Positions 1 to 64,000 of a stretch of DNA of 64,000 bases are shown here, piece after piece. Position 1 is the first letter of the stretch. Every line of letters begins with the position of its first letter. The stretch comes from Phytophthora colocasiae (Eukaryota > Oomycota > Peronosporomycetes > Peronosporales > Peronosporaceae): the NCBI GenBank assembly GCA_018806915.1, contig JAGKQI010000085.1, forward strand, positions 744,001-808,000, given 5' to 3'. The translations under genes and the position numbers were made by a program. Under the pieces are notes generated by a model. It made no database searches. It had not been told where the DNA came from and saw nothing but the letters and a program-made list of their open reading frames with translations.

Positions 1-304
1 TACAGAGTTTCATGGGAAGTCTGAATTACTACAACAAGTTTATCGAAGACTTACCGGTGTGCTCTACGAGTTGTCCGATGAACAGATTCGCGCTGGTCGA
101 GATTTGGCTCGAGCGAAAGAAGCCTTTGAGATCCTGAAGCGCAATATTGTCTCGACACCGCTCCTCAGACACCCAGATCGCACCAGACCCTTCGTTATTA
201 TACCTCATGCGAACCCGTGGGCTGCTTCAGCCGTCTTGGGACAGGAGTACGATGGAGTGATACACCCCGTACGGTTCACTGGACGCGTGCTGAATGAGGC
301 AGAA
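1..304 (+). pseudogene. Ty3/Gypsy pol fragment (RT end and first RNase H), cut by the A1 LTR
   Basis: The first 57 bases read QSFMGSLNYYNKFIEDLPV, the end of a Gypsy reverse transcriptase. The frame then breaks: against the B and C copies a few codons are missing at about position 57. From 58 on it reads through the first RNase H domain (LYELSDEQIRAGRD, STPLLRHPDRTRPFV, HANPWAASAVLGQE). It stops inside the motif that elsewhere continues LNDAELRYH, exactly where the A1 LTR begins (TGTGAAGC at 305). It resembles the B/C family more than A. I infer an old B-like element that served as target for A1. The other half of the target is not found after the A1 3' LTR. Confidence 0.85.
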
Positions 305-1899
305 TGTGAAGCTGTGGATTCAAATTTTCTATCTGGACACCGCCTCCCAGAGCCACCCAATATGTCGAAAGGTGATTGGCTGAGGCATCGAGTACCTGGG
401 ACTGAGCTGTGGAACACATTTTCACCTTATTGCTTTAGGACTTCCGGAATCCGGACTTCCAGAATCCGGATGCCCGACCATGATCGGAGTCCACTATTCA
501 GGAATCAAGTCCACCATGTGGTGCCCAAGTGAATTCCTGGTGCGTACTTCCGGAATCCAGATCCAGATTTCGGGAATCTGGATGCCATTCCAGTCAGGGC
601 TAAGGGCTCAAGAATCCAGTCGCCCATACACAGACCAAGTGTATTCCGGATACATGCTTCCAGTGCTGAACTGAGGACTTCCGGATTCCAAGGATCGGGA
701 ATCCAGATGACCAAGGGCGTCCGGACCCTGCCTGATTTGTACCCAGTATGGACATTGCGGTTCGGAGTATACTCAAGCCAAGTCAAGACCGACCGACCAA
801 GACGACCGACCAGGATGTGTTCGGCACCAGCCGGAATTCTTCGGGGTTCCGCGTCAGAGACACGCGCCTCATGATGAGTGTGCGCTTCCTATAGTGAAAA
901 CAAGATGTTAGCAGAATCTTTAGCAGAAGACTTGTATATAAATAACAGAGAGTTCAATTTGCCACCAAGGGCGCAAGTGGTCTTCTGGAAGGTTTTCCTG
1001 GAAGATACTGCAAAGCACTGCGGACCAGCCTCTTGTCAGAGGGCTTCGAGTTTGCTGAGCCAGCGTACGGCCGCGTCGACTGCGTACATCGCCGCGGAAC
1101 TCTCCACCAAAGGCTCGAGACCAAGTTGGGTAAGTGATCCGGCAGCGCATCCGGAAGGGATCTTCCTATTTCATATTTCCAGTTGGAATCCGGATTCCGG
1201 ATTCACATTTCATATTATAACTGCGTTTTGGGAGGTTGTTAGTAGTTGGCCCCTTGGAACTGTATTGAATTAACTACTGTGTGATTGGACGTTTGCATCT
1301 GGATTCCTAGTCTAGATTGCATTTGGATTTTGGATATTTGGATATACAGGCATCTGGATATCCTGATCTTGGATATTGTCTTCCGGAAACCAAGTGGTTA
1401 TCCGGAAGTGGTGCGCTTGTTAGGGTCCCGGAACTGAGTCAGTGTTCCGGAAGTAGACCCCGTCGACTGGCATTGGGAGTGCCCACCGCTCGAGGGCCAC
1501 AAAGAATAAGAGCGGCTGCGTGTTTTGCATATTAACTCTCTGTATTGTATTGGTTAACTGTTGGAAGAGGACTCTGCTAATAGTCTTTTGCCTTCCAGAA
1601 AACCAACTGCATTTGGAAGTACTTTTGGTACTTTGGATCTTTGGATCTGATCACACCTGAAAGTAACTCACCTGGTGATACCCTTCGGATACTCGAAGAC
1701 AAACGACACCAAGGAGGATAACCACAAGGTCACACGCCAACTCCGCCTTCCGGATACCCATTTGGATCCCGAAAGGTAGAGACTGACCAGTGTCATCTGG
1801 AAGTTTCCTTCCAGAATCGGACTGGCCACCAGCTATACGTTCTGGGCGACCGGGTTTTTCTTTCAGAAAGTCCGGAAAGTGTTCACCCACCTCGTCACA
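305..1899 (+). repeat. 5' LTR of element A1 (1595 bp)
   Basis: Starts TGTGA and ends TCACA, a 5-bp terminal inverted repeat. The copy at 15563-17156 is nearly identical. A TATA box lies at 935-945 and a splice-donor-like GTAAGT at 1130. The LTR is rich in TTCCGGAA and TTCCAGAA words (442-449, 457-464, 548-555) and in short inverted repeats, for example CTGGAAG/CTTCCAG near 1797-1814. No ORF in it looks coding. Confidence 0.93.
935..945 (+). promoter_or_regulatory. TATA box of the A1 LTR promoter
   Basis: TATATAAATAA, the best TATA match in the LTR, and conserved in the second LTR at 16193-16203. Transcription would start some 25-40 bases downstream, which marks the U3/R border around 965-985. 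This is inferred from the motif alone. Confidence 0.5.
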
Positions 1900-2010
1900 G
1901 CTGGTGCGCGTGCCCGGATTCGATACCGAAAGGGTTTTACCGAGTTATTTTTATATATTTTTTTGATTAGTTTCAGGGGTTCTGAGTGCTAACTAACTTT
2001 CTGATCGTAG
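1130..2010 (+). other. Possible 5' leader intron spanning R/U5 and the primer-binding site
   Basis: A consensus donor GTAAGT at 1130-1135 lies about 190 bases after the TATA box. Just before the gag ATG (2016) is CTAACTAAC followed by TTTCTGATCGTAG, which looks like a branch point plus a 3' splice site ending at 2010. Removing this segment would give a short-leader mRNA for Gag without the primer-binding site, while the unspliced RNA would be the genome. About 880 nt is long for an oomycete intron. No transcript evidence is available. Confidence 0.35.
1902..1923 (+). other. Primer-binding site of A1
   Basis: Begins TGGTGCGCGTGCCCGG two bases after the LTR. Read backwards it fits a whole tRNA 3' end: CCA, discriminator A, a 7-base acceptor strand CACGCGC, the T-stem strand CCGGG and a T-loop TCGAAT. 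The match therefore runs well into the T arm. Elements B and C have the same site over 18 nt. Confidence 0.85.
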
Positions 2011-2015
2011 TTGTG

Positions 2016-5000
2016 ATGGTTAGAAGTGAAAGCGCACGCAGAGGAGGAGACGCGGATTCTGGAAGCGGAATGGCATCCAGATCGTCGCGTCGGTTGAAGG
2101 GGCAGCAGCCTGAAGAGCATGAGGATTTGGATACTATCATGAAGAAAGCTCGTCAGGCCAACGCTGCGAAGCGAAAGGCTGCCGAAGAGGCGAAGGAGTC
2201 GTCGGATCATCTGGAAGAAGAATCTGAATCCTCCGTTCAGGAAGCGCACCATGCAAGTCTGGATGGAAGTGATTCGGAAGAGATTTCGGAAGGAGACGAC
2301 GACCCTGAGCAGGAGGAATCTGGATCCATGTCGGATCCGGATGCAGAAGAGTCCGGATCGGAAGGTGATCCGGATGTGGAAGCCGAGAACGAGTCCGGTC
2401 TGGAGGAGTTCACGGCTGGTGAGGAGTCTGAGGTCGTCGGAAGTGATGCTGAAGATTCTGGAAGAGAAGCGTCGGGAGATGATGCTGTCGAGATCGAAGA
2501 CCCTACGGAGGATGGAGTTCAGGACTCTCCTCCGGAAGGTACGAATCTAGATGCCGAACCTGATGTTCGAGAAGAGTCGCCATGGGTCAAGCAGGAAGCT
2601 CGCCCGTTGTCGCCGGTTCAGGAAGAAACTGTGCTTGAGGATACCAACATGTCTTCGCCAGTGATTCCGGAAATCCGGATGCCAACATTGTATCCTGATG
2701 AGCCGCCGTTCTCGGCGCCCCCAGAAGCGCCTCGTCAAGAAGCTACCAGGTTTGGTATTCCGGATTCCAGAATGAAAGAATCTCCGGAAGCACCGCCGGG
2801 GATGCCGGAAGTCCAGATGAGCGGAATCCAGATGAAGGCATATGTGGCTGAACAAGTGAGGCGTTGGGAACGTGACAACTCCGAAAGGAGCTTCGCACCT
2901 GATGTCGGATATGATTGGCCGCCACTATACCTGAATCCTGAAGGTTTCATTCAGGCTGCCTTGATGACTTCGGAACACCTGAACCGCCGGATGTTGATGC
3001 CGGCTCAAACGGACGCCTGGATTTCAGAACTCCAGATTCAACGTCGGTCATTTGGAAGGGCACAAGATCTTCAGGGTGCCATGATCCCGCCGAAGGAGTT
3101 TTCGCCTCGTGAATGCATCGCAGTCCTGCAGACAATGCTTTTCGAAGCGGGATTTAAATTTGTGAATTTGGTGCCCGGATGGTTCCGGACGCGAGTTTTC
3201 AAAGTGCATCCGGATCTGGTTCGGCAAGTTGTTGGAGAAATGTTGCAGCTATTGGTCGTGGAGATAATCGAATGGAGACAACTAGTGACGCGAGCTCAGG
3301 AGTACGCCCGCATCCTGATGGCAACTGGAAGGGAACGACTTTGTCAAGTACATCCGGAAGCCCAATTTCAGGGTGAAGGTGTATTCATGTCGGATTACGA
3401 AGTATCTCTGCTGGGACGAGACTTCACTAGACAACTGAAGGCATCTGGATTCCGGAAGGTTCGGAGTCCTCACGGACCCACCTATCAGGAAATCCGGCCG
3501 AAGCGAGTGCAACGTGTGATGCCTCGGCCACCGCCGTCGTCAATCCCGTCGCCGTCGCCCTCATCCCTGCAGTCTGTGCCATCTTCGCTAGTCCGGAATC
3601 TGGAAGCGGATCTGGAATCCGGAAGTCACATGTCTTCGTACCATAGTCTTTCTGATAGGACGAATTCGGCACGTACCTCCAGTATGTTCGAGACTTCCGG
3701 AGGATCAAGTGAGTCAATGGCGAGTGCGACTTCCGGAACTCGGACTTCCAGAGAGAGCACGTCGGATTCTTCTGGATTCGGGATGAGCAGAAGTGCAGGA
3801 ACGCATATGCCATTCTCCGCCTTCAGGCCGATGGCGATGACCGCACGGGGATCTGGAAGTGCTGCGCCGATGGATTCTGGAATCGCTTTCCAGATTTCCC
3901 ACAGGAACCCGGATGCCGAAGATCAAGACGTCCCGCAGGGATCAGACTTGAATCGCGAGAAGCCCAGGAAGAAGCGTACAAAGTCATCTTCAAGGAGGCG
4001 AGAAATGCTTCAGGAATCCCAGTCTGCAGAAGCATCTCGATCACGAGGCATTCAGAAGTCTGGGAGTTGGGATCGTGAAGTTCCAGAAACTTCAGCAAGG
4101 TCTGAGCGCTCTTCGAAGTCCGCCAGTTCTGGATCCACGCAAGTTGCCCTGAACACCATGTTCCAACTTCAGAAGGTCATGGCCAGGATGGAAGATCAGC
4201 AAGGGTCTGCGCTGGAGAGGATGTCAGGCGATCTGGATGCGAAGCTTGAACGCCTTCTGGATTCCCAGTTTCAAAGACTCTTCCAGAAGAAGGAAGCGAT
4301 CCCAGATCTGGTCTCTGACGAGGATTCACGCTTGACAGTCAAGAATCTGGAGGTTCGGTCATCCGGACACCAATCTCACAAGCGGCACCCGGAAGCAGTT
4401 CGAGGTTCCGCCGCCAAGTCGAGCTCCTCCAAGGACGCGAAGGTGAAGGAGCTTCAGCAAGAACCAGAAGCCTCGGAGTCTGCGCGGAAGAAGGAAGGAG
4501 AAGCAGCGAGGGCTGTCCAGAAGTTTTTGGCCACCCAAGTTCGCGACCTGAGATCGGTGGCTGCCAAGGTCCCTGTCGCAGCTGAGACAGATGGGCGTAA
4601 TCATGATTCTCAGGAATCAGGTGCGTCCCATCATCCGACTCTGTACCCAGTATCCAGTAACGCATCCCGAGGTACATCCCATCTGAGTTCTCGTAAAACA
4701 GATGTTGGGAATCCAGATGAAGCCTTTGCCGCACAGCTTGAGGCAGCTCTCCAACTGGTCACTCGTGAATTCAAGACCCCTAGAGCTCAAGTGGCCAAGT
4801 CCTCGACACCCCAGGCGCTCGTGGTGAAGAAGGAATCGACATCCAGAAGGAGAGAGGCGTCTGGAAGCGAGAGCCGGGGTATCCGGAAGCGTTCAGGTGA
4901 GGATGGCTCGAAGAAGCGTTCGTCCAAGGAGTCTGGATCGTCGAAGCGGGGTCCAACGTCCAAGCGTGAGAAGGGTGGAACTTCCAGAAGGAAATCCCCT

Positions 5001-6317
5001 TCAGGATATCCAAGTTCTTCGGATCCAAGTTCCGAATCGAGTAGCTCTTCGGATTCCGGAAGTTCGGATAGCAGTTCGTTCGAAGACAAGACCCCTGCGG
5101 TGACGACGACCAAGTCCGGAGGGACGATGACATACATGTTCAAGCCATTCGTGAATGCAAGCACTTTGGAAGACTTCGATGAGAAGGCGGCACTGGCCAC
5201 TCGGATGCGCTGGCTGGAACGCTTCCAGAGTATGTCCGTTCAGGGTGGCTGGGCCGATAACGTGAAAATCTACGAGATGAAGCTCAAGTTGTCTCCGGCC
5301 GTCCGGAACTGGAGAGCGAATCTGGATCCGAAGGTCCGTCGCAACTGGAAAGGATTCCTGAAGGCTTTCAAGGAGCGCTACTGTAAGGCGAGGACTTCGG
5401 ATGCGGAACGGTACTATACGATGGTTCAGAAGAAGCACGAGACGCCTTTGGATTTCTATTACCGCCTGAACAAGGTGGCTGATAGAGCCGGTATCCGGAT
5501 CGACGGATCGACCAAGCTCCGTGAGCAGCATCTGAAAGCCTTCACCAAGAAGCTTCTGGATTCCAGACTCCGGACTACCCTCCAAGGTCAACGCCTTCGG
5601 AGTTTGGAAGATGTCGAGTACGTCCTGAAGCAACATGAAGAACTGAATTTGGAAGACGACTACGACACTCCACCTCCGAAGCGGGATTTCCGGGTGGATA
5701 ACGTACCTCGTGAGAAGTTTCGCTCAAAGCGTTCCGGATCCGGAAGAGCATACACTGCTCAGAGTGACGCTGACTCGGAAGATCCTGACAGACACGTCCG
5801 TTTTCAGGATGAGGAAGACAAGATGACTCTGGAAGCCTCGAAAGCATCTGCGTCTACGAAGTCTGGCGATCCAGATTCCGGATTCCCGACCATGGATGAT
5901 CTCTCAGATACCGTCTTCAAGATTCTTCAAGAGGGAGGCTGGAGGCCCCGATCCCCTTCAGGACGCCAAGGTGACCAACAATCTTCGGAGCATCAAGACT
6001 CCAGACGCCAAGGTTTCCGGAATCCGAATTACAGTGCAAGGTACTGTGAGAACTGCCGCAATTTCGGACATGTCAAAGAGGATTGTTGGGCAGATATCGA
6101 TTGTGAACGCTGTCATCGGAAGGGCCATCCTGTGCGATTTTGTCGGATGCGTCAGTGTGATTTTTGCAACCAGTATCACGATGGACATTGTGAAGAGCTG
6201 AAGGCCCTTCGGGATCTCAAGAGTCTCGTTCAACAAGGAGCTTTGGATATACCGACTGCTATCCGGAAGAAACTTCTGGATGGAGATGCAGATTCTGGGG
6301 AACAACCGTTAAACTAG
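2016..6317 (+). CDS. gag: Gag polyprotein of A1 (about 1433 aa)
   Basis: Structural capsid/nucleocapsid protein of the element. I chose the first ATG, at 2016; the open frame extends slightly upstream without an ATG. Residues 1 to about 1030 are a long low-complexity extension: acidic Ser/Glu/Asp near the start, Pro/Ser in the middle, then Arg/Lys/Ser-rich with an SSSSDSGSSDSSS stretch. The Gag capsid core runs from about residue 1038 (MFKPFVNAS, MRWLERFQ, NWKGFLKAFKERYCKA, ETPLDFYYRLN). Two C-x2-C-x4-H-x4-C zinc knuckles (CENCRNFGHVKEDC, CERCHRKGHPVRFC) and a third C-x2-C-x3-H-x3-C finger follow at about 1343-1390. It is several times longer than usual Ty3/Gypsy Gags. The frame is uninterrupted, unlike pol. 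It ends on TTA AAC TAG inside a frameshift signal. B and C Gags are homologous in the C-terminal third and more loosely upstream. Confidence 0.9.
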   Translation: MVRSESARRGGDADSGSGMASRSSRRLKGQQPEEHEDLDTIMKKARQANAAKRKAAEEAKESSDHLEEESESSVQEAHHASLDGSDSEEISEGDDDPEQEESGSMSDPDAEESGSEGDPDVEAENESGLEEFTAGEESEVVGSDAEDSGREASGDDAVEIEDPTEDGVQDSPPEGTNLDAEPDVREESPWVKQEARPLSPVQEETVLEDTNMSSPVIPEIRMPTLYPDEPPFSAPPEAPRQEATRFGIPDSRMKESPEAPPGMPEVQMSGIQMKAYVAEQVRRWERDNSERSFAPDVGYDWPPLYLNPEGFIQAALMTSEHLNRRMLMPAQTDAWISELQIQRRSFGRAQDLQGAMIPPKEFSPRECIAVLQTMLFEAGFKFVNLVPGWFRTRVFKVHPDLVRQVVGEMLQLLVVEIIEWRQLVTRAQEYARILMATGRERLCQVHPEAQFQGEGVFMSDYEVSLLGRDFTRQLKASGFRKVRSPHGPTYQEIRPKRVQRVMPRPPPSSIPSPSPSSLQSVPSSLVRNLEADLESGSHMSSYHSLSDRTNSARTSSMFETSGGSSESMASATSGTRTSRESTSDSSGFGMSRSAGTHMPFSAFRPMAMTARGSGSAAPMDSGIAFQISHRNPDAEDQDVPQGSDLNREKPRKKRTKSSSRRREMLQESQSAEASRSRGIQKSGSWDREVPETSARSERSSKSASSGSTQVALNTMFQLQKVMARMEDQQGSALERMSGDLDAKLERLLDSQFQRLFQKKEAIPDLVSDEDSRLTVKNLEVRSSGHQSHKRHPEAVRGSAAKSSSSKDAKVKELQQEPEASESARKKEGEAARAVQKFLATQVRDLRSVAAKVPVAAETDGRNHDSQESGASHHPTLYPVSSNASRGTSHLSSRKTDVGNPDEAFAAQLEAALQLVTREFKTPRAQVAKSSTPQALVVKKESTSRRREASGSESRGIRKRSGEDGSKKRSSKESGSSKRGPTSKREKGGTSRRKSPSGYPSSSDPSSESSSSSDSGSSDSSSFEDKTPAVTTTKSGGTMTYMFKPFVNASTLEDFDEKAALATRMRWLERFQSMSVQGGWADNVKIYEMKLKLSPAVRNWRANLDPKVRRNWKGFLKAFKERYCKARTSDAERYYTMVQKKHETPLDFYYRLNKVADRAGIRIDGSTKLREQHLKAFTKKLLDSRLRTTLQGQRLRSLEDVEYVLKQHEELNLEDDYDTPPPKRDFRVDNVPREKFRSKRSGSGRAYTAQSDADSEDPDRHVRFQDEEDKMTLEASKASASTKSGDPDSGFPTMDDLSDTVFKILQEGGWRPRSPSGRQGDQQSSEHQDSRRQGFRNPNYSARYCENCRNFGHVKEDCWADIDCERCHRKGHPVRFCRMRQCDFCNQYHDGHCEELKALRDLKSLVQQGALDIPTAIRKKLLDGDADSGEQPLN

Positions 6318-6353
6318 GAAGCCCGCTGGATGGGGATCCAGAACGCGCCGGGC
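6308..6353 (+). promoter_or_regulatory. -1 programmed ribosomal frameshift signal, gag/pol of A1
   Basis: The heptamer GTTAAAC (6308-6314) sits in the phase X XXY YYZ (zero frame TTA AAC) directly before the gag stop TAG. After six bases comes a hairpin: GCCCG (6321-6325) pairs CGGGC (6349-6353), and CTGGAT (6326-6331) pairs ATCCAG (6336-6341) around a GGGG loop, with a 7-base bulge AACGCGC on the 3' side. The -1 frame is open from 6314 straight into the protease. B and C keep the heptamer, spacing and fold, with two compensated base-pair changes. Confidence 0.85.
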
Positions 6354-7687
6354 TCAAGAAAACCCCAGAATTGTGTGTCTTAGCGTACGTTGGTCCAGAG
6401 TTGAAACGACAAGTTAACCATCAATGCATGACTGTGACTCAAGATGTCGACTTTCTCCTTCCAGATTCCAAACTTCCGGATGACAATGATTTCGGAAGGT
6501 CGGATGATTGGAATCCTGACAATCTGGATGACACTCCAATGGAATTCAGATTGAAGCCTGGTGAAAGTTACGGATGGTGGGAAGAACACCGTTCGGAGAC
6601 GTCGAAGAGAGTTGCGATGGTGCATGGTGCAGTGAGCAATGTCAGGACAGACATCCTTCTGGATTCCGGAGCTTCCGTGAGCATGCTGAGTTTGGATTTT
6701 GCGCGTAGACTCAAACTCAAGCTGGATTTTGGAAAACAGCTTCGGGTATCCGGATTGGGAGGCGTCCCGACGATCATCACTGCCCGAACCGAAGTGAAAC
6801 TTACCCTGGGTTTGAATGTGGTTTACATTCTGGAACTTTGGGTGGCGAATATTGGTGAAGGTGTTGACGTGTTGCTTGGAATGGATTTTATGTATTCTGC
6901 TGGAGTGCGGTTGTGCATTCGCGAAGGACTGGTCCAACTTCCTGATGAAGAAAACGTTATGCTTTCCGGAAGAACTTTCGACCAGCAGAAGAAGGGATTA
7001 CGTTTGGAAGTCCGGAGTCCGGAAACCCTGATACTTGGACCAGGTGAACAAGCTGTCGTCCGGATTAATTACGGGCAGAGCAATCCGCAACGTGAAGTGG
7101 TCTGGGCTGACAGAGGTGATCGCTGGGTGACGCAGCTGATATATGGGGCGAAGTCCTGGGCGGTCGCTGTGAAGGTGGTAAGGATTTCGGATAAGGATGT
7201 TTGGATCGACACAAACACCGCGGTCGCCCAGATTGTGGAATACGGATGCTATCCATTTGGAAGGTTCGTCAGACCTGGACTCCGGAGGTATCGTGAATGG
7301 GAAGTCCTGATCTACGAGAACACCAATTCTCATCAGGAAGTATTACATCAACGGAGATACCTTCAGGCGATCCAAGCTTCCCAACCCCCAAGTGTCCAGA
7401 AGCCGGAATATCCCTGGCCCAAGAAACTTTTGATGAGACCTCCCAGGGGTGGTTCTGAAGTCCGCATGGTTCGACTACAAGATCCCCCGAAGGATATTCA
7501 GAAAGGTGAAAGGCCGCTTCCAGATGCCGCCGTTTCGGAATTCCAGAATCCTGATAGCATATTGACTGTAAATGAACATCGGGAGGGAATTTCGAACGAG
7601 ATTTCTGGAAGACAACAGGTTCCAGAAGGCGATGGTTTTCTGGATTCCGACGGTGACGAGTGGTTTGGTGCGATCTCCATGCTTTGA
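6314..7687 (+). pseudogene. pol: Pol N-terminal part of A1: aspartic protease, severed from RT
   Basis: Entered by -1 frameshift at 6314; there is no ATG near the start, so frameshifting explains expression better than initiation. The catalytic motif LLDSGASVSMLS (near 6655-6690) marks a retropepsin fold, with LGLNVVYILELWVANIGEG and DVLLGMDFMYSAGV as later conserved parts. A second beta-rich stretch (VVRINYGQSNPQREVVWA) follows and is shared with B and C. The reading frame runs out at 7687 because the DNA after about 7681 is an inverted block. In B the protein continues with a linker and RT; the A1 linker is found 1.6 kb away at 9260. Confidence 0.85.
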
Positions 7688-9260
7688 ACCTTCCGGATAT
7701 CCAGATTCCAATGTGAAAGTGCAAGTCCCCAAGGAACACACCTACCATCAGCAGACTTCGAGGTGATGACCCACTTCAGGACGGAGTATCGGTTGTACAC
7801 AATCAGTTCGGACTGCTCAATCAGCGTCCGGAAGACCTGAAGTACTCTCAGGATCGCAATGACTTCCTTTTCCGCAATATGATAACGGATTTCGGAATCA
7901 TTCAGGACGCGGCCAGTATACCGGACAGGGTGGATCACACCGTTGTATTCCTGACCGAGGACAGCACATGCGGCCCATGCATTGGCATGCGGAATGATCA
8001 CGAATGGTCGATTTCTATCAGGATGCCGAAGCAATGGGGTCGAGACGATCTTGTGCTTCAGGATTCCAAATGCCTCCTTCGCCTGATCCAAATTCCTTCC
8101 CGCCCTGATCTGCTCATCCGAAAGTTCATAGAGAACAGCGGCAATAACCGGGAAGTCTTCAATGAATTTGTGATAGTAGTTCAGGCTTCCGAGGAACGAC
8201 TGCACCCCTTTCAGGGTTTCCGGAAACGGAAGATCTAAAACACCTTTTGCAATCTTCGGGGTAGCTCGGATTCCTTCAGCACTGATTTCGTGGGACAGGT
8301 ACGGGATGGCTAGCTTTCCAAATTCACTCTTCAAGAGGCTCACCGAGATGTTCCAATAACGCAGCCTGAATAGTAGTGCATCCAGATCTTCACATAACTG
8401 ATCCTAAGTCGGCGCGCCGTGAGCGATATCGTCGATATACGAACTGCGTCCCAGTACCGGGTTCATCTGTGAAGGAGCTGGGATATTCCTCTGGAACACG
8501 GTCATTGTATCTGAATTGGCACTTGGATTCCTGAAGGGGAACTTCCGGATTCCAAACTTCCAGAATCCAGATTTCCAGATGGAGTCAACTTCAGAAAATC
8601 CAACACTTCCTGATCCACTTCTGCTTCCTCTTCCGGGGATAGGCGCACAAACCCCCACAAGCAGTTATTGATTACTGTCTGATATACCAAAGGGGCGTTC
8701 TTCAAACCGAATGGCATCCACTGAAAGTGTCCAAAGGGGCACACGAAAGCGGAGATCAGCTTGGCACGTTCAGACATCCTGATAGCCCAGAATCCACTGG
8801 CCATATCCAAACTCATGAACCACATTGCGCTTTCGAAGCCAATCAGGAGATCGTCAATCAGGGGAAGCGGATAGTTGGATAACACAATAAATCCGTTTAC
8901 CACTCGATAGTCAATACACATCCGGATGTCAACACCGTTCTTCTTCAGGACAATAACAATCGGGGATGCCCATGGAGATTCCGAGTGCTCGATCAATCCA
9001 GTTTCCAAAAGCTTCTTCAGAAGTTCGTACACTTTGACCGCTAAGTGAGGAGCGATAGAACGTGGGCGTTGCGCGACAGGTTTAGCCGTTTTAACATCCA
9101 GATCGCAAATCACACCTCTGGCGGGGGCTGGAGCTGCATTTCCGTCGCCCAGAAAGATACTGTGATGCCGTTTCAGGATTCCTCGAAGCTTTCGCTCTTC
9201 TTCTGGAGTAGTCTTTCCGGATTCTCCCACATCTGCCTTCTCGATATCACGATGAGAATG
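7682..9260 (-). pseudogene. pol: Inverted block of A1 pol: RT and start of first RNase H
   Basis: On the minus strand from about 9260 it reads the pre-RT linker (DVGESGKTTPEEE), RT fingers and palm (ICDLDVKTAKPVAQRPRS, WASPIVIVLKKNGVDIRMC), LDMASGFW, FGLKNAPLVYQ and the YIDD active site (SSYIDDIAHG). It goes on into the first RNase H and ends SHWNLDIRKVQ near 7686. The frame is broken between 8502 and 8404. A TGG to TAG nonsense follows YIDDIAHGAPT at about 8404. Both edges fit the neighbouring A1 pieces almost to the base, so this is a rearrangement within A1 and not a separate insertion. RNase H shows HAN in place of the catalytic DAS, and NRYS in place of TDHS. Confidence 0.85.
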
Positions 9261-9519
9261 TGCCAAGGGACGAGATTCCAGACGGTTTGCCTGACGCAGA
9301 AGAGGATTCTGGAACGGATCAATCAGGAAGACAATTTAATCTGGAAGTTGTGAAGAAGGCCATCCTGAAGTTGGAAACGAAGGTTGTCAGGTGTCTGCAT
9401 CTGAATGCGGAAGAGCTCGCCTTGGAACCAGCTGTGTATGTGCATGAAGGGAGTGATATGTTGTCACACTTGAAGGATCAACTCGTCATGCTTCCGGAAG
9501 TACACGAGCTAAGTCCGAA
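9260..9519 (+). pseudogene. pol: Displaced protease-RT linker of A1 pol
   Basis: Reads CHLNAEELALEPAVYVHEG and LSHLKDQLVMLPEVHELSP. It matches the B/C stretch SSEELDLEPGVYMREG / LLAQLRDQLVMLPELEELTP, which lies between protease and RT. Its left edge joins in frame to the protease end at 7681, and its right edge should join RT. Here it sits after the inverted RT block and directly before RNase H. The order is therefore protease, inverted RT, linker, RNase H. Confidence 0.8.
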
Positions 9520-11985
9520 GTGGACGAAGACGGATTGGCTGCGATAATGGGTGCTGGGATAACCCCACGAGAGCATCTAGATAAGATTTCGGAATCCCTG
9601 ATCCCTTCGAAAGGACGCATCCGGAAGCCGCCAGTGGTGAGCATCGAGATGTTGGAAGCGAACTACGAAGGTGTTATCCTGAGTTTCGATGGTGCTGCCA
9701 AGACTTCCACCCGGTAAGGAAGTTGCAGGTGTGTTCTCTGGAAGCTACCTGGATGGAAGGTTCTGGAAGCCCGAGGTTTCATTCCGGATGACGTCACCGT
9801 GAATGACGCTGAGTACCATGGACTTCTGAAGGGCCTGAATATGGCATCTGGAAGAGGCATTCAGGATTTGGTGGTTGTGGGAGATTCCAGAATTGTGATT
9901 CAGCAAGTACAAGGACTGCTCAACTGTAACCAACCACATCTTCAGAAACACCTCGCGGAAGCGGAAGTTCTGAAATCCAGATTTCAGAAGGTCAGATTTG
10001 TGCATCTCAAACGAGAGTACAATCAGGCTGCCGACTACCTGACGACCAAGACATTGGTTCAAGGAGAATCCTGGGAGGTTTCCGACGAAAGTGACCTGAG
10101 GCATTTGGAACTTGTTTCCAAAATCCAAGAGAAGTTGGTGAAATCAGAACTGTCGGAGGCCCATCCTTCAGATATCCAGATTCAGGAATCCGGAATCCCG
10201 GATGGCAACGACCTTCCCGGACCAGATTCGGAACCGTTACCAGAGTCTGCGCGAGTGATGGCTGTCATTGCAGAAGCTGGGAATCCAGAAGGAAACGATC
10301 CGGATGCCCCTCCGATGGGACCATTGGAACTTCAAGCCGAGCGTTGGAGACGGATCAAGGTCCATCAGGATGCCGACGAATACCTGTCTGAGCTGAAGGC
10401 GTTCCTGAAAGGGGATTTCCAGAGGTTTTCGCATAAACGTCTCCGGAAGATTGCAAAGGTTGCTGACTTGTTCACTTTGGATTCCAGAAACATTCTCTTC
10501 AGGATGTCCACAGTCACCCAGAAGCGACCTCGAGATTTTCTGGGAGAACTTCGATTGGTGGTTCCGGAATCCTTACGTTCTGATATGCTTCACTATGCCC
10601 ACGAAGATTTCCAAGGTGGCCACCAGGGCATCCGGAGGACTCATGAGAAATTGCTTTCGGAATACTATTGGCCTGGGATGTATGCAGATGTGGAACGTCA
10701 TGTGAAGGAGTGTGTGGATTGTGCATCCGGAAAGGGACGGCCTCCGAATCCAGGTCCGTCACCTGGAAACATCGAGCCATCATGTCCTTTCGAAGTTGTC
10801 TCGATGGATTTCGTGACGCACCTTCCAAAATCCGCACGCGGAAACACTTTCCTACTCCTGTTTCAGGATATGTTTTCCGGATATGTGATGTGCAAGCCCA
10901 TGTCTTCGACGACTGCCCAAGATGTTGCAGAAGTGTACGAACAAGTGGTATTCCAGAAGTTTGGATCAAGTTCCCTGATCCGACACGATCCGGATCCCCG
11001 ATTCATGAGTTCCGTCCTCGAGTGCTTCCAGAATCTACTTGGGAGTCTCCAAAGGGCGACATTGGGATACCGTCCGCAGGAAAATGGCCAGCAGGAACGT
11101 TCCGTTCAGACGGTAGTTCGAAGCATCCGGGCGTATATTATGGAAGCGGATCAAAGTGATTGGGATGACCATGTGGAAAGGCTGATGTTCGCTCTAAATA
11201 CCTCTTTCGATGCAACGCGCCTGGAAACCCCCTTCTATCTAATTCATGGTTGGGACGCCCAGAGTACAATTTCAGCAATGCTGGGTCCAAAGCCACATAG
11301 TATTCCTGAAAGGGCAGCGTACGAATGGAGACGAAAAATGCAGAGGGACTACAGCTACGCTGTGGCTTTTGCAGAAGGACTTCAGAAGAAAGCCAAGCGT
11401 CACCGTTCCGTAATCCAAACGCAAAAGTGGAAAGAGCTTTCGGAAAGGCTGCAATCCGGATTTTCGGAAGGCGATTCCGTGTGGTTATATATTCCGAAAG
11501 TCCAGACTGGGCTAAGTAGGAAACTGGCCCACATGTGGCATGGACCATTCCGGATTGCTGAAGTGTATCAGGACTTCCGGGTGAAACTCAAGGTCGAGGG
11601 CACGGGATATCGTGTCAACCCTTGGGTGCATATCAGCCGTTTGAAACCCCGAGCACTCTTCCCGAAACGTCCTACCATGGAGATCCAAGTGGACGAGGAC
11701 GATGACTTTGACGCTGCCCTGCTTCCGGAAGACAGTTGGAATCCGGATGCCGAAGAGAACGAGTACGAAGTCGAAAAGATTTTGGATCTTCGATGGGCTA
11801 AACGTACTCGGACGTCGAAAAGGAATCGGGAATACCTGGTCAAATGGAAAGGCTATCCGGATCCGGAATGGCTTCCAGTGTCACAGTTAAGCTGCGGTGC
11901 CCTTCTTTACGAATTTAATCAAGGGGCAAGGGCGCGAGCGAGGTTCCAGGCTATGCAAGCCGGGGACGACCATCCCCAAGTCTAG
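9520..11985 (+). pseudogene. pol: Pol C-terminal part of A1: second RNase H, integrase, chromodomain
   Basis: One frame with a single TAA at 9715-9717. First comes a second RNase H: SFDGAAK (Asp), NDAEYHGL (Glu), VVGDSRI (Asp) and NQAADYL (Asp), a complete catalytic set. Then comes integrase: HHCC zinc finger (HEDFQGGHQGIRRTH ... CVDCASGKG, near 10590-10730), catalytic Asp in VSMDFVTHLP, second Asp in RHDPDPRFMS (usual SDRDPRF altered) and Glu in ENGQQERSVQTV. A GPY/F-like part (HMWHGPFRI, VNPWVHISRLKPR) and a chromodomain (YEVEKILDLRW, EYLVKWKGYPDPEWLP) close the protein at 11985. The chromodomain probably steers integration to particular chromatin. The first RNase H, normally just upstream, lies in the inverted block. 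Confidence 0.88.
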
Positions 11986-12249
11986 ACTTCCGGATGCTAT
12001 CATCCGGGAAGTTTTGAGAAGGGGATTCCTGAACTGTGACTACCGATTGAACTTTGATTTGATTACGATTGGAAACTGATTTCGGATTATGATGGAAATT
12101 TGGAATTTTGGGTTTCAGAAGGATGGATATGAAGGAGATGAACAAAAGCTGACTTTCGGAGAAGTGAGGTGTATTACGAGTGATTAGTGACGAATTACGT
12201 ATGGAAAACATGGAGAATTGGAAGACTCACTCGATCTGAACTACACCTT
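11986..12249. other. Convergent intergenic spacer of A1
   Basis: 264 bases between the pol stop and the stop of the antisense gene, fairly AT-rich, with repeated words such as TTGGAAT and GATTTGAT. No ORF. Transcripts from both strands would end or overlap here, so it may hold both polyadenylation regions; no clear signal was recognised. Confidence 0.5.
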
Positions 12250-15086
12250 CTAGTTTTCGTAGTTCCAAAGGGCATTGATCCGGATGCGCTGATCCGCAGG
12301 AATCAGGGTGCTTTGGACTTCAGGTGGAAGATGAGCAATGCGATCCTGATCCGAAGTGGAGAAGCTCCACTGAACACGTGCAGGCTCCATGGCATCCAGA
12401 ATCCCAAGCTGTTCCTCGAGCGAGTATGGTTCCGAAGTCCCAGGCTTGAAGTGTTCTGGATCCATCAGGATCCAGTGACAGAGTTTCGCAGGGTACTTCC
12501 AGACGCACGTCTCATTCCAGATGGATTTTGGAAGCTTGGAAGAGATCTTCTGGAGCAACGGGATCGCCTTCTTCCTAAGGGACGAGTGGCGCTTCGATCG
12601 CTCGGAGTAGATCCGCACGAGCTTCGGATGCACAGCTTCGGAAGTGTCGAACGTGAGCCAATGAGTTTCTTCCCAGAAGGCCTGGAGATGACCGCTCACG
12701 AAAGAAAGCCAGGTGTCAAGAGCCGCCAAGGCGTTCGCATCCAGATCGCTGCGCTTATGGAAGAGTAGACCCCGAGGCCGACAACTGTATGCGTGTTCCC
12801 AAGGACGTTCATCCAGAAGCGGAGGAAGCTCGGACGCCCGGATCACGAAGCGCTCTTTCAGAAGGTCGAAATCAAACCTGTTGAGAACGGAATCCGGAAA
12901 CCCGAGAGTCTGAGTGGTCGCTGTGGACGTCGGATGTCCCTTCTTCATGCGAACTCCGTAGTGGAGCCAAGATGCCACTCCCTCGGTCGGATTCTCGATG
13001 GTCTGCTTGTCGAGTCTTGTCAGGTTCCCAAAGTCTTTGGCAGCCAGATAGGAGGTTGACCGGTCATGTGCACGATAGCCCCTGGATGCTGGCTTGGGAG
13101 AGCGGTTGGAACGACGACGCTTGGATTTCGGAGACTGAACGTCAGGATCACGGCGAGAGGAACTTGAGTGGCCCTGATCATCATCTGGATGCACCACCTC
13201 TGTCGCATCTGGAACGAAGTCTTCATCCACTGTCTTGTCATCCACCGTTTCCGTAACCAAGGCTTCCGGATCCGGATCTTCGACGTCGTCTTCTCCATCC
13301 ACAAGAGGTCCCCAGTACTCTGGCTCGATACCTTCATCCTGAAGTCCATCGAGAACACCTTCAGCCATCTGGAAGTACCGACGCGGGACGTACTTGGTCC
13401 ACGGAATGTCATCCAACTTGTTCCATAACATCATCCGAGTGAGCATCTCCACGAGAGGTTTCAACTGGAAAGCCACATGAGCTGCACGGTCTTCACGAAT
13501 CCATTCCAGAGCCCCGGTATACTTGACTCCAGACATCATGAGTTTCTGAAGATCCAGACGCAAGTCACTCCAGACAACCGGGTAGTCCATCAAGGACTCT
13601 CGAGCATGCTTCTCCGTCCAGACTAGAGGATATTTGTCACTCCGACAGTCGTCATCCAAATGTTTAATCCACTCAAAAGGACGAGCCTGAATCACGTCAG
13701 GAGCCCTTGGGACCTTCTTCGAAGACTTGAATCCGGAACTGGAACGCTTGCGCTTGGAAGAAGACTTGTAACTTGGATTTCCGGATGCAGGTGCGCCAGA
13801 AGAACCACGACTCAGATCCAGATACGACGACGAATCGCTCGCCTTGGCATCACCGTCATCACTTCCGTGAGAGGGATGCAGTTCGACGAAAGGGGCCGAA
13901 GTGTGTCCTGGGTCATCCGTGGCGATGACACTGATGACTGTACGCCATTCCGAAGGAACAGTTGAAAGTGCTTCAGGAGTTCCAGAAGCCGTTGCCAGGT
14001 CACAGTGACAGTCGACTGTCCTTCGCCGGCGCCAAGGAAGTTCATGACGTCGACAGCATTAAACGCCAGTTTCTGGATGCGGTGTTCCAGAAGGCGATTC
14101 TGCATCCGGGCATCATCCAAACGCTTCGCGAGATCTTCGACCTGCTTCCGGAGACCCCTCTTGTCGCGGTCATGCTCCTCCATCAGGTGCTTGATGTCGT
14201 CGCGGGCGTTCTGGAGAGCCTCTTCTTTCTCAGAAACAGCTTCCGCGTGTCGAAGATCCAGATGACTTGTTACCAACTGGTAGTCCCGACGGAGCTTGGC
14301 GAGCTCATCGTGAACCCTGCCGACATTGACGAGATCCGGATCCTGATCTTCGAGCAGTGACTGCGTCTGGATGCACTTCTGGATGACTTTCTGAAGAGCA
14401 GAGACGGTTCCAAAGACGCGCTGCGCGAGATTCTCAGGGCCGTACTCCGAAACAAGGATGGCGATCTCCCTCTTGACGGCGACGCTATCCAGAAGTGCGT
14501 GAAGCTGGTCATCCGGAAGCGAGGCTGGCCGAGGTGTCAGGATGAATTCCCGAAGGTCCAGATGACCGGCGCAGAAGTCGTGTAGCACTGCCATTTCCCT
14601 GGTGGACAGCTTCTCAGAATGCATCAGGACTTCCAAACCGCCATAGCCGTTCCGAAGAAAACTGTTGCCATCACGATGCACTGTTGAAGCTGGAACACCG
14701 ACCACTTGCAAGTTGTCGTCGCGCTCGTGGGATGGTGGAGTCTTGAAGTAGATGGGACGCGAAGATTCACTTCTGAACGCGGTGCCCTCGGACAGCCCGA
14801 ACTCCTCCGCACTCTTGTGCGTGACGAACTTCGGGTAGACTCGATTGAGTGGCTCATCATCGTCCTCAGGGACGCCTCCGCCTCCACCTGCGGGCGGGCA
14901 AGTCTCCGTGCCCTCAGCACCATGTCTCCCCTCGTCAACAACGCTATCGGGACCCCCTGTCACTGCCGTGTCGCCCTGGTGCGACTCAGCGTCAACATGG
15001 TGGCTGCCAGCGTTACCAGTGTCGCCCTCAACCGAGGTGTTGCCTGGTGGAGGCGCCGCGAACGTCGAAGGAGCGTCTGCTGACAT
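12250..15086 (-). pseudogene. Antisense extra gene (aORF) of A1, one frameshift
   Basis: About 945 codons on the strand opposite to gag-pol, between pol and the 3' LTR. I take the ATG at 15086 (MSADAPSTFAAPP); the frame is open further up into the LTR (15683). In order: a low-complexity start; a block with KREIAILVSEY and LAQRVFGTV; a coiled coil (EKEEALQNARDDIKHLMEE, RKQVEDLAKRLDDARMQN); a WQRLLELLKHF / WRTVISV block; a helical domain (LQKLMMSGVKYTGALEWI, IPWTKYVPRRYFQMAEGV); an acidic then Lys/Arg-rich linker; GVASWLHYGVRM with TQTLGFPD; and a C-terminal block DAMEPARVQWSF. The two halves (15086-13812 and 13960-12250) are in different frames, with the shift near 13960. B and C carry clear homologs of every block, so the protein was under selection. 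The family is not known to me. Nuclear or chromatin-linked work is possible from its charge; no enzyme motif is seen. Confidence 0.75.
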
Positions 15087-15562
15087 GATATGATCGTGCG
15101 GAAACGCTTGGGTGATCTGGAGCCTTGAAATTGTGAAATGTGTGCGGACCGACTGAATGATTCTTGCCGTTTGGACGTGCGATGGGACCGGGGCGCTTGG
15201 GACCGGACGCAGAAAAGAAGCCACGTCAGCCAATTGATGGATGGAATGTGACCCAGTGTAGTGATTTGGACTTCCTGAACCCGGATAGGGTGAACCCGGA
15301 TACGTGAGACCCGGGTGGGTAGAACCTGGATACAGTGTGGGACGCCTGAAACCGGACCGTTCGACATTTTCGTGATGGGCATTTGATGTATGGAATCCGG
15401 AAACGCGACTCAACGACAAGTGCCGTTGTGAATTGCGGGATTGTGATCTGGATGTCTGCGGTGGTCCGGTGATCTGGACGACTTGCCCACGCTTCGTCTC
15501 ATAAGGACCTGTCAAGCTCGGAGGTAAATTCCTCAATGACAGCTCCTGATGAGAGGGACGGT
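15087..15562. other. aORF leader and polypurine tract of A1
   Basis: Region between the aORF start and the 3' LTR. On the minus strand it would be the aORF leader, and it stays open in the aORF frame. It holds a tandem of GGATA/CCCGG words (15281-15340, a repeated Pro-Gly-Ser-Thr-type peptide on the minus strand). At 15551-15562 GAGAGGGACGGT abuts the LTR and fits a plus-strand priming purine tract. Confidence 0.6.
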
Positions 15563-17156
15563 TGTGAAGCTGTGGATTCAAATTTTCTATCTGGACACCG
15601 CCTCCCAGAGCCACCCAATATGTCGAAAGGTGATTGGCTGAGGCATCGAGTACCTGGGACTGAGCTGTGGAACACATTTTCACCTTATTGCTTTAGGACT
15701 TCCGGAATCCGGACTTCCAGAATCCGGATGCCCGACCATGATCGGAGTCCACTATTCAGGAATCAAGTCCACCATGTGGTGCCCAAGTGAATTCCTGGTG
15801 CGTACTTCCGGAATCCAGATCCAGATTTCGGGAATCTGGATGCCATTCCAGTCAGGGCTAAGGGCTCAAGAATCCAGTCGCCCATGCACAGACCAAGTGT
15901 ATTCCGGATACATGCTTCCAGTGCTGAACTGAGGACTTCCGGATTCCAAGGATCGGGAATCCAGATGACCAAGGGCGTCCGGACCCTGCCTGATTTGTAC
16001 CCAGTATAGACATTGCGGTTCGGAGTATACTCAAGCCAAGTCAAGACCGACCGACCAAGACGACCGACCAGGATGTGTTCGGCACCAGCCGGAATTCTTC
16101 GGGGTTCCGCGTCAGAGACACGCGCCTCATGATGAGTGTGCGCTTCCTATAGTGAAAACAAGATGTTAGCAGAATCTTTAGCAGAAGACTTGTATATAAA
16201 TAACAGAGAGTTCAATTTGCCACCAAGGGCGCAAGTGGTCTTCTGGAAGGTTTTCCTGGAAGATACTGCAAAGCACTGCGGACCAGCCTCTTGTCAGAGG
16301 GCTTCGAGTTTGCTGAGCCAGCGTACGGCCGCGTCGACTGCGTACATCGCCGCGGAACTCTCCACCAAAGGCTCGAGACCAAGTTGGGTAAGTGATCCGG
16401 CAGCGCATCCGGAAGGGATCTTCCTATTTCATATTCCAGTTGGAATCCGGATTCCGGATTCACATTTCATATTATAACTGCGTTTTGGGAGGTTGTTAGT
16501 AGTTGGCCCCTTGGAACTGTATTGAATTAACTACTGTGTGATTGGACGTTTGCATCTGGATTCCTAGTCTAGATTGCATTTGGATTTTGGATATTTGGAT
16601 ATACAGGCATCTGGATATCCTGATCTTGGATATTGTCTTCCGGAAACCAAGTGGTTATCCGGAAGTGGTGCGCTTGTTAGGGTCCCGGAACTGAGTCAGT
16701 GTTCCGGAAGTAGACCCCGTCGACTGGCATTGGGAGTGCCCACCGCTCGAGGGCCACAAAGAATAAGAGCGGCTGCGTGTTTTGCATATTAACTCTCTGT
16801 ATTGTATTGGTTAACTGTTGGAAGAGGACTCTGCTAATAGTCTTTTGCCTTCCAGAAAACCAACTGCATTTGGAAGTACTTTTGGTACTTTGGATCTTTG
16901 GATCTGATCACACCTGAAAGTAACTCACCAGGTGATACCCTTCGGATACTCGAAGACAAACGACACCAAGGAGGATAACCACAAGGTCACACGCCAACTC
17001 CGCCTTCCGGATACCCATTTGGATCCCGAAAGGTAGAGACTGACCAGTGTCATCTGGAAGTTTCCTTCCAGAATCGGACTGGCCACCAGCTATACGTTCT
17101 GGGCGACCGGGTTTTTCTTTCAGAAAGTCCGGAAAGTGTTCACCCACCTCGTCACA
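15563..17156 (+). repeat. LTR shared by A1 (3') and A2 (5')
   Basis: Nearly identical to 305-1899. A purine tract precedes it, as for a 3' LTR, and a primer-binding site plus leader follows (17159 on), as for a 5' LTR. This fits a tandem LTR-internal-LTR-internal array from recombination between LTRs. TATA box at 16193-16203. Confidence 0.9.
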
Positions 17157-17158
17157 GC

Positions 17159-17180
17159 TGGTGCGCGTGCCCGGATACGA
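17159..17180 (+). other. Primer-binding site of A2
   Basis: TGGTGCGCGTGCCCGG two bases after the shared LTR, as in A1 but with one mismatch further in (GATACGA for GATTCGA). Its place after an apparent 3' LTR is the evidence for a tandem copy. Confidence 0.85.
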
Positions 17181-17208
17181 TACCGAAAGGGTTTTACCGA
17201 GTTATTTT

Positions 17209-18819
17209 TGTCGCGAAGTCGGTGAAACTGTGGTCGCGGAGCAGGGGGGCGTATAGTGAACCCTAGTTATACGACTACTGAAAAGGGGTTTTCAGAGCCG
17301 TACAACGGTAGGTTGGCGTGTTGTACCTTGCGGTATCCTCGTGGGTTCGTTGTCTTCGGAAATATGACCCTCGCCGGAGTCTGAGAATGTGTTGTGAAGA
17401 GAAGTTGGGGTTCCTTTGGATTCTGGTGTCGGTATTCAGGAAATCCTCCCAGGAGCGTTCGGGAGTCGGAATCTCTGGGAACCAAGATGGTTTCCTGGAA
17501 GTCGGCGGTCGAAAAGAGGTTAATATACCAGAGAAAGTCTGAAATCGGTGTCTAAATATCACAAATCCAGAACCGAGATACCTGACTTTCAGAGATAAAC
17601 AACCAATATTCAGAGTTCGAAAATATACAAATATATACAGCCGTTCTTATTCTTTCTAGGCCCTTGAATGGTGGGCTAACACTCCAGGTCAACTAGGGAC
17701 TTACTACCAGACACCTGGTCTGTCTGGTATTCCTTTACGTTCGCGCACCACCCTCTAGTATAGAGGGAAAATATAAACCAATACAATCGGCTATATATAA
17801 CAGTCTACCTTGCACTCTGAAAACGACTGTCTAGTTTCCAGAGCCTGTCCAAACGATCAATATGAAATGGGCTACCGCTAGAGACAAAACAAACGACCCA
17901 ACTAGGATATGGAATAGGCGGGTCCTTTCAGGTCTCTACGTTACCTGATCTCCACCTAAGGGGATTGAATTTGGTGGATATCACACGACGTACGTGATGA
18001 CGCAGTGGCTTGAATACCTCTCAAGCGGACTTGTGCAGTAGCAAGCAAATTGAACTCTGTTTATCGTTTATCTTCCTCATAACTATCATATCTTTCTGGT
18101 ATCTCTCTTCTTCTTGTCATCTTTTGCGTCCTTTGAGCAGTCAGTCTTCATATGTCAGGTACACTTGGCTCTTGTATATATAAGATATCTTGACTTGATC
18201 TCAGTATGCAGTCTGTGCAGCCGATCTCGATGGGTTGACAGGTAGAGACGTCATTACGGGGGATGTGCAGGTCAGTAATCACTTGAATGCGTGACTTGAA
18301 CTTGGGTTCACTTGGTTTCAGTATGGTCTTGGATCTTCGGTGGTTTCAGAGTCTGGTATCCTGGTTTTCAGACTCTGATATCACTTGGTTTTCAGAGTAT
18401 GAAGATCTTGAGGGTTGCGCGGGTGCGCAGCGTCCGGCGCGCGATACTTGGTCTCTGCGGGTATATATTGTGAATCCTTGAACCATCCATCGTCGCGCTG
18501 GACGGTAACGGGATGAGGTCTCTCAGAGATACGTTCTTCTGAGAGACTTTCCGCCAGAACTTAGGCACTCATCGTCGGGGAAAGTCCGGTGACCAGACAG
18601 AGTGTAGTTGATCTTCAGAGTTGTGCACACTCTGAAGTACACTTCTGGTCCTTTGGGCCCCTTTACAGTCAGGCGAAGGTATATCCACAATCTTCCACAG
18701 ATGTCGCACGGGTGCGGCCGCGTCCCAAAGTCCCTTTCGCTTATAACCCATAGTATAACCAATCACATCGTAACGTAATATCCACCTGTCGCTCGAAAAT
18801 CGGAATTAACATCATGTCA
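17209..18819 (-). repeat. 3' LTR of B (1611 bp)
   Basis: In element sense it starts TGACATGATG and ends TTCGCGACA. The tract ACCAGGAGGGGCGGT abuts its start (18820-18834 on this strand, reversed) and fits the purine tract. It holds strong hairpins: GTCTCTCAGA/TCTGAGAGAC at 18518-18547, CTTCAGAGT/ACTCTGAAG at 18613-18637, CAGAGTCTG/CAGACTCTG near 18346-18376 and CCCTCTA/TAGAGGG near 17752-17768. A sense TATA-like TTATATATAG lies at 17791-17800. Confidence 0.9.
18175..18184 (+). promoter_or_regulatory. Candidate TATA box for the antisense gene in the B LTR
   Basis: TATATATAAG pointing towards the aORF on the plus strand, about 640-890 bases before its candidate start codons. The same LTR position exists in C (near 51713) and, inverted, near 26095. 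It offers a way for the LTR to drive both strands. Motif only. Confidence 0.35.
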
Positions 18820-19060
18820 ACCGCCCCTCCTGGTCACGATCCATCAGTGCGGAACTTTCTCCAAGCTGTCGATCATGGCCAGGCCTATCAAACATTCTGA
18901 TAGACGGTTTTCAGAGCGTAGCGTAGCTGCAACTCTTTGCCAGTTGCCTGGTTTTCAGAGTCTCTGGTGTCCCGTCGCACAATCTGATTCTCTCAGACTC
19001 AGAAACTTGAATTTGACTTGCCTAACAGGCGATCATTTTCAAAACTCCGTCCTTTCGCTC

Positions 19061-22000
19061 ATGACTGAGGAAACGAACACTTCCCTGAGCTCGAACGCCT
19101 CAGCGAGTGGGGTGGCAGGCGACGCCACAGGCACCTGTCCTGCTTCGGCAACTGCCAGTGTGGTGCAGGGTGGAGATGTTGGTTCAGCCACATCGCCAGG
19201 CGGCAGCTCTAGCGCCCCAGCCCGTGCGTCCGAGTCTAAGCATTCACAAGTCGATGATCTGGGTGAGAATCCCCCCGGTGGCACTAGTGACTCGGCTGGC
19301 TCCGGTGATCTTTCGCCAACGGTTGTTTCACATGGAGGTTCCAGTTCTGAATTCTCTGAGGGAACTCCTGGCGTTTTCAGACCGCGAGCTTTCGGCGCCC
19401 CACGGCTCTTGTCCACGGAAGAGGTCGATCGGCTGTTTCGTCAGGGTCTGGTGACGTCCACAGGAGACTAAGTCACGGCGTTGGGGGACTCTGATGTTCC
19501 CCAGAATTATGTTGCTCCCATCGTCAAACCAGAGGGACGTGCCTTTCTGGTGAGTACTCCTGCACGGGCTGAAGATTTCAGAAGAGGGCGTCACATAGCG
19601 AACGCGTATGGTGGCCCCTGTGTACTCGTGGGTTACGAGGCACTCACTGATGAAGACTTCCGGGAGCTGGAGCGGGTGATCCTAAGCTTCGATCCTGACG
19701 AAGTCGTGTCTCCGTGCGCCCAGACTCCAGACGTGCGCACTCTGGATGCTTTGACGTCGTCTGTGGATGTTCGCCGGGAACTGGGGTCTCTGGTTTCTCA
19801 CGTCTTCCCCACTCGGCTTGCCGAGAAAGTTTTTTGGACGGCCGGATGCCTAAAACTTATGACTGCTGCTCACCGTCGCCTTCGGAAACGTGTTGGTTCT
19901 CAGAACGGTGTCGCCTTGATTGATGCTGCAGCATCGCGCTCTGAATGCGAAGAAATCAAGCGTGAGTGGATACTGCACTGTCAATACTGGAAACACGACC
20001 TTAAGTGTGCCCAGCAAGACCCGGTGTGGTAGAAGAACGCATGACTTCGGAGATTTAGGATCTCAAGGCTCACTACCAGGACCAAGTGGAAGCTCTGAAG
20101 TCGGACAAGGCTGCTCTGAAATCTTAAGTCGCTGATCTTCAAGCGCAGGTCTCGATTCTGAAATCGCGTCCTGAAGTCAAACCCACAGATCCATGGGGAT
20201 TCTCAGAGTTCTTACAAGAGAACTCTGAAATCTCCGGTAATTGGGATCGGCTTCATGACCTTCTGGTGTCGTTTCAGGAGAATACTATCGTTCCTGATAA
20301 CTGGACGACTGTCATCAGTGTGACAGCTTTGGACGCACGGAAGAAGCCTGTTCCTGATTTCAAGAAACGGCTTTCTGAAGAACGAGCTCGTCGGGCTGCT
20401 GAGAAGGCTGCGAAGACCACCAGAGTTCTGGATCTTACTCGTCCAAGTGCTGAAACCTCAGAGTCCAAGAGCGAGAGCCCACGGTACCTGTCATATCCAC
20501 CGAAGCCCCAGACTCTGAAATCATCTCCGAAGCGGCCGTTCAAGTGGGACCCCAAGAATTTGCAGCGTCGCCCGTCCGGACACAAGCCCGTTGAAGACTC
20601 GGCGCTTCCGGCGAATGCAGGTTCTAAGGTGGCAAAGTCTGAGGTCCACAAGAGGCTCCCTGGTGACGTCGTCCGGAAGGAAGTTCGACCCGACCTCCGC
20701 CAAGCCCTGCTATCTGGGATCAAGTATGATAAAGCCATGGAGTGGTTAGCGTCGGACAAAGAGGCTCACAGTCTCTTTAGCAGTCCGGTTCTCATTCAGA
20801 TGTTGGTGAGCCTGGTATTCTCTCGTCGCCTGGATTGCACTCTCTGGGCCAAGTACGTCCCCGAAGTGTATTACCAGATGGCCGACGAGGTGGTGGATCG
20901 TCACATCTCAGCTGGTACCGAGCCTGCAGCCTGGGGTGATCTGGATGGTCACGTAAATTATCCAGAAAGTGATGTCGAGTCCACCGCCGACAACCCCAAG
21001 GATGATCCGGATTACAAGGATTCTGGTGTGATCGAGTCTGGAGATGACGACGACGACGAGAGCTCTGATGACGTTGCGTCTGACGACAGCGATTCCGAGA
21101 GCGACAAGTCCGAAGACAAGAGGTCTCAAGACAAGAAGTCTGGGAGCAAGAAGTCTGGGGACAAGAAGTCCGGGAGCAAGAAGTCTGGAAACAAGAAGTC
21201 TGATGACCACCCGCGTCCTGGTTCCAAACGTCCCCGGGACTCTGATGACGACTCAGACTCTGATGATGGACCTATCATCCCCACCAAGAAGTCCAAGCGG
21301 AGTATCGCGTCTGTAAAGGCCCATACCAGTCCCAAGTCTCGCCCGAAGTCCACCAGTGGAAGTGGATCAAAGTCCAAAAGTTCTTCTGGGAAAGCGCGTA
21401 GTCTGGTGTCCAAGCCCTACAACTCCCTGACGGTCAAGGAGCTCCAGGTGGTGGAAACACCAGACTGTGAGGCATCCTCCTGGTTGTACTATGGTATCAG
21501 GGTACAACGAGTGAGCTCTACCAAGACCACCACTGGCCAGACATTGGGTTTCCCAGACTACGAGGTGCACAAACACTCATGTGCCATCCTCAAGAAGCGC
21601 TGGGACTCTGAGCGGTACTGTGCAGTCCTCCGCAAGAAGCGCGCCCCTTGGGAAGTACAACCGATTCTCAGAGTTTTACTTCCACAAGCGGGAGGAACTG
21701 GGGCCCATGGTGTTGGCTGACGTGGAAGACATCGTGCGCAGCATGAAGAAGCATGCTCAAGCCTTCTGGGAGCGTACCCATTGGATAACTATGGACGTTG
21801 AGCCGACGACAAATCTGCGGAGCTTCACAAGTACCGGTCCATGCGTCGAGCCGCCATGATTCGTCAACACAACGCCCTCATCCGAAAGGTCCTGGGGCAC
21901 AAAGATTTCCCAGAGTCGTTGCTTTCAGAGCCTGGCATCTGGGTTGTCCCAGACAAGTCCTGCCCCTGGATCTGGCAAGATCCCAGAGTCGCAGAGCTCG

Positions 22001-22185
22001 GGGGTCCCAAGTGTCTGAGTCTGGAGACGCAACTGGGTGACTTGGATGCGATTGAGCCTGCTCGGATGCAATGGGCCACGGTGAATGTGGACGAAGAGTG
22101 GCTCCAGTACGTCCCCGCTGACGTCAAGAAGGATCATATGACACCTACGGAGCGTTCCGAGAACCCGATCTCCCTTCGCTACTGA
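19061..22185 (+). pseudogene. Antisense extra gene (aORF) of B, degraded
   Basis: Homolog of the A1 aORF. An in-frame extension upstream from 18875 (MARPIKHS, LPGFQSLWCPVAQSDS) is shared with D and may be coding. I use the ATG at 19061 (MTEETNTS). Breaks: a stop at 19471 with continuation to 20032 in another frame, several stops between 20032 and 20266, then a long frame 20266-21720 and its continuation to 22185. Conserved blocks: VDVRRELGSLVSH and LAEKVFWTA; NWTTVISVTALD; DLRQALLSGIKYDKAMEWL; LWAKYVPEVYYQMADEV; an acidic run; a Lys-Ser-Asp repeat (about 21105-21210, 5-residue unit like KKSGD/KKSGS); SSWLYYGIRV with GQTLGFPD; and GDLDAIEPARMQWA. Function unknown. It ends 384 bases from the pol stop, tail to tail. 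Confidence 0.75.
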
Positions 22186-22569
22186 AGCTCAGGTGTCCAC
22201 TAAGGTGCCCACAGGAAGGCTGCATTTTCGAGAAGCCAAATAGTTGTGCATTTGTGACGTAAGCCCCTGGCCTCAGTGTAGCTTCCTATCCCTTAACGTT
22301 TCAATATCACTTCACGTAATCACGTTTCTTCTCTTCATCTCATTGTTCATAACCTCGTATCCTTCAGCACTTAATTCTTCACAAATTCACTTCCACATTC
22401 ACATTCACACAATCGTTTTTAAATAAGCAGTAACATGATCGATCACATATCGAAACACACGAATTTCAGAAACAAGACTCTGAAAAACATGCACTCAGAT
22501 TATCATTCTCTGAAAGTCAATGTCTGAAATCCTTCAGATATCAGACTTCCAGATGTGTTTTCAGAGTCA
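22186..22569. other. Convergent spacer of B
   Basis: 384 bases between the aORF stop and pol stop, AT-rich, essentially identical to 40324-40707 in C. It has many CTCTGAAA/TTTCAGAG words near 22480-22570. No ORF of note. It probably holds the 3' ends of both transcripts. Confidence 0.6.
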
Positions 22570-24587
22570 TTAGACTCTGGGGTGATCGTCTCCAGCCTGC
22601 ATCGCCTGAAAACGGGCTCGTGCTCGTGCACTCTGGTTGAATTCGTAAAGTAATGCTCCACAGTTCAACCTCGATAATGGTAACCACTCAGTTTCATCGT
22701 AACCTTTCCACTTAATCAGATATTCGCGCAGGCGTCTGGACGTCCTGGTACGCTTGTTCCAGCGGGTATCCAGAATCTTCTCCACTTCATACTCGTCGTT
22801 TTCAGTATCAGGTTCCCAACTATCTTCTGGTAACAGGGCGGCGTCAAAATCATCATCTTCTGGAATCTGGAGTTCCACCGTGGGTCGTCTGGGGAACAGA
22901 GCCCTTGGCTTCAGACGGCTCACGTGCACCCAGGGGTTTACGCGATAGCCGGTATCTTCAACCTTGAGTCGCACTCTGAAATCGTCCAGCATCTCCTCGA
23001 TCCTAAAGGGTCCGTGCCACATGTGTGCTAGTTTTCTGCTCAATCCCGTTTGTACCTTAGGGATGTAGAGCCATACGGCGTCGCCTATAGCGAAACCTGA
23101 CTTCATACGTTCTGACAACTCGTTCCACTTTCTGGTTTGCTCTTCGGACCGATCACGTTTTGCCTTCTTCTGGAGATCTTCGGCGCACGCCAGAGCATAA
23201 CTATAGTCTCCTTGCATCTTCCTTCTCCATTCGTAAGCAGTTCGCTCTTGAGTCGTCGACGGCTTGGGTCCAAGCATTGCGGACACCGTACCGTGAGCAT
23301 CCAACCGTGCACCAAATAAAAAGGTGTCTCCAGACGAGTGGCGTCGAAAGATGTATTCAAAGCGAACATCAGACGTTCAGCATGATCATCCCAGTCACTT
23401 TGATCAGCTTCAGAGATATATGCCTTAATCGCGCGCACCACAGTTTGTACCGATCGCTCCTGCTGACTGTTGGCTTGAGGCCGGTATCCTAGAGTAGCTC
23501 GTTGTCTGCTACCCAAAAGCTCCCTGAAACACTTGAAAACCTCACTCATGAAACGAGGATCTTGATCATGACGAATCAGAGAGCTAGCTCCAAAGTTTCT
23601 GAAAACGCGTTCCTCATAGGCCTCTGCTACATCCTGAGCAGTGGTGACACTCATCGGCTTGCACATCACGTATCCTGAAAACATATCCTGGAACAGCAAG
23701 AGAAATGTGTTTCCACGTGCTGATTTCGGCATGTGGGTTACAAAATCCATAGACACCACTTCAAATGGCCGGCTGGGCTCAATATTTCCAGGGGACGGTC
23801 CAGGATTTGGGGGTCGCCCCTTGCCACTGGCACAGTCTACGCATTCCTTCACAAATCTCTCCACATCGGCATACATACCCAACCAGTAAAACTCCGAACT
23901 CAGCTTCTCAAAGGTTCTCCTGATTCCTTGATGTCCACCTTGGTAGTCTTCATGAGCATAGTATAACAGGTCTGGATACAAGTCTCTGGGAACCACCAGT
24001 CTGAGTTCGTCAACATTGTCCCGGGGCCGCTCTCGAGTAGCGCGACTCAGACGATAAAGTACATCTCTAGAATCTAGAACGAAGTCCTCAGCAACTCTGG
24101 CAAGCTTCCTGACTCGGGGTCGTGGTAAATCTCCCACGTCGCCCTTCAGAAACTTCATGAGTTCAACCAAGTACGGGTCCTGGCTCTGATGCGCCTTGAT
24201 CCGTCGCCAGCGTTCTGCCTGGAACTCCAAAGGCCCCAAAGGTTCTCGTTCGTCATCATCCTCAGGCAGATTAGCATCAAGCGGAGCTTGGGCACGGGTT
24301 ACAGCAATCAATACTCTGACCGATCGAGGTAGGGGTGCGGATTCCGGATCAAAAACATTCTCAGACTCTGGTGATGCATTATGATTTTCAGAGTCTGGTA
24401 TCTTTGACTCTTGAACTTCCATGTTCAGGACTGAACGAGGCTTCATCAGTTTCTCATGAACTTTGGATACCAGTTGCAGGTGCATAAGTTCATCCTCGTC
24501 TTGCACCTGCCAAGCTTCCCCAAGGGTCAAAGTCTTCAAGGTCAGGTAATCCGCCGCTTGGTTGAACTCGCGCTTCACATGCACCAA
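22570..24587 (-). pseudogene. pol: Integrase and chromodomain of B pol
   Basis: Minus strand. Starts in the tail of the second RNase H (VHVKREFNQAADYL), then a spacer and the integrase zinc finger (HEDYQGGHQGIRRTF, CVDCASGKG). Catalytic Asp in VSMDFVTHMP, second Asp in RHDQDPRFMS, Glu in ANSQQERSVQTV. The frame breaks at about 23297 by loss of one C in HGWDAHG (C has it). The other frame goes on through HMWHGPFRIEEM and the chromodomain (YEVEKILDTRW, YLIKWKGYDETEWLP) to 22570. An in-frame TAG at about 24596 separates it from RNase H; C has the same stop. Confidence 0.88.
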
Positions 24588-24596
24588 CTTCAGAGT

Positions 24597-25564
24597 CTAA
24601 ACCTTGGTTTTAAGAGACTCAAATTCGGCCAACCTCCGTTGTAAGTTAGGCTGATTGCAGTTGATCAATCCCTGAGCCTGTTGTATCGCGATGCGCGAAT
24701 CTCCCACAACCACCAACTCCTGTATTCCATGGTCGAGTGCCATCTTCAGACCATAATTCAGGCCACAGTATTCCGAGTCATTCACCGTGACATCCGTCAG
24801 GGGAAACCCTCGGGCTTCCAGAACGCTCCACCCCGGGAGTTCCCAGAGTATACACCCACAGCTTCCCAGACGGGTAGACGTCTTTGCGGCACCATCAAAA
24901 CTCAGAACATAGCCCTGATAATCTGCTTCCAGCATTTCCACACTGATAGGAACTGGCGGCTTGACTCGCCCCTTGACTGGGATCAGATTTTCAGAGACTT
25001 CGTCCAGATGCTCCCTGGGGGTAATGCCCGCACCGAGTATAGCTGGGAGTCCATCTTCATCACGCTGAACCCGGCGGATCTCCAAGTTCCACTGCGACAA
25101 CTTCAGACCCCACTTGACGTTTCTGCCGTCGGTGGAACTCGATGTTAACAACCATTTCAGGACCGAGTATCTGGTGTAGACCACAATCACCGGACTTGAC
25201 TCCACCAGAGCTCTAAAGTTTTCCAAAACTCTGAGGATCGCAATCACCTCCTTCTCAGCGATATGATACCTGAGTTCGGCGTCGTTCAGGACACGACCCG
25301 TGAACCGGACCGGGTGTATTATTCCCTCATATTCTTGTCCCAAGACTGCTGAAGCAGCCCAAGGGTTCGCATGCGGAATGACAACAAACGGTCTGGTTCG
25401 GTCTGGATGTCTGAGTAGTGGAGTAGAGACTATCTTGCGTTTCAGAATCTCGAACGCCTCTTTCGCACGAGTCAGGTCTCGTCCAGCACGAATCTGCTCG
25501 TCCGTCAGCTCATAGAGGGTAGCAGCAATCACCGGTAAATCCTCAATAAACTTGTTGTAATAAT
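24597..25564 (-). pseudogene. pol: First and second RNase H of B pol
   Basis: Reads from the RT end (YYNKFIEDLPVIAATLYEL) at the inversion break. The first RNase H follows: catalytic DAS is replaced by HAN (VVIPHANPWAASAVLG), EKEVIAIL keeps Glu, and TRYSVLKWL replaces TDHxxLKWL. After a linker (GAGITPREHLDEVSE) comes a complete second RNase H (SFDGAAKTSTRLGSCGC, NDSEYCGLNYGL, VVGDSRIAIQQ). Loss of two Asp in the first domain, seen also in A1 and C, argues for a non-catalytic tether like the retroviral connection domain, with activity moved to the second copy. Confidence 0.85.
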
Positions 25565-27061
25565 GGGACGCGGCCGCACCCGTGCGATATCTGTGGAAGA
25601 TTGTGGATAAACCTTCGCCTGACTGTAAAGGGTACTTCAGAGTGTGCACAACTCTGAAGATCAACTACACTCTGTCTGGTCACCGGACTTTCCCCGACGA
25701 TGAGTGCCTAAGTTCTGGCGGAAAGTCTCTCAGAAGAACGTATCTCTGAGAGACCTCATCCCGTTACCGTCCAGCGCGACGATGGATGGTTCAAGGATTC
25801 ACAATATATACCCGCAGAGACCAAGTATCGCGCGCCGGACGTCGCGCACCCGCGCAACCCTCAAGATCTTCATACTCTGAAAACCAAGTGATATCAGAGT
25901 CTGAAAACCAGGATACCAGACTCTGAAACCACCGAAGATCCAAGACCATACTGAAACCAAGTGAACCCAAGTTCAAGTCACGCATTCAAGTGATTACTGA
26001 CCTGCACATCCCCCGTAATGACGTCTCTACCTGTCAACCCATCGAGATCGGCTGCACAGACTGCATACTGAGATCAAGTCAAGATATCTTATATATACAA
26101 GAGCCAAGTGTACCTGACATATGAAGACTGACTGCTCAAAGGACGCAAAAGATGACAAGAAGAAGAGAGATACCAGAAAGATATGATAGTTATGAGGAAG
26201 ATAAACGATAAACAGAGTTCAATTTGCTTGCTACTGCACAAGTCCGCTTGAGAGGTATTCAAGCCACTGCGTCATCACGTACGTCGTGTGATATCCACCA
26301 AATTCAATCCCCTTAGGTGGAGATCAGGTAACGTAGAGACCTGAAAAGACCCGCCTATTCCATATCCTAGTTGGGTCGTTTGTTTTGTCTCTAACGGTAG
26401 CCCATTTCATATTGCTCGTTTGGACAGGCTCTGGAAACTAGACAGTCGTTTTCAGAGTGCAAGGTAGACTGTTATATATAGCCGATTGTATTGGTTTATA
26501 TTTTCCCTCTATACTAGAGGGTGGTGCGCGAACGTAAAGGGATACCAGACAGACCAGGTGTCTGGTAGCAAGTCCCTAGTTGACCTGGAGTGTTAGCCCA
26601 CCGTTCAAGGGCCTAGAAAGAATAAGAACGGCTGTGTATATTTGTATATTTTCGAACGCTGTATATTGGTTGTTTATCTCTGAAAGTCAGGTATCTCGGT
26701 TCTGGATTTGTGATATTCAGACACCGATTTCAGACTTTCTCTGGTATATTAACCTCTTTTCGACCGCCGACTTCCTGGAAACCATCTTGGTTCCCAGAGA
26801 TTCCGACTCCCGAACGCTCCTGGAAGGATTTCCTGAATACCGACACCAGACTCCAAGGGAACTCCAACTTCTCCCCACACCACACTCTCAGACTCCGGCG
26901 AGGGTCATATTTCCGAAGACAACGAACCCACGAGGATACCGCAAGGTACCACACGCCAACCTATCGTTGTACGGCTCTGAAAACCCCTTTTCAGTAGTCG
27001 TATAACTAGGGTTCACTATACGCCCCTGCTCCGCGACCAAAGTTTCACCGACTTCGCGACA
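25565..27061 (+). repeat. 5' LTR of B, most of it, inverted with the segment
   Basis: Matches the reverse complement of 17209-18730 closely and ends TTCGCGACA at 27061. Its first part stayed behind at 34091-34169. Contains the same hairpins and CAGAGTCTG-type words as the left LTR. Confidence 0.9.
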
Positions 27062-27063
27062 AC

Positions 27064-27081
27064 TGGTGCGCGTGCCCGGAT
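27064..27081 (+). other. Primer-binding site of B
   Basis: TGGTGCGCGTGCCCGGAT two bases after the LTR end, the same primer tRNA as element A. Confidence 0.88.
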
Positions 27082-27154
27082 CTTTGGAATCGTGATATCA
27101 CCGGATTTTAGAGTTCAAGAAGAGAAAGTTTCCTGTCAAGCGTCTATATTCAAG

Positions 27155-30100
27155 ATGGCTACGCCAGGATCTACGAGAGGAGGACGCCGTGGTCGTGGTC
27201 GGAGTATTCCGGCACGTCAATCCAAGCGTCTACAAGGTCTGTCGCCTGAGGAGCAACCAGACTTGGATGCCATCCAGAAGGCGGCCCGCGAGAAGAGGAA
27301 AGCTGTGCGAGAGAAGAAGGCAGCTGAGAGTGTGAGCGTCCCAGAACCGGCGGTCGAAGACCAGCCTGCTAAAGAACCAGAAGCTCAGGAGACACCTGCT
27401 GTCTCTGGTGAACAAGGTTCTGAAGGCCTGTCAGAGGTCGAAGCTTCTGGTGACGAGAAGACCACTGCCCGTAAGGGTGGTGATGAGGCGTCTGAGGGAG
27501 GCGCCGATATGGTTGAGTCCCCGGAAGTGATCGATCTGTGTTCAGATTCGGCGACTTCCGGACAATCCGTGGATGAAGTGAAACCAGAACCCGGACTCTC
27601 TGAAGAACATGTTCTACAGTCCCAAAAGTCTGAAGACACACCAATGTCTGACGACGCGGCGATCAAGTCCGAAGAGTCTCTGAAGACACCGTCGGATGAG
27701 TCTGGGAGGGCTGATTCGCTTGACGGGGAACGAGCTCTGAGGTATGTGCGTCGTGAGTTCCGTCGTTGGAGAGATATGGACACAGGCAAGGTCGTCCCGC
27801 CAAGCATCGAGTATATGTGGCCGACGATGAAGCCTAGTGCTGATGCTTTCCAGAAAGCTGCTGCGGCGACCGGCGACTACATCAAGTGGCGATGCTCCTC
27901 CGTCTTCCCTGAGGATATGTGGATCTCAGAGTTTCACGTGAGACGTCATGGTTTTGGTCGAATCCAAGACCTTTCCTACGTAGAGATTCCGATGAGCACA
28001 TTGACAGCACCAGAGTGTGTGGCTGTTCTCCAGACAATGCTGTATGAGGCGGGCTTTGAATTCCAGAACCTGCTCCCGACGTGGTCCCAGACCCAGGCGT
28101 CAGCCGTCTTTGAGTCTCAAATACGCACTGTGGCGTCCGAACTTCAGAGTCGACTCGCAGTGGAACTGGTAGAGTGGGCCACAGTGACCGCCAGGTTACA
28201 AGTTAGCAGACTCCCAGAAGATATGAAACAAGAAGACATCACAAGTCAAGACAAAGCAGACCATATATTACCTGACAAGGACGCTGACCTACAAGGACGA
28301 CGGCTGATCATGCGACTCCGGGTGACCGGACTCCGAGTGACGCACAGTTCTGATGGTTCCAGCAGTGACGAGCCACCGTGGCCCAAGCGCTTGCAGCAGA
28401 GACCACCGCGCCCACAAGTCCCGTCAACACCGTCAGCTTTATCGACGCCGTCGCTGTCTTCACTGCCACAGTATGAGAGTCGCTCTGATAACACGCGACC
28501 GGAGTCTGAAACTCCAATGTCTGAAGGTCCCAGTACTTCTCAGACTCGGATGTCGGACGTGCCAATTCCCAGTGTCATTGGGACCTCGGATGATCAGTCG
28601 TCGGGATTCCAGACTTCGCGCGGAAGCTCTACAGACTCGTCCTTGATGTCCATGAGTCGAGGGGTGGCATCACACATGTCGCTATCCACAGGAGGTCTGG
28701 CGTTAATTGCTCAAGGTGTTGATGCGGGAGGAGCAATCTCTGAGGGCATGGGGATCCAAGTGACGCGAACGCTGTTACCAGTGAAACCAGAGATCGAAGA
28801 TGTTGACATGCCGGAAGAGAAACCAGGGGTGCCGGACGCGAAGCCGGGAAACCAGGTGTCTGTCGGAAGTTCTTCACGGGATTTCAGACAATTGACTCCG
28901 GAGATTCCGCCTGTATCTGTCTCCACCCGAAGCGAAAGTCACCAGAGCCACCGCAAAAGTGTGAAGAGTGAAGACCTTCCAAGACCACCGTCCCGACGCT
29001 TGAGTTCCATCGCGTCGAGTCGTACGAAGTCTGAAGCTCGAAGTTCTCAGAGATCAGGACCTGCCCAGATCGAGTTGAACGTCATGAGGCAACAGCAGGA
29101 GTGGCAAAGCCGGATGGAGCAAGCGCAGATGGAGTTCTTGGCCCGAGAACGCTTGGAGTCCATGGAACGCGATCGTCGTCGAGAGCAACGTGACTTGGAG
29201 GCAAGGCGCGAAATTCAGACGCTCACCGAGCGCTTGTTGAAGTCGTAAAACGCGAGGCTGGAGGCTGAGAGACGTGCCGACGATGCTGAAGAACGCAGAA
29301 GTCTGGTATCTGAAAACAAGCTCAGGAATCGCAGCGCGGCAGAGTTGGAAACTCTGAAAACGGAGCTCCAGAACTCTGAAAACCAACGTCTGGAATCAGA
29401 GTTTGTTGAACGCTGGCGACAGAGAGAGGCCGAGACCGAAACCAAACGTGCGCGTGCGACTGACGAAATGAAACGGGACTGGATTTCTCAAATGGAAGCC
29501 TTACAGCAGCAGATGAAAGTCATGGAAGCCGAGCGCGACAGGGAGAAAGAAAGTTCTCAGAACATGCAACGGTTCCAAGCCGGTCAATTGAGAAACCTTC
29601 GAGCGACATTATCCCAAGTTCAAGAGGCGCGAAGGGTCGGTCACCCTGATTCGGCAACTCAAACCAAGTATTACATACCGGCAATCCTGAAGTTGCAACT
29701 ATGTATCCAGTATCCGGGTCGGAAATCAGAAGTGAGGCAAGAAGGGTTGGGGTTGAACCCATGTCACATTCACCGGCTCTCAAGACGGAATCTCGAGAGG
29801 TTGCGACCTTCCAGCAAGGCACCCCTGCACGAAGCACGGGGACGAAGCGAGTGAAGGCCGAGAGGAATGGCGGCGCTACTACTGCTACGGCCACCCAGGT
29901 GACTCAAGCGACTTCGGTGACAGAGACCAAGGGTGATACTAGACGTGCGCCTACTCCGAGACGAGATCCGCCGCAGAAAACTGAAGCTAGACGGCCTAAT
30001 GGAGATTGAAGAGCGTCTCGCAGAGCGAAGCGTCATGATAGGGCGCCAGATTCTGGTGGAGACTCTGACGATTCAAGTTCAGACTCTGCGAGCTCGTCAT

Positions 30101-31401
30101 CGGAGAACTCGGAGCCAGGTGAAGCGGTGAATCTGACGGCAGCAACTCAAGCGCAAGCCGGAACCACACTTCTGACGCTAAGGCCGTTCATGAACTCGAA
30201 CAACCTTGGGGAATTCGACCCCAGAGCTACCCTCAGGGAACGTGTCCACTGGTGGGAGCGGTTTACGAATATGGCTTCTCAAGGAGGTTGGTCGACTAAG
30301 ACGCGCATCCAGGAACTTAAGTTGAAGCTCCCTGTGTCTGCGCGAGACTGGTTTAACCAGCTTCCCAAAAGTGTGTCCCGTGACTGGAAAGAGCTGTCTT
30401 CAGAGTTCAAGAAACGTTATTGCAAAGCTCGGTCATCGTATTCTGAGAGATACTTCACTATGGCTATGAAAGACTCTGAGACTCCGCTTGAATTTTTCTA
30501 CCGACTTAATTCTGCCGCTGGAAAAGCTGACATCGATTTCCGGAAGTCGTCCAAGCGTCTTGAGAAGCATGTACTGCGATTCATCACGAAGCTTAAGGAT
30601 GCACGCCTGAAAACGTCGCTGCAAGGTCAGAGATTTCGACGAATTTCAGACTTGGAATATGCGTTGCAGCAAGATGAAGATGTGTGGCGAACTGGTGACC
30701 AAGAGATGACTCCTGCCAAGTCTCGAGATTTCCGGGCTGATAATATTCCGCGAGGTCAGTTCAAGCCCAAGCGTGTGCATCGGACTTATGTCGCAAGAGA
30801 TATGGATTCTGAAGACTATGACTCTGAAAACTCTGAAAATCATAAGGAATCTCTGAAATCCAATCAGGATACCAGAGATCAGACGGGTGATTCCAGAACT
30901 CCAAGTGCGACTTCAGAGTCTACCCGTGATGAAAGTACTGCGCAGGCATCTTCGAACAATTCAAAGGCTCCACCAAGTGCAGATTGGACGCAGACTCTGA
31001 CGAATGAGGTATATCGAGTGATGGATAACATGGGATGGCGTCCGCCGCCCCAGTCCCCGTCTGGATCGTCAGGTCAAGGATTCCACCAGAGACGTCATGA
31101 GAATAGTGGCTACTGGAACAAGTTCTGTGAAAAATGTCAACGCTCAGGACACTCAGAGGAAGATTGCTGGAGAGACGTCACATGTGACCGATGTCAGGAA
31201 AAGGGACACCCGAGTCGAATGTGTCGGATGCCACCCTGTGAAGTATGTGGAAGAGTGCACCCTGGAAAACCCTGTGAAGATCTGAAAACTCTGGAAGCAC
31301 TCAAGCAACTCGCTCGACAAGGCGCACTCAAGGACATGCCGAACCACCTACGGGAGAAACTCCTGGGTGATGAGGCAGACTCTGGGAAGCCGTTAAACTA
31401 A
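27155..31401 (+). pseudogene. gag: Gag of B, broken
   Basis: Start ATG at 27155 (MATPGSTRGGRRGRGRS), a basic start then acidic Ser/Glu-rich. A shared middle domain follows (IEYMWPTMKPSADAF, FHVRRHGFGRIQDLSY, ECVAVLQTMLYEAGFEFQN), homologous to A1 Gag near 2880-3160. A coiled coil rich in Arg/Glu follows (RMEQAQMEFLARERLESME). Breaks: TAA at 29246-29248 (GAA in C), a frame change between about 29650 and 29700, and TGA at 30007-30009; the last two are shared with C. The capsid part (30150-30720; LRPFMNSNNLGEF, WKELSSEFKKRYCKA) and the knuckles (CEKCQRSGHSEEDC, CDRCQEKGHPSRMC, then CEVCGRVHPGKPC) are intact to 31401. Confidence 0.88.
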
Positions 31402-31437
31402 TATGCCCGTCGGATGGGGATCCGAAACGCGCCGGGC
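31392..31437 (+). promoter_or_regulatory. -1 programmed ribosomal frameshift signal of B
   Basis: GTTAAAC at 31392-31398 before stop TAA, 6-nt spacer, then GCCCG (31405-31409) with CGGGC (31433-31437), and TCGGAT (31410-31415) with ATCCGA (31420-31425) around GGGG. Compared with A1 the first two inner pairs change C-G to T-A and T-A to C-G on both sides. The -1 frame is open. Confidence 0.85.
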
Positions 31438-33179
31438 ATGGCGTTACTCCAGAGTTGTGTGTTCTAGTGTGTGTAGGACCAGAGCTGAGAAAGATTCAAG
31501 ATAACATTCAACAATGCATGACTACTTTTGCCCAAGAATCGACCATACCTTCTGGAAACTCAGGGAACGAGTTACCTGAGATCGCCGAAAACACCGACCA
31601 GACACCAGACGACTCAGTGTCGTTCAGGTTGACGGATGGCGAGTGTTATGGCTGGTGGGAAGACAACTATCCTGACCGTTCAGAGAGGGATGTGGTGATG
31701 GTGTATGGTGCTGTGAATGACCATCGAACCAAGATTCTTCTGGACACTGGTGCGACCATAAATATTCTGAGTTACGACTTTGCGCGTAAGCTCGGACTCA
31801 GACTCAAGTCGCACAAGCAGACCAAAGTGTCGGGGATGGGTGGTGTTCCAACATATATCGGTGCCAGCGCTGAGATCAAGTTGACACTTGGGCCAAGAGT
31901 GGTATATATTGTGGATGTTTGGGTCGCGAATATCGGTGAAGGAATTGACGTGCTTCTGGGAATGCGTTTTATGTTTGCCGCCGGAGTGAGAATTAGCGCT
32001 CGTGAAGGTCTGGTATCGTTACCAGACGAGGTAGTGGTGATGATGTGTAATTGGGAACCTGGTGATCACATTGGTCGTAACAGGTCGGTTAGACCATGTG
32101 AGGCTGTTCTTCTGAGTCCAGGCGAAGAATTTATTGTCCGATTCAACTATGGACCAACGAATCCCCAAAGGGAAGTCGTGTGGGCCGGACGCGGTGACCG
32201 CTGGGTTACCCAGCTGATCTATGCGGCTCGATCTTGGCCTGTGGCCGTTCGCGTGGTAAACATCTCTGATAAAAACACGTGGGTCAATGAACTCTCTGAT
32301 GTCGCGAGGATCGTGGAATATGGTTTCTTCCCAAGGCATGGACGTTTCGTGCGTCCAGGTTCCGCTGCTTATCGTGATTGGGAAGTTCTGATTCTGGAAA
32401 GCACCCCGTCACCAGAGACTAAGAAACGTATGAGGAGAGAGGCGGAGTTGGAGGCCTTGATGCCGCAACCCCCGTGTGTAGATCGCCCAGACTACCCATG
32501 GCCGACTGAAATACTGCAACGTCCAAGGTTTGATAATGCTCGAGTGCAGTTCGTGAAACCAGAGTCACCACCGACCATGAAACGAGTACGCTTCGCCCTG
32601 GATGCATTTACCCAGACGGAAGATGGCTGCCACGGCGAATCAACAGGAAGAGCGGACATCGGTACAGATACCAGAGAATTGGAAACATTCTCTGAAAGTA
32701 CCTCGCATACAGACCCTGGTGACACCTCCGTTGCTATCGACGACGACGTCCTTGACTCAAAGCCTGAGTGTCTCTTAGGTGACCCTCAGACTCCTGAGTT
32801 ACCCGCGGATGATTTCGACTTAATGGATGAATCTTGGGATATCCCCATTCAGGGGATGCCTGGAACGCCGATGGAAAAGTTACGAGTGGAATACGAGCGG
32901 TGTATGAACGTTTCGAGCGAAGAATTAGACCTGGAGCCAGGTGTGTATATGCGAGAAGGCACGGAACTCCTCGCCCAATTACGCGATCAATTGGTCATGC
33001 TACCAGAGCTGGAAGAGTTGACACCAGAGTGTGATATTGATAGCGCCGATGTTGGAGAACCGGGAAAGACGACCCCAGAAATGGAGAAGAGACTGCGTGA
33101 TATTCTGAAACGCCACAGGAAAATATTCCTGGGAGACGGTAATGCGGCACCCGCACCAGCAAGGGGGCGTGGTCTGTGA
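31398..33179 (+). pseudogene. pol: Protease and linker of B pol
   Basis: Entered in the -1 frame at 31398. Catalytic LLDTGATINILS near 31740; then VVYIVDVWVANIGEG, DVLLGMRFMFAAGV and the extra beta-rich part (NPQREVVWAGRGDRWV). Ends with the acidic linker (SSEELDLEPGVYMREG, GKTTPEMEKRLRDILKRH). The frame meets TGA at 33177 after APARG. RT continues in the +1 frame because a run of five G stands where four would keep the frame; C has the same extra G. Confidence 0.88.
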
Positions 33180-34090
33180 TCTGGATGTGGGAGATGCCAA
33201 GCCGGTAGCCCAACGTCCGAGATCTGTCGCTCCTCATCTCATACTGAAGGTGTACGAGCTTCTAAAGAAACTCCTGGAAACTGGTTTGATCGAGTACTCC
33301 AACTCGCCATGGGCATCTCCCATCGTGATCGTTCTAAAGAAGAATGGTGTTGACATACAAATGTGCATCGACTATCGCATTGTGAATGGCTTTATTCAGC
33401 TGTCGCGCTACCCCCTGCCTCTTATTGACGACCTCCTAATCGGTTTTGAGGCCGCTATGTGGTTCATGAGCCTGGATATGGCTAGCGGTTTCTGGGCGAT
33501 CAGGATGACGGAGCGTGCACGACTGATATCAGCTTTCGTTTGTCCGTTTGGACACTTTCAGAATGCCGTTCGGTCTGAAAAACGCCCCTCTGGTGTATCA
33601 AGCTATGTTGGATAATTGCCTGTGGGGCTTCGTGAGACTGTCACCAGAAGAAGAAGCTGAAGTTGATGCGGAGGTTCTGGAATTTCTGCAACTCCAGCCT
33701 CAGGACTCTGAAAAGCATCTTTCAGACTCTGAGAACCATACTCCGATTTCAGAGATGCCAACACTCACAAGTCAGATGACCGTCTTTCAGAGGAATATTC
33801 CCGTCCCCACATGCATGGGCCCAGTCCTGGGGAGGAGTTCATACATCGACGACATCGCACATGCAGCACCGACTTGGGACCAATTATGTGACGATTTGAA
33901 CGCCCTGCTTTTCAGACTTCGCTATTGGAACATTTCTGTGAGTTTGCCCAAGAGCGAGTTCGGGAAGTTGTCGATACCGTACCTATCCCACGAGATCAGT
34001 GCCGAGGGTCTGAGGGATCGTCAAAGGAGTTGAAGGACTGCCCTTTCCGTCTACGCTGAAGGGAGTTCAGAGTTTCATGGGAAGCCTCAA
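33142..34090 (+). pseudogene. pol: RT of B pol, frameshifted and cut by the inversion
   Basis: Reads VVCDLDVGDAKPVAQRPRS, WASPIVIVLKKNGVDIQMC, LDMASGFWAIRM. It breaks at about 33562, where 8 bases present in C are lost (HFQ then MPFGLKNAPLVYQ in another frame). The active site YIDD (SSYIDDIAHA) lies near 33845. A second loss of 11 bases at about 34013 gives a premature end, and GVQSFMGSLN is the last recognisable RT motif before the inversion edge. Confidence 0.88.
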
Positions 34091-34169
34091 TTATAACCCA
34101 TAGTATAACCAATCACATCGTAACGTAATATCCACCTGTCGCTCGAAAATCGGAATTAACATCATGCCA
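34091..34169 (-). repeat. Tip of the B 5' LTR left at the insertion edge
   Basis: 79 bases matching 18740-18819 (TTATAACCCATAG to AACATCATG), ending ATCATGCCA with one change from ATCATGTCA. Marks the original right end of B, next to the A2 leader. Confidence 0.88.
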
Positions 34170-34237
34170 TTTTTATATTTTGTTTTGATTAGTTTCAGGG
34201 GTTCTGAGTGCTAACTAACTTTCTGATCGTAGTTGTG

Positions 34238-36060
34238 ATGGTTGGAAGTGAAAGCGCACGCAGAGGAGGAGACGCGGATTCTGGAAGCGAATGGCATCCA
34301 GATCGTTGCGTCGGTTGAAGGGGCAGCAGCCTGAAGAGCATGAGGATTTGGATACTCTCATGAAGAAAGCTCGTCAGGCCAACGCTGCGAAGCGAAAGGC
34401 TGCCCAAGAGGCGAAGGAGTCGTCGGATCATCTGGAAGAAGAATCTGAATCCTCCGTTCAGGAAGCGCACCACGCAAGTCTGGATGGAAGTGATTCGGAA
34501 GAGATTTCGGAAGGAGACGACGACCCTGAGCAGGAGGAATCTGGATCCATGTCGGATCCGGATGCAGAAGAGTCCGGATCGGAAGGTGATCCGGATGTGG
34601 AAGCCGAGAACGAGTCCGGTCTGGAGGAGTTCACGGCTGGTGAGGAGTCTGAGGTCGTCGGAAGTGATGCTGAAGATTCTGGAAGAGAAGCGTCGGGAGA
34701 TGATGCTGTCGAGATCGAAGACCCTACGGAGGATGGAGTTCAGGGCTCTCCTCCGGAAGGTGCGAATCCAGATGCCGAACCTGATGTTCGAGAAGAGTCG
34801 CCATGAGTCAAGCAGGAAGCTCGCCCGTTGTCGCCGGTTCAGGAAGAAACTGTGCTTGAGGATACCAACATGTCTTCGCCAGTGATTCCGGAAATCCGGA
34901 TGCCAACATTGTATCCTGATGAGCCGCCGTTCTCGGCGCCTCCAGAAGCGCCTCGTCAAGAAGCTACCAGGTTTGGTATTCCGGATTCCAGAATGGAAGG
35001 ATCTCCGGAAGCACCGCCGGGGACGCCGGAAGTCCAGATGAGCGGAATCCAGATGAAGGTATATGTGGCTGAACAAGTGAGGCGTTGGGAACGTGACAAC
35101 TCCGAAAGGAGCTTCGCATCTGATGTCGGATATGATTGGCCACCACTATACCTGAATCCTGAAGGTTTCATTCAGGCTGCCTTGATAACTTCGGAACACC
35201 TGAACCGCCGGATGTTGATGCCGGCTCAGACGGACGCCTGGATTTCAGAACTCCAGATTCAACGTCGGTCATTTGGAAGGGCACAAGATCTTCAGGGTGC
35301 CATGATCCCGCCGAAGGAGTTTTCGCCTCGTGAATGCATCGCAGTCCTGCAGACAATGCTTTTCGAAGCGGGATTTGGATTTGTGAATTTGGTGCCTGGA
35401 TGGTTCCGGACGCGAGTTTTCAAAGTGCATCCGGATCTGGTTCGGCAAGTTGTTGGAGAAATGTTGCAGCTATTGGTCGTGGAGATAAGCGAATGGAGAC
35501 AACTAGTGACACGAGCTCAGGAATACGCCCGGATCCTGATGGCAACTGGAAGGGAACGACTTTGTCAAGTACATCCGGAAGCCCAATTTCAGGGTGAAGG
35601 TGTATTCATGTCGGATTACGAAGTATCTCTGCTGGGACGAGACTTTACTAGACAACTGAAGGCATCTGGATTCCGGAAGGTTCGGAGTCCTCGAGGACCC
35701 ACCTATCAGGAAATCCGGCCGAAGCGAGTGCAACGTGTGATGCCTCGGCCACCGCCGTCGTCAATCCCGTCACCGTCGCCCTCATCCCTGTAGTCTGTGC
35801 CATCTTCGCTAGTCCGGAATCTGGGAGCGGATCTGGAATCCGGAAGTCACATGTCTTCGTACCATAGTCTTTCTGATAGGACGAATTCGGCACGTACCTC
35901 CAGTATGTTCGAGACTTCCGGAGGATCAAGTGAGTCAATGGCGAGTGCGACTTCCGGAACTCGGACTTCCAGAGAGAGCCCCTCGGATTCTTCTGGATTC
36001 GGGATGAGCAGAAGTGCAGGAACGCATATGCCATTCTCCGCCTTCAGGCCGATGGCGATG
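34238..36060 (+). pseudogene. gag: Gag of A2, 5' part, broken
   Basis: Nearly identical to A1 gag from 2016. Start ATG 34238. A lost G near 34288 shifts the frame at once (SGMASRS region). TGG to TGA at about 34804-34806 and CAG to TAG at about 35791-35793 add stops. The match ends after CCGATGGCGATG at 36060, where A1 continues ACCGCACGG. Capsid and zinc-knuckle parts are absent. Confidence 0.9.
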
Positions 36061-36910
36061 GGGTGGACTTCAGAGTGTCAGAGTCTGGAATCCTGTTCAT
36101 CAGGGTCTGGAATCATGTACGTCGGAGACATGTTCATCGGAACCATGTACTCCGGAATCATGTACATCAGAGTCGTAATACCAGAGTCGTGACACTTGGG
36201 TCTGATCATCGGAGTCTTGTACATCGGAGTCTGTTCATCGGAAACTGGCAATGTCTGGAATATTGCTTATATAAGCCGGACACATCAGACTTGTGTTACC
36301 AGAATCATGTTCGTCAGACTCATGTACGTCGGACTCATGTACGTCGGACTTCATGTACGTCGGACTCATGTACATCAGACTTCATGGTGTGATATCAGAG
36401 TTTCCATGCGTGATACCAGAAATCCATGAGTATTTTTAGGGTGCGGAGCACGTATGCTACAACGCACGAAGTCCAATTGGGGTATGCGCGGGGTGCGCTA
36501 CGTCCGGTGCGCGATACTTGGTATCTTGTGGGTATAATTATATTCCTTGAACCATCATCGTCACACAGGACGGCAACGGGATGAGGTCTCTCAGAGATAC
36601 ATTCTTCTGAGAGACTTTCTGCCAACCGTTAGGCACTCATCGTCGGGGAAAGTCCGGTGATCAGACTGAGTTTTGTTGTCTCTCGGAGTTTGTGCACTTT
36701 TCCGAGGAACACTTCTGATCTCTTGGGTCCCTTTGCAGTACAGGTGAAGGTTAATAAATATATAGCAGTATTCTTCCACAGATCCATCATTGTCGCACGG
36801 GACATAACCTCGTCCCACATCTCCCTTTCTCCCACAATCCAGTGTATATCCAATCACATCACAGCGTAACGTCCATATCCACTCAAAAAATCGTAATTAG
36901 CAACGTGTCA
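36061..36910 (-). repeat. Truncated 3' LTR of D
   Basis: Ends (element start) GTGTCA at 36910 followed by the purine-tract complement ACCGCCCCTCCTGGT, as in B. The hairpin GTCTCTCAGA/TCTGAGAGAC is kept at 36586-36615 with a change only in the loop. The second B LTR hairpin is kept near 36680-36710 with two compensated pairs. The outer LTR end is missing at 36061. Confidence 0.85.
36306..36382 (+). repeat. 15-bp tandem repeat in the D LTR
   Basis: Five copies of CATGTACGTCGGACT with small changes. Looser copies (CATGTACATCAGAG, CATGTTCATCGGA) extend upstream to about 36110. LTR repeats of this kind often carry transcription factor sites; none is identified. Confidence 0.8.
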
Positions 36911-36965
36911 ACCGCCCCTCCTGGTCATAATTCGTCAGTGCGGAACTTTCTCCAAATTGAGCATC

Positions 36966-37420
36966 ATGGCCAGGCCAGTACGTCAGAGGTCCCGTCAACA
37001 TAGTGTAGCTGTGACGCTCTCAAACCTTCCGGGATTTCAGAGTCTCTGGTGTCCTGTCGCTCAGTCTGATTCCATCAGACTCAGAAATGGCCAACTGTCG
37101 TATCCCACAAACGGTCACATCCCGATTTCCTTTCTGACAAGCAAGTCAGAAGAAGATCCAGTAACCATGGGTTCTCCATCGGCTCCTACTAGTGGCAACG
37201 CCTCGGGCACTGGGCCCGCTGCGGCATCTACGGCATCGCGAGGCGATAATGGCGGCAATGCCGCGTCACCTGGTGGCAGCTCCAGCGCCCCAGCCTCACA
37301 GTCGAGCGCGTCCGCCGCTCAAAGCAGGGCGTTGATGCTGCTGACGGCGATGAGCACGTGAGCATGCCTGACACGTCTGCGACTTCTGCTTCTGTAAGTT
37401 CTTCTTCCCGCATCGCAACT
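36966..37420 (+). pseudogene. aORF fragment of D
   Basis: MARPVRQRS, NLPGFQSLWCPVAQSDS, then a Ser/Ala/Gly low-complexity stretch (NAASPGGSSSAPASQS) matching the start of the B aORF. The frame ends at 37361, and the similarity stops by 37420; all conserved core blocks are gone. The conserved LPGFQSLWCPVAQSDS in D and B supports translation upstream of the B ATG at 19061. Confidence 0.75.
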
Positions 37421-37620
37421 CCACTCGTAAAATTCCATCATACACACACAACCACAAAATCATCTCCATACGAATTCACATAACAATCACCATCTCTGGG
37501 AGTCACGTATCCCCGAAATCACATTTTCGAAAGACGTGTCTCTCAGACACCACATTTCTGAACTACATCGTCTGGTGAACAGTGATGTTCACCAGAGTTT
37601 TTCAGAATAGGTTTTAGAGT

Positions 37621-38640
37621 TTAAACTCTGGGGTGATCGTCTCCAGCTTGCATTGCTTGGAAACGAGCTCGCGCTCGTGCGCTCTGATTGAACTCATATA
37701 GCAAAGCGCCACAGTTCAGCTTTGACAAGGGTAACCACTCTGTCTCGTCGTACCCCTTCCACTTGACCTGGTATTCGCGAAGTCTCTTGGAGGTCCTGGT
37801 ACGTTTGCTCCACCGAGTGTCTAGTATTTTTTCCACTTCGTATTCGTCATTCTCGGTGTCGGGTTCCCAACTGTCTTCTGGCAACAGTGCTGCATCAAAG
37901 TCATCATCCTCATGGACATCGAGCTCCACAGTCGGTCTTCTGGGAAACAAGGCTCTCGGCTTCAGGTGACTTATATGAACCCAAGGGTTCACACGATACC
38001 CGGTGTCCTCGACCTTCAGTTTCACACGAAAATCATCCAACATCTCTTCAATCCGGAAAGGGCCATGCCACATGTGTGCGAGTTTCCGACTCAACCCCGT
38101 TTGTACCTTGGGGATGTATAGCCACACGGCATCTCCGACGGCAAATCCGGACTTCAGACGTTCCGACAACTCTTTCCACTTTCGGGTCTGTTCTTCAGAA
38201 CGCTTCCGCTTGGCCTTCTTCTGAAGTTCTTCAGCACAGGCTTGAGCGTAGCTGTAATCTCGTTGCATCTTCCGACGCCACTCATAAGCAGTGCGCTCTT
38301 GTACACCAGAAGGTTTTGGACCAAGCATCGCGGACACAGTCCCATGAGCATCCCATCCGTGCACCAGAAAGAAAGGTGTTTCCAGACGGGTCGCGTCAAA
38401 GGAAGTGTTCAATGCGAACATCAGACGTTCGGCGTGGTCGTCCCAGTCACTCTACTCTGATCAGCTTCGGCGATGTAGGCCTTGATAGCGCGCACGACCG
38501 TCTGAACAGACCGCTCTTGTTGGCCGTTCGCCTGGGGACGGTATGCCAGAGTCGCTCGCTGTCTGCTTCCCAGGAGAATCACCTGAACACTTCACTCATG
38601 AACCGAGGGTCTTGATCATGGCGTATCAGGGAACTAGCCA
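37621..38640 (-). pseudogene. pol: Integrase C-terminal half and chromodomain of D
   Basis: From 38640 down: RHDQDPRFMS-like region, ANGQQERSVQTV, a 5-bp duplication ACTCT near 38454 that breaks the frame, then an intact frame from 38421 (MFALNTSFDATRLETPF, HMWHGPFRIEEM, VNPWVHISHLKPR) through the chromodomain (YEVEKILDTRW, YQVKWKGYDETEWLP) to the stop at 37621. The catalytic core N-terminal part is missing. Confidence 0.88.
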
Positions 38641-40323
38641 CGGTATCTGTCATACCCACCGAAGCCCCAGATTCTGAAATCATCTCCCAAGCGGCCGTTC
38701 AAGTGGGACCTCAAGAATTTGCAGCGTCGTCCTTCCGGACACAAGCCCGTCGAAGACTCGGTGCTTTCGGCGAATGCAGGTTCCAAGGTGGCAAAGTCTG
38801 AAGTGCACAAGAGGCTCCCTGGTGACGTCGTCCGGAAGGAAGTTCGACCCGACCTCCGCCAAGCCCTGCTATCTGGGATCAAGTATGATAAAGCCATGGA
38901 GTGGTTAGCGTCGGACAAAGAGACTCACAGTCTCTTTAGCAGTCCGGTTCTCATTCAGATGTTGGTGAGCGTGGTATTCTCTCGTCGCCTGGATTCCACT
39001 CTCTGGGCCAAGTACGTCCCCGAAGTGTATTACCAGATGGCCGACGAGGTGGTGGATCGTCACATCTCAGCTGGTACCGAGCCTGCAGCCTGGGGTGATC
39101 TGGATGGTCACGTAAATTATCCAGAAAGTGATGTCGAGTCCACCGCCGACAACCCCAAGGATGATCCGGATTACAAGGATTCTGGTGTGATCGAGTCTGG
39201 AGACGAAGATGACGACGGGAGCTCAGATGACGGCGCGTCTGACGACAGCGATTCCGAGAGCGACAAGTCTGAAGACAAGAAGTCTGAAGACAAGAAGTCT
39301 CAAGACAAGAAGTCTGGAGACAAGAAGTCTGACGACTACCCGCGTCCTGGTTCCAAGCGTCCCCGGGACTCTGATGACGACTCGGACTCTGATGATGGAC
39401 CTATCATCCCCACCAAGAAGTCCAAGAGAAGTATCGCATCCGTAAAGGCCCATGCCAGTCCCAAGTCTCGCCCGAAATCCACCAGTGGAAGTGGATCAAA
39501 GTCCAAGGGTTCTTCAGGGAAAGCGCGGAGTCTGGTATCCAAGCCCTACAATTCCCTGACGGTCAAGGAGCTCCAGGTGGTGGAAACACCAGACTGTGAG
39601 GCATCCTCCTGGTTGTACTATGGTATCAGGGTACAACGAGTGAGCTCTACCAAGACCACCACTGGCCAGACATTGGGTTTCCCAGACTACGAGGTGCACA
39701 AACACTCATGTGCCATCCTCAAGAAGCGCTGGGACTCTGAGCGGTACTGTGCAGTCCTCCGCAAGAAGCGCGCCCCTTGGGAAGTCATGTTCGACAACCG
39801 ATTCTCAGAGTTTTACTTCCACAAGCGGGACGAACTGGGACCCATGGTGTTGGCTGACGTGGAAGACATCGTGCGCAGCATGAAGAAGCACGCTCAAGCC
39901 TTCTGGGAGCGAACACATTGGGTGGCCATGGACGTCGAAGCTGACGATAAGTCTGTGGAGCTTCACAAGTATCGGGCCATGCGTCGAGGAGCTATGATCC
40001 GTCAACACAATGCTCTCATCCGAAAGGTCTTGAAGCACAAGGACTTCCCAGAGTCGATACTCTCAGAGCCCGGCATCTGGGTGGTTCCTGACAAGTCCTG
40101 TCCCTGGATCTGGCAAGATCCCAGAGTCGCGGAGCTCGGTGGTCCCAAGTGTCTGAGTCTGGAGACGCAACTGGGTGACTTGGATGCTGTTGAGCCTGCT
40201 CGGATGCAATGGGCCACGGTGAATGTGGACGAAGAGTGGCTCCAGTACGTCCCCGCTGACGTCAAGAAGGATCATATGACACCTACGGAGCGTTCCGAGA
40301 ACCCGATCTCCCTTCGCTACTGA
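38641..40323 (+). pseudogene. aORF of C, 3' part with uninterrupted frame
   Basis: Open from the junction (RYLSYPPKPQ) to the stop at 40323. It covers DLRQALLSGIKYDKAMEWL, LWAKYVPEVYYQMADEV, an acidic stretch, the Lys-Ser-Asp repeat (fewer units than B, about 39265-39330), SSWLYYGIRV, GQTLGFPD, the segment with FYFHKRDELGPMVLADVEDI, and DAVEPARMQWA near the end. It is the only B-type copy with a clean C-terminal frame and gives the best view of that half. Truncated N-terminally by the D/C break. Confidence 0.8.
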
Positions 40324-40707
40324 AGCTCAGGTGTCCACTAAGGTGCCCACAGGAAGGCTGCATTTTCGAGAAGCCAAATAGTTGTGCATTTGTGACGTAA
40401 GCCCCTGGCCTCAGTGTAGCTTCCTATCCCTTAACGTTTCAATATCACTTCACGTAATCACGTTTCTTCTCTTCATCTCATTGTTCATAACCTCGTATCC
40501 TTCAGCACTTAATTCTTCACAAATTCACTTCCACATTCACATTCACACAATCGTTTTTAAATAAGCAGTAACATGATCGATCACATATCGAAACACACGA
40601 ATTTCAGAAACAAGACTCTGAAAAACATGCACTCAGATTATCATTCTCTGAAAGTCAATGTCTGAAATCCTTCAGATATCAGACTTCCAGATGTGTTTTC
40701 AGAGTCA
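40324..40707. other. Convergent spacer of C
   Basis: 384 bases between the aORF and pol stops, AT-rich, and the same sequence as 22186-22569. No gene seen. Confidence 0.6.
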
Positions 40708-42726
40708 TTAGACTCTGGGGTGATCGTCTCCAGCCTGCATCGCCTGAAAACGGGCTCGTGCTCGTGCACTCTGGTTGAATTCGTAAAGTAATGCTCCACA
40801 GTTCAACCTCGATAATGGTAACCACTCAGTTTCATCGTAACCTTTCCACTTAATCAGATATTCGCGCAGGCGTTTGGACGTCCTGGTACGCTTGTTCCAG
40901 CGGGTGTCCAGAATCTTCTCCACTTCATACTCGTCGTTTTCAGTATCAGGTTCTCAACTATCTTCTGGCAACAGGGCGGCGTCAAAGTCATCATCTTCTG
41001 GAATCTGAAGGTCTGCTGTTGGTCGTCTGGGAAACAGGGCTCTGGGCTTCAGGCGGCTCACGTGCACCCAGGGGTTTACGCGATAGCCGGTATCTTCAAC
41101 CTTGAGTCGCACTCTGAAATCGTCCAGCATCTCCTCGATCCTGAAGGGTCCATGCCACATGTGCGCCAGTTTCCTGCTCAATCCCGTTTGTACCTTAGGG
41201 ATATAGAGCCATACGGCGTCGCCTATAGCGAAACCTGACTTCAGACGCTCTGATAACTCGTTCCACTTTCTGGTTTGCTCTTCAGACCGATCACGTTTTG
41301 CCTTCTTCTGGAGATCTTCGGCACACGCCAGAGCATAACTATAGTCTCGTTGCATCTTCCTTCTCCATTCGAAAGCAGTTCGCTCCTGAGTCGTCGACGG
41401 CTTGGGTCCAAGCATAGCGGACACCGTACCGTGAGCATCCCAACCGTGCACCAAATAAAAAGGTGTCTCCAGACGAGTGGCGTCGAATGATGTATTCAAA
41501 GCGAACATCAGTCGTTCAGCATGATCATCCCAATCACTCTGATCAGCTTCAGAGATATATGCCTTAATCGCGCGCATCACAGTTTGTACTGATCGCTCCT
41601 GCTGACTGTTGGCTTGAGGCCGGTATCCTAGAGTAGCTCGTTGTCTGCTACCCAAAAGCTCCCTGAAACACTTGAAAACCTCACTCATGAAACGAGGATC
41701 TTGATCATGACGAATCAGAGAGCTAGCTCCAAAGTTTCTGAAAACGCGTTCCTCATAGGCCTCTGCTACATCCTGAGCAGTGGTGACACTCATCGGCTTG
41801 CACATCACGTATCCTGAAAACATATCCTGGAACAGCAAGAGAAATGTGTTTCCACGTGCTGATTTCGGCATGTGGGTTACAAAATCCATAGACACCACTT
41901 CAAACGGCCGGCTGGGCTCAATATTCCCAGGTGACGGTCCAGGATTTGGGGGTCGCCCCTTGCCACTGGCACAGTCTACGCATTCCTTCACAAATCTCTC
42001 CACATCGGCATACATACCCAACCAGTAAAACTCCGAACTCAGCTTCTCAAAGGTTCTCCTGATTCCTTGATGTCCACCTTGGTAGTCTTCATGAGCATAG
42101 TATAACAGGTCTGGATACAAGTCTCTGGGAACCACCAGTCTGAGTTCGTCAACATTGTCCCGGGGCCGCTCTCAAGTAGCGCGACTCAGACGATAAAGTA
42201 CATCTCTAGAATCTAGAACGAAGTCCTCAGCAACTCTGGCAAGCTTCCTGACTCGGGGTCGTGGTAAATCTCCCACGTCGCCCTTCAGAAACTTCATGAG
42301 CTCAACCAAGTACGGGTCCTGGCTCTGATGCGCCTTAATCCGTCGCCAGCGTTCTGCCTGGAACTCCAAAGGCCCCAAAGGTTCTCGTTCGTCATCGTCC
42401 TCAGGCGGATTAGCATCAAGCGGAGCTTGGGCACGGGTTACGGCAACCAATATTCTAACCGATCGAGGCAGGGGTGCGGATTCCGGATCAAAAACATTCT
42501 CAGACTCTGGTGATGCATTATGATTTTCAGAGTCTGGTATCTTTGACTCTTGAACTTCCATGTTCAGGACTGAACGAGGCTTCATCAGTTTCTCATGAAC
42601 TTTGGATACCAGTTGCAGGTGCATAAGTTCATCCTCGTCTTGCACCTGCCAAGCTTCCCCAAGGGTCAAAGTCTTCAAGGTCAGGTAATCCGCCGCTTGG
42701 TTGAACTCGCGCTTCACATGCACCAA
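40708..42726 (-). pseudogene. pol: Integrase and chromodomain of C pol
   Basis: Single frame with two nonsense changes relative to B: CGA to TGA at about 42172 and TGG to TGA at about 40952. Carries VHVKREFNQAADYL, HHCC finger, VSMDFVTHMP, RHDQDPRFMS, ANSQQERSVQTV, HMWHGPFRIEEM and the chromodomain as in B. The HGWDAHG frame that is broken in B is intact here. Confidence 0.88.
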
Positions 42727-42735
42727 CTTCAGAGT

Positions 42736-43695
42736 CTAAACCTTGGTTTTCAGAGACTCAAATTCGGCCAACCTCCGTTGTAAGTTAGGCTGATTGCAGT
42801 TGATCAATCCCTGAGCCTGTTGTATCGCGATGCGCGAATCTCCCACAACCACCAACTCCTGTATTCCATGGTCGAGTGCCATCTTCAGACCATAATTCAG
42901 GCCACAGTATTCCGAGTCATTCACCGTGACATCCGTCAGGGGAAACCCTCGGGCTTCCAGAACGCTCCACCCCGGGAGTTCCCAGAGTATACACCCACAG
43001 CTTCCCAGACGGGTAGACGTCTTTGCGGCACCATCAAAACTCAGAACATAGCCCTGATAATCTGCTTCCAGCATTTCCACACTGATAGGAACTGGCGGCT
43101 TGACTCGCCCCTTGACTGGGATCAGATTTTCAGAGACTTCGTCCAGATGCTCCCTGGGGGTAATGCCTGCGCCAAGTATAGCTGGGAGTCCATCTTCATC
43201 ACGCTGGATCCGGCGAATCTCTAAGTTCCACTGCGACAGCTTCAGACCCCACTTGACGTTTCTGCCGTCGGTGGAACTCGATGTTAACAACCATTTCAGG
43301 ACCGAGTATCTGGTGTAGACTACAATTATTGGACTGGACTCCACCAGAGCTCTAAAGTTTTCCAAAACTCTGAGGATCGCAATCACCTCCTTCTCAGCGA
43401 TATGATACCTGAGTTCGGCGTCGTTCAGGACACGACCCGTGAACCGGACCGGGTGTATTATTCCCTCATATTCTTGTCCCAAAACTGCAGAAGCAGCCCA
43501 AGGGTTTGCGTGCGGAATGACAACGAACGGTCTGGTTCGGTCTGGATGTCTGAGTAGTGGAGTAGAGACTATCTTGCGTTTCAGGATCTCGAAGGCCTCT
43601 TTCGCACGAGTCAGGTCTCGTCCAGCACGAATCTGCTCGTCCGTCAGCTCATAGAGGGTAGCAGCAATCACCGGTAAATCCTCAATAAACTTGTT
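42736..43695 (-). pseudogene. pol: First (inactive) and second RNase H of C pol
   Basis: Same arrangement as B: HAN replaces DAS in the first domain, TRYSVLKWL replaces TDHxxLKWL, and the second domain keeps SFDGAAK, NDSEYCGL and VVGDSRI. Ends at the TAG shared with B (about 42735). An extra A in the SLNYYNKF region (about 43703) breaks the join to RT. Confidence 0.85.
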
Positions 43696-44671
43696 GTAAT
43701 AATTTGAGGCTTCCCATGAAACTCTGAACTCCCTTGAACGTAGACGGAAATGGCAGTTCTTCAACTCCTTTGACGATCTTGGGTGTTGCCCTCAGACCCT
43801 CGGCACTGATCTCGTGGGATAGGTACGGTATCGACAACTTCCCGAACTCGCTCTTGGGCAAACTCACAGAAATGTTCCAATAGCGAAGCCTGAAAAGCAG
43901 GGCGTTCAAGTCGTCACATAGTTGGTCCCAAGTCGGTGCTCCATGTGCGATGTCGTCGATGTATGAACTCCTCCCCAGGACTGGGCCCATGCATGTGGGG
44001 ACGGGAATATTCCTCTGAAAGACGGTCATCTGACTTGTGAGTGTTGGCATCTCTGAAATCGGAGTATGGTTCTCAGAGTCTGAAAGATGCTTTTCAGAGT
44101 CCTGAGGCTGGAGTTGCAGAAATTCCAGAACCTCCGCATCAACTTCAGCTTCTTCTTCTGGTGACAGTCTCACGAAGCCCCACAGGCAATTATCCAACAT
44201 AGCTTGATACACCAGAGGGGCGTTTTTCAGACCAAACGGCATCCTTACCCACTGAAAATGCCCAAACAGGCAAATGAAAGCCGATATCAGTCGTGCACGC
44301 TCCGTCATCCTGATCGCCCAGAAACCGCTAGCCATATCCAGGCTCATGAACCACATAGCGGCCTCAAAACCGATTAGGAGGTCGTCAATAAGAGGCAGGG
44401 GGTAGCGCGACAGCTGAATAAAGCCATTCACAATGCGATAGTCGATGCACATTCGTATGTCAACACCATTCTTCTTGAGGACGATCACAATAGGAGATGC
44501 CCACGGGGAGTTGGAGTACTCGATCAAACCAGTTTCCAGAAGTTTCTTGAGAAGCTCGTACACCTTCAGCATGAGATGGGGAGCGACGGACCTCGGACGC
44601 TGAGCTACCGGCTTGGCATCTCCCACATCCAGATCACAGACCACGCCCCCTTGCTGGTGCGGGTGCCGCAT
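43682..44671 (-). pseudogene. pol: Reverse transcriptase of C pol
   Basis: One open frame with VVCDLDVGDAKPVAQRPRS, WASPIVIVLKKNGVDIRMC, LDMASGFWAIRM, MPFGLKNAPLVYQ, YIDD (SSYIDDIAHG) and ATPKIVKGVEELPF. This is the most complete RT of the A/B/C/D group in the window. Separated from protease by the extra G (about 44658) and from RNase H by the extra A. Confidence 0.88.
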
Positions 44672-46412
44672 TACCGTCTCCCAGGAATATTTTCCTGTGG
44701 CGTTTCAGAATATCACGCAGTCTCTTCTCCATTTCTGGGGTCGTCTTTCCCGGTTCTCCAACATCGGCGCTATCGATATCACACTCTGGTGTCAACTCTT
44801 CCAGCTCTGGTAGCATGACCAATTGATCGCGTAATTGGGCGAGGAGTTCCGTGCCTTCTCGCATATACACACCTGGCTCCAGGTCTAATTCTTCGCTGGA
44901 AACGTTCATACACCGCTCGTATTCCACTCGTAACTTTTCCATCGGCGTTCCAGGCATCCCCTGAATGGGGATATCCCAAGATTCATCCATTAAGTCGAAA
45001 TCATCCGCGGGTAACTCAGGAGTCTGAGGGTCACCTAAGAGACACTCAGGCTTTGAGTCAAGGACGTCGTCGTCGATAGCAACGGAGGTGTCACCAGGGT
45101 CTGTATGCGAGGTACTTTCAGAGAATGTTTCCAATTCTCTGGTATCTGTACTGATGTCCGCACTTCCCGTTGATTCACCGTGACAACTATCCTCCGTCTG
45201 GGTGAACGCATCCAGGGCGAAGCGCACTCGCTTTACGGTCGGTGGTGAATCTGGTTTCACGAACTGAACTCGAGCGTTTTCGAACCTTGGACGTTGCAGT
45301 ATTTCAGTCGGCCATGGGTAGTCTGGGCGATCTACACACGGGGGCGGCATCAGAGCCTCCAACTCCGCCTCTCTCCTCATACGTTTCTTAGTCTCTGGTG
45401 ACGGGGTGCTTTCCAGAATCAGAACTTCCCAATCACGATAAGCAGCGGAACCTGGACGCACGAAACGTCCATGCCTTGGGAAGAAACCATATTCCACGAT
45501 CCTCGCGACATCAGAGAGTTCATTGACCCACGTGTTTTTATCAGAGATGTTTACCACGCGAACGGCCACAGGCCAAGATCGAGCCGCATAGATCAGCTGG
45601 GTAACCCAGCGGTCACCGCGTCCGGCCCACACGACTTCCCTTTGGGGATTCGTTGGTCCATAGTCGATTCGGACAATAAATTCTTCGCCTGGACTCAGAA
45701 GAACAGCCTCACATGGTCTAACCGACCTGTTACGACCAATGTGATCACCAGGTTCCCAATTACACATCATCACCACTACCTCGTCTGGTAACGATACCAG
45801 ACCTTCACGAGCGCTAATTCTCACTCCGGCGGCAAACATAAAACGCATTCCCAGAAGCACGTCAATTCCTTCACCGATATTCGCGACCCAAACATCCACA
45901 ATATATACCACTCTTGGCCCAAGTGTCAATTTGATCTCAGCGCTGGCACCAATATATGTTGGAACATCACCCATTCCTGACACCTTGGTCTGCTTGTGCG
46001 ACTTAAGTCTGAGTCCGAGCTTACGCGCAAAGTCGTAACTCAGAATGTTTATGGCCGCACCAGTATCCAAGAGAATCTTGGTCCGATGGTCATTCACAGC
46101 ACCATACACCATCACCACATCCCTCTTTGACCGATCAGGGTAGTTGTCCTCCCACCAGCCATAACACTCGCCATCCTTCAACCTGAACGACACTGTGTCG
46201 TCTGGTGTCTGGTCGGTGTTTTCGGCGATCTCAGGTAACTCGTTCCCTGAGTTTCCAGAAGGTATGGTCGATTCTTGGGCAAAAGTAGTCATGCATTGTT
46301 GAATGTTATCTTGAGTCTTTCTCAGCTCTGGTCCTACACACACTAGAACACACAACTCTGGGGTAACGCCATGCCCGGCGCGTTTCGGATCCCCATCCGA
46401 CGGGCATATTAG
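44634..46412 (-). CDS. pol: Protease and linker of C pol
   Basis: Open in the -1 frame from the slippery site. Catalytic LLDTGAAINILS (T to A against B), then VVYIVDVWVANIGEG, DVLLGMRFMFAAGV, the beta-rich part and the acidic linker, ending APARG at the shared +1 G frameshift. Confidence 0.85.
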   Translation of the reverse strand, partial: LICPSDGDPKRAGHGVTPELCVLVCVGPELRKTQDNIQQCMTTFAQESTIPSGNSGNELPEIAENTDQTPDDTVSFRLKDGECYGWWEDNYPDRSKRDVVMVYGAVNDHRTKILLDTGAAINILSYDFARKLGLRLKSHKQTKVSGMGDVPTYIGASAEIKLTLGPRVVYIVDVWVANIGEGIDVLLGMRFMFAAGVRISAREGLVSLPDEVVVMMCNWEPGDHIGRNRSVRPCEAVLLSPGEEFIVRIDYGPTNPQREVVWAGRGDRWVTQLIYAARSWPVAVRVVNISDKNTWVNELSDVARIVEYGFFPRHGRFVRPGSAAYRDWEVLILESTPSPETKKRMRREAELEALMPPPCVDRPDYPWPTEILQRPRFENARVQFVKPDSPPTVKRVRFALDAFTQTEDSCHGESTGSADISTDTRELETFSESTSHTDPGDTSVAIDDDVLDSKPECLLGDPQTPELPADDFDLMDESWDIPIQGMPGTPMEKLRVEYERCMNVSSEELDLEPGVYMREGTELLAQLRDQLVMLPELEELTPECDIDSADVGEPGKTTPEMEKRLRDILKRHRKIFLGDGNAAPAPARGRGL

Positions 46413-46418
46413 TTTAAC
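46373..46418 (-). promoter_or_regulatory. -1 programmed ribosomal frameshift signal of C
   Basis: Third copy of the gag-pol signal: GTTAAAC (46418-46412), 6-nt spacer, two-part hairpin 46405-46373 identical to B. Confidence 0.85.
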
Positions 46419-49400
46419 GGCTTCCCAGAGTCTGCCTCATCACCCAGGAGTTTCTCCCGTAGGTGGTTCGGCATGTCCTTGAGTGCGCCTTGTCGAGCGA
46501 GTTGCTTGAGTGTTTCCAGAGTTTTAAGATCTTCACAGGGTTTTCCAGGGTGCACTCTTCCACATACTTCACAGTGTGGCATCCGACACATTCGACTCGG
46601 GTGACCCTTCTCCTGACATCGGTCACACGTGACGTCTCTCCAGCAATCTTCCTCTGAGTGTCCTGAGCGTTGACATTTTTCACAGAACTTGTTCCAGTAG
46701 CCACTATTCTCATGACGTCTCTGGTAGAATCCTTGACCTGACGATCCAGACGGGGACTGGGGCGGCGGACGCCATCCCATGTTATCCATCACTCGATATA
46801 CCTCATTCGTCAGAGTCTGCGTCCAATCTGCACTTGGTGGAGCCTTTGAATTGTTCGAAGATGCCTGCGCAGTACTTTCATCACGGGTAGACTCTGAAGT
46901 CGCACTTGGAGTTCTGGAATCACCCGTCTGATCTCTGGTATCCTGATTGGATTTCAGAGATTCCTTATGATTTTCAGAGTTTTCAGAGTCATAGTCTTCA
47001 GAATCCATATCTCTTGCGACATAAGTCCGATGCACACGCTTGGGCTTGAACTGTCCTCGCGGAATATTGTCAGCCCGGAAATCTCGAGACTAGGCAGGGG
47101 TCATCTCTTGGTCACCAGTTCGCCACACATCTTCATCTTGCTGCAACGCATATTCCAAGTCTGAAATTCGTCGAAATCTCTGACCTTGCAGCGACGTTTT
47201 CAGGCGTGCATCCTTAAGCTTCGTGATGAATCGCAGTACATGCTTCTCAAGACGCTTGGACGACTTCCGGAAATCGATGTCAGCTTTTCCAGCGGCAGAA
47301 TTAAGTCGGTAGAAAAATTCAAGCGGAGTCTCAGAGTCTTTCATAGCCATAGTGAAGTATCTCTCAGAATACGATGACCGAGCTTTGCAATAACGTTTCT
47401 TGAACTCTGAAGACAGCTCTTTCCAGTCACGGGACACACTTTTGGGAAGTTGGTTAAACCAGTCTCGCGCAGACACAGGGAGCTTCAACTTAAGTTCCTG
47501 GATGCGCGTCTTAGTCGACCAACCTCCTTGAGAAGCCATGTTCGTAAACCGCTCCCACCAGTGGACACGTTCCCTGAGTGTAGCTCTGGGGTCGAATTCT
47601 CCAAGGTTGTTGGAGTTCATGAACGGCCTCAGTGTCAGAAGTGTGGTTCCGGCCTGTGCTTGAGTTGCTGCCGTCAGATTCACCACTTCACCTGGCTCCG
47701 AGTTTTCTGATGACGAGCTCGCAGAGTCTGAGCTCGAGTTATCAGAGTCTCCGCCAGAGCCTGGCGCTCTGTCATGACGTTTCGCTCTGCGAGACGCTCT
47801 TCAATCTCCATTAGGCCGTCTAGCTTCAGTTTTCTGCGGCGGATCTCGTCTCGGAGTAGGCGCACGTCTAGTATCACCCTTGGTCTCTGTCACCGAAGTC
47901 GCTTGAGTCACCTGGGTGGCCGTAGCAGTAGTAGCGCCGCCATTCCTCTCGGCCTTCACTCGCTTCGTCCCCGTGCTTCGTGCAGGGGTGCCTTGCTGGA
48001 AGGTCGCAACCTCTCGAGATTCCGTCTTGAGAGCCGGTGAATGTGACATGGGTTCAACCCCAACCCTTCTTGCCTCACTTCTGATTTCCGACCCGGATAC
48101 TGGATACATAGTTGCAACTTCAGGATTGCCGGTATGTAATACTTGGTTTGAGTTGCCGAATCAGGGTGACCGACCCTTCGCGCCTCTTGAACTTGGGATA
48201 ATGTCGCTCGAAGGTTTCTCAATTGACCGGCTTGGAACCGTTGCATGTTCTGAGAACTTTCTTTCTCCCTGTCGCGCTCGGCTTCCATGACTTTCATCTG
48301 CTGCTGTAAGGCTTCCATTTGAGAAATCCAGTCCCGTTTCATTTCGTCAGTCGCACGCGCACGTTTGGTTTCGGTCTCGGCCTCTCTCTGTCGCCAGCGT
48401 TCAACAAACTCTGATTCCAGACGTTGGTTTTCAGAGTTCTGAGCTCCGTTTTCAGAGTTTCCAACTCTGCCGCGCTGCGATTCCTGAGCTTGTTTTCAGA
48501 TACCAGACTTCTGCGTTCTTCAGCATCGTCGGCACGTCTCTCAGCCTCCAGCCTCGCGTTTTCCGACTTCAACAAGCGCTCGGTGAGCGTCTGAATTTCG
48601 CGCCTTGCCTCCAAGTCACGTTGCTCTCGACGACGATCGCGTTCCATGGACTCCAAGCGTTCTCGGGCCAAGAACTCCATCTGCGCTTGCTCCATCCGGC
48701 TTTGCCACTCCTGCTGTTGCCTCATGACGTTCAACTCGATCTGGGCAGGTCCTGATCTCTGAGAACTTCGAGCTTCAGACTTCGTACGACTCGACGCGAT
48801 GGAACTCAAGCGTCGGGACGGTGGTCTTGGAAGGTCTTCACTCTTCACACTTTTGCGGTGGCTCTGGTGACTTTCGCTTCGGGTGGAGACAGATACAGGC
48901 GGAATCTCCGGAGTCAATTGTCTGAAATCCCGTGAAGAACTTCCGACAGACACCTGGTTTCCCGGCTTCGCGTCCGGCACCCCTGGTTTCTCTTCCGGCA
49001 TGTCAACATCTTCGATCTCTGGTTTCACTGGTAACAGCGTTCGCGTCACTTGGATCCCCATGCCCTCAGAGATTGCTCCTCCCGCATCAACACCTTGAGC
49101 AATTAACGCCAGACCTCCTGTGGATAGCGACATGTGTGATGCCACCCCTCGACTCATGGACATCAAGGACGAGTCTGTAGAGCTTCCGCGCGAAGTCTGG
49201 AATCCCGACGACTGATCATCCGAGGTCCCAATGACACTGGGAATTGGCACGTCCGACATCCGAGTCTGAGAAGTACTGGGACCTTCAGACATTGGAGTTT
49301 CAGACTCCGGTCGCGTGTTATCAGAGCGACTCTCATACTGTGGCAGTGAAGACAGCGACGGCGTCGATAAAGCTGACGGTGTTGACGGGACTTGTGGGCG

Positions 49401-50654
49401 CGGTGGTCTCTGCTGCAAGCGCTTGGGCCACGGTGGCTCGTCACTGCTGGAACCATCGGAACTGTGCGTCACTCGGAGTCCGGTCACCCGGAGTCGCATG
49501 ATCAGTCGTTGTCCTTGTAGGTCAGCATCCTTGTCAGGTAATACACTGTCTGCTTCGTTCTTGCTTGTTGTGTCTTCTTGCTTCATGCTTTCTGGGAGTC
49601 GGCTAACTTGTAACCTGGCGGTCACTGTGGCCCACTCAACCAATTCCACTGCGAGTCGACTCTGAAGTTCGGACGCCACACTGCGTACTTGAGACTCAAA
49701 GACGGCTGACGCCTGCGTCTGAGACCAGGTTGGGAGGAGGTTCTGGAATTCAAAACCCGCCTCGTACAACATTGTCTGAAGAATTGCCACACACTCTGGT
49801 GCTGTCAACGTGCTCATCGGAATCTCGACGTAGGAAAGGTCTTGGATCCGACCAAAACCATGACGCCTCACGTGAAACTCTAAGATCCACATATCCTCAG
49901 GGAAGACGGAGGAGCATCGCCACTTGATGTAATCACCAGTCGCTGCAGCAGCTTTCTGGAAAGCATCAGCACTAGGCTTCATCGTCGGCCACATTTACTC
50001 GATGCTTGGAGGGACGACCTTGCCTGTGTCCATATCTCTCCAACGGCGGAACTCACGACGCACATACCTCAGAGCTCGTTCCCCGTCAAGCGAATCAGCC
50101 CTCCCAGACTCATCCGACGGTGTCTTCAGAGACTCTTCGGACTTGATCGCCGCGTCGTCAGACATTGGTGTGTCTTCAGACTTTTGGGACTGTAGAACAT
50201 GTTCTTCAGAGAGTCCGGGTTCTGGTTTCACTTCATCGACGGACTGACCGGAAGTTGCCGAATCTGAACACAGATCGATCACTTCCGGGGACTCAACCAT
50301 ATCGGCGCCTCCATCAGACGCCTCATCACCACCCTTACGGGCAGTGGTCTTCTCGTCACCAGAAGCTTCGACCTCTGACAGGCCTTCAGAACCTTGTTCA
50401 CCAGAGACAGCAGGTGTCTCCTGAGCTTCTGGTTCTTCAGCAGGCTGGTCTTCGACCGCCGGTTCTGGGACGCTCACACTCTCAGCTGCCTTCTTCTCTC
50501 GCACAGCTTTCCTCTTCTCGCGGGCCGCCTTCTGGATGGCATCCAAGTCTGGTTGCTCCTCAGGCGACAGACCTTGTAGACGCTTGGATTGACGTGCCGG
50601 AATACTCCGACCACGACCACGGCGTCCTCCTCTCGTAGATCCTGGCGTAGCCAT
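46409..50654 (-). pseudogene. gag: Gag of C, broken
   Basis: Start ATG 50654 (MATPGSTRGGRRG). Frames: 50654-49995 (TAA in place of TAT after IEY), 49994-48339, 48342-47956, then the r1-type frame and capsid 47686-47090, TAG at about 47089, and the knuckle part to 46409. A lost base near 48437 shifts the coiled coil relative to B. Two breaks (near 48130 and the TGA near 47801) are at the same place in B. Capsid and knuckles otherwise as in B. Confidence 0.88.
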
Positions 50655-50727
50655 CTTGAATATAGACGCTTGACAGGAAACTTTCTCTTCTTGAACTCTA
50701 AAATCCGGTGATATCACGATTCCAAAG

Positions 50728-50745
50728 ATCCGGGCACGCGCACCA
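50728..50745 (-). other. Primer-binding site of C
   Basis: Reverse complement reads TGGTGCGCGTGCCCGGAT, two bases inside the LTR end. Confidence 0.88.
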
Positions 50746-50747
50746 GT

Positions 50748-52202
50748 TGTCGCGAAGTCGGTGAAACTTTGGTCGCGGAGCAGGGGCGTATAGTGAACCC
50801 TAGTTATACGACTACTGAAAAGGGTTTTCAGAGCCGTACAACGATAGGTTGGCGTGTGGTACCTTGCGGTATCCTCGTGGGTTCGTTGTCTTCGGAAATA
50901 TGACCCTCGCCGGAGTCTGAGAGTGTGGTGTGGGGAGAAGTTGGAGTTCCCTTGGAGTCTGGTGTCGGTATTCAGGAAATCCTTCCAGGAGCGTTCGGGA
51001 GTCGGAATCTCTGGGAACCAAGATGGTTTCCAGGAAGTCGGCGGTCGAAAAGAGGTTAATATACCAGAGAAAGTCTGAAATCGGTGTCTGAATATCACAA
51101 ATCCAGAAACCGAGATACCTGACTTTCAGAGATAAACAACCAATATACAGCGTTCGAAAATATACAAATATACACAGCCGTTCTTATTCTTTCTAGGCCC
51201 TTGAACGGTGGGCTAACACTCCAGGTCAACTAGGGACTTGCTACCAGACACCTGGTCTGTCTGGTATCCCTTTACGTTCGCGCACCACCCTCTAGTATAG
51301 AGGGAAAATATAAACCAATACAATCGGCTATATATAACAGTCTACCTTGCACTCTGAAAACGACTGTCTAGTTTCCAGAGCCTGTCCAAACGAGCAATAT
51401 GAAATGGGCTACCGTTAGAGACAAAACAAACGACCCAACTAGGATATGGAATAGGCGGGTCCTTTCAGGTCTCTACGTTACCTGATCTCCACCTAAGGGG
51501 ATTGAATTTGGTGGATATCACACGACGTACGTGATGACGCAGTGGCTTGAATACCTCTCAAGCGGACTTGTGCAGTAGCAAGCAAATTGAACTCTGTTTA
51601 TCGTTTATCTTCCTCATAACTATCATATCTTTCTGGTATCTCTCTTCTTCTTGTCATCTTTTGCGTCCTTTGAGCAGTCAGTCTTCATATGTCAGGTACA
51701 CTTGGCTCTTGTATATATAAGATATCTTGACTTGATCTCAGTATGCAGTCTGTGCAGCCGATCTCGATGGGTTGACAGGTAGAGACGTCATTACGGGGGA
51801 TGTGCAGGTCAGTAATCACTTGAATGCGTGACTTGAACTTGGGTTCACTTGGTTTCAGTATGGTCTTGAATCTTCGGTGGTTTCAGAGTCTGGTATCCTG
51901 GTTTCTAGAGTCTGATATCACTTGGTTTTCAGAGTCTTAGTCACTCAGAGTTAGAGATACCAGAGTTTTGAGTAAGAAGCCAGAGTACGGAGCACTAATG
52001 CTTCAACGTACACGAAGATCTTGAGGGTTGCGCGGGTGCGCGGCGACCGGCGCGCGATACTTGGTCTCTGCGGGTATTTGTTGTGAATCCTTGAACCATC
52101 CATCGTCGCGCTGGACGGTAACGGGATGAGGTCTCTCAGAGATACGTTCTTCTGAGAGACTTTTCCGCCAGAACTTAGGCACTCATCGTCGGGGAAAGTC
52201 CG
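50748..52202 (-). repeat. 5' LTR of C, truncated
   Basis: Starts TGTCGCGAAG at 50748 and matches the B LTR until GGGGAAAGTCCG at 52202, where F sequence begins. Holds GTCTCTCAGA/TCTGAGAGAC at 52131-52160. About 220 bp of the LTR tip, including the second hairpin, is missing. Confidence 0.9.
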
Positions 52203-52842
52203 CAAGCAAGCTTGCTCCAAGATTCATTGGGCCGTTCAAAGTACTTGAACGGCACGGTAACGCGTACCGGCTGGACATACCGTCCAGCATGAGGCTCCAC
52301 CCGACCTTCTACGTCGGGCGGTTGAAGCCGTACGTGCAGCACGGACTACCTGGGGTTGGTAGTCCGACTGAGGAGTGCGAGAGGCCTGGAAGGCCTCTCG
52401 AGACCGTCGACACGGTCGATCAACCGGTTCACTCTTGTCCCAAGACCGGACGAGAGGTTCGAGGCAGTCTGAGCTGCCTCACAGACCTCAGCACGGAGGT
52501 CACGAACCTCCTGCTTCAGAGCAGCTATCTCAGCGCTCTGTGTCTGCTCCAGCGCAGCAACTCGATCGTGCAGAGCACGATCGTCATGGTCAAAGCGGTG
52601 ACCATCCGGAGGGAGTGTTCCCGCCCCCTCCGCCGCCGTTGCGCCACGCGAGTGGAGCGATCCGCTGGATTGTTGAGCAGATCGTGGCTCATAAGAGAAC
52701 GAACTCTCAAGGGGTTCGTTTTCGTATTCGTTGGAGAGGATTTCCTCCCCATCGAGATACATGGGAGCCGCGGAACGTCCTGATGGAGGACGTTCCGGAA
52801 ATGGTGAGGGCGTACGAAGCCCACCATAACTTGCAGGGGTAA
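52203..52842 (+). pseudogene. pol: Pol C-terminus of F: GPY/F region and chromodomain
   Basis: Begins LAPRFIGPFKVLERHG and SMRLHPTFYVGRLKPY, the integrase C-terminal GPY/F module, in one frame. The chromodomain (WIVEQIVAHKRTNSQ, FRIRWRGFPPHRDTWEPR) lies in another frame and ends at 52842. The linker between has no family motif. The frame change between the two, at about 52400, is either a mutation or a recoding event. The whole stretch after 52346 is also coding on the other strand for the aORF. Confidence 0.8.
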
Positions 52843-53896
52843 GCCCTGCACGAGGAGTGCTGCGGTCAGCCACAGCACTCGGAGCTTCGCGTGGCACAAT
52901 ACGACCACGGAGCTCCTTGATGTGATCGGGTACACGGACGACCGTGTACCCCAGGAGATCACTTTCGGTGAGACGTGTTGCCAACCCTTGGCAACACAGA
53001 CAGGGTGTGCCAAAGGGAACGGCACATGGGACCCTCGCTTCCATGGACTGATCATGGAGGCGTTCACACTTACCACGCGTAGTGTAAGTGTAGTAGCGAT
53101 CGCGAGCCGCAGCAACGCGCTCGCGATATGCCTTCGGGTCTTTGTTGAAGTTTTCAACAAAGGCGTTCCACGACTGACAAAGTGCCTGCCACTCTGGCAC
53201 TTTGCTCTTGCGCGAAGTCTTCTTCGCTGCATAGTATCGGAGCTCGTGGAAGAGCCCGATATAGTAGTCGCGTCTTTGAGTCTCGGACTCAAAGACAACC
53301 TTAGCGGCAACGTCGTCGTCGTTGATACTGTTGCATGAGTACAACAGTATCGGGTTCGGTGGTGAACTAGCACCGAACCGGTCATGGATCTCTGCCTCAG
53401 TAGGCATCCATGGTGTGCGCACTGGCGGATCAGTGCGCGGGGCACTGAGCGCCCTCGACATGGAGGACGCTTCGTCATCACTGCGCGGACGCTTCGAGCT
53501 TGAAGCGTCCGAGGCCTCATTACGAGGTCGTTGAGATCCCACGGGTGGGTCTGACGTGTCTTCGGACGAAGACAGGGGAGCGGGAGCCTTGGCATCAAGC
53601 TCTCCCTCCTCGACATCCTCGTCGTAGTCGAGGATGTCTTCGTAGTCCTCTCCAAAGAGTTCTTTGAGAGGGACAGCAGGATTCTTAATCTCTGCTAGAG
53701 AAGAAGACTTCTTCTTCTTCTCATGCTTCTCCTTATGGAGAGCATGGTACTTGGTGACAGAGAGCTTCTCTGTCGGACCGCTGGAAGCAGCAGCGCTAGT
53801 GGGAACTGCTGAGGTCGTTGTTCCTGCTGCAGAGGCAGCAGGTGAGGCTTGCGCGTCCGCAGAAGCGGACGGAGACGTGGGCGTTGGCGAGTCCAT
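52346..53896 (-). CDS. Antisense gene (aORF) of F, intact, 516 aa
   Basis: Start ATG 53896 (MDSPTPTSPSAS), stop 52346. Residues 1-55 Ser/Ala/Thr-rich; 60-85 Lys-rich; 95-130 acidic (ELFGEDYEDILDYDED); then a Ser/Arg-rich linker. A folded-looking part at about 185-330 follows (DRFGASSPPNPILLYSC, RDYYIGLFHELRYYAAKK, WNAFVENFNKDPKAYRERV) with Cys-rich CLCCQG. The last 80 residues are coiled coil (DRVAALEQTQSAEIAALKQE, VNRLIDRVDGLE). The coiled-coil end lies opposite the pol linker and chromodomain. No known family recognised; it shares layout with the aORFs of E and G, and a weak motif (ELFG/EIFG before an acidic run) with G. No homology to the A/B aORF is obvious. Confidence 0.75.
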   Translation of the reverse strand: MDSPTPTSPSASADAQASPAASAAGTTTSAVPTSAAASSGPTEKLSVTKYHALHKEKHEKKKKSSSLAEIKNPAVPLKELFGEDYEDILDYDEDVEEGELDAKAPAPLSSSEDTSDPPVGSQRPRNEASDASSSKRPRSDDEASSMSRALSAPRTDPPVRTPWMPTEAEIHDRFGASSPPNPILLYSCNSINDDDVAAKVVFESETQRRDYYIGLFHELRYYAAKKTSRKSKVPEWQALCQSWNAFVENFNKDPKAYRERVAAARDRYYTYTTRGKCERLHDQSMEARVPCAVPFGTPCLCCQGLATRLTESDLLGYTVVRVPDHIKELRGRIVPREAPSAVADRSTPRAGLTPASYGGLRTPSPFPERPPSGRSAAPMYLDGEEILSNEYENEPLESSFSYEPRSAQQSSGSLHSRGATAAEGAGTLPPDGHRFDHDDRALHDRVAALEQTQSAEIAALKQEVRDLRAEVCEAAQTASNLSSGLGTRVNRLIDRVDGLERPSRPLALLSRTTNPR

Positions 53897-53980
53897 TGCG
53901 AAATGAACTCGGATTTCTCTCGGGAACTTGACGGTCTTGTCAAGTTCTGTAGATTGACGTATCGAGACCGATACGTCGAA

Positions 53981-53997
53981 TCTTAACGGGGGGATGG
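53981..53997 (+). other. Polypurine tract of F
   Basis: ACGGGGGGATGG immediately before TGTAACGGGG, which fits a plus-strand primer next to the LTR. Confidence 0.6.
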
Positions 53998-54457
53998 TGT
54001 AACGGGGTTACACGTACAAGTGGTTGTACCACTTGTAACTCTAACAGTTAGGATAACTGTTAGAAGTTGGAAATGGGCCTCAGACCTTGGTGTGCTGTAC
54101 ACACCAATGGATACATGGGCGAACCACATTATTGGATGGTTCGTGTGCATTTGTGCATATTATTGGTAGAAAGTAACAGATTTCTACCAATCACTGAGCA
54201 GAGTTTCTGCCAACCACACGTTGGTAGACCCTTTAGAAATAGATAATAAACAGTTTTAGGAGGTCCATAATTGGCTTATGCCAAATTCAATAACAGTTCT
54301 CATTTTACGGTATTTTGCAGTTTAATTTAGTTATATTTGATTTAATTATACTTATTTAAATAAGTATACTTAAATTAAGTCTATTCTAATTGCACGCTTC
54401 CTCATATACGTAAGGGCACGTGTACGCCACCTAATAGGTCTAGGTAGACCCATTACA
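53998..54457 (+). repeat. LTR between F and E (about 460 bp)
   Basis: Starts TGTAA, ends TTACA (54453-54457), a 5-bp terminal inverted repeat. It is almost wholly made of hairpins: TGTAAC/GTTACA 53998-54012, TACAAGTGG/CCACTTGTA 54015-54037, TCTAACAGTTA 54040-54064, TTGGTGTG 54087-54107, ATTGGTAGAAA 54162-54191. A 22-bp perfect AT palindrome lies at 54347-54368. No second copy is in the window, so the borders are inferred. No TGG-type primer-binding site follows. Confidence 0.55.
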
Positions 54458-54473
54458 CTGTTTCTCTGTGAGA

Positions 54474-55455
54474 ATGGAGCAAGAAGCATACGCTCACTTG
54501 ACTCCGAGTCAGCAGGACACGCTTAACCCACCTTAACAAGCTTACGTCATTGCTGGGCCCTGAAGGTATGGCGCACCTTGCGTCTCAAGGGCCGGAGACC
54601 GTCAACGCGCGCCTCGAGGTATTTGCCTCGTACGAAAACGCTCTCGTCGAGCACATTCAGCGGAATGTAAAAGGGGCTACCCCTGCTCAGAGAGCTAAGC
54701 CCGTCACGCGCAGCGTGAAGACTTTTCACGGGAAGGAGGGAGAGAACCTCCTGTTGTGGACCCGAGAGGTCGAAATGGCCATGGAGGCCGCCATGTTCCA
54801 GTTGGAGGGGCCACGCGTGGCGTTTGCCATCTCCAAGCTCGAAGGACGAGCACGAGAATGGGCTTTGACGTCTGGGACGTCGGTGGAAGCGGCCTTCCCT
54901 ACTTGGGGCGAGCTAAAGGCCAAGCTCATGCAAGTGTCTGCTCCGCCTAACCAGGCGTATCGCGTGCGGTCACGCTTCCTTGCTTGCCGACAGGGCAAGT
55001 AGGATCTGGTGGACTATGTCCAAGAGCTTCGCACGCTCATCGCCGGCATGGCTACCGGTCCTCTACCTGAGGTGGTCGCCGTGACCATCTTCATGGAAGG
55101 CTTGCGAGCTGGTGTGGCCAGGACGGAGGCATTCCGTCATAGCCCCCGCAGCTTTGAAGACGCTGTCAGCGTGGCATTGAATGCCGAACACAACTTTAAG
55201 TTGTCGAGGGTCGTTGCTATCAGCACAGGGTCCGGGGGACCCGAGCCCATGGACCTCAGCTATGCTGAAGATGAGGTAGCTGAGCTACGAGCTGCGGTGC
55301 AGCGTATGAGCACCCGCCGGTGCTATAAATGCGGCAGTCCCTCACATCTGAGGCCCAACTGCCCTCTGCGCAAAGAGCGCGCCGGCCAGAATGGCCGCAA
55401 CCCTGCCGCGGGTCCCGCTTTGGGCTCTGCCCAGGGAAACGCCGGCTCCCAGTAG
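54474..55455 (+). pseudogene. gag: Gag of E, broken
   Basis: ATG at 54474 ([17 protein letters not shown]) is in a different frame from the main part, with a shift near 54525. The main frame holds a retrotransposon Gag capsid core ([51 protein letters not shown]). A TAG at 55000-55002 interrupts it; the reading continues DLVDYVQELRTLIAGM. One CCHC knuckle (CYKCGSPSHLRPNC) lies near 55320-55365. Length (about 325 aa) is usual for Gypsy, unlike the giant A and B Gags. Ends at TAG 55453-55455, inside the stem of a frameshift hairpin. Confidence 0.85.
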
Positions 55456-55475
55456 ACGCGGGGCGGTCTACTGGG
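55434..55475 (+). promoter_or_regulatory. -1 programmed ribosomal frameshift signal of E
   Basis: GGGAAAC (55434-55440) in correct phase (GGA AAC in gag frame), 7-nt spacer, then CCCAGTAGA (55448-55456) pairing TCTACTGGG (55467-55475) with a 10-nt GC-rich loop. Protease is in the -1 frame and is open from 55440. Heptamer, spacing and frame all fit a classical site. Confidence 0.8.
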
Positions 55476-56590
55476 GAAGAACCGAGTTCTGCAGTGCGTG
55501 AGAGGCACTGGGGCTCAGCCCCGAAGAGCTCCGTGCTCTTGAACACGGAACGTGCGAGCAAGCAGGGCTTGCTGGTCATCCAGGTGAACGTAAAGGGCTT
55601 CAAGAAGCCGTGGATCGTGTTGATCGATTCGGGAGCGTCTGGCAACTATGTCAGACGCTCCACCGTTGAAGGTAGTCAGCAATATGCTGAGGCGCTTCGA
55701 GCGCGAAGAGGTGACACAGTCACAGTCCGTCTAGCGACGGGCGTCCGTGTCACGGTGGCCAAGGTCCCCAGCTGAAGTTCTTGGACTTCGATAGCGTGGA
55801 ACGCTGCTTGGTCCTGGACCTGAATTCGAGGTACGACCTCATACTTGGCATCGTGTGGCTGGAGCGCCACGAGCCATGGATTGATTGGAGGTCGAAGACC
55901 TTAGGTGCTACGCACTTCTCTCCTAGTGGAGCTTTGGCGAGTCATGAACCCACCTCTGCTAGGAAGCAGAAGCGCTATTGGTGCGAGCATCGAGCCGAGT
56001 CGGCTATGATGCTGGAAGTCGGTGTGTCCGAGTTAGGGGACAGCACCGAGTGCGAAGACCGCAGTCCTGTTGAGCGCATAGCGCTGGTTGACAGTGAGTC
56101 AACGTGTGGGCAAAGCTCACGTAACCCCTGTGGGGCGGCACGTACTCCGCCGAGTGACGCCGATCATGGACCGTCACTGGATGCCGATGGCATCGGGCCT
56201 TACCAGGCCGTGAACTGTGGGGCGGCACGTACTCCGTCGAGTGATACTGGTCGTGCACCAAGTCGATCGCTGAGTGTCTCTGACACTGGACCTGTTACGG
56301 TCATTGATTGTGCAGCGGCACGTACTCCGCTGAGCGGCATCGGTCGTCGACCGAGTGGATCGCAGAGTGTCACTGACACTGGGCCCGAAGGGGCCGAAAC
56401 CTGTGCGGCGGCACGTACTCCGTCTAGTGACGTCGGCGGTAGACCGAGTCAGTCACTGAGTGTCACTGACACTGGGCCGGGCAAGGCCATAACCTGTGCG
56501 GCGGCACGTACTCCGTCGAGTGGACGTTCGTCGGGCGACGACGTCGTAAGGCCCTATGGGCGAGACGCTCTGCGTCTGAGTCGTCCGTGA
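55440..56590 (+). pseudogene. pol: Protease and repeat-bearing linker of E pol
   Basis: Reads from the slippery site. Catalytic VLIDSGASGNYVRR near 55615-55655. The frame ends at 55773 (AKVPS stop) and resumes in the next frame (LKFLDFDSVERCLVLDL, YDLILGIVWLERHEPWIDW), so one base was gained or lost near 55770. A linker with a 31-residue repeat follows, ending at 56590, where the RT frame starts with another shift near 56585. Two indels therefore separate Gag-Pro from RT in this copy. Confidence 0.85.
56134..56530 (+). repeat. 93-bp tandem repeat in the E protease-RT linker
   Basis: The word GGCGGCACGTACTCCG recurs at 56134, 56221, 56314, 56407 and 56500, that is 87, 93, 93 and 93 bases apart. 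In frame it encodes a 31-aa unit such as CAAARTPSSD followed by SVTDTGP. Unit length is a multiple of three, so expansion keeps the frame. Confidence 0.85.
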
Positions 56591-59500
56591 CGTCAAGTGT
56601 CAACGCACGGGAGGGCTGTGGGCAGCTATACACTCTGGTTGATGGAGTGGACGGCAGTGCCGAAGGCAGCGTCCTGCTGGACGGACTGCCGAGTGTTGAC
56701 AAGCTCCTTGAGCTAGAAGAGATGTCGTTCGCCGACTTTGGCGATGCCTTGAAGGCTGGCGAACTCGCCGAGGTGGTCATCGTTCGACCTGAGGAGGAGT
56801 TAAACTCATCGTCCCTCGTAGACGAGTCCGTCTTGGCCGAGGTCAAGAAGGCGCTGAGCGCCAGGAGCGGATCGGAGATCCTCAAGAATCCCTCGGACCC
56901 CTTCTACTCCTTGCGGAAGGAATATGGAGACGTTGTCTCGAAGGAACCACCGAGTGGCCTGCCTCCTGACCGAGGCGTTCGTCACGAGATCGACTTAGTT
57001 CCCGGAACTAAATACTGCGTGACCCGGCAGTGGCCTCTTCCTAAAGATCAATGCGACGTCATTGACGCCTTCTTCCGCGCGAAGCACGCGGCGGGTCTCG
57101 TGCGCGAGAGCAAGTCTCCGCACTCCGCGCCAACGTTCTGTGTCAGAAAGCCGAATGGCAAGTGGCGCATCGTTCATGCTTTTAACAAGCTCAACGCTGC
57201 CACGATTCCGGCGCAGACGCCGATTCCTAGGAAGGATGTTCTTCAGAACAACATGGTGGGTTGCACCATGTACAGTGCGCTCGACTTGGTCGACGGCTAC
57301 TATCAGCTGCTCATGCGAGCCAATGATATCCCGCTCACGGCGGTGAGCACTCCGAGCGGTATGCTCTGGGAGTGGCTCGTCATGCCCCAAGGGCTGTCGA
57401 ACGCGCCTGCAACGTTCAACCGTCTAGTGACGCAACTGTTTAGACCCCTGCGGGTATTCGCACAGACGTACTTTGACGACGTGTTCGTCCACAGTCGTGC
57501 TGAGCACGGGAAGTCTGATGTCGAGGTACACGTGGAGCACGTACGAGCTGTGCTCGAGTGTATGCGCAATAACAAGTTGTACGCCAACGCGGACAAGTGC
57601 GTCTTTGGCGCGGAAGAAATCCCTTTCCTAGGGTGCTTCATTGGGAAGCATGGTCTTCGTGCTGATCCAGCAAAGGTCAAGGCCATTGTGGACTGGCCGG
57701 TTCCCTTGAACCAGAAGGACTTGCGTAAGTGGCTGGGTTTGGCCAACTACTTGCACAAGTACAGCGAGAACTACGCTGAGTTGGCTCGGCCACTGTCGGA
57801 TCTCCTTAAGAAGGATGCCGAGTGGGTATGGTGTGCCGAGCACGAGAATGCGTTCACTTGTATCAAGGATAGCCTGCTTCAGGCACCGATATTGGCGTTG
57901 CCAGACCCCGCTCGTCCGTTTATCGTCGTCTGTGACGCCTCGGACTTTGCCATCGGCAGTGCTTTGCTACAAGCGGACGCCGAAGGGCGCGAACGCGTCA
58001 TTGCGTTTGAGTCTCGGCAGCTCAAGGCTGCTGAGAAGAACTATCCAGTTCATGACAAGGAGCTACTTGCGATGAAGTACGCTCTCGTCAAATTCAGGGT
58101 TCAGCTGCTCGGCTCCAAGCCGTTTGTGATCTACACGGATCATGCGTCACTACGCACAGCGACGCAGTCGCCTCACCTCTCGCAGAGGATGGCCCGATGG
58201 CTCTCCTTCTTTGCGGAGTATAACTTCGAGGTGAAGTACAAGCCTGGCAGGCAGAACGTCCTCGCTGACGCGTTATCACGTCGCCCGGACTATGAGTTAT
58301 CTCATGTCACCTCGGTGACGTCGTCCGTGACGGACATGGTTCGAGCAGCGTACGCTCAGGACGACTCTTGTGTCGCGCTGCTTCAAGCTCTGGGGAGCGA
58401 TGAGTTTAAAGACTCAAAGGTGACTCTGTCACGACGCCTAAAGGCGAGACTCCAACGCTACAGCCTGGAAGGCGGTCTGCTGTACTACAGCACGGGTCAG
58501 AATGACCCACCACGAGTGGTGGTTCCTCACGATGAGGATCTGAAGTACCGTATCCTCTATGAGGCCCATGACACACCCACAGGCGGCCACCTCGGTCGCG
58601 AGAAGACGTACGGCTCGGTGAGCTCCATGTACTGGTGGCCGAAGATGTACAAGTGGGTCAGCACATATGTGCGCACGTGCGAGACGTGTCAGCGGGTTAA
58701 ACCCTCGCCGCATGCGGCTGCGCCTTTGGCGAGCTTACCTGTACCCTCTGGGTGTTGGCAGTCCATAAGTATGGACTTTGTGTTTGGCCTGCCGAAGGAC
58801 TCGGCAGGCAACACGGGCGTGGTGGTCTTTGTTGACCGTCTGAGCAAGATGGCTCACCTAGCGGCTGTGCCGGACACCGTCGATGGCGCTGGTACAGCGA
58901 CGATCTTCATCGATCGGGTCTTCCGCCAGCATGGGCTGCCTGAGACCATTGTCTCGGATCGAGATCCCCGTTTCACGGGTCACTTCTGGACGTCCGTCTT
59001 CAAGGTGCTGGGCACTCGACTGGACATGTCCACGGCGGACCATCCGCAGACCGACGGTCAGACCGAACGCGTGAACCGCGTTCTGGAGGACATCCTTCGC
59101 AGCGTATGCGCTGAAACGCCGAAGCGTTGGAGCGCTATGCTCCCTCTCGTTGAGTTCTCCATGAACAATGCGGTGCATGCCTCGACAGGCTTCACCCCGT
59201 TCTACGTGAACGGCCTTGCGCATCCGCGCGTCCCGCTCACTCCGCCTCGCGGTAGCCTTGGGCTTAGTGGGGGAGAGGCTGTGCCGTCGCTCGACTCCGA
59301 GCTTGCTGATATCAGCCCTTCTGCTGTGCGTAAACAAGTCGATGACTTCCTCTCGGTGAGATTGAGCGTATTACGCCGTGTGCGTGACGCGATGGCCGAA
59401 AGCCAAGACGTTCAGAAAGAACAGGCTGATGCAAAAGGCAGAGGCAATGTATGGGAATTTAAGGTCGGTGACCAGGTTTTATTAAACGCTAAGAACCTAC

Positions 59501-59841
59501 CTACACATGCAGTGTCCAGTGTCTTTAAGACGAAATTGCGTCCGCGTTTCATCGGACCATTTACGGTCGTGGCCAAGAAGGGCCTGGCATACACGCTTGA
59601 CTTACCAAAGCGGATGCAAACACACCCTGTGTACTACGTCGGCTTGCTTAAGCCATATCGGGACCCCGCGGGGGTGAGCGCGGAGGCGCTGGCGCCGACG
59701 GCACGCGCCCAGGCTGCGTCATCTGCAGCAGCAACGTCACCTAACCCCGCAGCTCAGCGAGCTGAAGCTCCTGCTGGTGCATGCGAGCGGTCAGAGACTT
59801 CGAGCCAAGCCACCCGGCTCTCGATCTCCTCCATGTCGTGA
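56587..59841 (+). CDS. pol: Pol of E: RT, RNase H, integrase (uninterrupted ORF, 1084 aa)
   Basis: The ORF begins at 56587 on a non-ATG triplet (ACG... in the open frame); the protein is probably released from a Gag-Pol precursor. RT spans about residues 140-330: YCVTRQWPLP, APTFCVRKPNGKWR, YSALDLVDGYYQL, FNRLVTQLF and active site YFDDVFVHS (about 295). A single RNase H spans about 445-560: catalytic VVCDASDFAIGSALLQ, HDKELLAMKYAL, YTDHASLRT, here with the normal Asp residues, and RQNVLADALSR. Integrase: HHCC (HDTPTGGHLGREKT, CETCQRVKP) about 660-705, Asp in ISMDFVFGLP, Asp in VSDRDPRFTGHF, Glu in TDGQTERVNRVLEDI. GPY/F near the end (RPRFIGPFTVV, HPVYYVGLLKPY). This is the best preserved polymerase in the window. 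It stops before the chromodomain. Confidence 0.92.
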   Translation: MTSSVNAREGCGQLYTLVDGVDGSAEGSVLLDGLPSVDKLLELEEMSFADFGDALKAGELAEVVIVRPEEELNSSSLVDESVLAEVKKALSARSGSEILKNPSDPFYSLRKEYGDVVSKEPPSGLPPDRGVRHEIDLVPGTKYCVTRQWPLPKDQCDVIDAFFRAKHAAGLVRESKSPHSAPTFCVRKPNGKWRIVHAFNKLNAATIPAQTPIPRKDVLQNNMVGCTMYSALDLVDGYYQLLMRANDIPLTAVSTPSGMLWEWLVMPQGLSNAPATFNRLVTQLFRPLRVFAQTYFDDVFVHSRAEHGKSDVEVHVEHVRAVLECMRNNKLYANADKCVFGAEEIPFLGCFIGKHGLRADPAKVKAIVDWPVPLNQKDLRKWLGLANYLHKYSENYAELARPLSDLLKKDAEWVWCAEHENAFTCIKDSLLQAPILALPDPARPFIVVCDASDFAIGSALLQADAEGRERVIAFESRQLKAAEKNYPVHDKELLAMKYALVKFRVQLLGSKPFVIYTDHASLRTATQSPHLSQRMARWLSFFAEYNFEVKYKPGRQNVLADALSRRPDYELSHVTSVTSSVTDMVRAAYAQDDSCVALLQALGSDEFKDSKVTLSRRLKARLQRYSLEGGLLYYSTGQNDPPRVVVPHDEDLKYRILYEAHDTPTGGHLGREKTYGSVSSMYWWPKMYKWVSTYVRTCETCQRVKPSPHAAAPLASLPVPSGCWQSISMDFVFGLPKDSAGNTGVVVFVDRLSKMAHLAAVPDTVDGAGTATIFIDRVFRQHGLPETIVSDRDPRFTGHFWTSVFKVLGTRLDMSTADHPQTDGQTERVNRVLEDILRSVCAETPKRWSAMLPLVEFSMNNAVHASTGFTPFYVNGLAHPRVPLTPPRGSLGLSGGEAVPSLDSELADISPSAVRKQVDDFLSVRLSVLRRVRDAMAESQDVQKEQADAKGRGNVWEFKVGDQVLLNAKNLPTHAVSSVFKTKLRPRFIGPFTVVAKKGLAYTLDLPKRMQTHPVYYVGLLKPYRDPAGVSAEALAPTARAQAASSAAATSPNPAAQRAEAPAGACERSETSSQATRLSISSMS

Positions 59842-60115
59842 GCGAGACGGGCATGCGAATGCCAAACACTCTCCATGTTCCCTTGAAGGGACTGAGAGTA
59901 TCGATCGAGCGATCGAGTTGATACCAGGCGCGCTGCGACAGATAACGCTCGTCACACTCATCGAGTATTGCGTTCCGCAGCGAATCGGCCTCCTCCACCG
60001 TTGCTCGACGAGCAGGGGACCCCCCCATTACCACGTGGAGCGCCTGATGGTGCGGCGTCGCCACCGTAGTCAAAACCAGTATCTGGTGAAGTGGCGTGGG
60101 TATCCTCATTCCCAA
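59741..60115 (-). pseudogene. Antisense gene remnant of E, overlapping pol end
   Basis: A minus-strand frame of about 124 codons whose C-terminal part (LRNAILDECDERYLSQ, WYQLDRSIDTLSPF, SLTARMHQQELQLAEL) is helical and charged. It lies opposite the pol tail and chromodomain, as in F and G. The upstream part is lost where E joins G at about 60200. Weaker as a gene call than F. Confidence 0.45.
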
Positions 60116-60202
60116 AACTCGTGGGAGTTTGAAGGGCCCCTGAGGCAGGACTGCCCTGGCGTCGTGGACGCTTTTGATCGCGAAGATCGGAGGGCTCGAG
60201 GT
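59999..60202 (+). pseudogene. pol: Chromodomain of E pol, out of frame
   Basis: HYHVERLMVRRRHRSQ, QYLVKWRGYPHSQNSWE and VVDAFDRE form a chromodomain in the frame one base away from pol, whose ORF stops at 59841. A base change in the linker or recoding separates them. E ends here, and G integrase starts at PFYLNGL (about 60203). Confidence 0.75.
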
Positions 60203-61430
60203 CGCCGTTCTACTTGAACGGGCTTCGGAACCCCCTGGTGCCGCTCACACTGGGTGGGGGCACCGCGGCTTCGAGAGTAAGTGCGGGAGAGGCTCGGAAA
60301 GAGCTTTCCTCCCAGGTTTCCGGTGTGGAACCAGCCGCGCTGCGGAAGAAGTTGTCGACATTTGTCGGCAACAGGCTGAATGTGATCAGCCGGGTGCGAG
60401 ATACAATGGCACTCGTACAGGACAAGCAAAAGGAGTACTCAGACCAACATGGAAGAGGAAACTTAAGTGTATTGAATGTGGGTGACTTAGTGCTACTCGA
60501 CACTAGGAACCTACCTCTTAACACTGTTAGCTCCACGGTGAGCAACAAGTTGAAGCATCGCTTCATTGGACCCTTCAAGGTCCTGGGTAGGCACGGCGCT
60601 GCCTACACGATCGACTTGCCTAAGTCGATGACGACCCACCCGACGTTTTATGTGGGTCGTCTGAAGCGGTACCATGACCCTCAGGGTCATGCGGCCCCTC
60701 AAGAGGTTGAAGGCGGCCGCGAGGAGGAGAGTGAACCTTCTCGACGCGACATTGAGCGTCAGGCGCATAGCGCCCCAGGTAATAGGGAGTTTGGTGACTC
60801 CCAGGGGCGAAGCCGTACCCCGGTGGAAGGTACGAGCGGTGTGGATACACCAAGGGGCCAAGTGAGTAGGCCCCTAGGCGCGAGTCGCGCGACGACGGGG
60901 AGTACGCGTACGGTTGCGACTCTCGGCGAGACATCGTCGCCTGAAGGTCGTAGACCTCTTGACGAAGGGAGTCAAGTGCCCGCGAAGAGGCACTACGGTC
61001 TACACGACCATGAAGACCCTGCATCGCGAGACGCAGGTCTTCCAGTAGGCGCACGACACCAGGTTGGCCGACTGCAGGGCAGCCTGGCCGCCAACACCAA
61101 GACCAAGAGCGACCTCAAGCGCGAGGACACGCGCTCGGAGGAGGCGGATCTCCTCCTGTTGCTGAGCAACAAGTTGGTCAAGAGGCCCAATCGAAGGCCT
61201 CTGAGTCCCCAACGTCGGGGACGGCTCGAAAGAGCAGTCGAGCGAGGCCTCCTCCGGCTTTGCTTGACCGGAACGGAGAACGCCACTACCATGTGGAGCG
61301 GGTTCTCCAGGAGCGGCGTCGCGGTGGGAAGCGCCAGGTGGCGCGGGTACCCTGCGTCTGCAGATTGAGCGGCTCCAGGTTGACTGCCCGAAGGCTGTCG
61401 CGTGCTGGGAAGAGGCGCGGCGACAGCCTC
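60203..61430 (+). pseudogene. pol: Integrase C-terminus and chromodomain of G
   Basis: Starts PFYLNGLRNPLVPLTLGG, which aligns with E PFYVNGLAHPRVPLT, then VISRVRDTMALVQDKQKEY, LNVGDLVLLDTRNLP, HRFIGPFKVLGRHG, HPTFYVGRLKRYHDP. The frame stays open through a low-complexity linker to 61368. The chromodomain is split: NGERHYHVERVLQERRR in one frame (61260 on) and RWRGYPASAD in the other. Related to E but a separate, 5'-truncated copy. Confidence 0.82.
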
Positions 61431-62784
61431 GTACGTAATCCGCGGCTTCTTAGCCGCTGAACGGAGTTGGGACACAGGTGTATGTGTTCCATACCCGCGC
61501 TCACTACGAGCGCTGGACTGAGACTCAGTTCTCAGTCGCTCCATCTGATGATGGAACTTACGTTTGCCTACAAGGTGGGCAAACTGAACACGAAGGTCCC
61601 GGAGACGGAGGATGTCCTCCAGGTGATCTTCGTCACGGAGTTTGTTGAACTCCTGGGTTGACTTGACTGTCAACCGGACCCATCGCCAAAAGAGGTCCTC
61701 ATCGTCGACCCACGACGCAGTGTTCTCTGGGAGAACCCATGGGTAACCCCACGTGGGCTTGAGACCACCCTTAGTCTCAGGCTTCTTGCGAAGCGAGGTG
61801 AATTCCTTGAGAGGAATTCGGTGCTGTGGTAGAAGCACGCACCTGGCAACAGAGAGGTTGCCTTGAAAGAGAGGTTCTTTCTGAACCAAGGCCCGCTCAT
61901 AGGCGCATTTGGAGGCATGGTCCCCTATGAGAGGACGTGGGTCCTGGAGCTGCTCGAGGTACGCAGCAGCTCCCGAGCCTTGCTCGGGCGGGTAGTATCC
62001 CCGCTGGTGGTCAGAGTCCTCATCGTGTTGATGAGACTCACATGCGACCGTTGGTGCGGTGCGCATTGGCTGTTGAGCAGCCTGAAAGAGCTCTTGCTGC
62101 TCATCGAGATCGTTAGTGATCTCTTGGGGCTCGCGGATGAGCCCCTACTCCTCATCGGCGTCGTCATCGTCGACGTCGTCGGGGCCGAAGATCTCTTCGA
62201 GCTCCCTTATCCTTGTGATGTGTTGACAAGGAGACTGTGAAGCATGACGCTTCTTGGAGTTGGTGCTGGACACCTTCTCCTCTGCCAGAATGGCCCGGGC
62301 GCGTTCGCGCCCTTCAGCAAATGTCAGATGTCTGACAGGTGGTGGCGTAGTGTCGCCACCACGGCCGCTGGTGTTGTCGGGAAGACTTGGACGCGGTGTA
62401 CTTGTCTCCATGGTACTCCTCCGTGGTCGGAGCACCTGCCGCAGGCTTGCCCTCAGCGTCATCGTTGTCGCTCTCGTCGCCCGAGTAGCTGACAAGAGTC
62501 GCTTCGTGTTGGGAAGGACTCCAGGAACCGGGACTATTGTCCCTATACTCGAACCGAGGATTCGGTCGAGTATCAGGCGATAGGGACGGAGACCTACTGC
62601 GCCTTTGGCTAGGGCTAGCCGTCGCAGCAGTGCTGCTGGGCGAGCTAAGAGCCCTGGAGGCCACATTGGTGGCCTCATGAAGTGCCGAAGCCTTGCCGCG
62701 AGGCTTGGCTGGCTTGGAAGTTGGCTTTGCAGCCTTCTTCCGTGAAGACGCTTGCGCGTCTGGGTTTGCACCTTTTGCAGACAT
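60620..62784 (-). pseudogene. Antisense gene (aORF) of G, frameshifted
   Basis: Start ATG 62784 (MSAKGANPDAQASSRKKAA). Pieces: 62784 to about 62350, then another frame to 62145 (HLTFAEGRERARAILAEE, RIRELEEIFGPDDVDDDD, stop), 62066-61300 (PTWGYPWVLPENTASWVDD, FWRWVRLTVKSTQEFNKL, VQFAHLVGKRKFHHQMERL), then two frames with coiled coil (LVAQQQEEIRLLRARVLALE; LDSLRQEVYDLQATMSRR) to the stop at 60620. Layout parallels F: Lys/Ser start, acidic run, folded middle, coiled-coil tail opposite pol. About 700 residues if whole. Function unknown. Confidence 0.65.
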
Positions 62785-62953
62785 GTTGCTGGGCTTCCAA
62801 GGAAGCCTGGTACGCGTTGGCAGTGCGCCCTGTGCTCTGTGAGAGCAGAAGCCGCAGCGATAAGAGCTGGCGGCAGGTCGATCGATTTCGACATTGAAGA
62901 GAGAAATGTGAAAGGGATTTTCTCTCTTCTCTGATTGGACGAGAGTCGAATCT

Positions 62954-62965
62954 AAGTGGGGAGGA
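62954..62965 (+). other. Polypurine tract of G
   Basis: AAGTGGGGAGGA directly before TGTTCTCGG, placed as expected after the aORF start. Supports 62966 as the start of the G LTR. Confidence 0.5.
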
Positions 62966-63500
62966 TGTTCTCGGAAATTTTTTTTTCCGAGCTAAGGGGT
63001 AGATCCCAGTCGCCTGCTATTCCTCTACTTTCTTGTCCCTGTGAAATTCGTTTTGACTCTTTGGTCGGGTGGGCTGTCTGGAACGACTGCTATATATTAT
63101 GTTTTATATAATTTTATAAATTCGGATGGATGTTGCTCCTGTCGTCTACCAGCAACATCAAATGGTAATTTAAAAACAAAGTTGAAATTTATTCGACCAA
63201 TCATAACAAAATAAAACATGTTTTCGCTTGTGATGTTGCGCGAATGTCGCCAATAGGATATTGTCGTGATTGCAACGAAACTTCCTTCCGGTCGCGTACC
63301 TTTACACCGCAACGGGACTATGATCGAGGTAAGCGGTGAGTGATGGGATCACAAGGTCATCAAGAGTGTACCTGGTTGAGAAGCAGACCTTTAGATCGTT
63401 GAGAACCAGATCTTTGATGGATTGATAGCGACAGGATGAGCGCCGCGCTCCGTTAGACCTTAGGCATTCTGATAAAAGCAAGTTTCGGCTGAAGTCGACC
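62966..63500. other. Likely G LTR start, then AT-rich unassigned DNA
   Basis: TGTTCTCGG opens with an inverted repeat CTCGGAAA/TTTCCGAG around T residues (62970-62992). No matching LTR end (GAACA) or second copy was found. Further on, GATGTTGCT/AGCAACATC (about 63127-63157) and AT-rich runs near 63090-63120 and 63165-63220. No convincing gene. Confidence 0.35.
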
Positions 63501-63815
63501 ATGACCAAGCGTGTTTTTCGTGGCACCTCCACTGCCGCTATGGAGCCAGATGTCGCTGTGGAATCAGCGCAGAGGAAGACTGGTGAAGCCAAAGAGGGGG
63601 TCTCCACGGATATGGAAGCAGTGCGGGTGGCGACTGGTGAAACCAAAGAGGGAATTTCCACGGGCGGTGTAGCGTTGCATGCAGTTGTGAAAACAACAAA
63701 AAGGGTGCGAAAGGTGGTGGTACCAGGGGAAGCGGAAATGCGAAAGCGTCCGCGTGATATTGACTCTAACAGCAATACTGGGCGTGGTAACAAATGTCAA
63801 GCTCTGGGACATTAA
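63501..63815 (+). CDS. Hypothetical ORF, 104 aa, with internal repeat
   Basis: MTKRVFRGTSTAAMEPD to stop at 63815. Contains a 51-bp spaced repeat: TGGTGAAGCCAAAGAGGG near 63580 and TGGTGAAACCAAAGAGGG near 63631, giving TGEAKEGVST and TGETKEGIST. The C-terminus is Lys/Arg-rich (KTTKRVRKVVVPGEAE), which may localise it to the nucleus. No family recognised. It lacks retroelement motifs and may mark the edge of another element or a host gene. Confidence 0.4.
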   Translation: MTKRVFRGTSTAAMEPDVAVESAQRKTGEAKEGVSTDMEAVRVATGETKEGISTGGVALHAVVKTTKRVRKVVVPGEAEMRKRPRDIDSNSNTGRGNKCQALGH

Positions 63816-63831
63816 CACGACCAATCTGGCA

Positions 63832-64000
63832 TGAATGGAGGAGTTGCAACCGAAACGCAACAACTCACAAGTGCTGTAAAGCCGTACTACTATGTGAAAG
63901 ATTTGTTACCTAAAGCTGGGACAGCGTGTGGGTTTGTTGGACGGGTCTTCTCAAAAGGCCCCGTTGGCAAATACACGCATTGGCGTGGCAAGAGCGGTTC
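63832..64000 (+). CDS. Hypothetical ORF start, runs off the window
   Basis: ATG at 63832 just 16 bases after the previous stop; open for 56 codons to the window end (SAVKPYYYVKDLLP, GFVGRVFSKGPVGKYTHWRG). No family recognised. Closeness to the upstream ORF suggests one transcript or one frameshifted gene. Confidence 0.4.

Follow-up and report, generated by a model that had tools for sequence, protein, structure and literature searches.

The interval 52203-62968 of the window, the whole 64,000-nucleotide stretch of Phytophthora colocasiae DNA that was analysed, is a mosaic in which the 3' end of a family-A element is followed by element E and then by the 3' internal part of a family-G element. 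Its features are as follows:

52203..54458, plus strand: 3' portion of a family-A Ty3/gypsy element, cut on its 5' side, with the integrase end, an antisense gene and the 3' LTR; hairpin-saturated
52203..52337, plus strand: probable C-terminal end of the family-A integrase (SH3_Tf2-1 region), from a Pfam match on the copy L051 transferred via the alignment
52346..53896, minus strand: antisense ORF of 516 codons between pol and the 3' LTR; hairpin-saturated
52975..52997, no strand assigned: 10-bp hairpin with a CCC loop in the window; exact loop inversion among copies
53698..53722, no strand assigned: 10-bp hairpin with the loop CTTCT; exact loop inversion among copies
53996..54458, plus strand: family-A 3' LTR of 463 bp; identical segment at both ends of L051
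54459..60193, plus strand: element E, a related gypsy element represented by its gag-pol; moderately folded, perfect stems not saturating
60203..62968, plus strand: 3' internal part of a family-G gypsy element, LTR absent, with the integrase end and an antisense gene; hairpin-rich

The family-A portion aligns to element positions 6010-8267 of L051 at 97.3% identity, and the family-G portion aligns to element positions 5220-8006 of L054, a copy of family G, at 95.2% identity. L051 is a full-length family-A copy of 8,267 bp whose two 463-bp LTRs show 0 differences, the family-A LTR starting with the hairpin TGTAAC-GGG-GTTACA, and its Pfam matches follow the order Retrotrans_gag, Ty3_capsid, zf-CCHC, RVP_2, RVT_1, RT_RNaseH, Integrase_H2C2, rve and SH3_Tf2-1. 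With an LTR pair, a gag with capsid and CCHC domains, and a pol ordered RT-RNase H-integrase, L051 is a Ty3/gypsy element. L063, considered as an 80% diverged relative, proved to be a truncated copy with 95-97% identity. No relatives beyond the host genome were found among the viral contigs or other genome contigs searched, and all relatives compared come from one genome. The host itself is assigned to the oomycetes by 62 matches to elicitins, proteins that mark this group, against zero in 14 control genomes.

Perfect stems with loops of 3-15 nt were counted and compared with dinucleotide shuffles and codon-preserving shuffles. The original prediction held that three retroelements are saturated with perfect short hairpins, more than twenty of them in 52.2-54.4 kb, where fewer than one is expected. 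In the 2,256 bp of 52203-54458, 30 stems reach 8 bp or longer, whereas 100 dinucleotide shuffles average 0.36 and never exceed 3, and the antisense ORF holds 21, against a mean of 0.81 and a maximum of 5 in 300 codon-preserving shuffles. Family G (59860-62965) has 11 stems (mean 0.58, maximum 3, 100 shuffles), placing both A and G far beyond the shuffled range. E (54459-59860) has 5 stems at 8 bp (1.10 in 100 shuffles, maximum 4), 10 at 7 bp (4.72, maximum 13) and 50 at 6 bp (17.6, maximum 32), which is near the local background, since the remainder of the window (1-52000) also lies above its shuffles with 35 stems against a mean of 9.35 (maximum 16, 20 shuffles). Saturation is thus borne out for A and G and rejected for E, which is only mildly structured; the individual hairpins that had been named at 55632, 58787, 61800 and 61516 are all present. 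The raised count in 1-52000 is what might be expected if the hairpins were due to chance, to base composition or to faulty assembly, but the probability of such an origin is negligible given the results with both types of shuffle, the sharp limits at the element ends and the recurrence of hairpins in other copies. All 34 distinct aligned copies of the A segment, on many contigs, bear hairpins, with 28-36 stems each (12.4-16.7 per kb), and this disfavours an assembly or local artefact.

L051 contains 159 non-overlapping hairpins of at least 7 bp, which span the element from LTR to LTR at a density of ~15 per kb throughout, and its host flank of 1.5 kb (three 500-bp bins) contains none; both flanks of L054 likewise lack hairpins. 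Family A has approximately one hairpin per 50 nt, with a stem mode of 9 bp and a median span of 23 nt. Stems in L051 measure 7-13 bp, the longest perfect stem being 13 bp with loops of up to 20 nt, and the longest stem in the copy L053 is 18 bp. Stems with one mismatch are also in excess in L051 (32, against ~5 in 40 shuffles). The per-kb figures of the RT comparison exclude L010 and L023, fragments of one further place (790 and 600 bp, with 8 and 6 stems of at least 8 bp, respectively). The counts, the element limits and the copies together show that the short perfect hairpins genuinely exist, recur throughout the family, extend just as far as the element does and, as set out below for family A, vary less among copies in their stems than elsewhere. 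The expectation that no such family had been described agrees with searches of the open-access literature, where no hairpin-saturated LTR retrotransposon was found among the top-ranked results.

A known Rfam element was rejected as the hairpin source, as nothing in L051 reaches the gathering threshold. A source of double-stranded RNA had been among the causes proposed for the hairpins, and Phytophthora produces small RNAs of 21 nt from inverted repeats and of 25 nt from transposable elements (PMC3804510), which would be compatible with hairpins that supply dsRNA or miRNA-like RNA to the element or its host. This is nevertheless very unlikely because the stems, including the 18-bp stem of L053, are shorter than the 21-25-nt small RNAs and fall under one small-RNA duplex; the Rfam result for L051 also argues against it.

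Folding excess was calculated with ViennaRNA using 12 shuffles per folding window, and z-scores were obtained from 24 codon shuffles each. The excess on the plus and minus strands is 36.6% and 45.4% in family A, 28.1% and 35.6% in family G, and 10.1% and 14.6% in E; it is about 0 in the host flank (-1.3/-3.4%), and two other stretches of the window give 4.7/2.8% and -0.2/1.7%. The z-scores are -16.6 for the antisense ORF, -14.7 for A pol, -13.8 for G and -5.6 for E pol. All 27 folding windows of 300 nt in L051 exhibit an excess of at least 20.2% on either strand, and all 27 in L054 an excess of at least 13.2%, as calculated with a program that differs from that of the ordered-structure definition. 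In family A, stem length decreases with GC content (r = -0.28, p = 0.0003), as expected from selection on stability, and family G exhibits no such relation (r = 0.07). Hairpin sites of A and G coincide in 9 of 18 cases, with 35% expected by chance (p = 0.22), and since positions match no more than chance, a generic property seems to be selected rather than particular sites. Spacing is slightly even in A and clustered in G, for which reason the idea that evenly placed hairpins keep 25-nt small RNAs off was rejected. Stems have no codon-phase preference in A (p = 0.46) and a weak one in G (p = 0.02).

For the analysis of variation among copies, 51 loci with a match of at least 1,900 bp were reduced to 33 distinct places, which together with the window form 34 rows; a 3.8-kb alignment likewise has 34 rows. 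Variant classes were scored at sites where the reference copy has the majority base, and singletons were taken as mostly post-insertion. Among the 34 copies, shared variants occupy 2.1% of the sites in stems, 4.2% of those in intervening sequence and 8.9% of those in loops, whereas single-copy variants occupy 12.4%, 12.5% and 16.7%, respectively. Stems thus have the fewest shared changes and loops the most, and singletons are nearly even, suggesting purifying selection on the hairpins. Three further reference copies give the same order of shared variation; the difference between loop and intervening sites is not significant with one reference copy (p = 0.11), and three of the four show a mild surplus of singletons in loops as well. 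An earlier contrast of fixed differences (stems 2/686, loops 15/231, between 32/1,339; 32 copies, with the window and L020 left out) is biased because the window copy was used to define the stems, a bias that the majority-base scoring above corrects. Compensated arm changes, which the original prediction proposed to look for, occur in 1 of 625 stem pairs, and 26 pairs carry a shared one-sided break; selection on pairing alone should accumulate compensated pairs, but the count has little power because the copies are only 2-5% divergent. Taken together, the copies suggest that the hairpins are maintained by selection; for a mobile element, this would be a whole-genome fold of unusual strength.

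The antisense ORF is hairpin-saturated and at the same time constrained at the protein level. Among the genome matches listed for it, 65 of 84 lack an in-frame stop (83 of 663 candidates scored). Shared substitutions number 11, 20 and 46 at codon positions 1, 2 and 3, and singleton substitutions 64, 51 and 74, with 517 sites at each position. At third positions, shared variants are found at 7 of the 166 sites that lie in stems and at 39 of the 351 outside them (p = 0.012).

In four hairpins the loop of one copy is the exact inversion of that in another while the stems are intact, and template switching therefore acts on the hairpins. The inversions are CTT/AAG, in one of five copies; GAT/ATC, in one of the 26 covering copies; the loop at 52975..52997, which reads GGG in 26 of 34 copies, AGG in five and CCC in three (the window and two others); and the loop at 53698..53722, which is CTTCT except in L020, the one copy of 34 with AGAAG. 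Of 29 clusters in the 3.8-kb alignment, only the three inversions that lie in it have a reverse-complement match spanning the whole hairpin (25 nt, with 12 nt for the next best cluster). At odd-loop centres, 6 of 12 changes are of complement type versus 110 of 664 (p = 0.009), three of the six being inversions already counted. Family-A stems exhibit no arm asymmetry against E (206 versus 204.7 in random placements), and their amino-acid identity to E is 0.64 versus 0.62 for the rest. With no asymmetry or identity loss, the stems of A were probably not built by wholesale arm copying, which was rejected as their main builder. Comparisons of A with G and of G with A also give no arm asymmetry. 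G against E, however, gives an asymmetry of 181 versus 102, a level attained by a fraction 0.008 of the simulations, and the amino-acid identity of G stems to A is 0.54, lower than the 0.61 of the rest, so that the role of arm copying in family G is less clear. Template switching, as proposed, leaves its products in these elements, and its proposed copying of one arm onto the other is unsupported in A and less clear in G.

These observations bear on whether the hairpins could result from mutation alone, with the element's RT or host replication switching templates at imperfect hairpins, so that hairpins without a function become and stay perfect, each hairpin promoting the next correction. The inverted loops, the excess of complement-type changes and the behaviour of G stems are all consistent with such a drive, as is the inconsistent RNA-strand signal described below, and template switching is known to invert spacers and to homogenise arms (PMC8604942, PMC8794818). 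Under this drive, however, a mutated arm should often be copied onto its partner, and the single compensated pair stands against 26 shared one-sided breaks; A lacks both arm asymmetry and identity loss, whether compared with E or with G; E has an RT that is 68% identical yet few hairpins; and the excess of one-mismatch stems indicates that mismatches are not promptly removed. Mutational drive as the whole cause is rather doubtful on this balance.

Wobble-type flanks were compared between strands. G-T type flanks are favoured over A-C type flanks in the A antisense gene (19 to 6), A-C type flanks in A gag-pol (50 to 33) and G-T type flanks in G gag-pol (25 to 10, p = 0.04). In both regions of A, wobble-type flanks point to the strand that lies opposite the coding one (p = 0.02 and 0.07), which together with the higher minus-strand folding excess in A and G would fit selection on single-stranded cDNA or antisense RNA rather than on sense genomic RNA. 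G gag-pol, however, has the opposite wobble direction, and the strand difference in energy is present in E too and may reflect base skew, making such a target unlikely. Strand preference as judged by wobble is inconsistent across the A and G regions. Selection for a structured genomic RNA is the best supported of the causes originally proposed, with stems poor and loops rich in shared variants and z-scores of about -14 to -17 in A and G.

The reading favoured here, which is probable though by no means secure, is that the whole element is a selected hairpin chain, built site by site in family A, with template switching as a minor process and, more tentatively, escape from silencing or packing as a possible benefit. 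The LTR, gag, pol and antisense gene form one series of short perfect hairpins, which purifying selection on the element's folded nucleic acid would maintain as an extreme form of genome-scale ordered structure. In family A, hairpins would have been built up one site at a time, under the limits set by the coding sequence, rather than through transfer of one arm's sequence to the other, and template switching is a minor mutational process that inverts the loops of finished hairpins, as its products show. The benefit may be a genomic RNA or cDNA that small-RNA silencing reaches with difficulty, or that packs well into particles. Several results run against selection on the fold: the scarcity of compensated pairs, the inconsistent wobble signal, the absence of a length-GC relation in G, a spacing that does not clearly cover the RNA, the asymmetry of G against E, the reduced identity of G stems to A, and singletons that are also somewhat commoner in loops. 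A wider proposal, that a genome-wide fold across coding and regulatory DNA alike has evolved or been retained independently in no fewer than two families (A and G), with hairpins at positions that do not match, serves against silencing or in packing and is fed by template switching, is put forward tentatively. If the favoured reading is true, a mobile element has a fold several times stronger than those of the structured RNA viruses compared below while keeping its protein genes, and natural replicates are available for testing two ideas: that extensive RNA folding shields the genome of a parasite against RNA silencing, and that template switching is enough by itself to create and preserve perfect hairpins. 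A young multicopy family with slow stems and free loops is a ready data set for both.

Several known systems share part of this pattern. Ty3 is likewise a Ty3/gypsy element, and its mapped genomic RNA is partly well folded, the well-folded core comprising almost 20% of the RNA; perfect-hairpin saturation is not described in the cited part of that work (PMC11381356). Plant Retand gypsy elements also have an antisense ORF between pol and the 3' LTR, in their case with a TRP28 domain, but they occur in a different host group, and the cited part of their description does not mention hairpin saturation (PMC11963269). The antisense proteins of A and G match no Pfam family above the cut-off. Coding palindromes in Nematomorpha mitochondria resemble A and G in that perfect repeats lie within working protein genes, with protein and hairpin both kept, and template switching is discussed as their cause (PMC6649704). 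Those repeats, however, reach 284 bp in a mitochondrial genome with no excess of imperfect repeats reported there, whereas the short stems of A and G lie in coding and LTR DNA of a mobile element with one-mismatch stems in excess, and palindromes of the Nematomorpha type were rejected on the grounds of stem length and imperfect stems (PMC6649704). Template-switch mutations in RNA hairpins and in yeast coding inverted repeats exhibit the same exact inversion of loop or spacer with stems kept, the known events being in rRNA or host genes and those described here on a hairpin-saturated element (PMC8794818, PMC8604942). RNA viruses with ordered structure resemble these elements in folding, as a folding excess over shuffled controls also extends along their genome and through coding sequence, with MFED values of 10.9% for a region of HCV and 9.0% for a region of MNV against a threshold of 3%; the comparison is approximate, as those values were obtained with UNAFold and 50 shuffles and the present ones with ViennaRNA and 12 (PMC3950689). 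Element E, at 10-15%, stands at the level of those viruses, whereas A and G reach 28-45% in an LTR retrotransposon by means of short, local, perfect hairpins.

The window is G000:C53:744001-808000 in a 92.5-Mb genome, whose 62 elicitin matches, against zero in 14 control genomes, suggest an oomycete, elicitins being markers of that group. The interval under study combines pieces of three gypsy elements (A, E and G). It is set out below with a full-length copy of A (L-numbers denote genome loci).

52203-54458: family A 3' end (integrase end, antisense 516-codon ORF and LTR)
52346-53896, minus strand: A antisense gene, no Pfam family above cut-off
53996-54458: A LTR, 463 bp
54459-60193: gag-pol of element E, which is related to A
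60203-62968: family G 3' internal part
60993-62066 and 62145-62894, minus strand: further antisense genes, second family, no Pfam family above cut-off
L051 1734-10000: full-length A copy

Perfect stems of at least 8 bp with loops of 3-15 were counted in the window. The A piece holds 30 (100 dinucleotide shuffles average 0.36), its antisense ORF 21 against 0.81 in 300 codon-preserving shuffles, and G (59860-62965) 11 against 0.58 expected in shuffles, whereas E holds 5 against 1.10. The original observation of three saturated retroelements therefore holds for A and G, which lie far above their shuffle means, but hardly for E. When the A piece is tiled, 52 hairpins of at least 6 bp cover 55% of its length.

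Folding energy excess, measured in 300-nt windows with 12 dinucleotide shuffles each, is 36.6% (plus strand) and 45.4% (minus strand) in A, 28.1% and 35.6% in G, 10.1% and 14.6% in E, and -1.3% and -3.4% in host flank. Values quoted in PMC3950689 for structured viruses are 10.9% for an HCV region and 9.0% for an MNV region, with a threshold of 3%, obtained with programs and shuffle numbers other than those used here. With 24 codon-preserving shuffles as the control, z is -16.6 for the antisense ORF, -14.7 for A pol, -13.8 for G and -5.6 for E pol. In 150-nt windows, z falls below -2 in 93-96% of those in A, 91-93% in G, 36-47% in E and 0/16 in host flank. The window remainder (1-52000), which contains other gypsy elements, also has more stems than its 20 shuffles (35 against 9.35), with folding excess near zero in two stretches (plus/minus, 4.7/2.8% and -0.2/1.7%).

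The LTRs of L051 (463 bp each) are identical, with 0 differences, and the copy is therefore young; a piecewise Pfam search identified its gag, protease, RT, RNase H and integrase. It carries about 15 hairpins per kb from LTR through LTR, and the adjoining host flank has none in its first three 500-bp bins. There are 127 stems of at least 8 bp with loops up to 20, and the excess peaks at a stem length of 9 bp and ends at 13 bp, most loops being 1-8 nt; 159 non-overlapping hairpins have stems of at least 7 bp (121 of at least 8 bp), with a median span of 23 nt. Full-length G copies have 92 (L054) and 88 (L055) stems of at least 7 bp, and both L054 flanks have no stems. In 1-kb RT fragments, excluding L010 and L023 (two shorter fragments, one further place), stems of at least 8 bp number 12-14 in A copies L051, L057, L061 and L062, 6 in the truncated A copy L063, and 0-2 in five E copies including that of the window. 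Family copies retain the hairpins: each of the 34 distinct A-segment copies that were aligned has 28-36 stems of at least 8 bp. Hairpin saturation is real, strong and family-wide, and neither chance nor composition nor artefact accounts for it.

Variation was analysed in a 3.8-kb alignment of 34 copies, at sites where the reference copy carries the majority base. Variants shared by at least two copies occupy 2.1% of sites in stems, 4.2% in intervening sequence and 8.9% in loops; for singletons the figures are 12.4%, 12.5% and 16.7%. Given that singletons are assumed to be mostly post-insertion changes, their near-even rate serves as a built-in control, although they are somewhat more frequent in loops with three of four reference copies. 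Three further reference copies give the same order, with loop versus intervening not significant in one (p = 0.11). Compared with L051, the A copy L053, which is more distant (95.2% over 2,973 bp), has differences at 1.5-2.9% of sites in stems, 5.3-5.7% in intervening sequence and 8.6-8.9% in loops; the values vary with the copy in which stems are called. In the antisense ORF, third codon positions carry shared variants at 7/166 sites in stems and 39/351 elsewhere (p = 0.012).

Judged by its codon pattern, this ORF behaves as a real gene, and its predicted protein shows signs of purifying selection: at codon positions 1, 2 and 3, shared substitutions number 11, 20 and 46 of 517 sites each, and singletons 64, 51 and 74. 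Among the matches listed, 65 of 84 genome matches have no in-frame stop. Antisense genes between pol and LTR occur in two families, and plant Retand elements are described with antisense ORFs at the same location (PMC11963269).

Had one arm been copied over the other, a large distance from the outgroup would be expected for one of the two, together with damage to the protein. Neither is seen in A against E, where amino-acid identity is 0.64 in stems and 0.62 elsewhere and arm asymmetry is 206 against 204.7 in random placements, nor in A against G (no asymmetry; identity 0.64 and 0.57). The outcome in G is less clear, with asymmetry against E of 181 versus 102 in random placements (0.008) and identity to A of 0.54 in stems and 0.61 elsewhere. 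Template switching does act on existing hairpins, since four have a loop exactly reverse-complemented between copies with stems intact, which is a signature of this process (PMC8604942, PMC8794818).

Loop inversions between copies
CTT/AAG: RT, 1/5 copies
GGG/CCC: window 52975-52997, 3/34 copies
CTTCT/AGAAG: window 53698-53722, 1/34 copies
GAT/ATC: pol, upstream of the point at which the window's A piece is cut, 1/26 copies

Of 29 minority-difference clusters, only three, each a loop inversion, match the reverse complement across a whole hairpin (25 nt; next best 12). The proposal of template switching thus stands as an activity on hairpins but not, in A, as arm copying that builds them, and self-driven template switching remains a less likely origin. 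Compensated arm changes were nearly absent: a one-sided break is shared at 26 of 625 stem pairs, and a compensated copy occurs at 1, itself reached via such a break. One-mismatch stems are over-represented (32 against about 5). The arm-identity, asymmetry, break and mismatch data point to hairpins that would be built slowly, mostly by synonymous changes, and maintained by purifying selection, template switching being a probable side process. This selection reading is moderately favoured over self-driven switching. Against it stand the near absence of compensation (divergence among copies is small), a stem length-GC relation in A only (r = -0.28; G 0.07), hairpin spacing with no clear arrangement for coverage, and wobble counts favouring opposite strands in different regions.

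Whole hairpins present in one A copy are missing from the other (L053 1530-1550; L051 element 2134-2181), namely a 21-bp hairpin and a stretch with two hairpins next to a near-repeat, so hairpins are also gained or lost as units. L051 carries one hairpin in two places separated by 72 bp (element positions 2387 and 2459). TGTAAC-GGG-GTTACA, a small hairpin, opens the LTRs of both A (window 53997-54013) and G (L054 from 618), families otherwise far apart. Upstream of RT, E contains coding tandem repeats spaced by about 93 bp (window 56128-56538). The A-LTR/E-gag junction (window 54458/54459) recurs in L020 (G000:C53:681954-687157) as one contiguous match of 96.6% over 3,704 bp; occurring at both places, it reflects either duplication of a segment or a chimeric element in which A's LTR is combined with E's genes. 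At L044 3388/3389 an A copy abuts an inverted A piece (about 717 bp), which may have arisen by a large strand switch or from two insertions, one nested in the other.

Transposable elements are reported as the main source of Phytophthora 25-nt small RNAs (PMC3804510), and P. infestans gypsy elements as matched by small RNAs along their length in both orientations (PMC3522703). These reports make a possible role of the hairpins as a silencing shield worth testing. In line with the suggestion that no such family had been described, top-ranked results from mainly open-access literature gave no description of hairpin saturation in an LTR retrotransposon, and A and G belong to a familiar class of element, with a trait for which we found no description. 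The closest known systems are GORS viruses, the coding palindromes of Nematomorpha (PMC6649704) and the mapped Ty3 RNA, for which a well-folded core of almost 20% is reported (PMC11381356).
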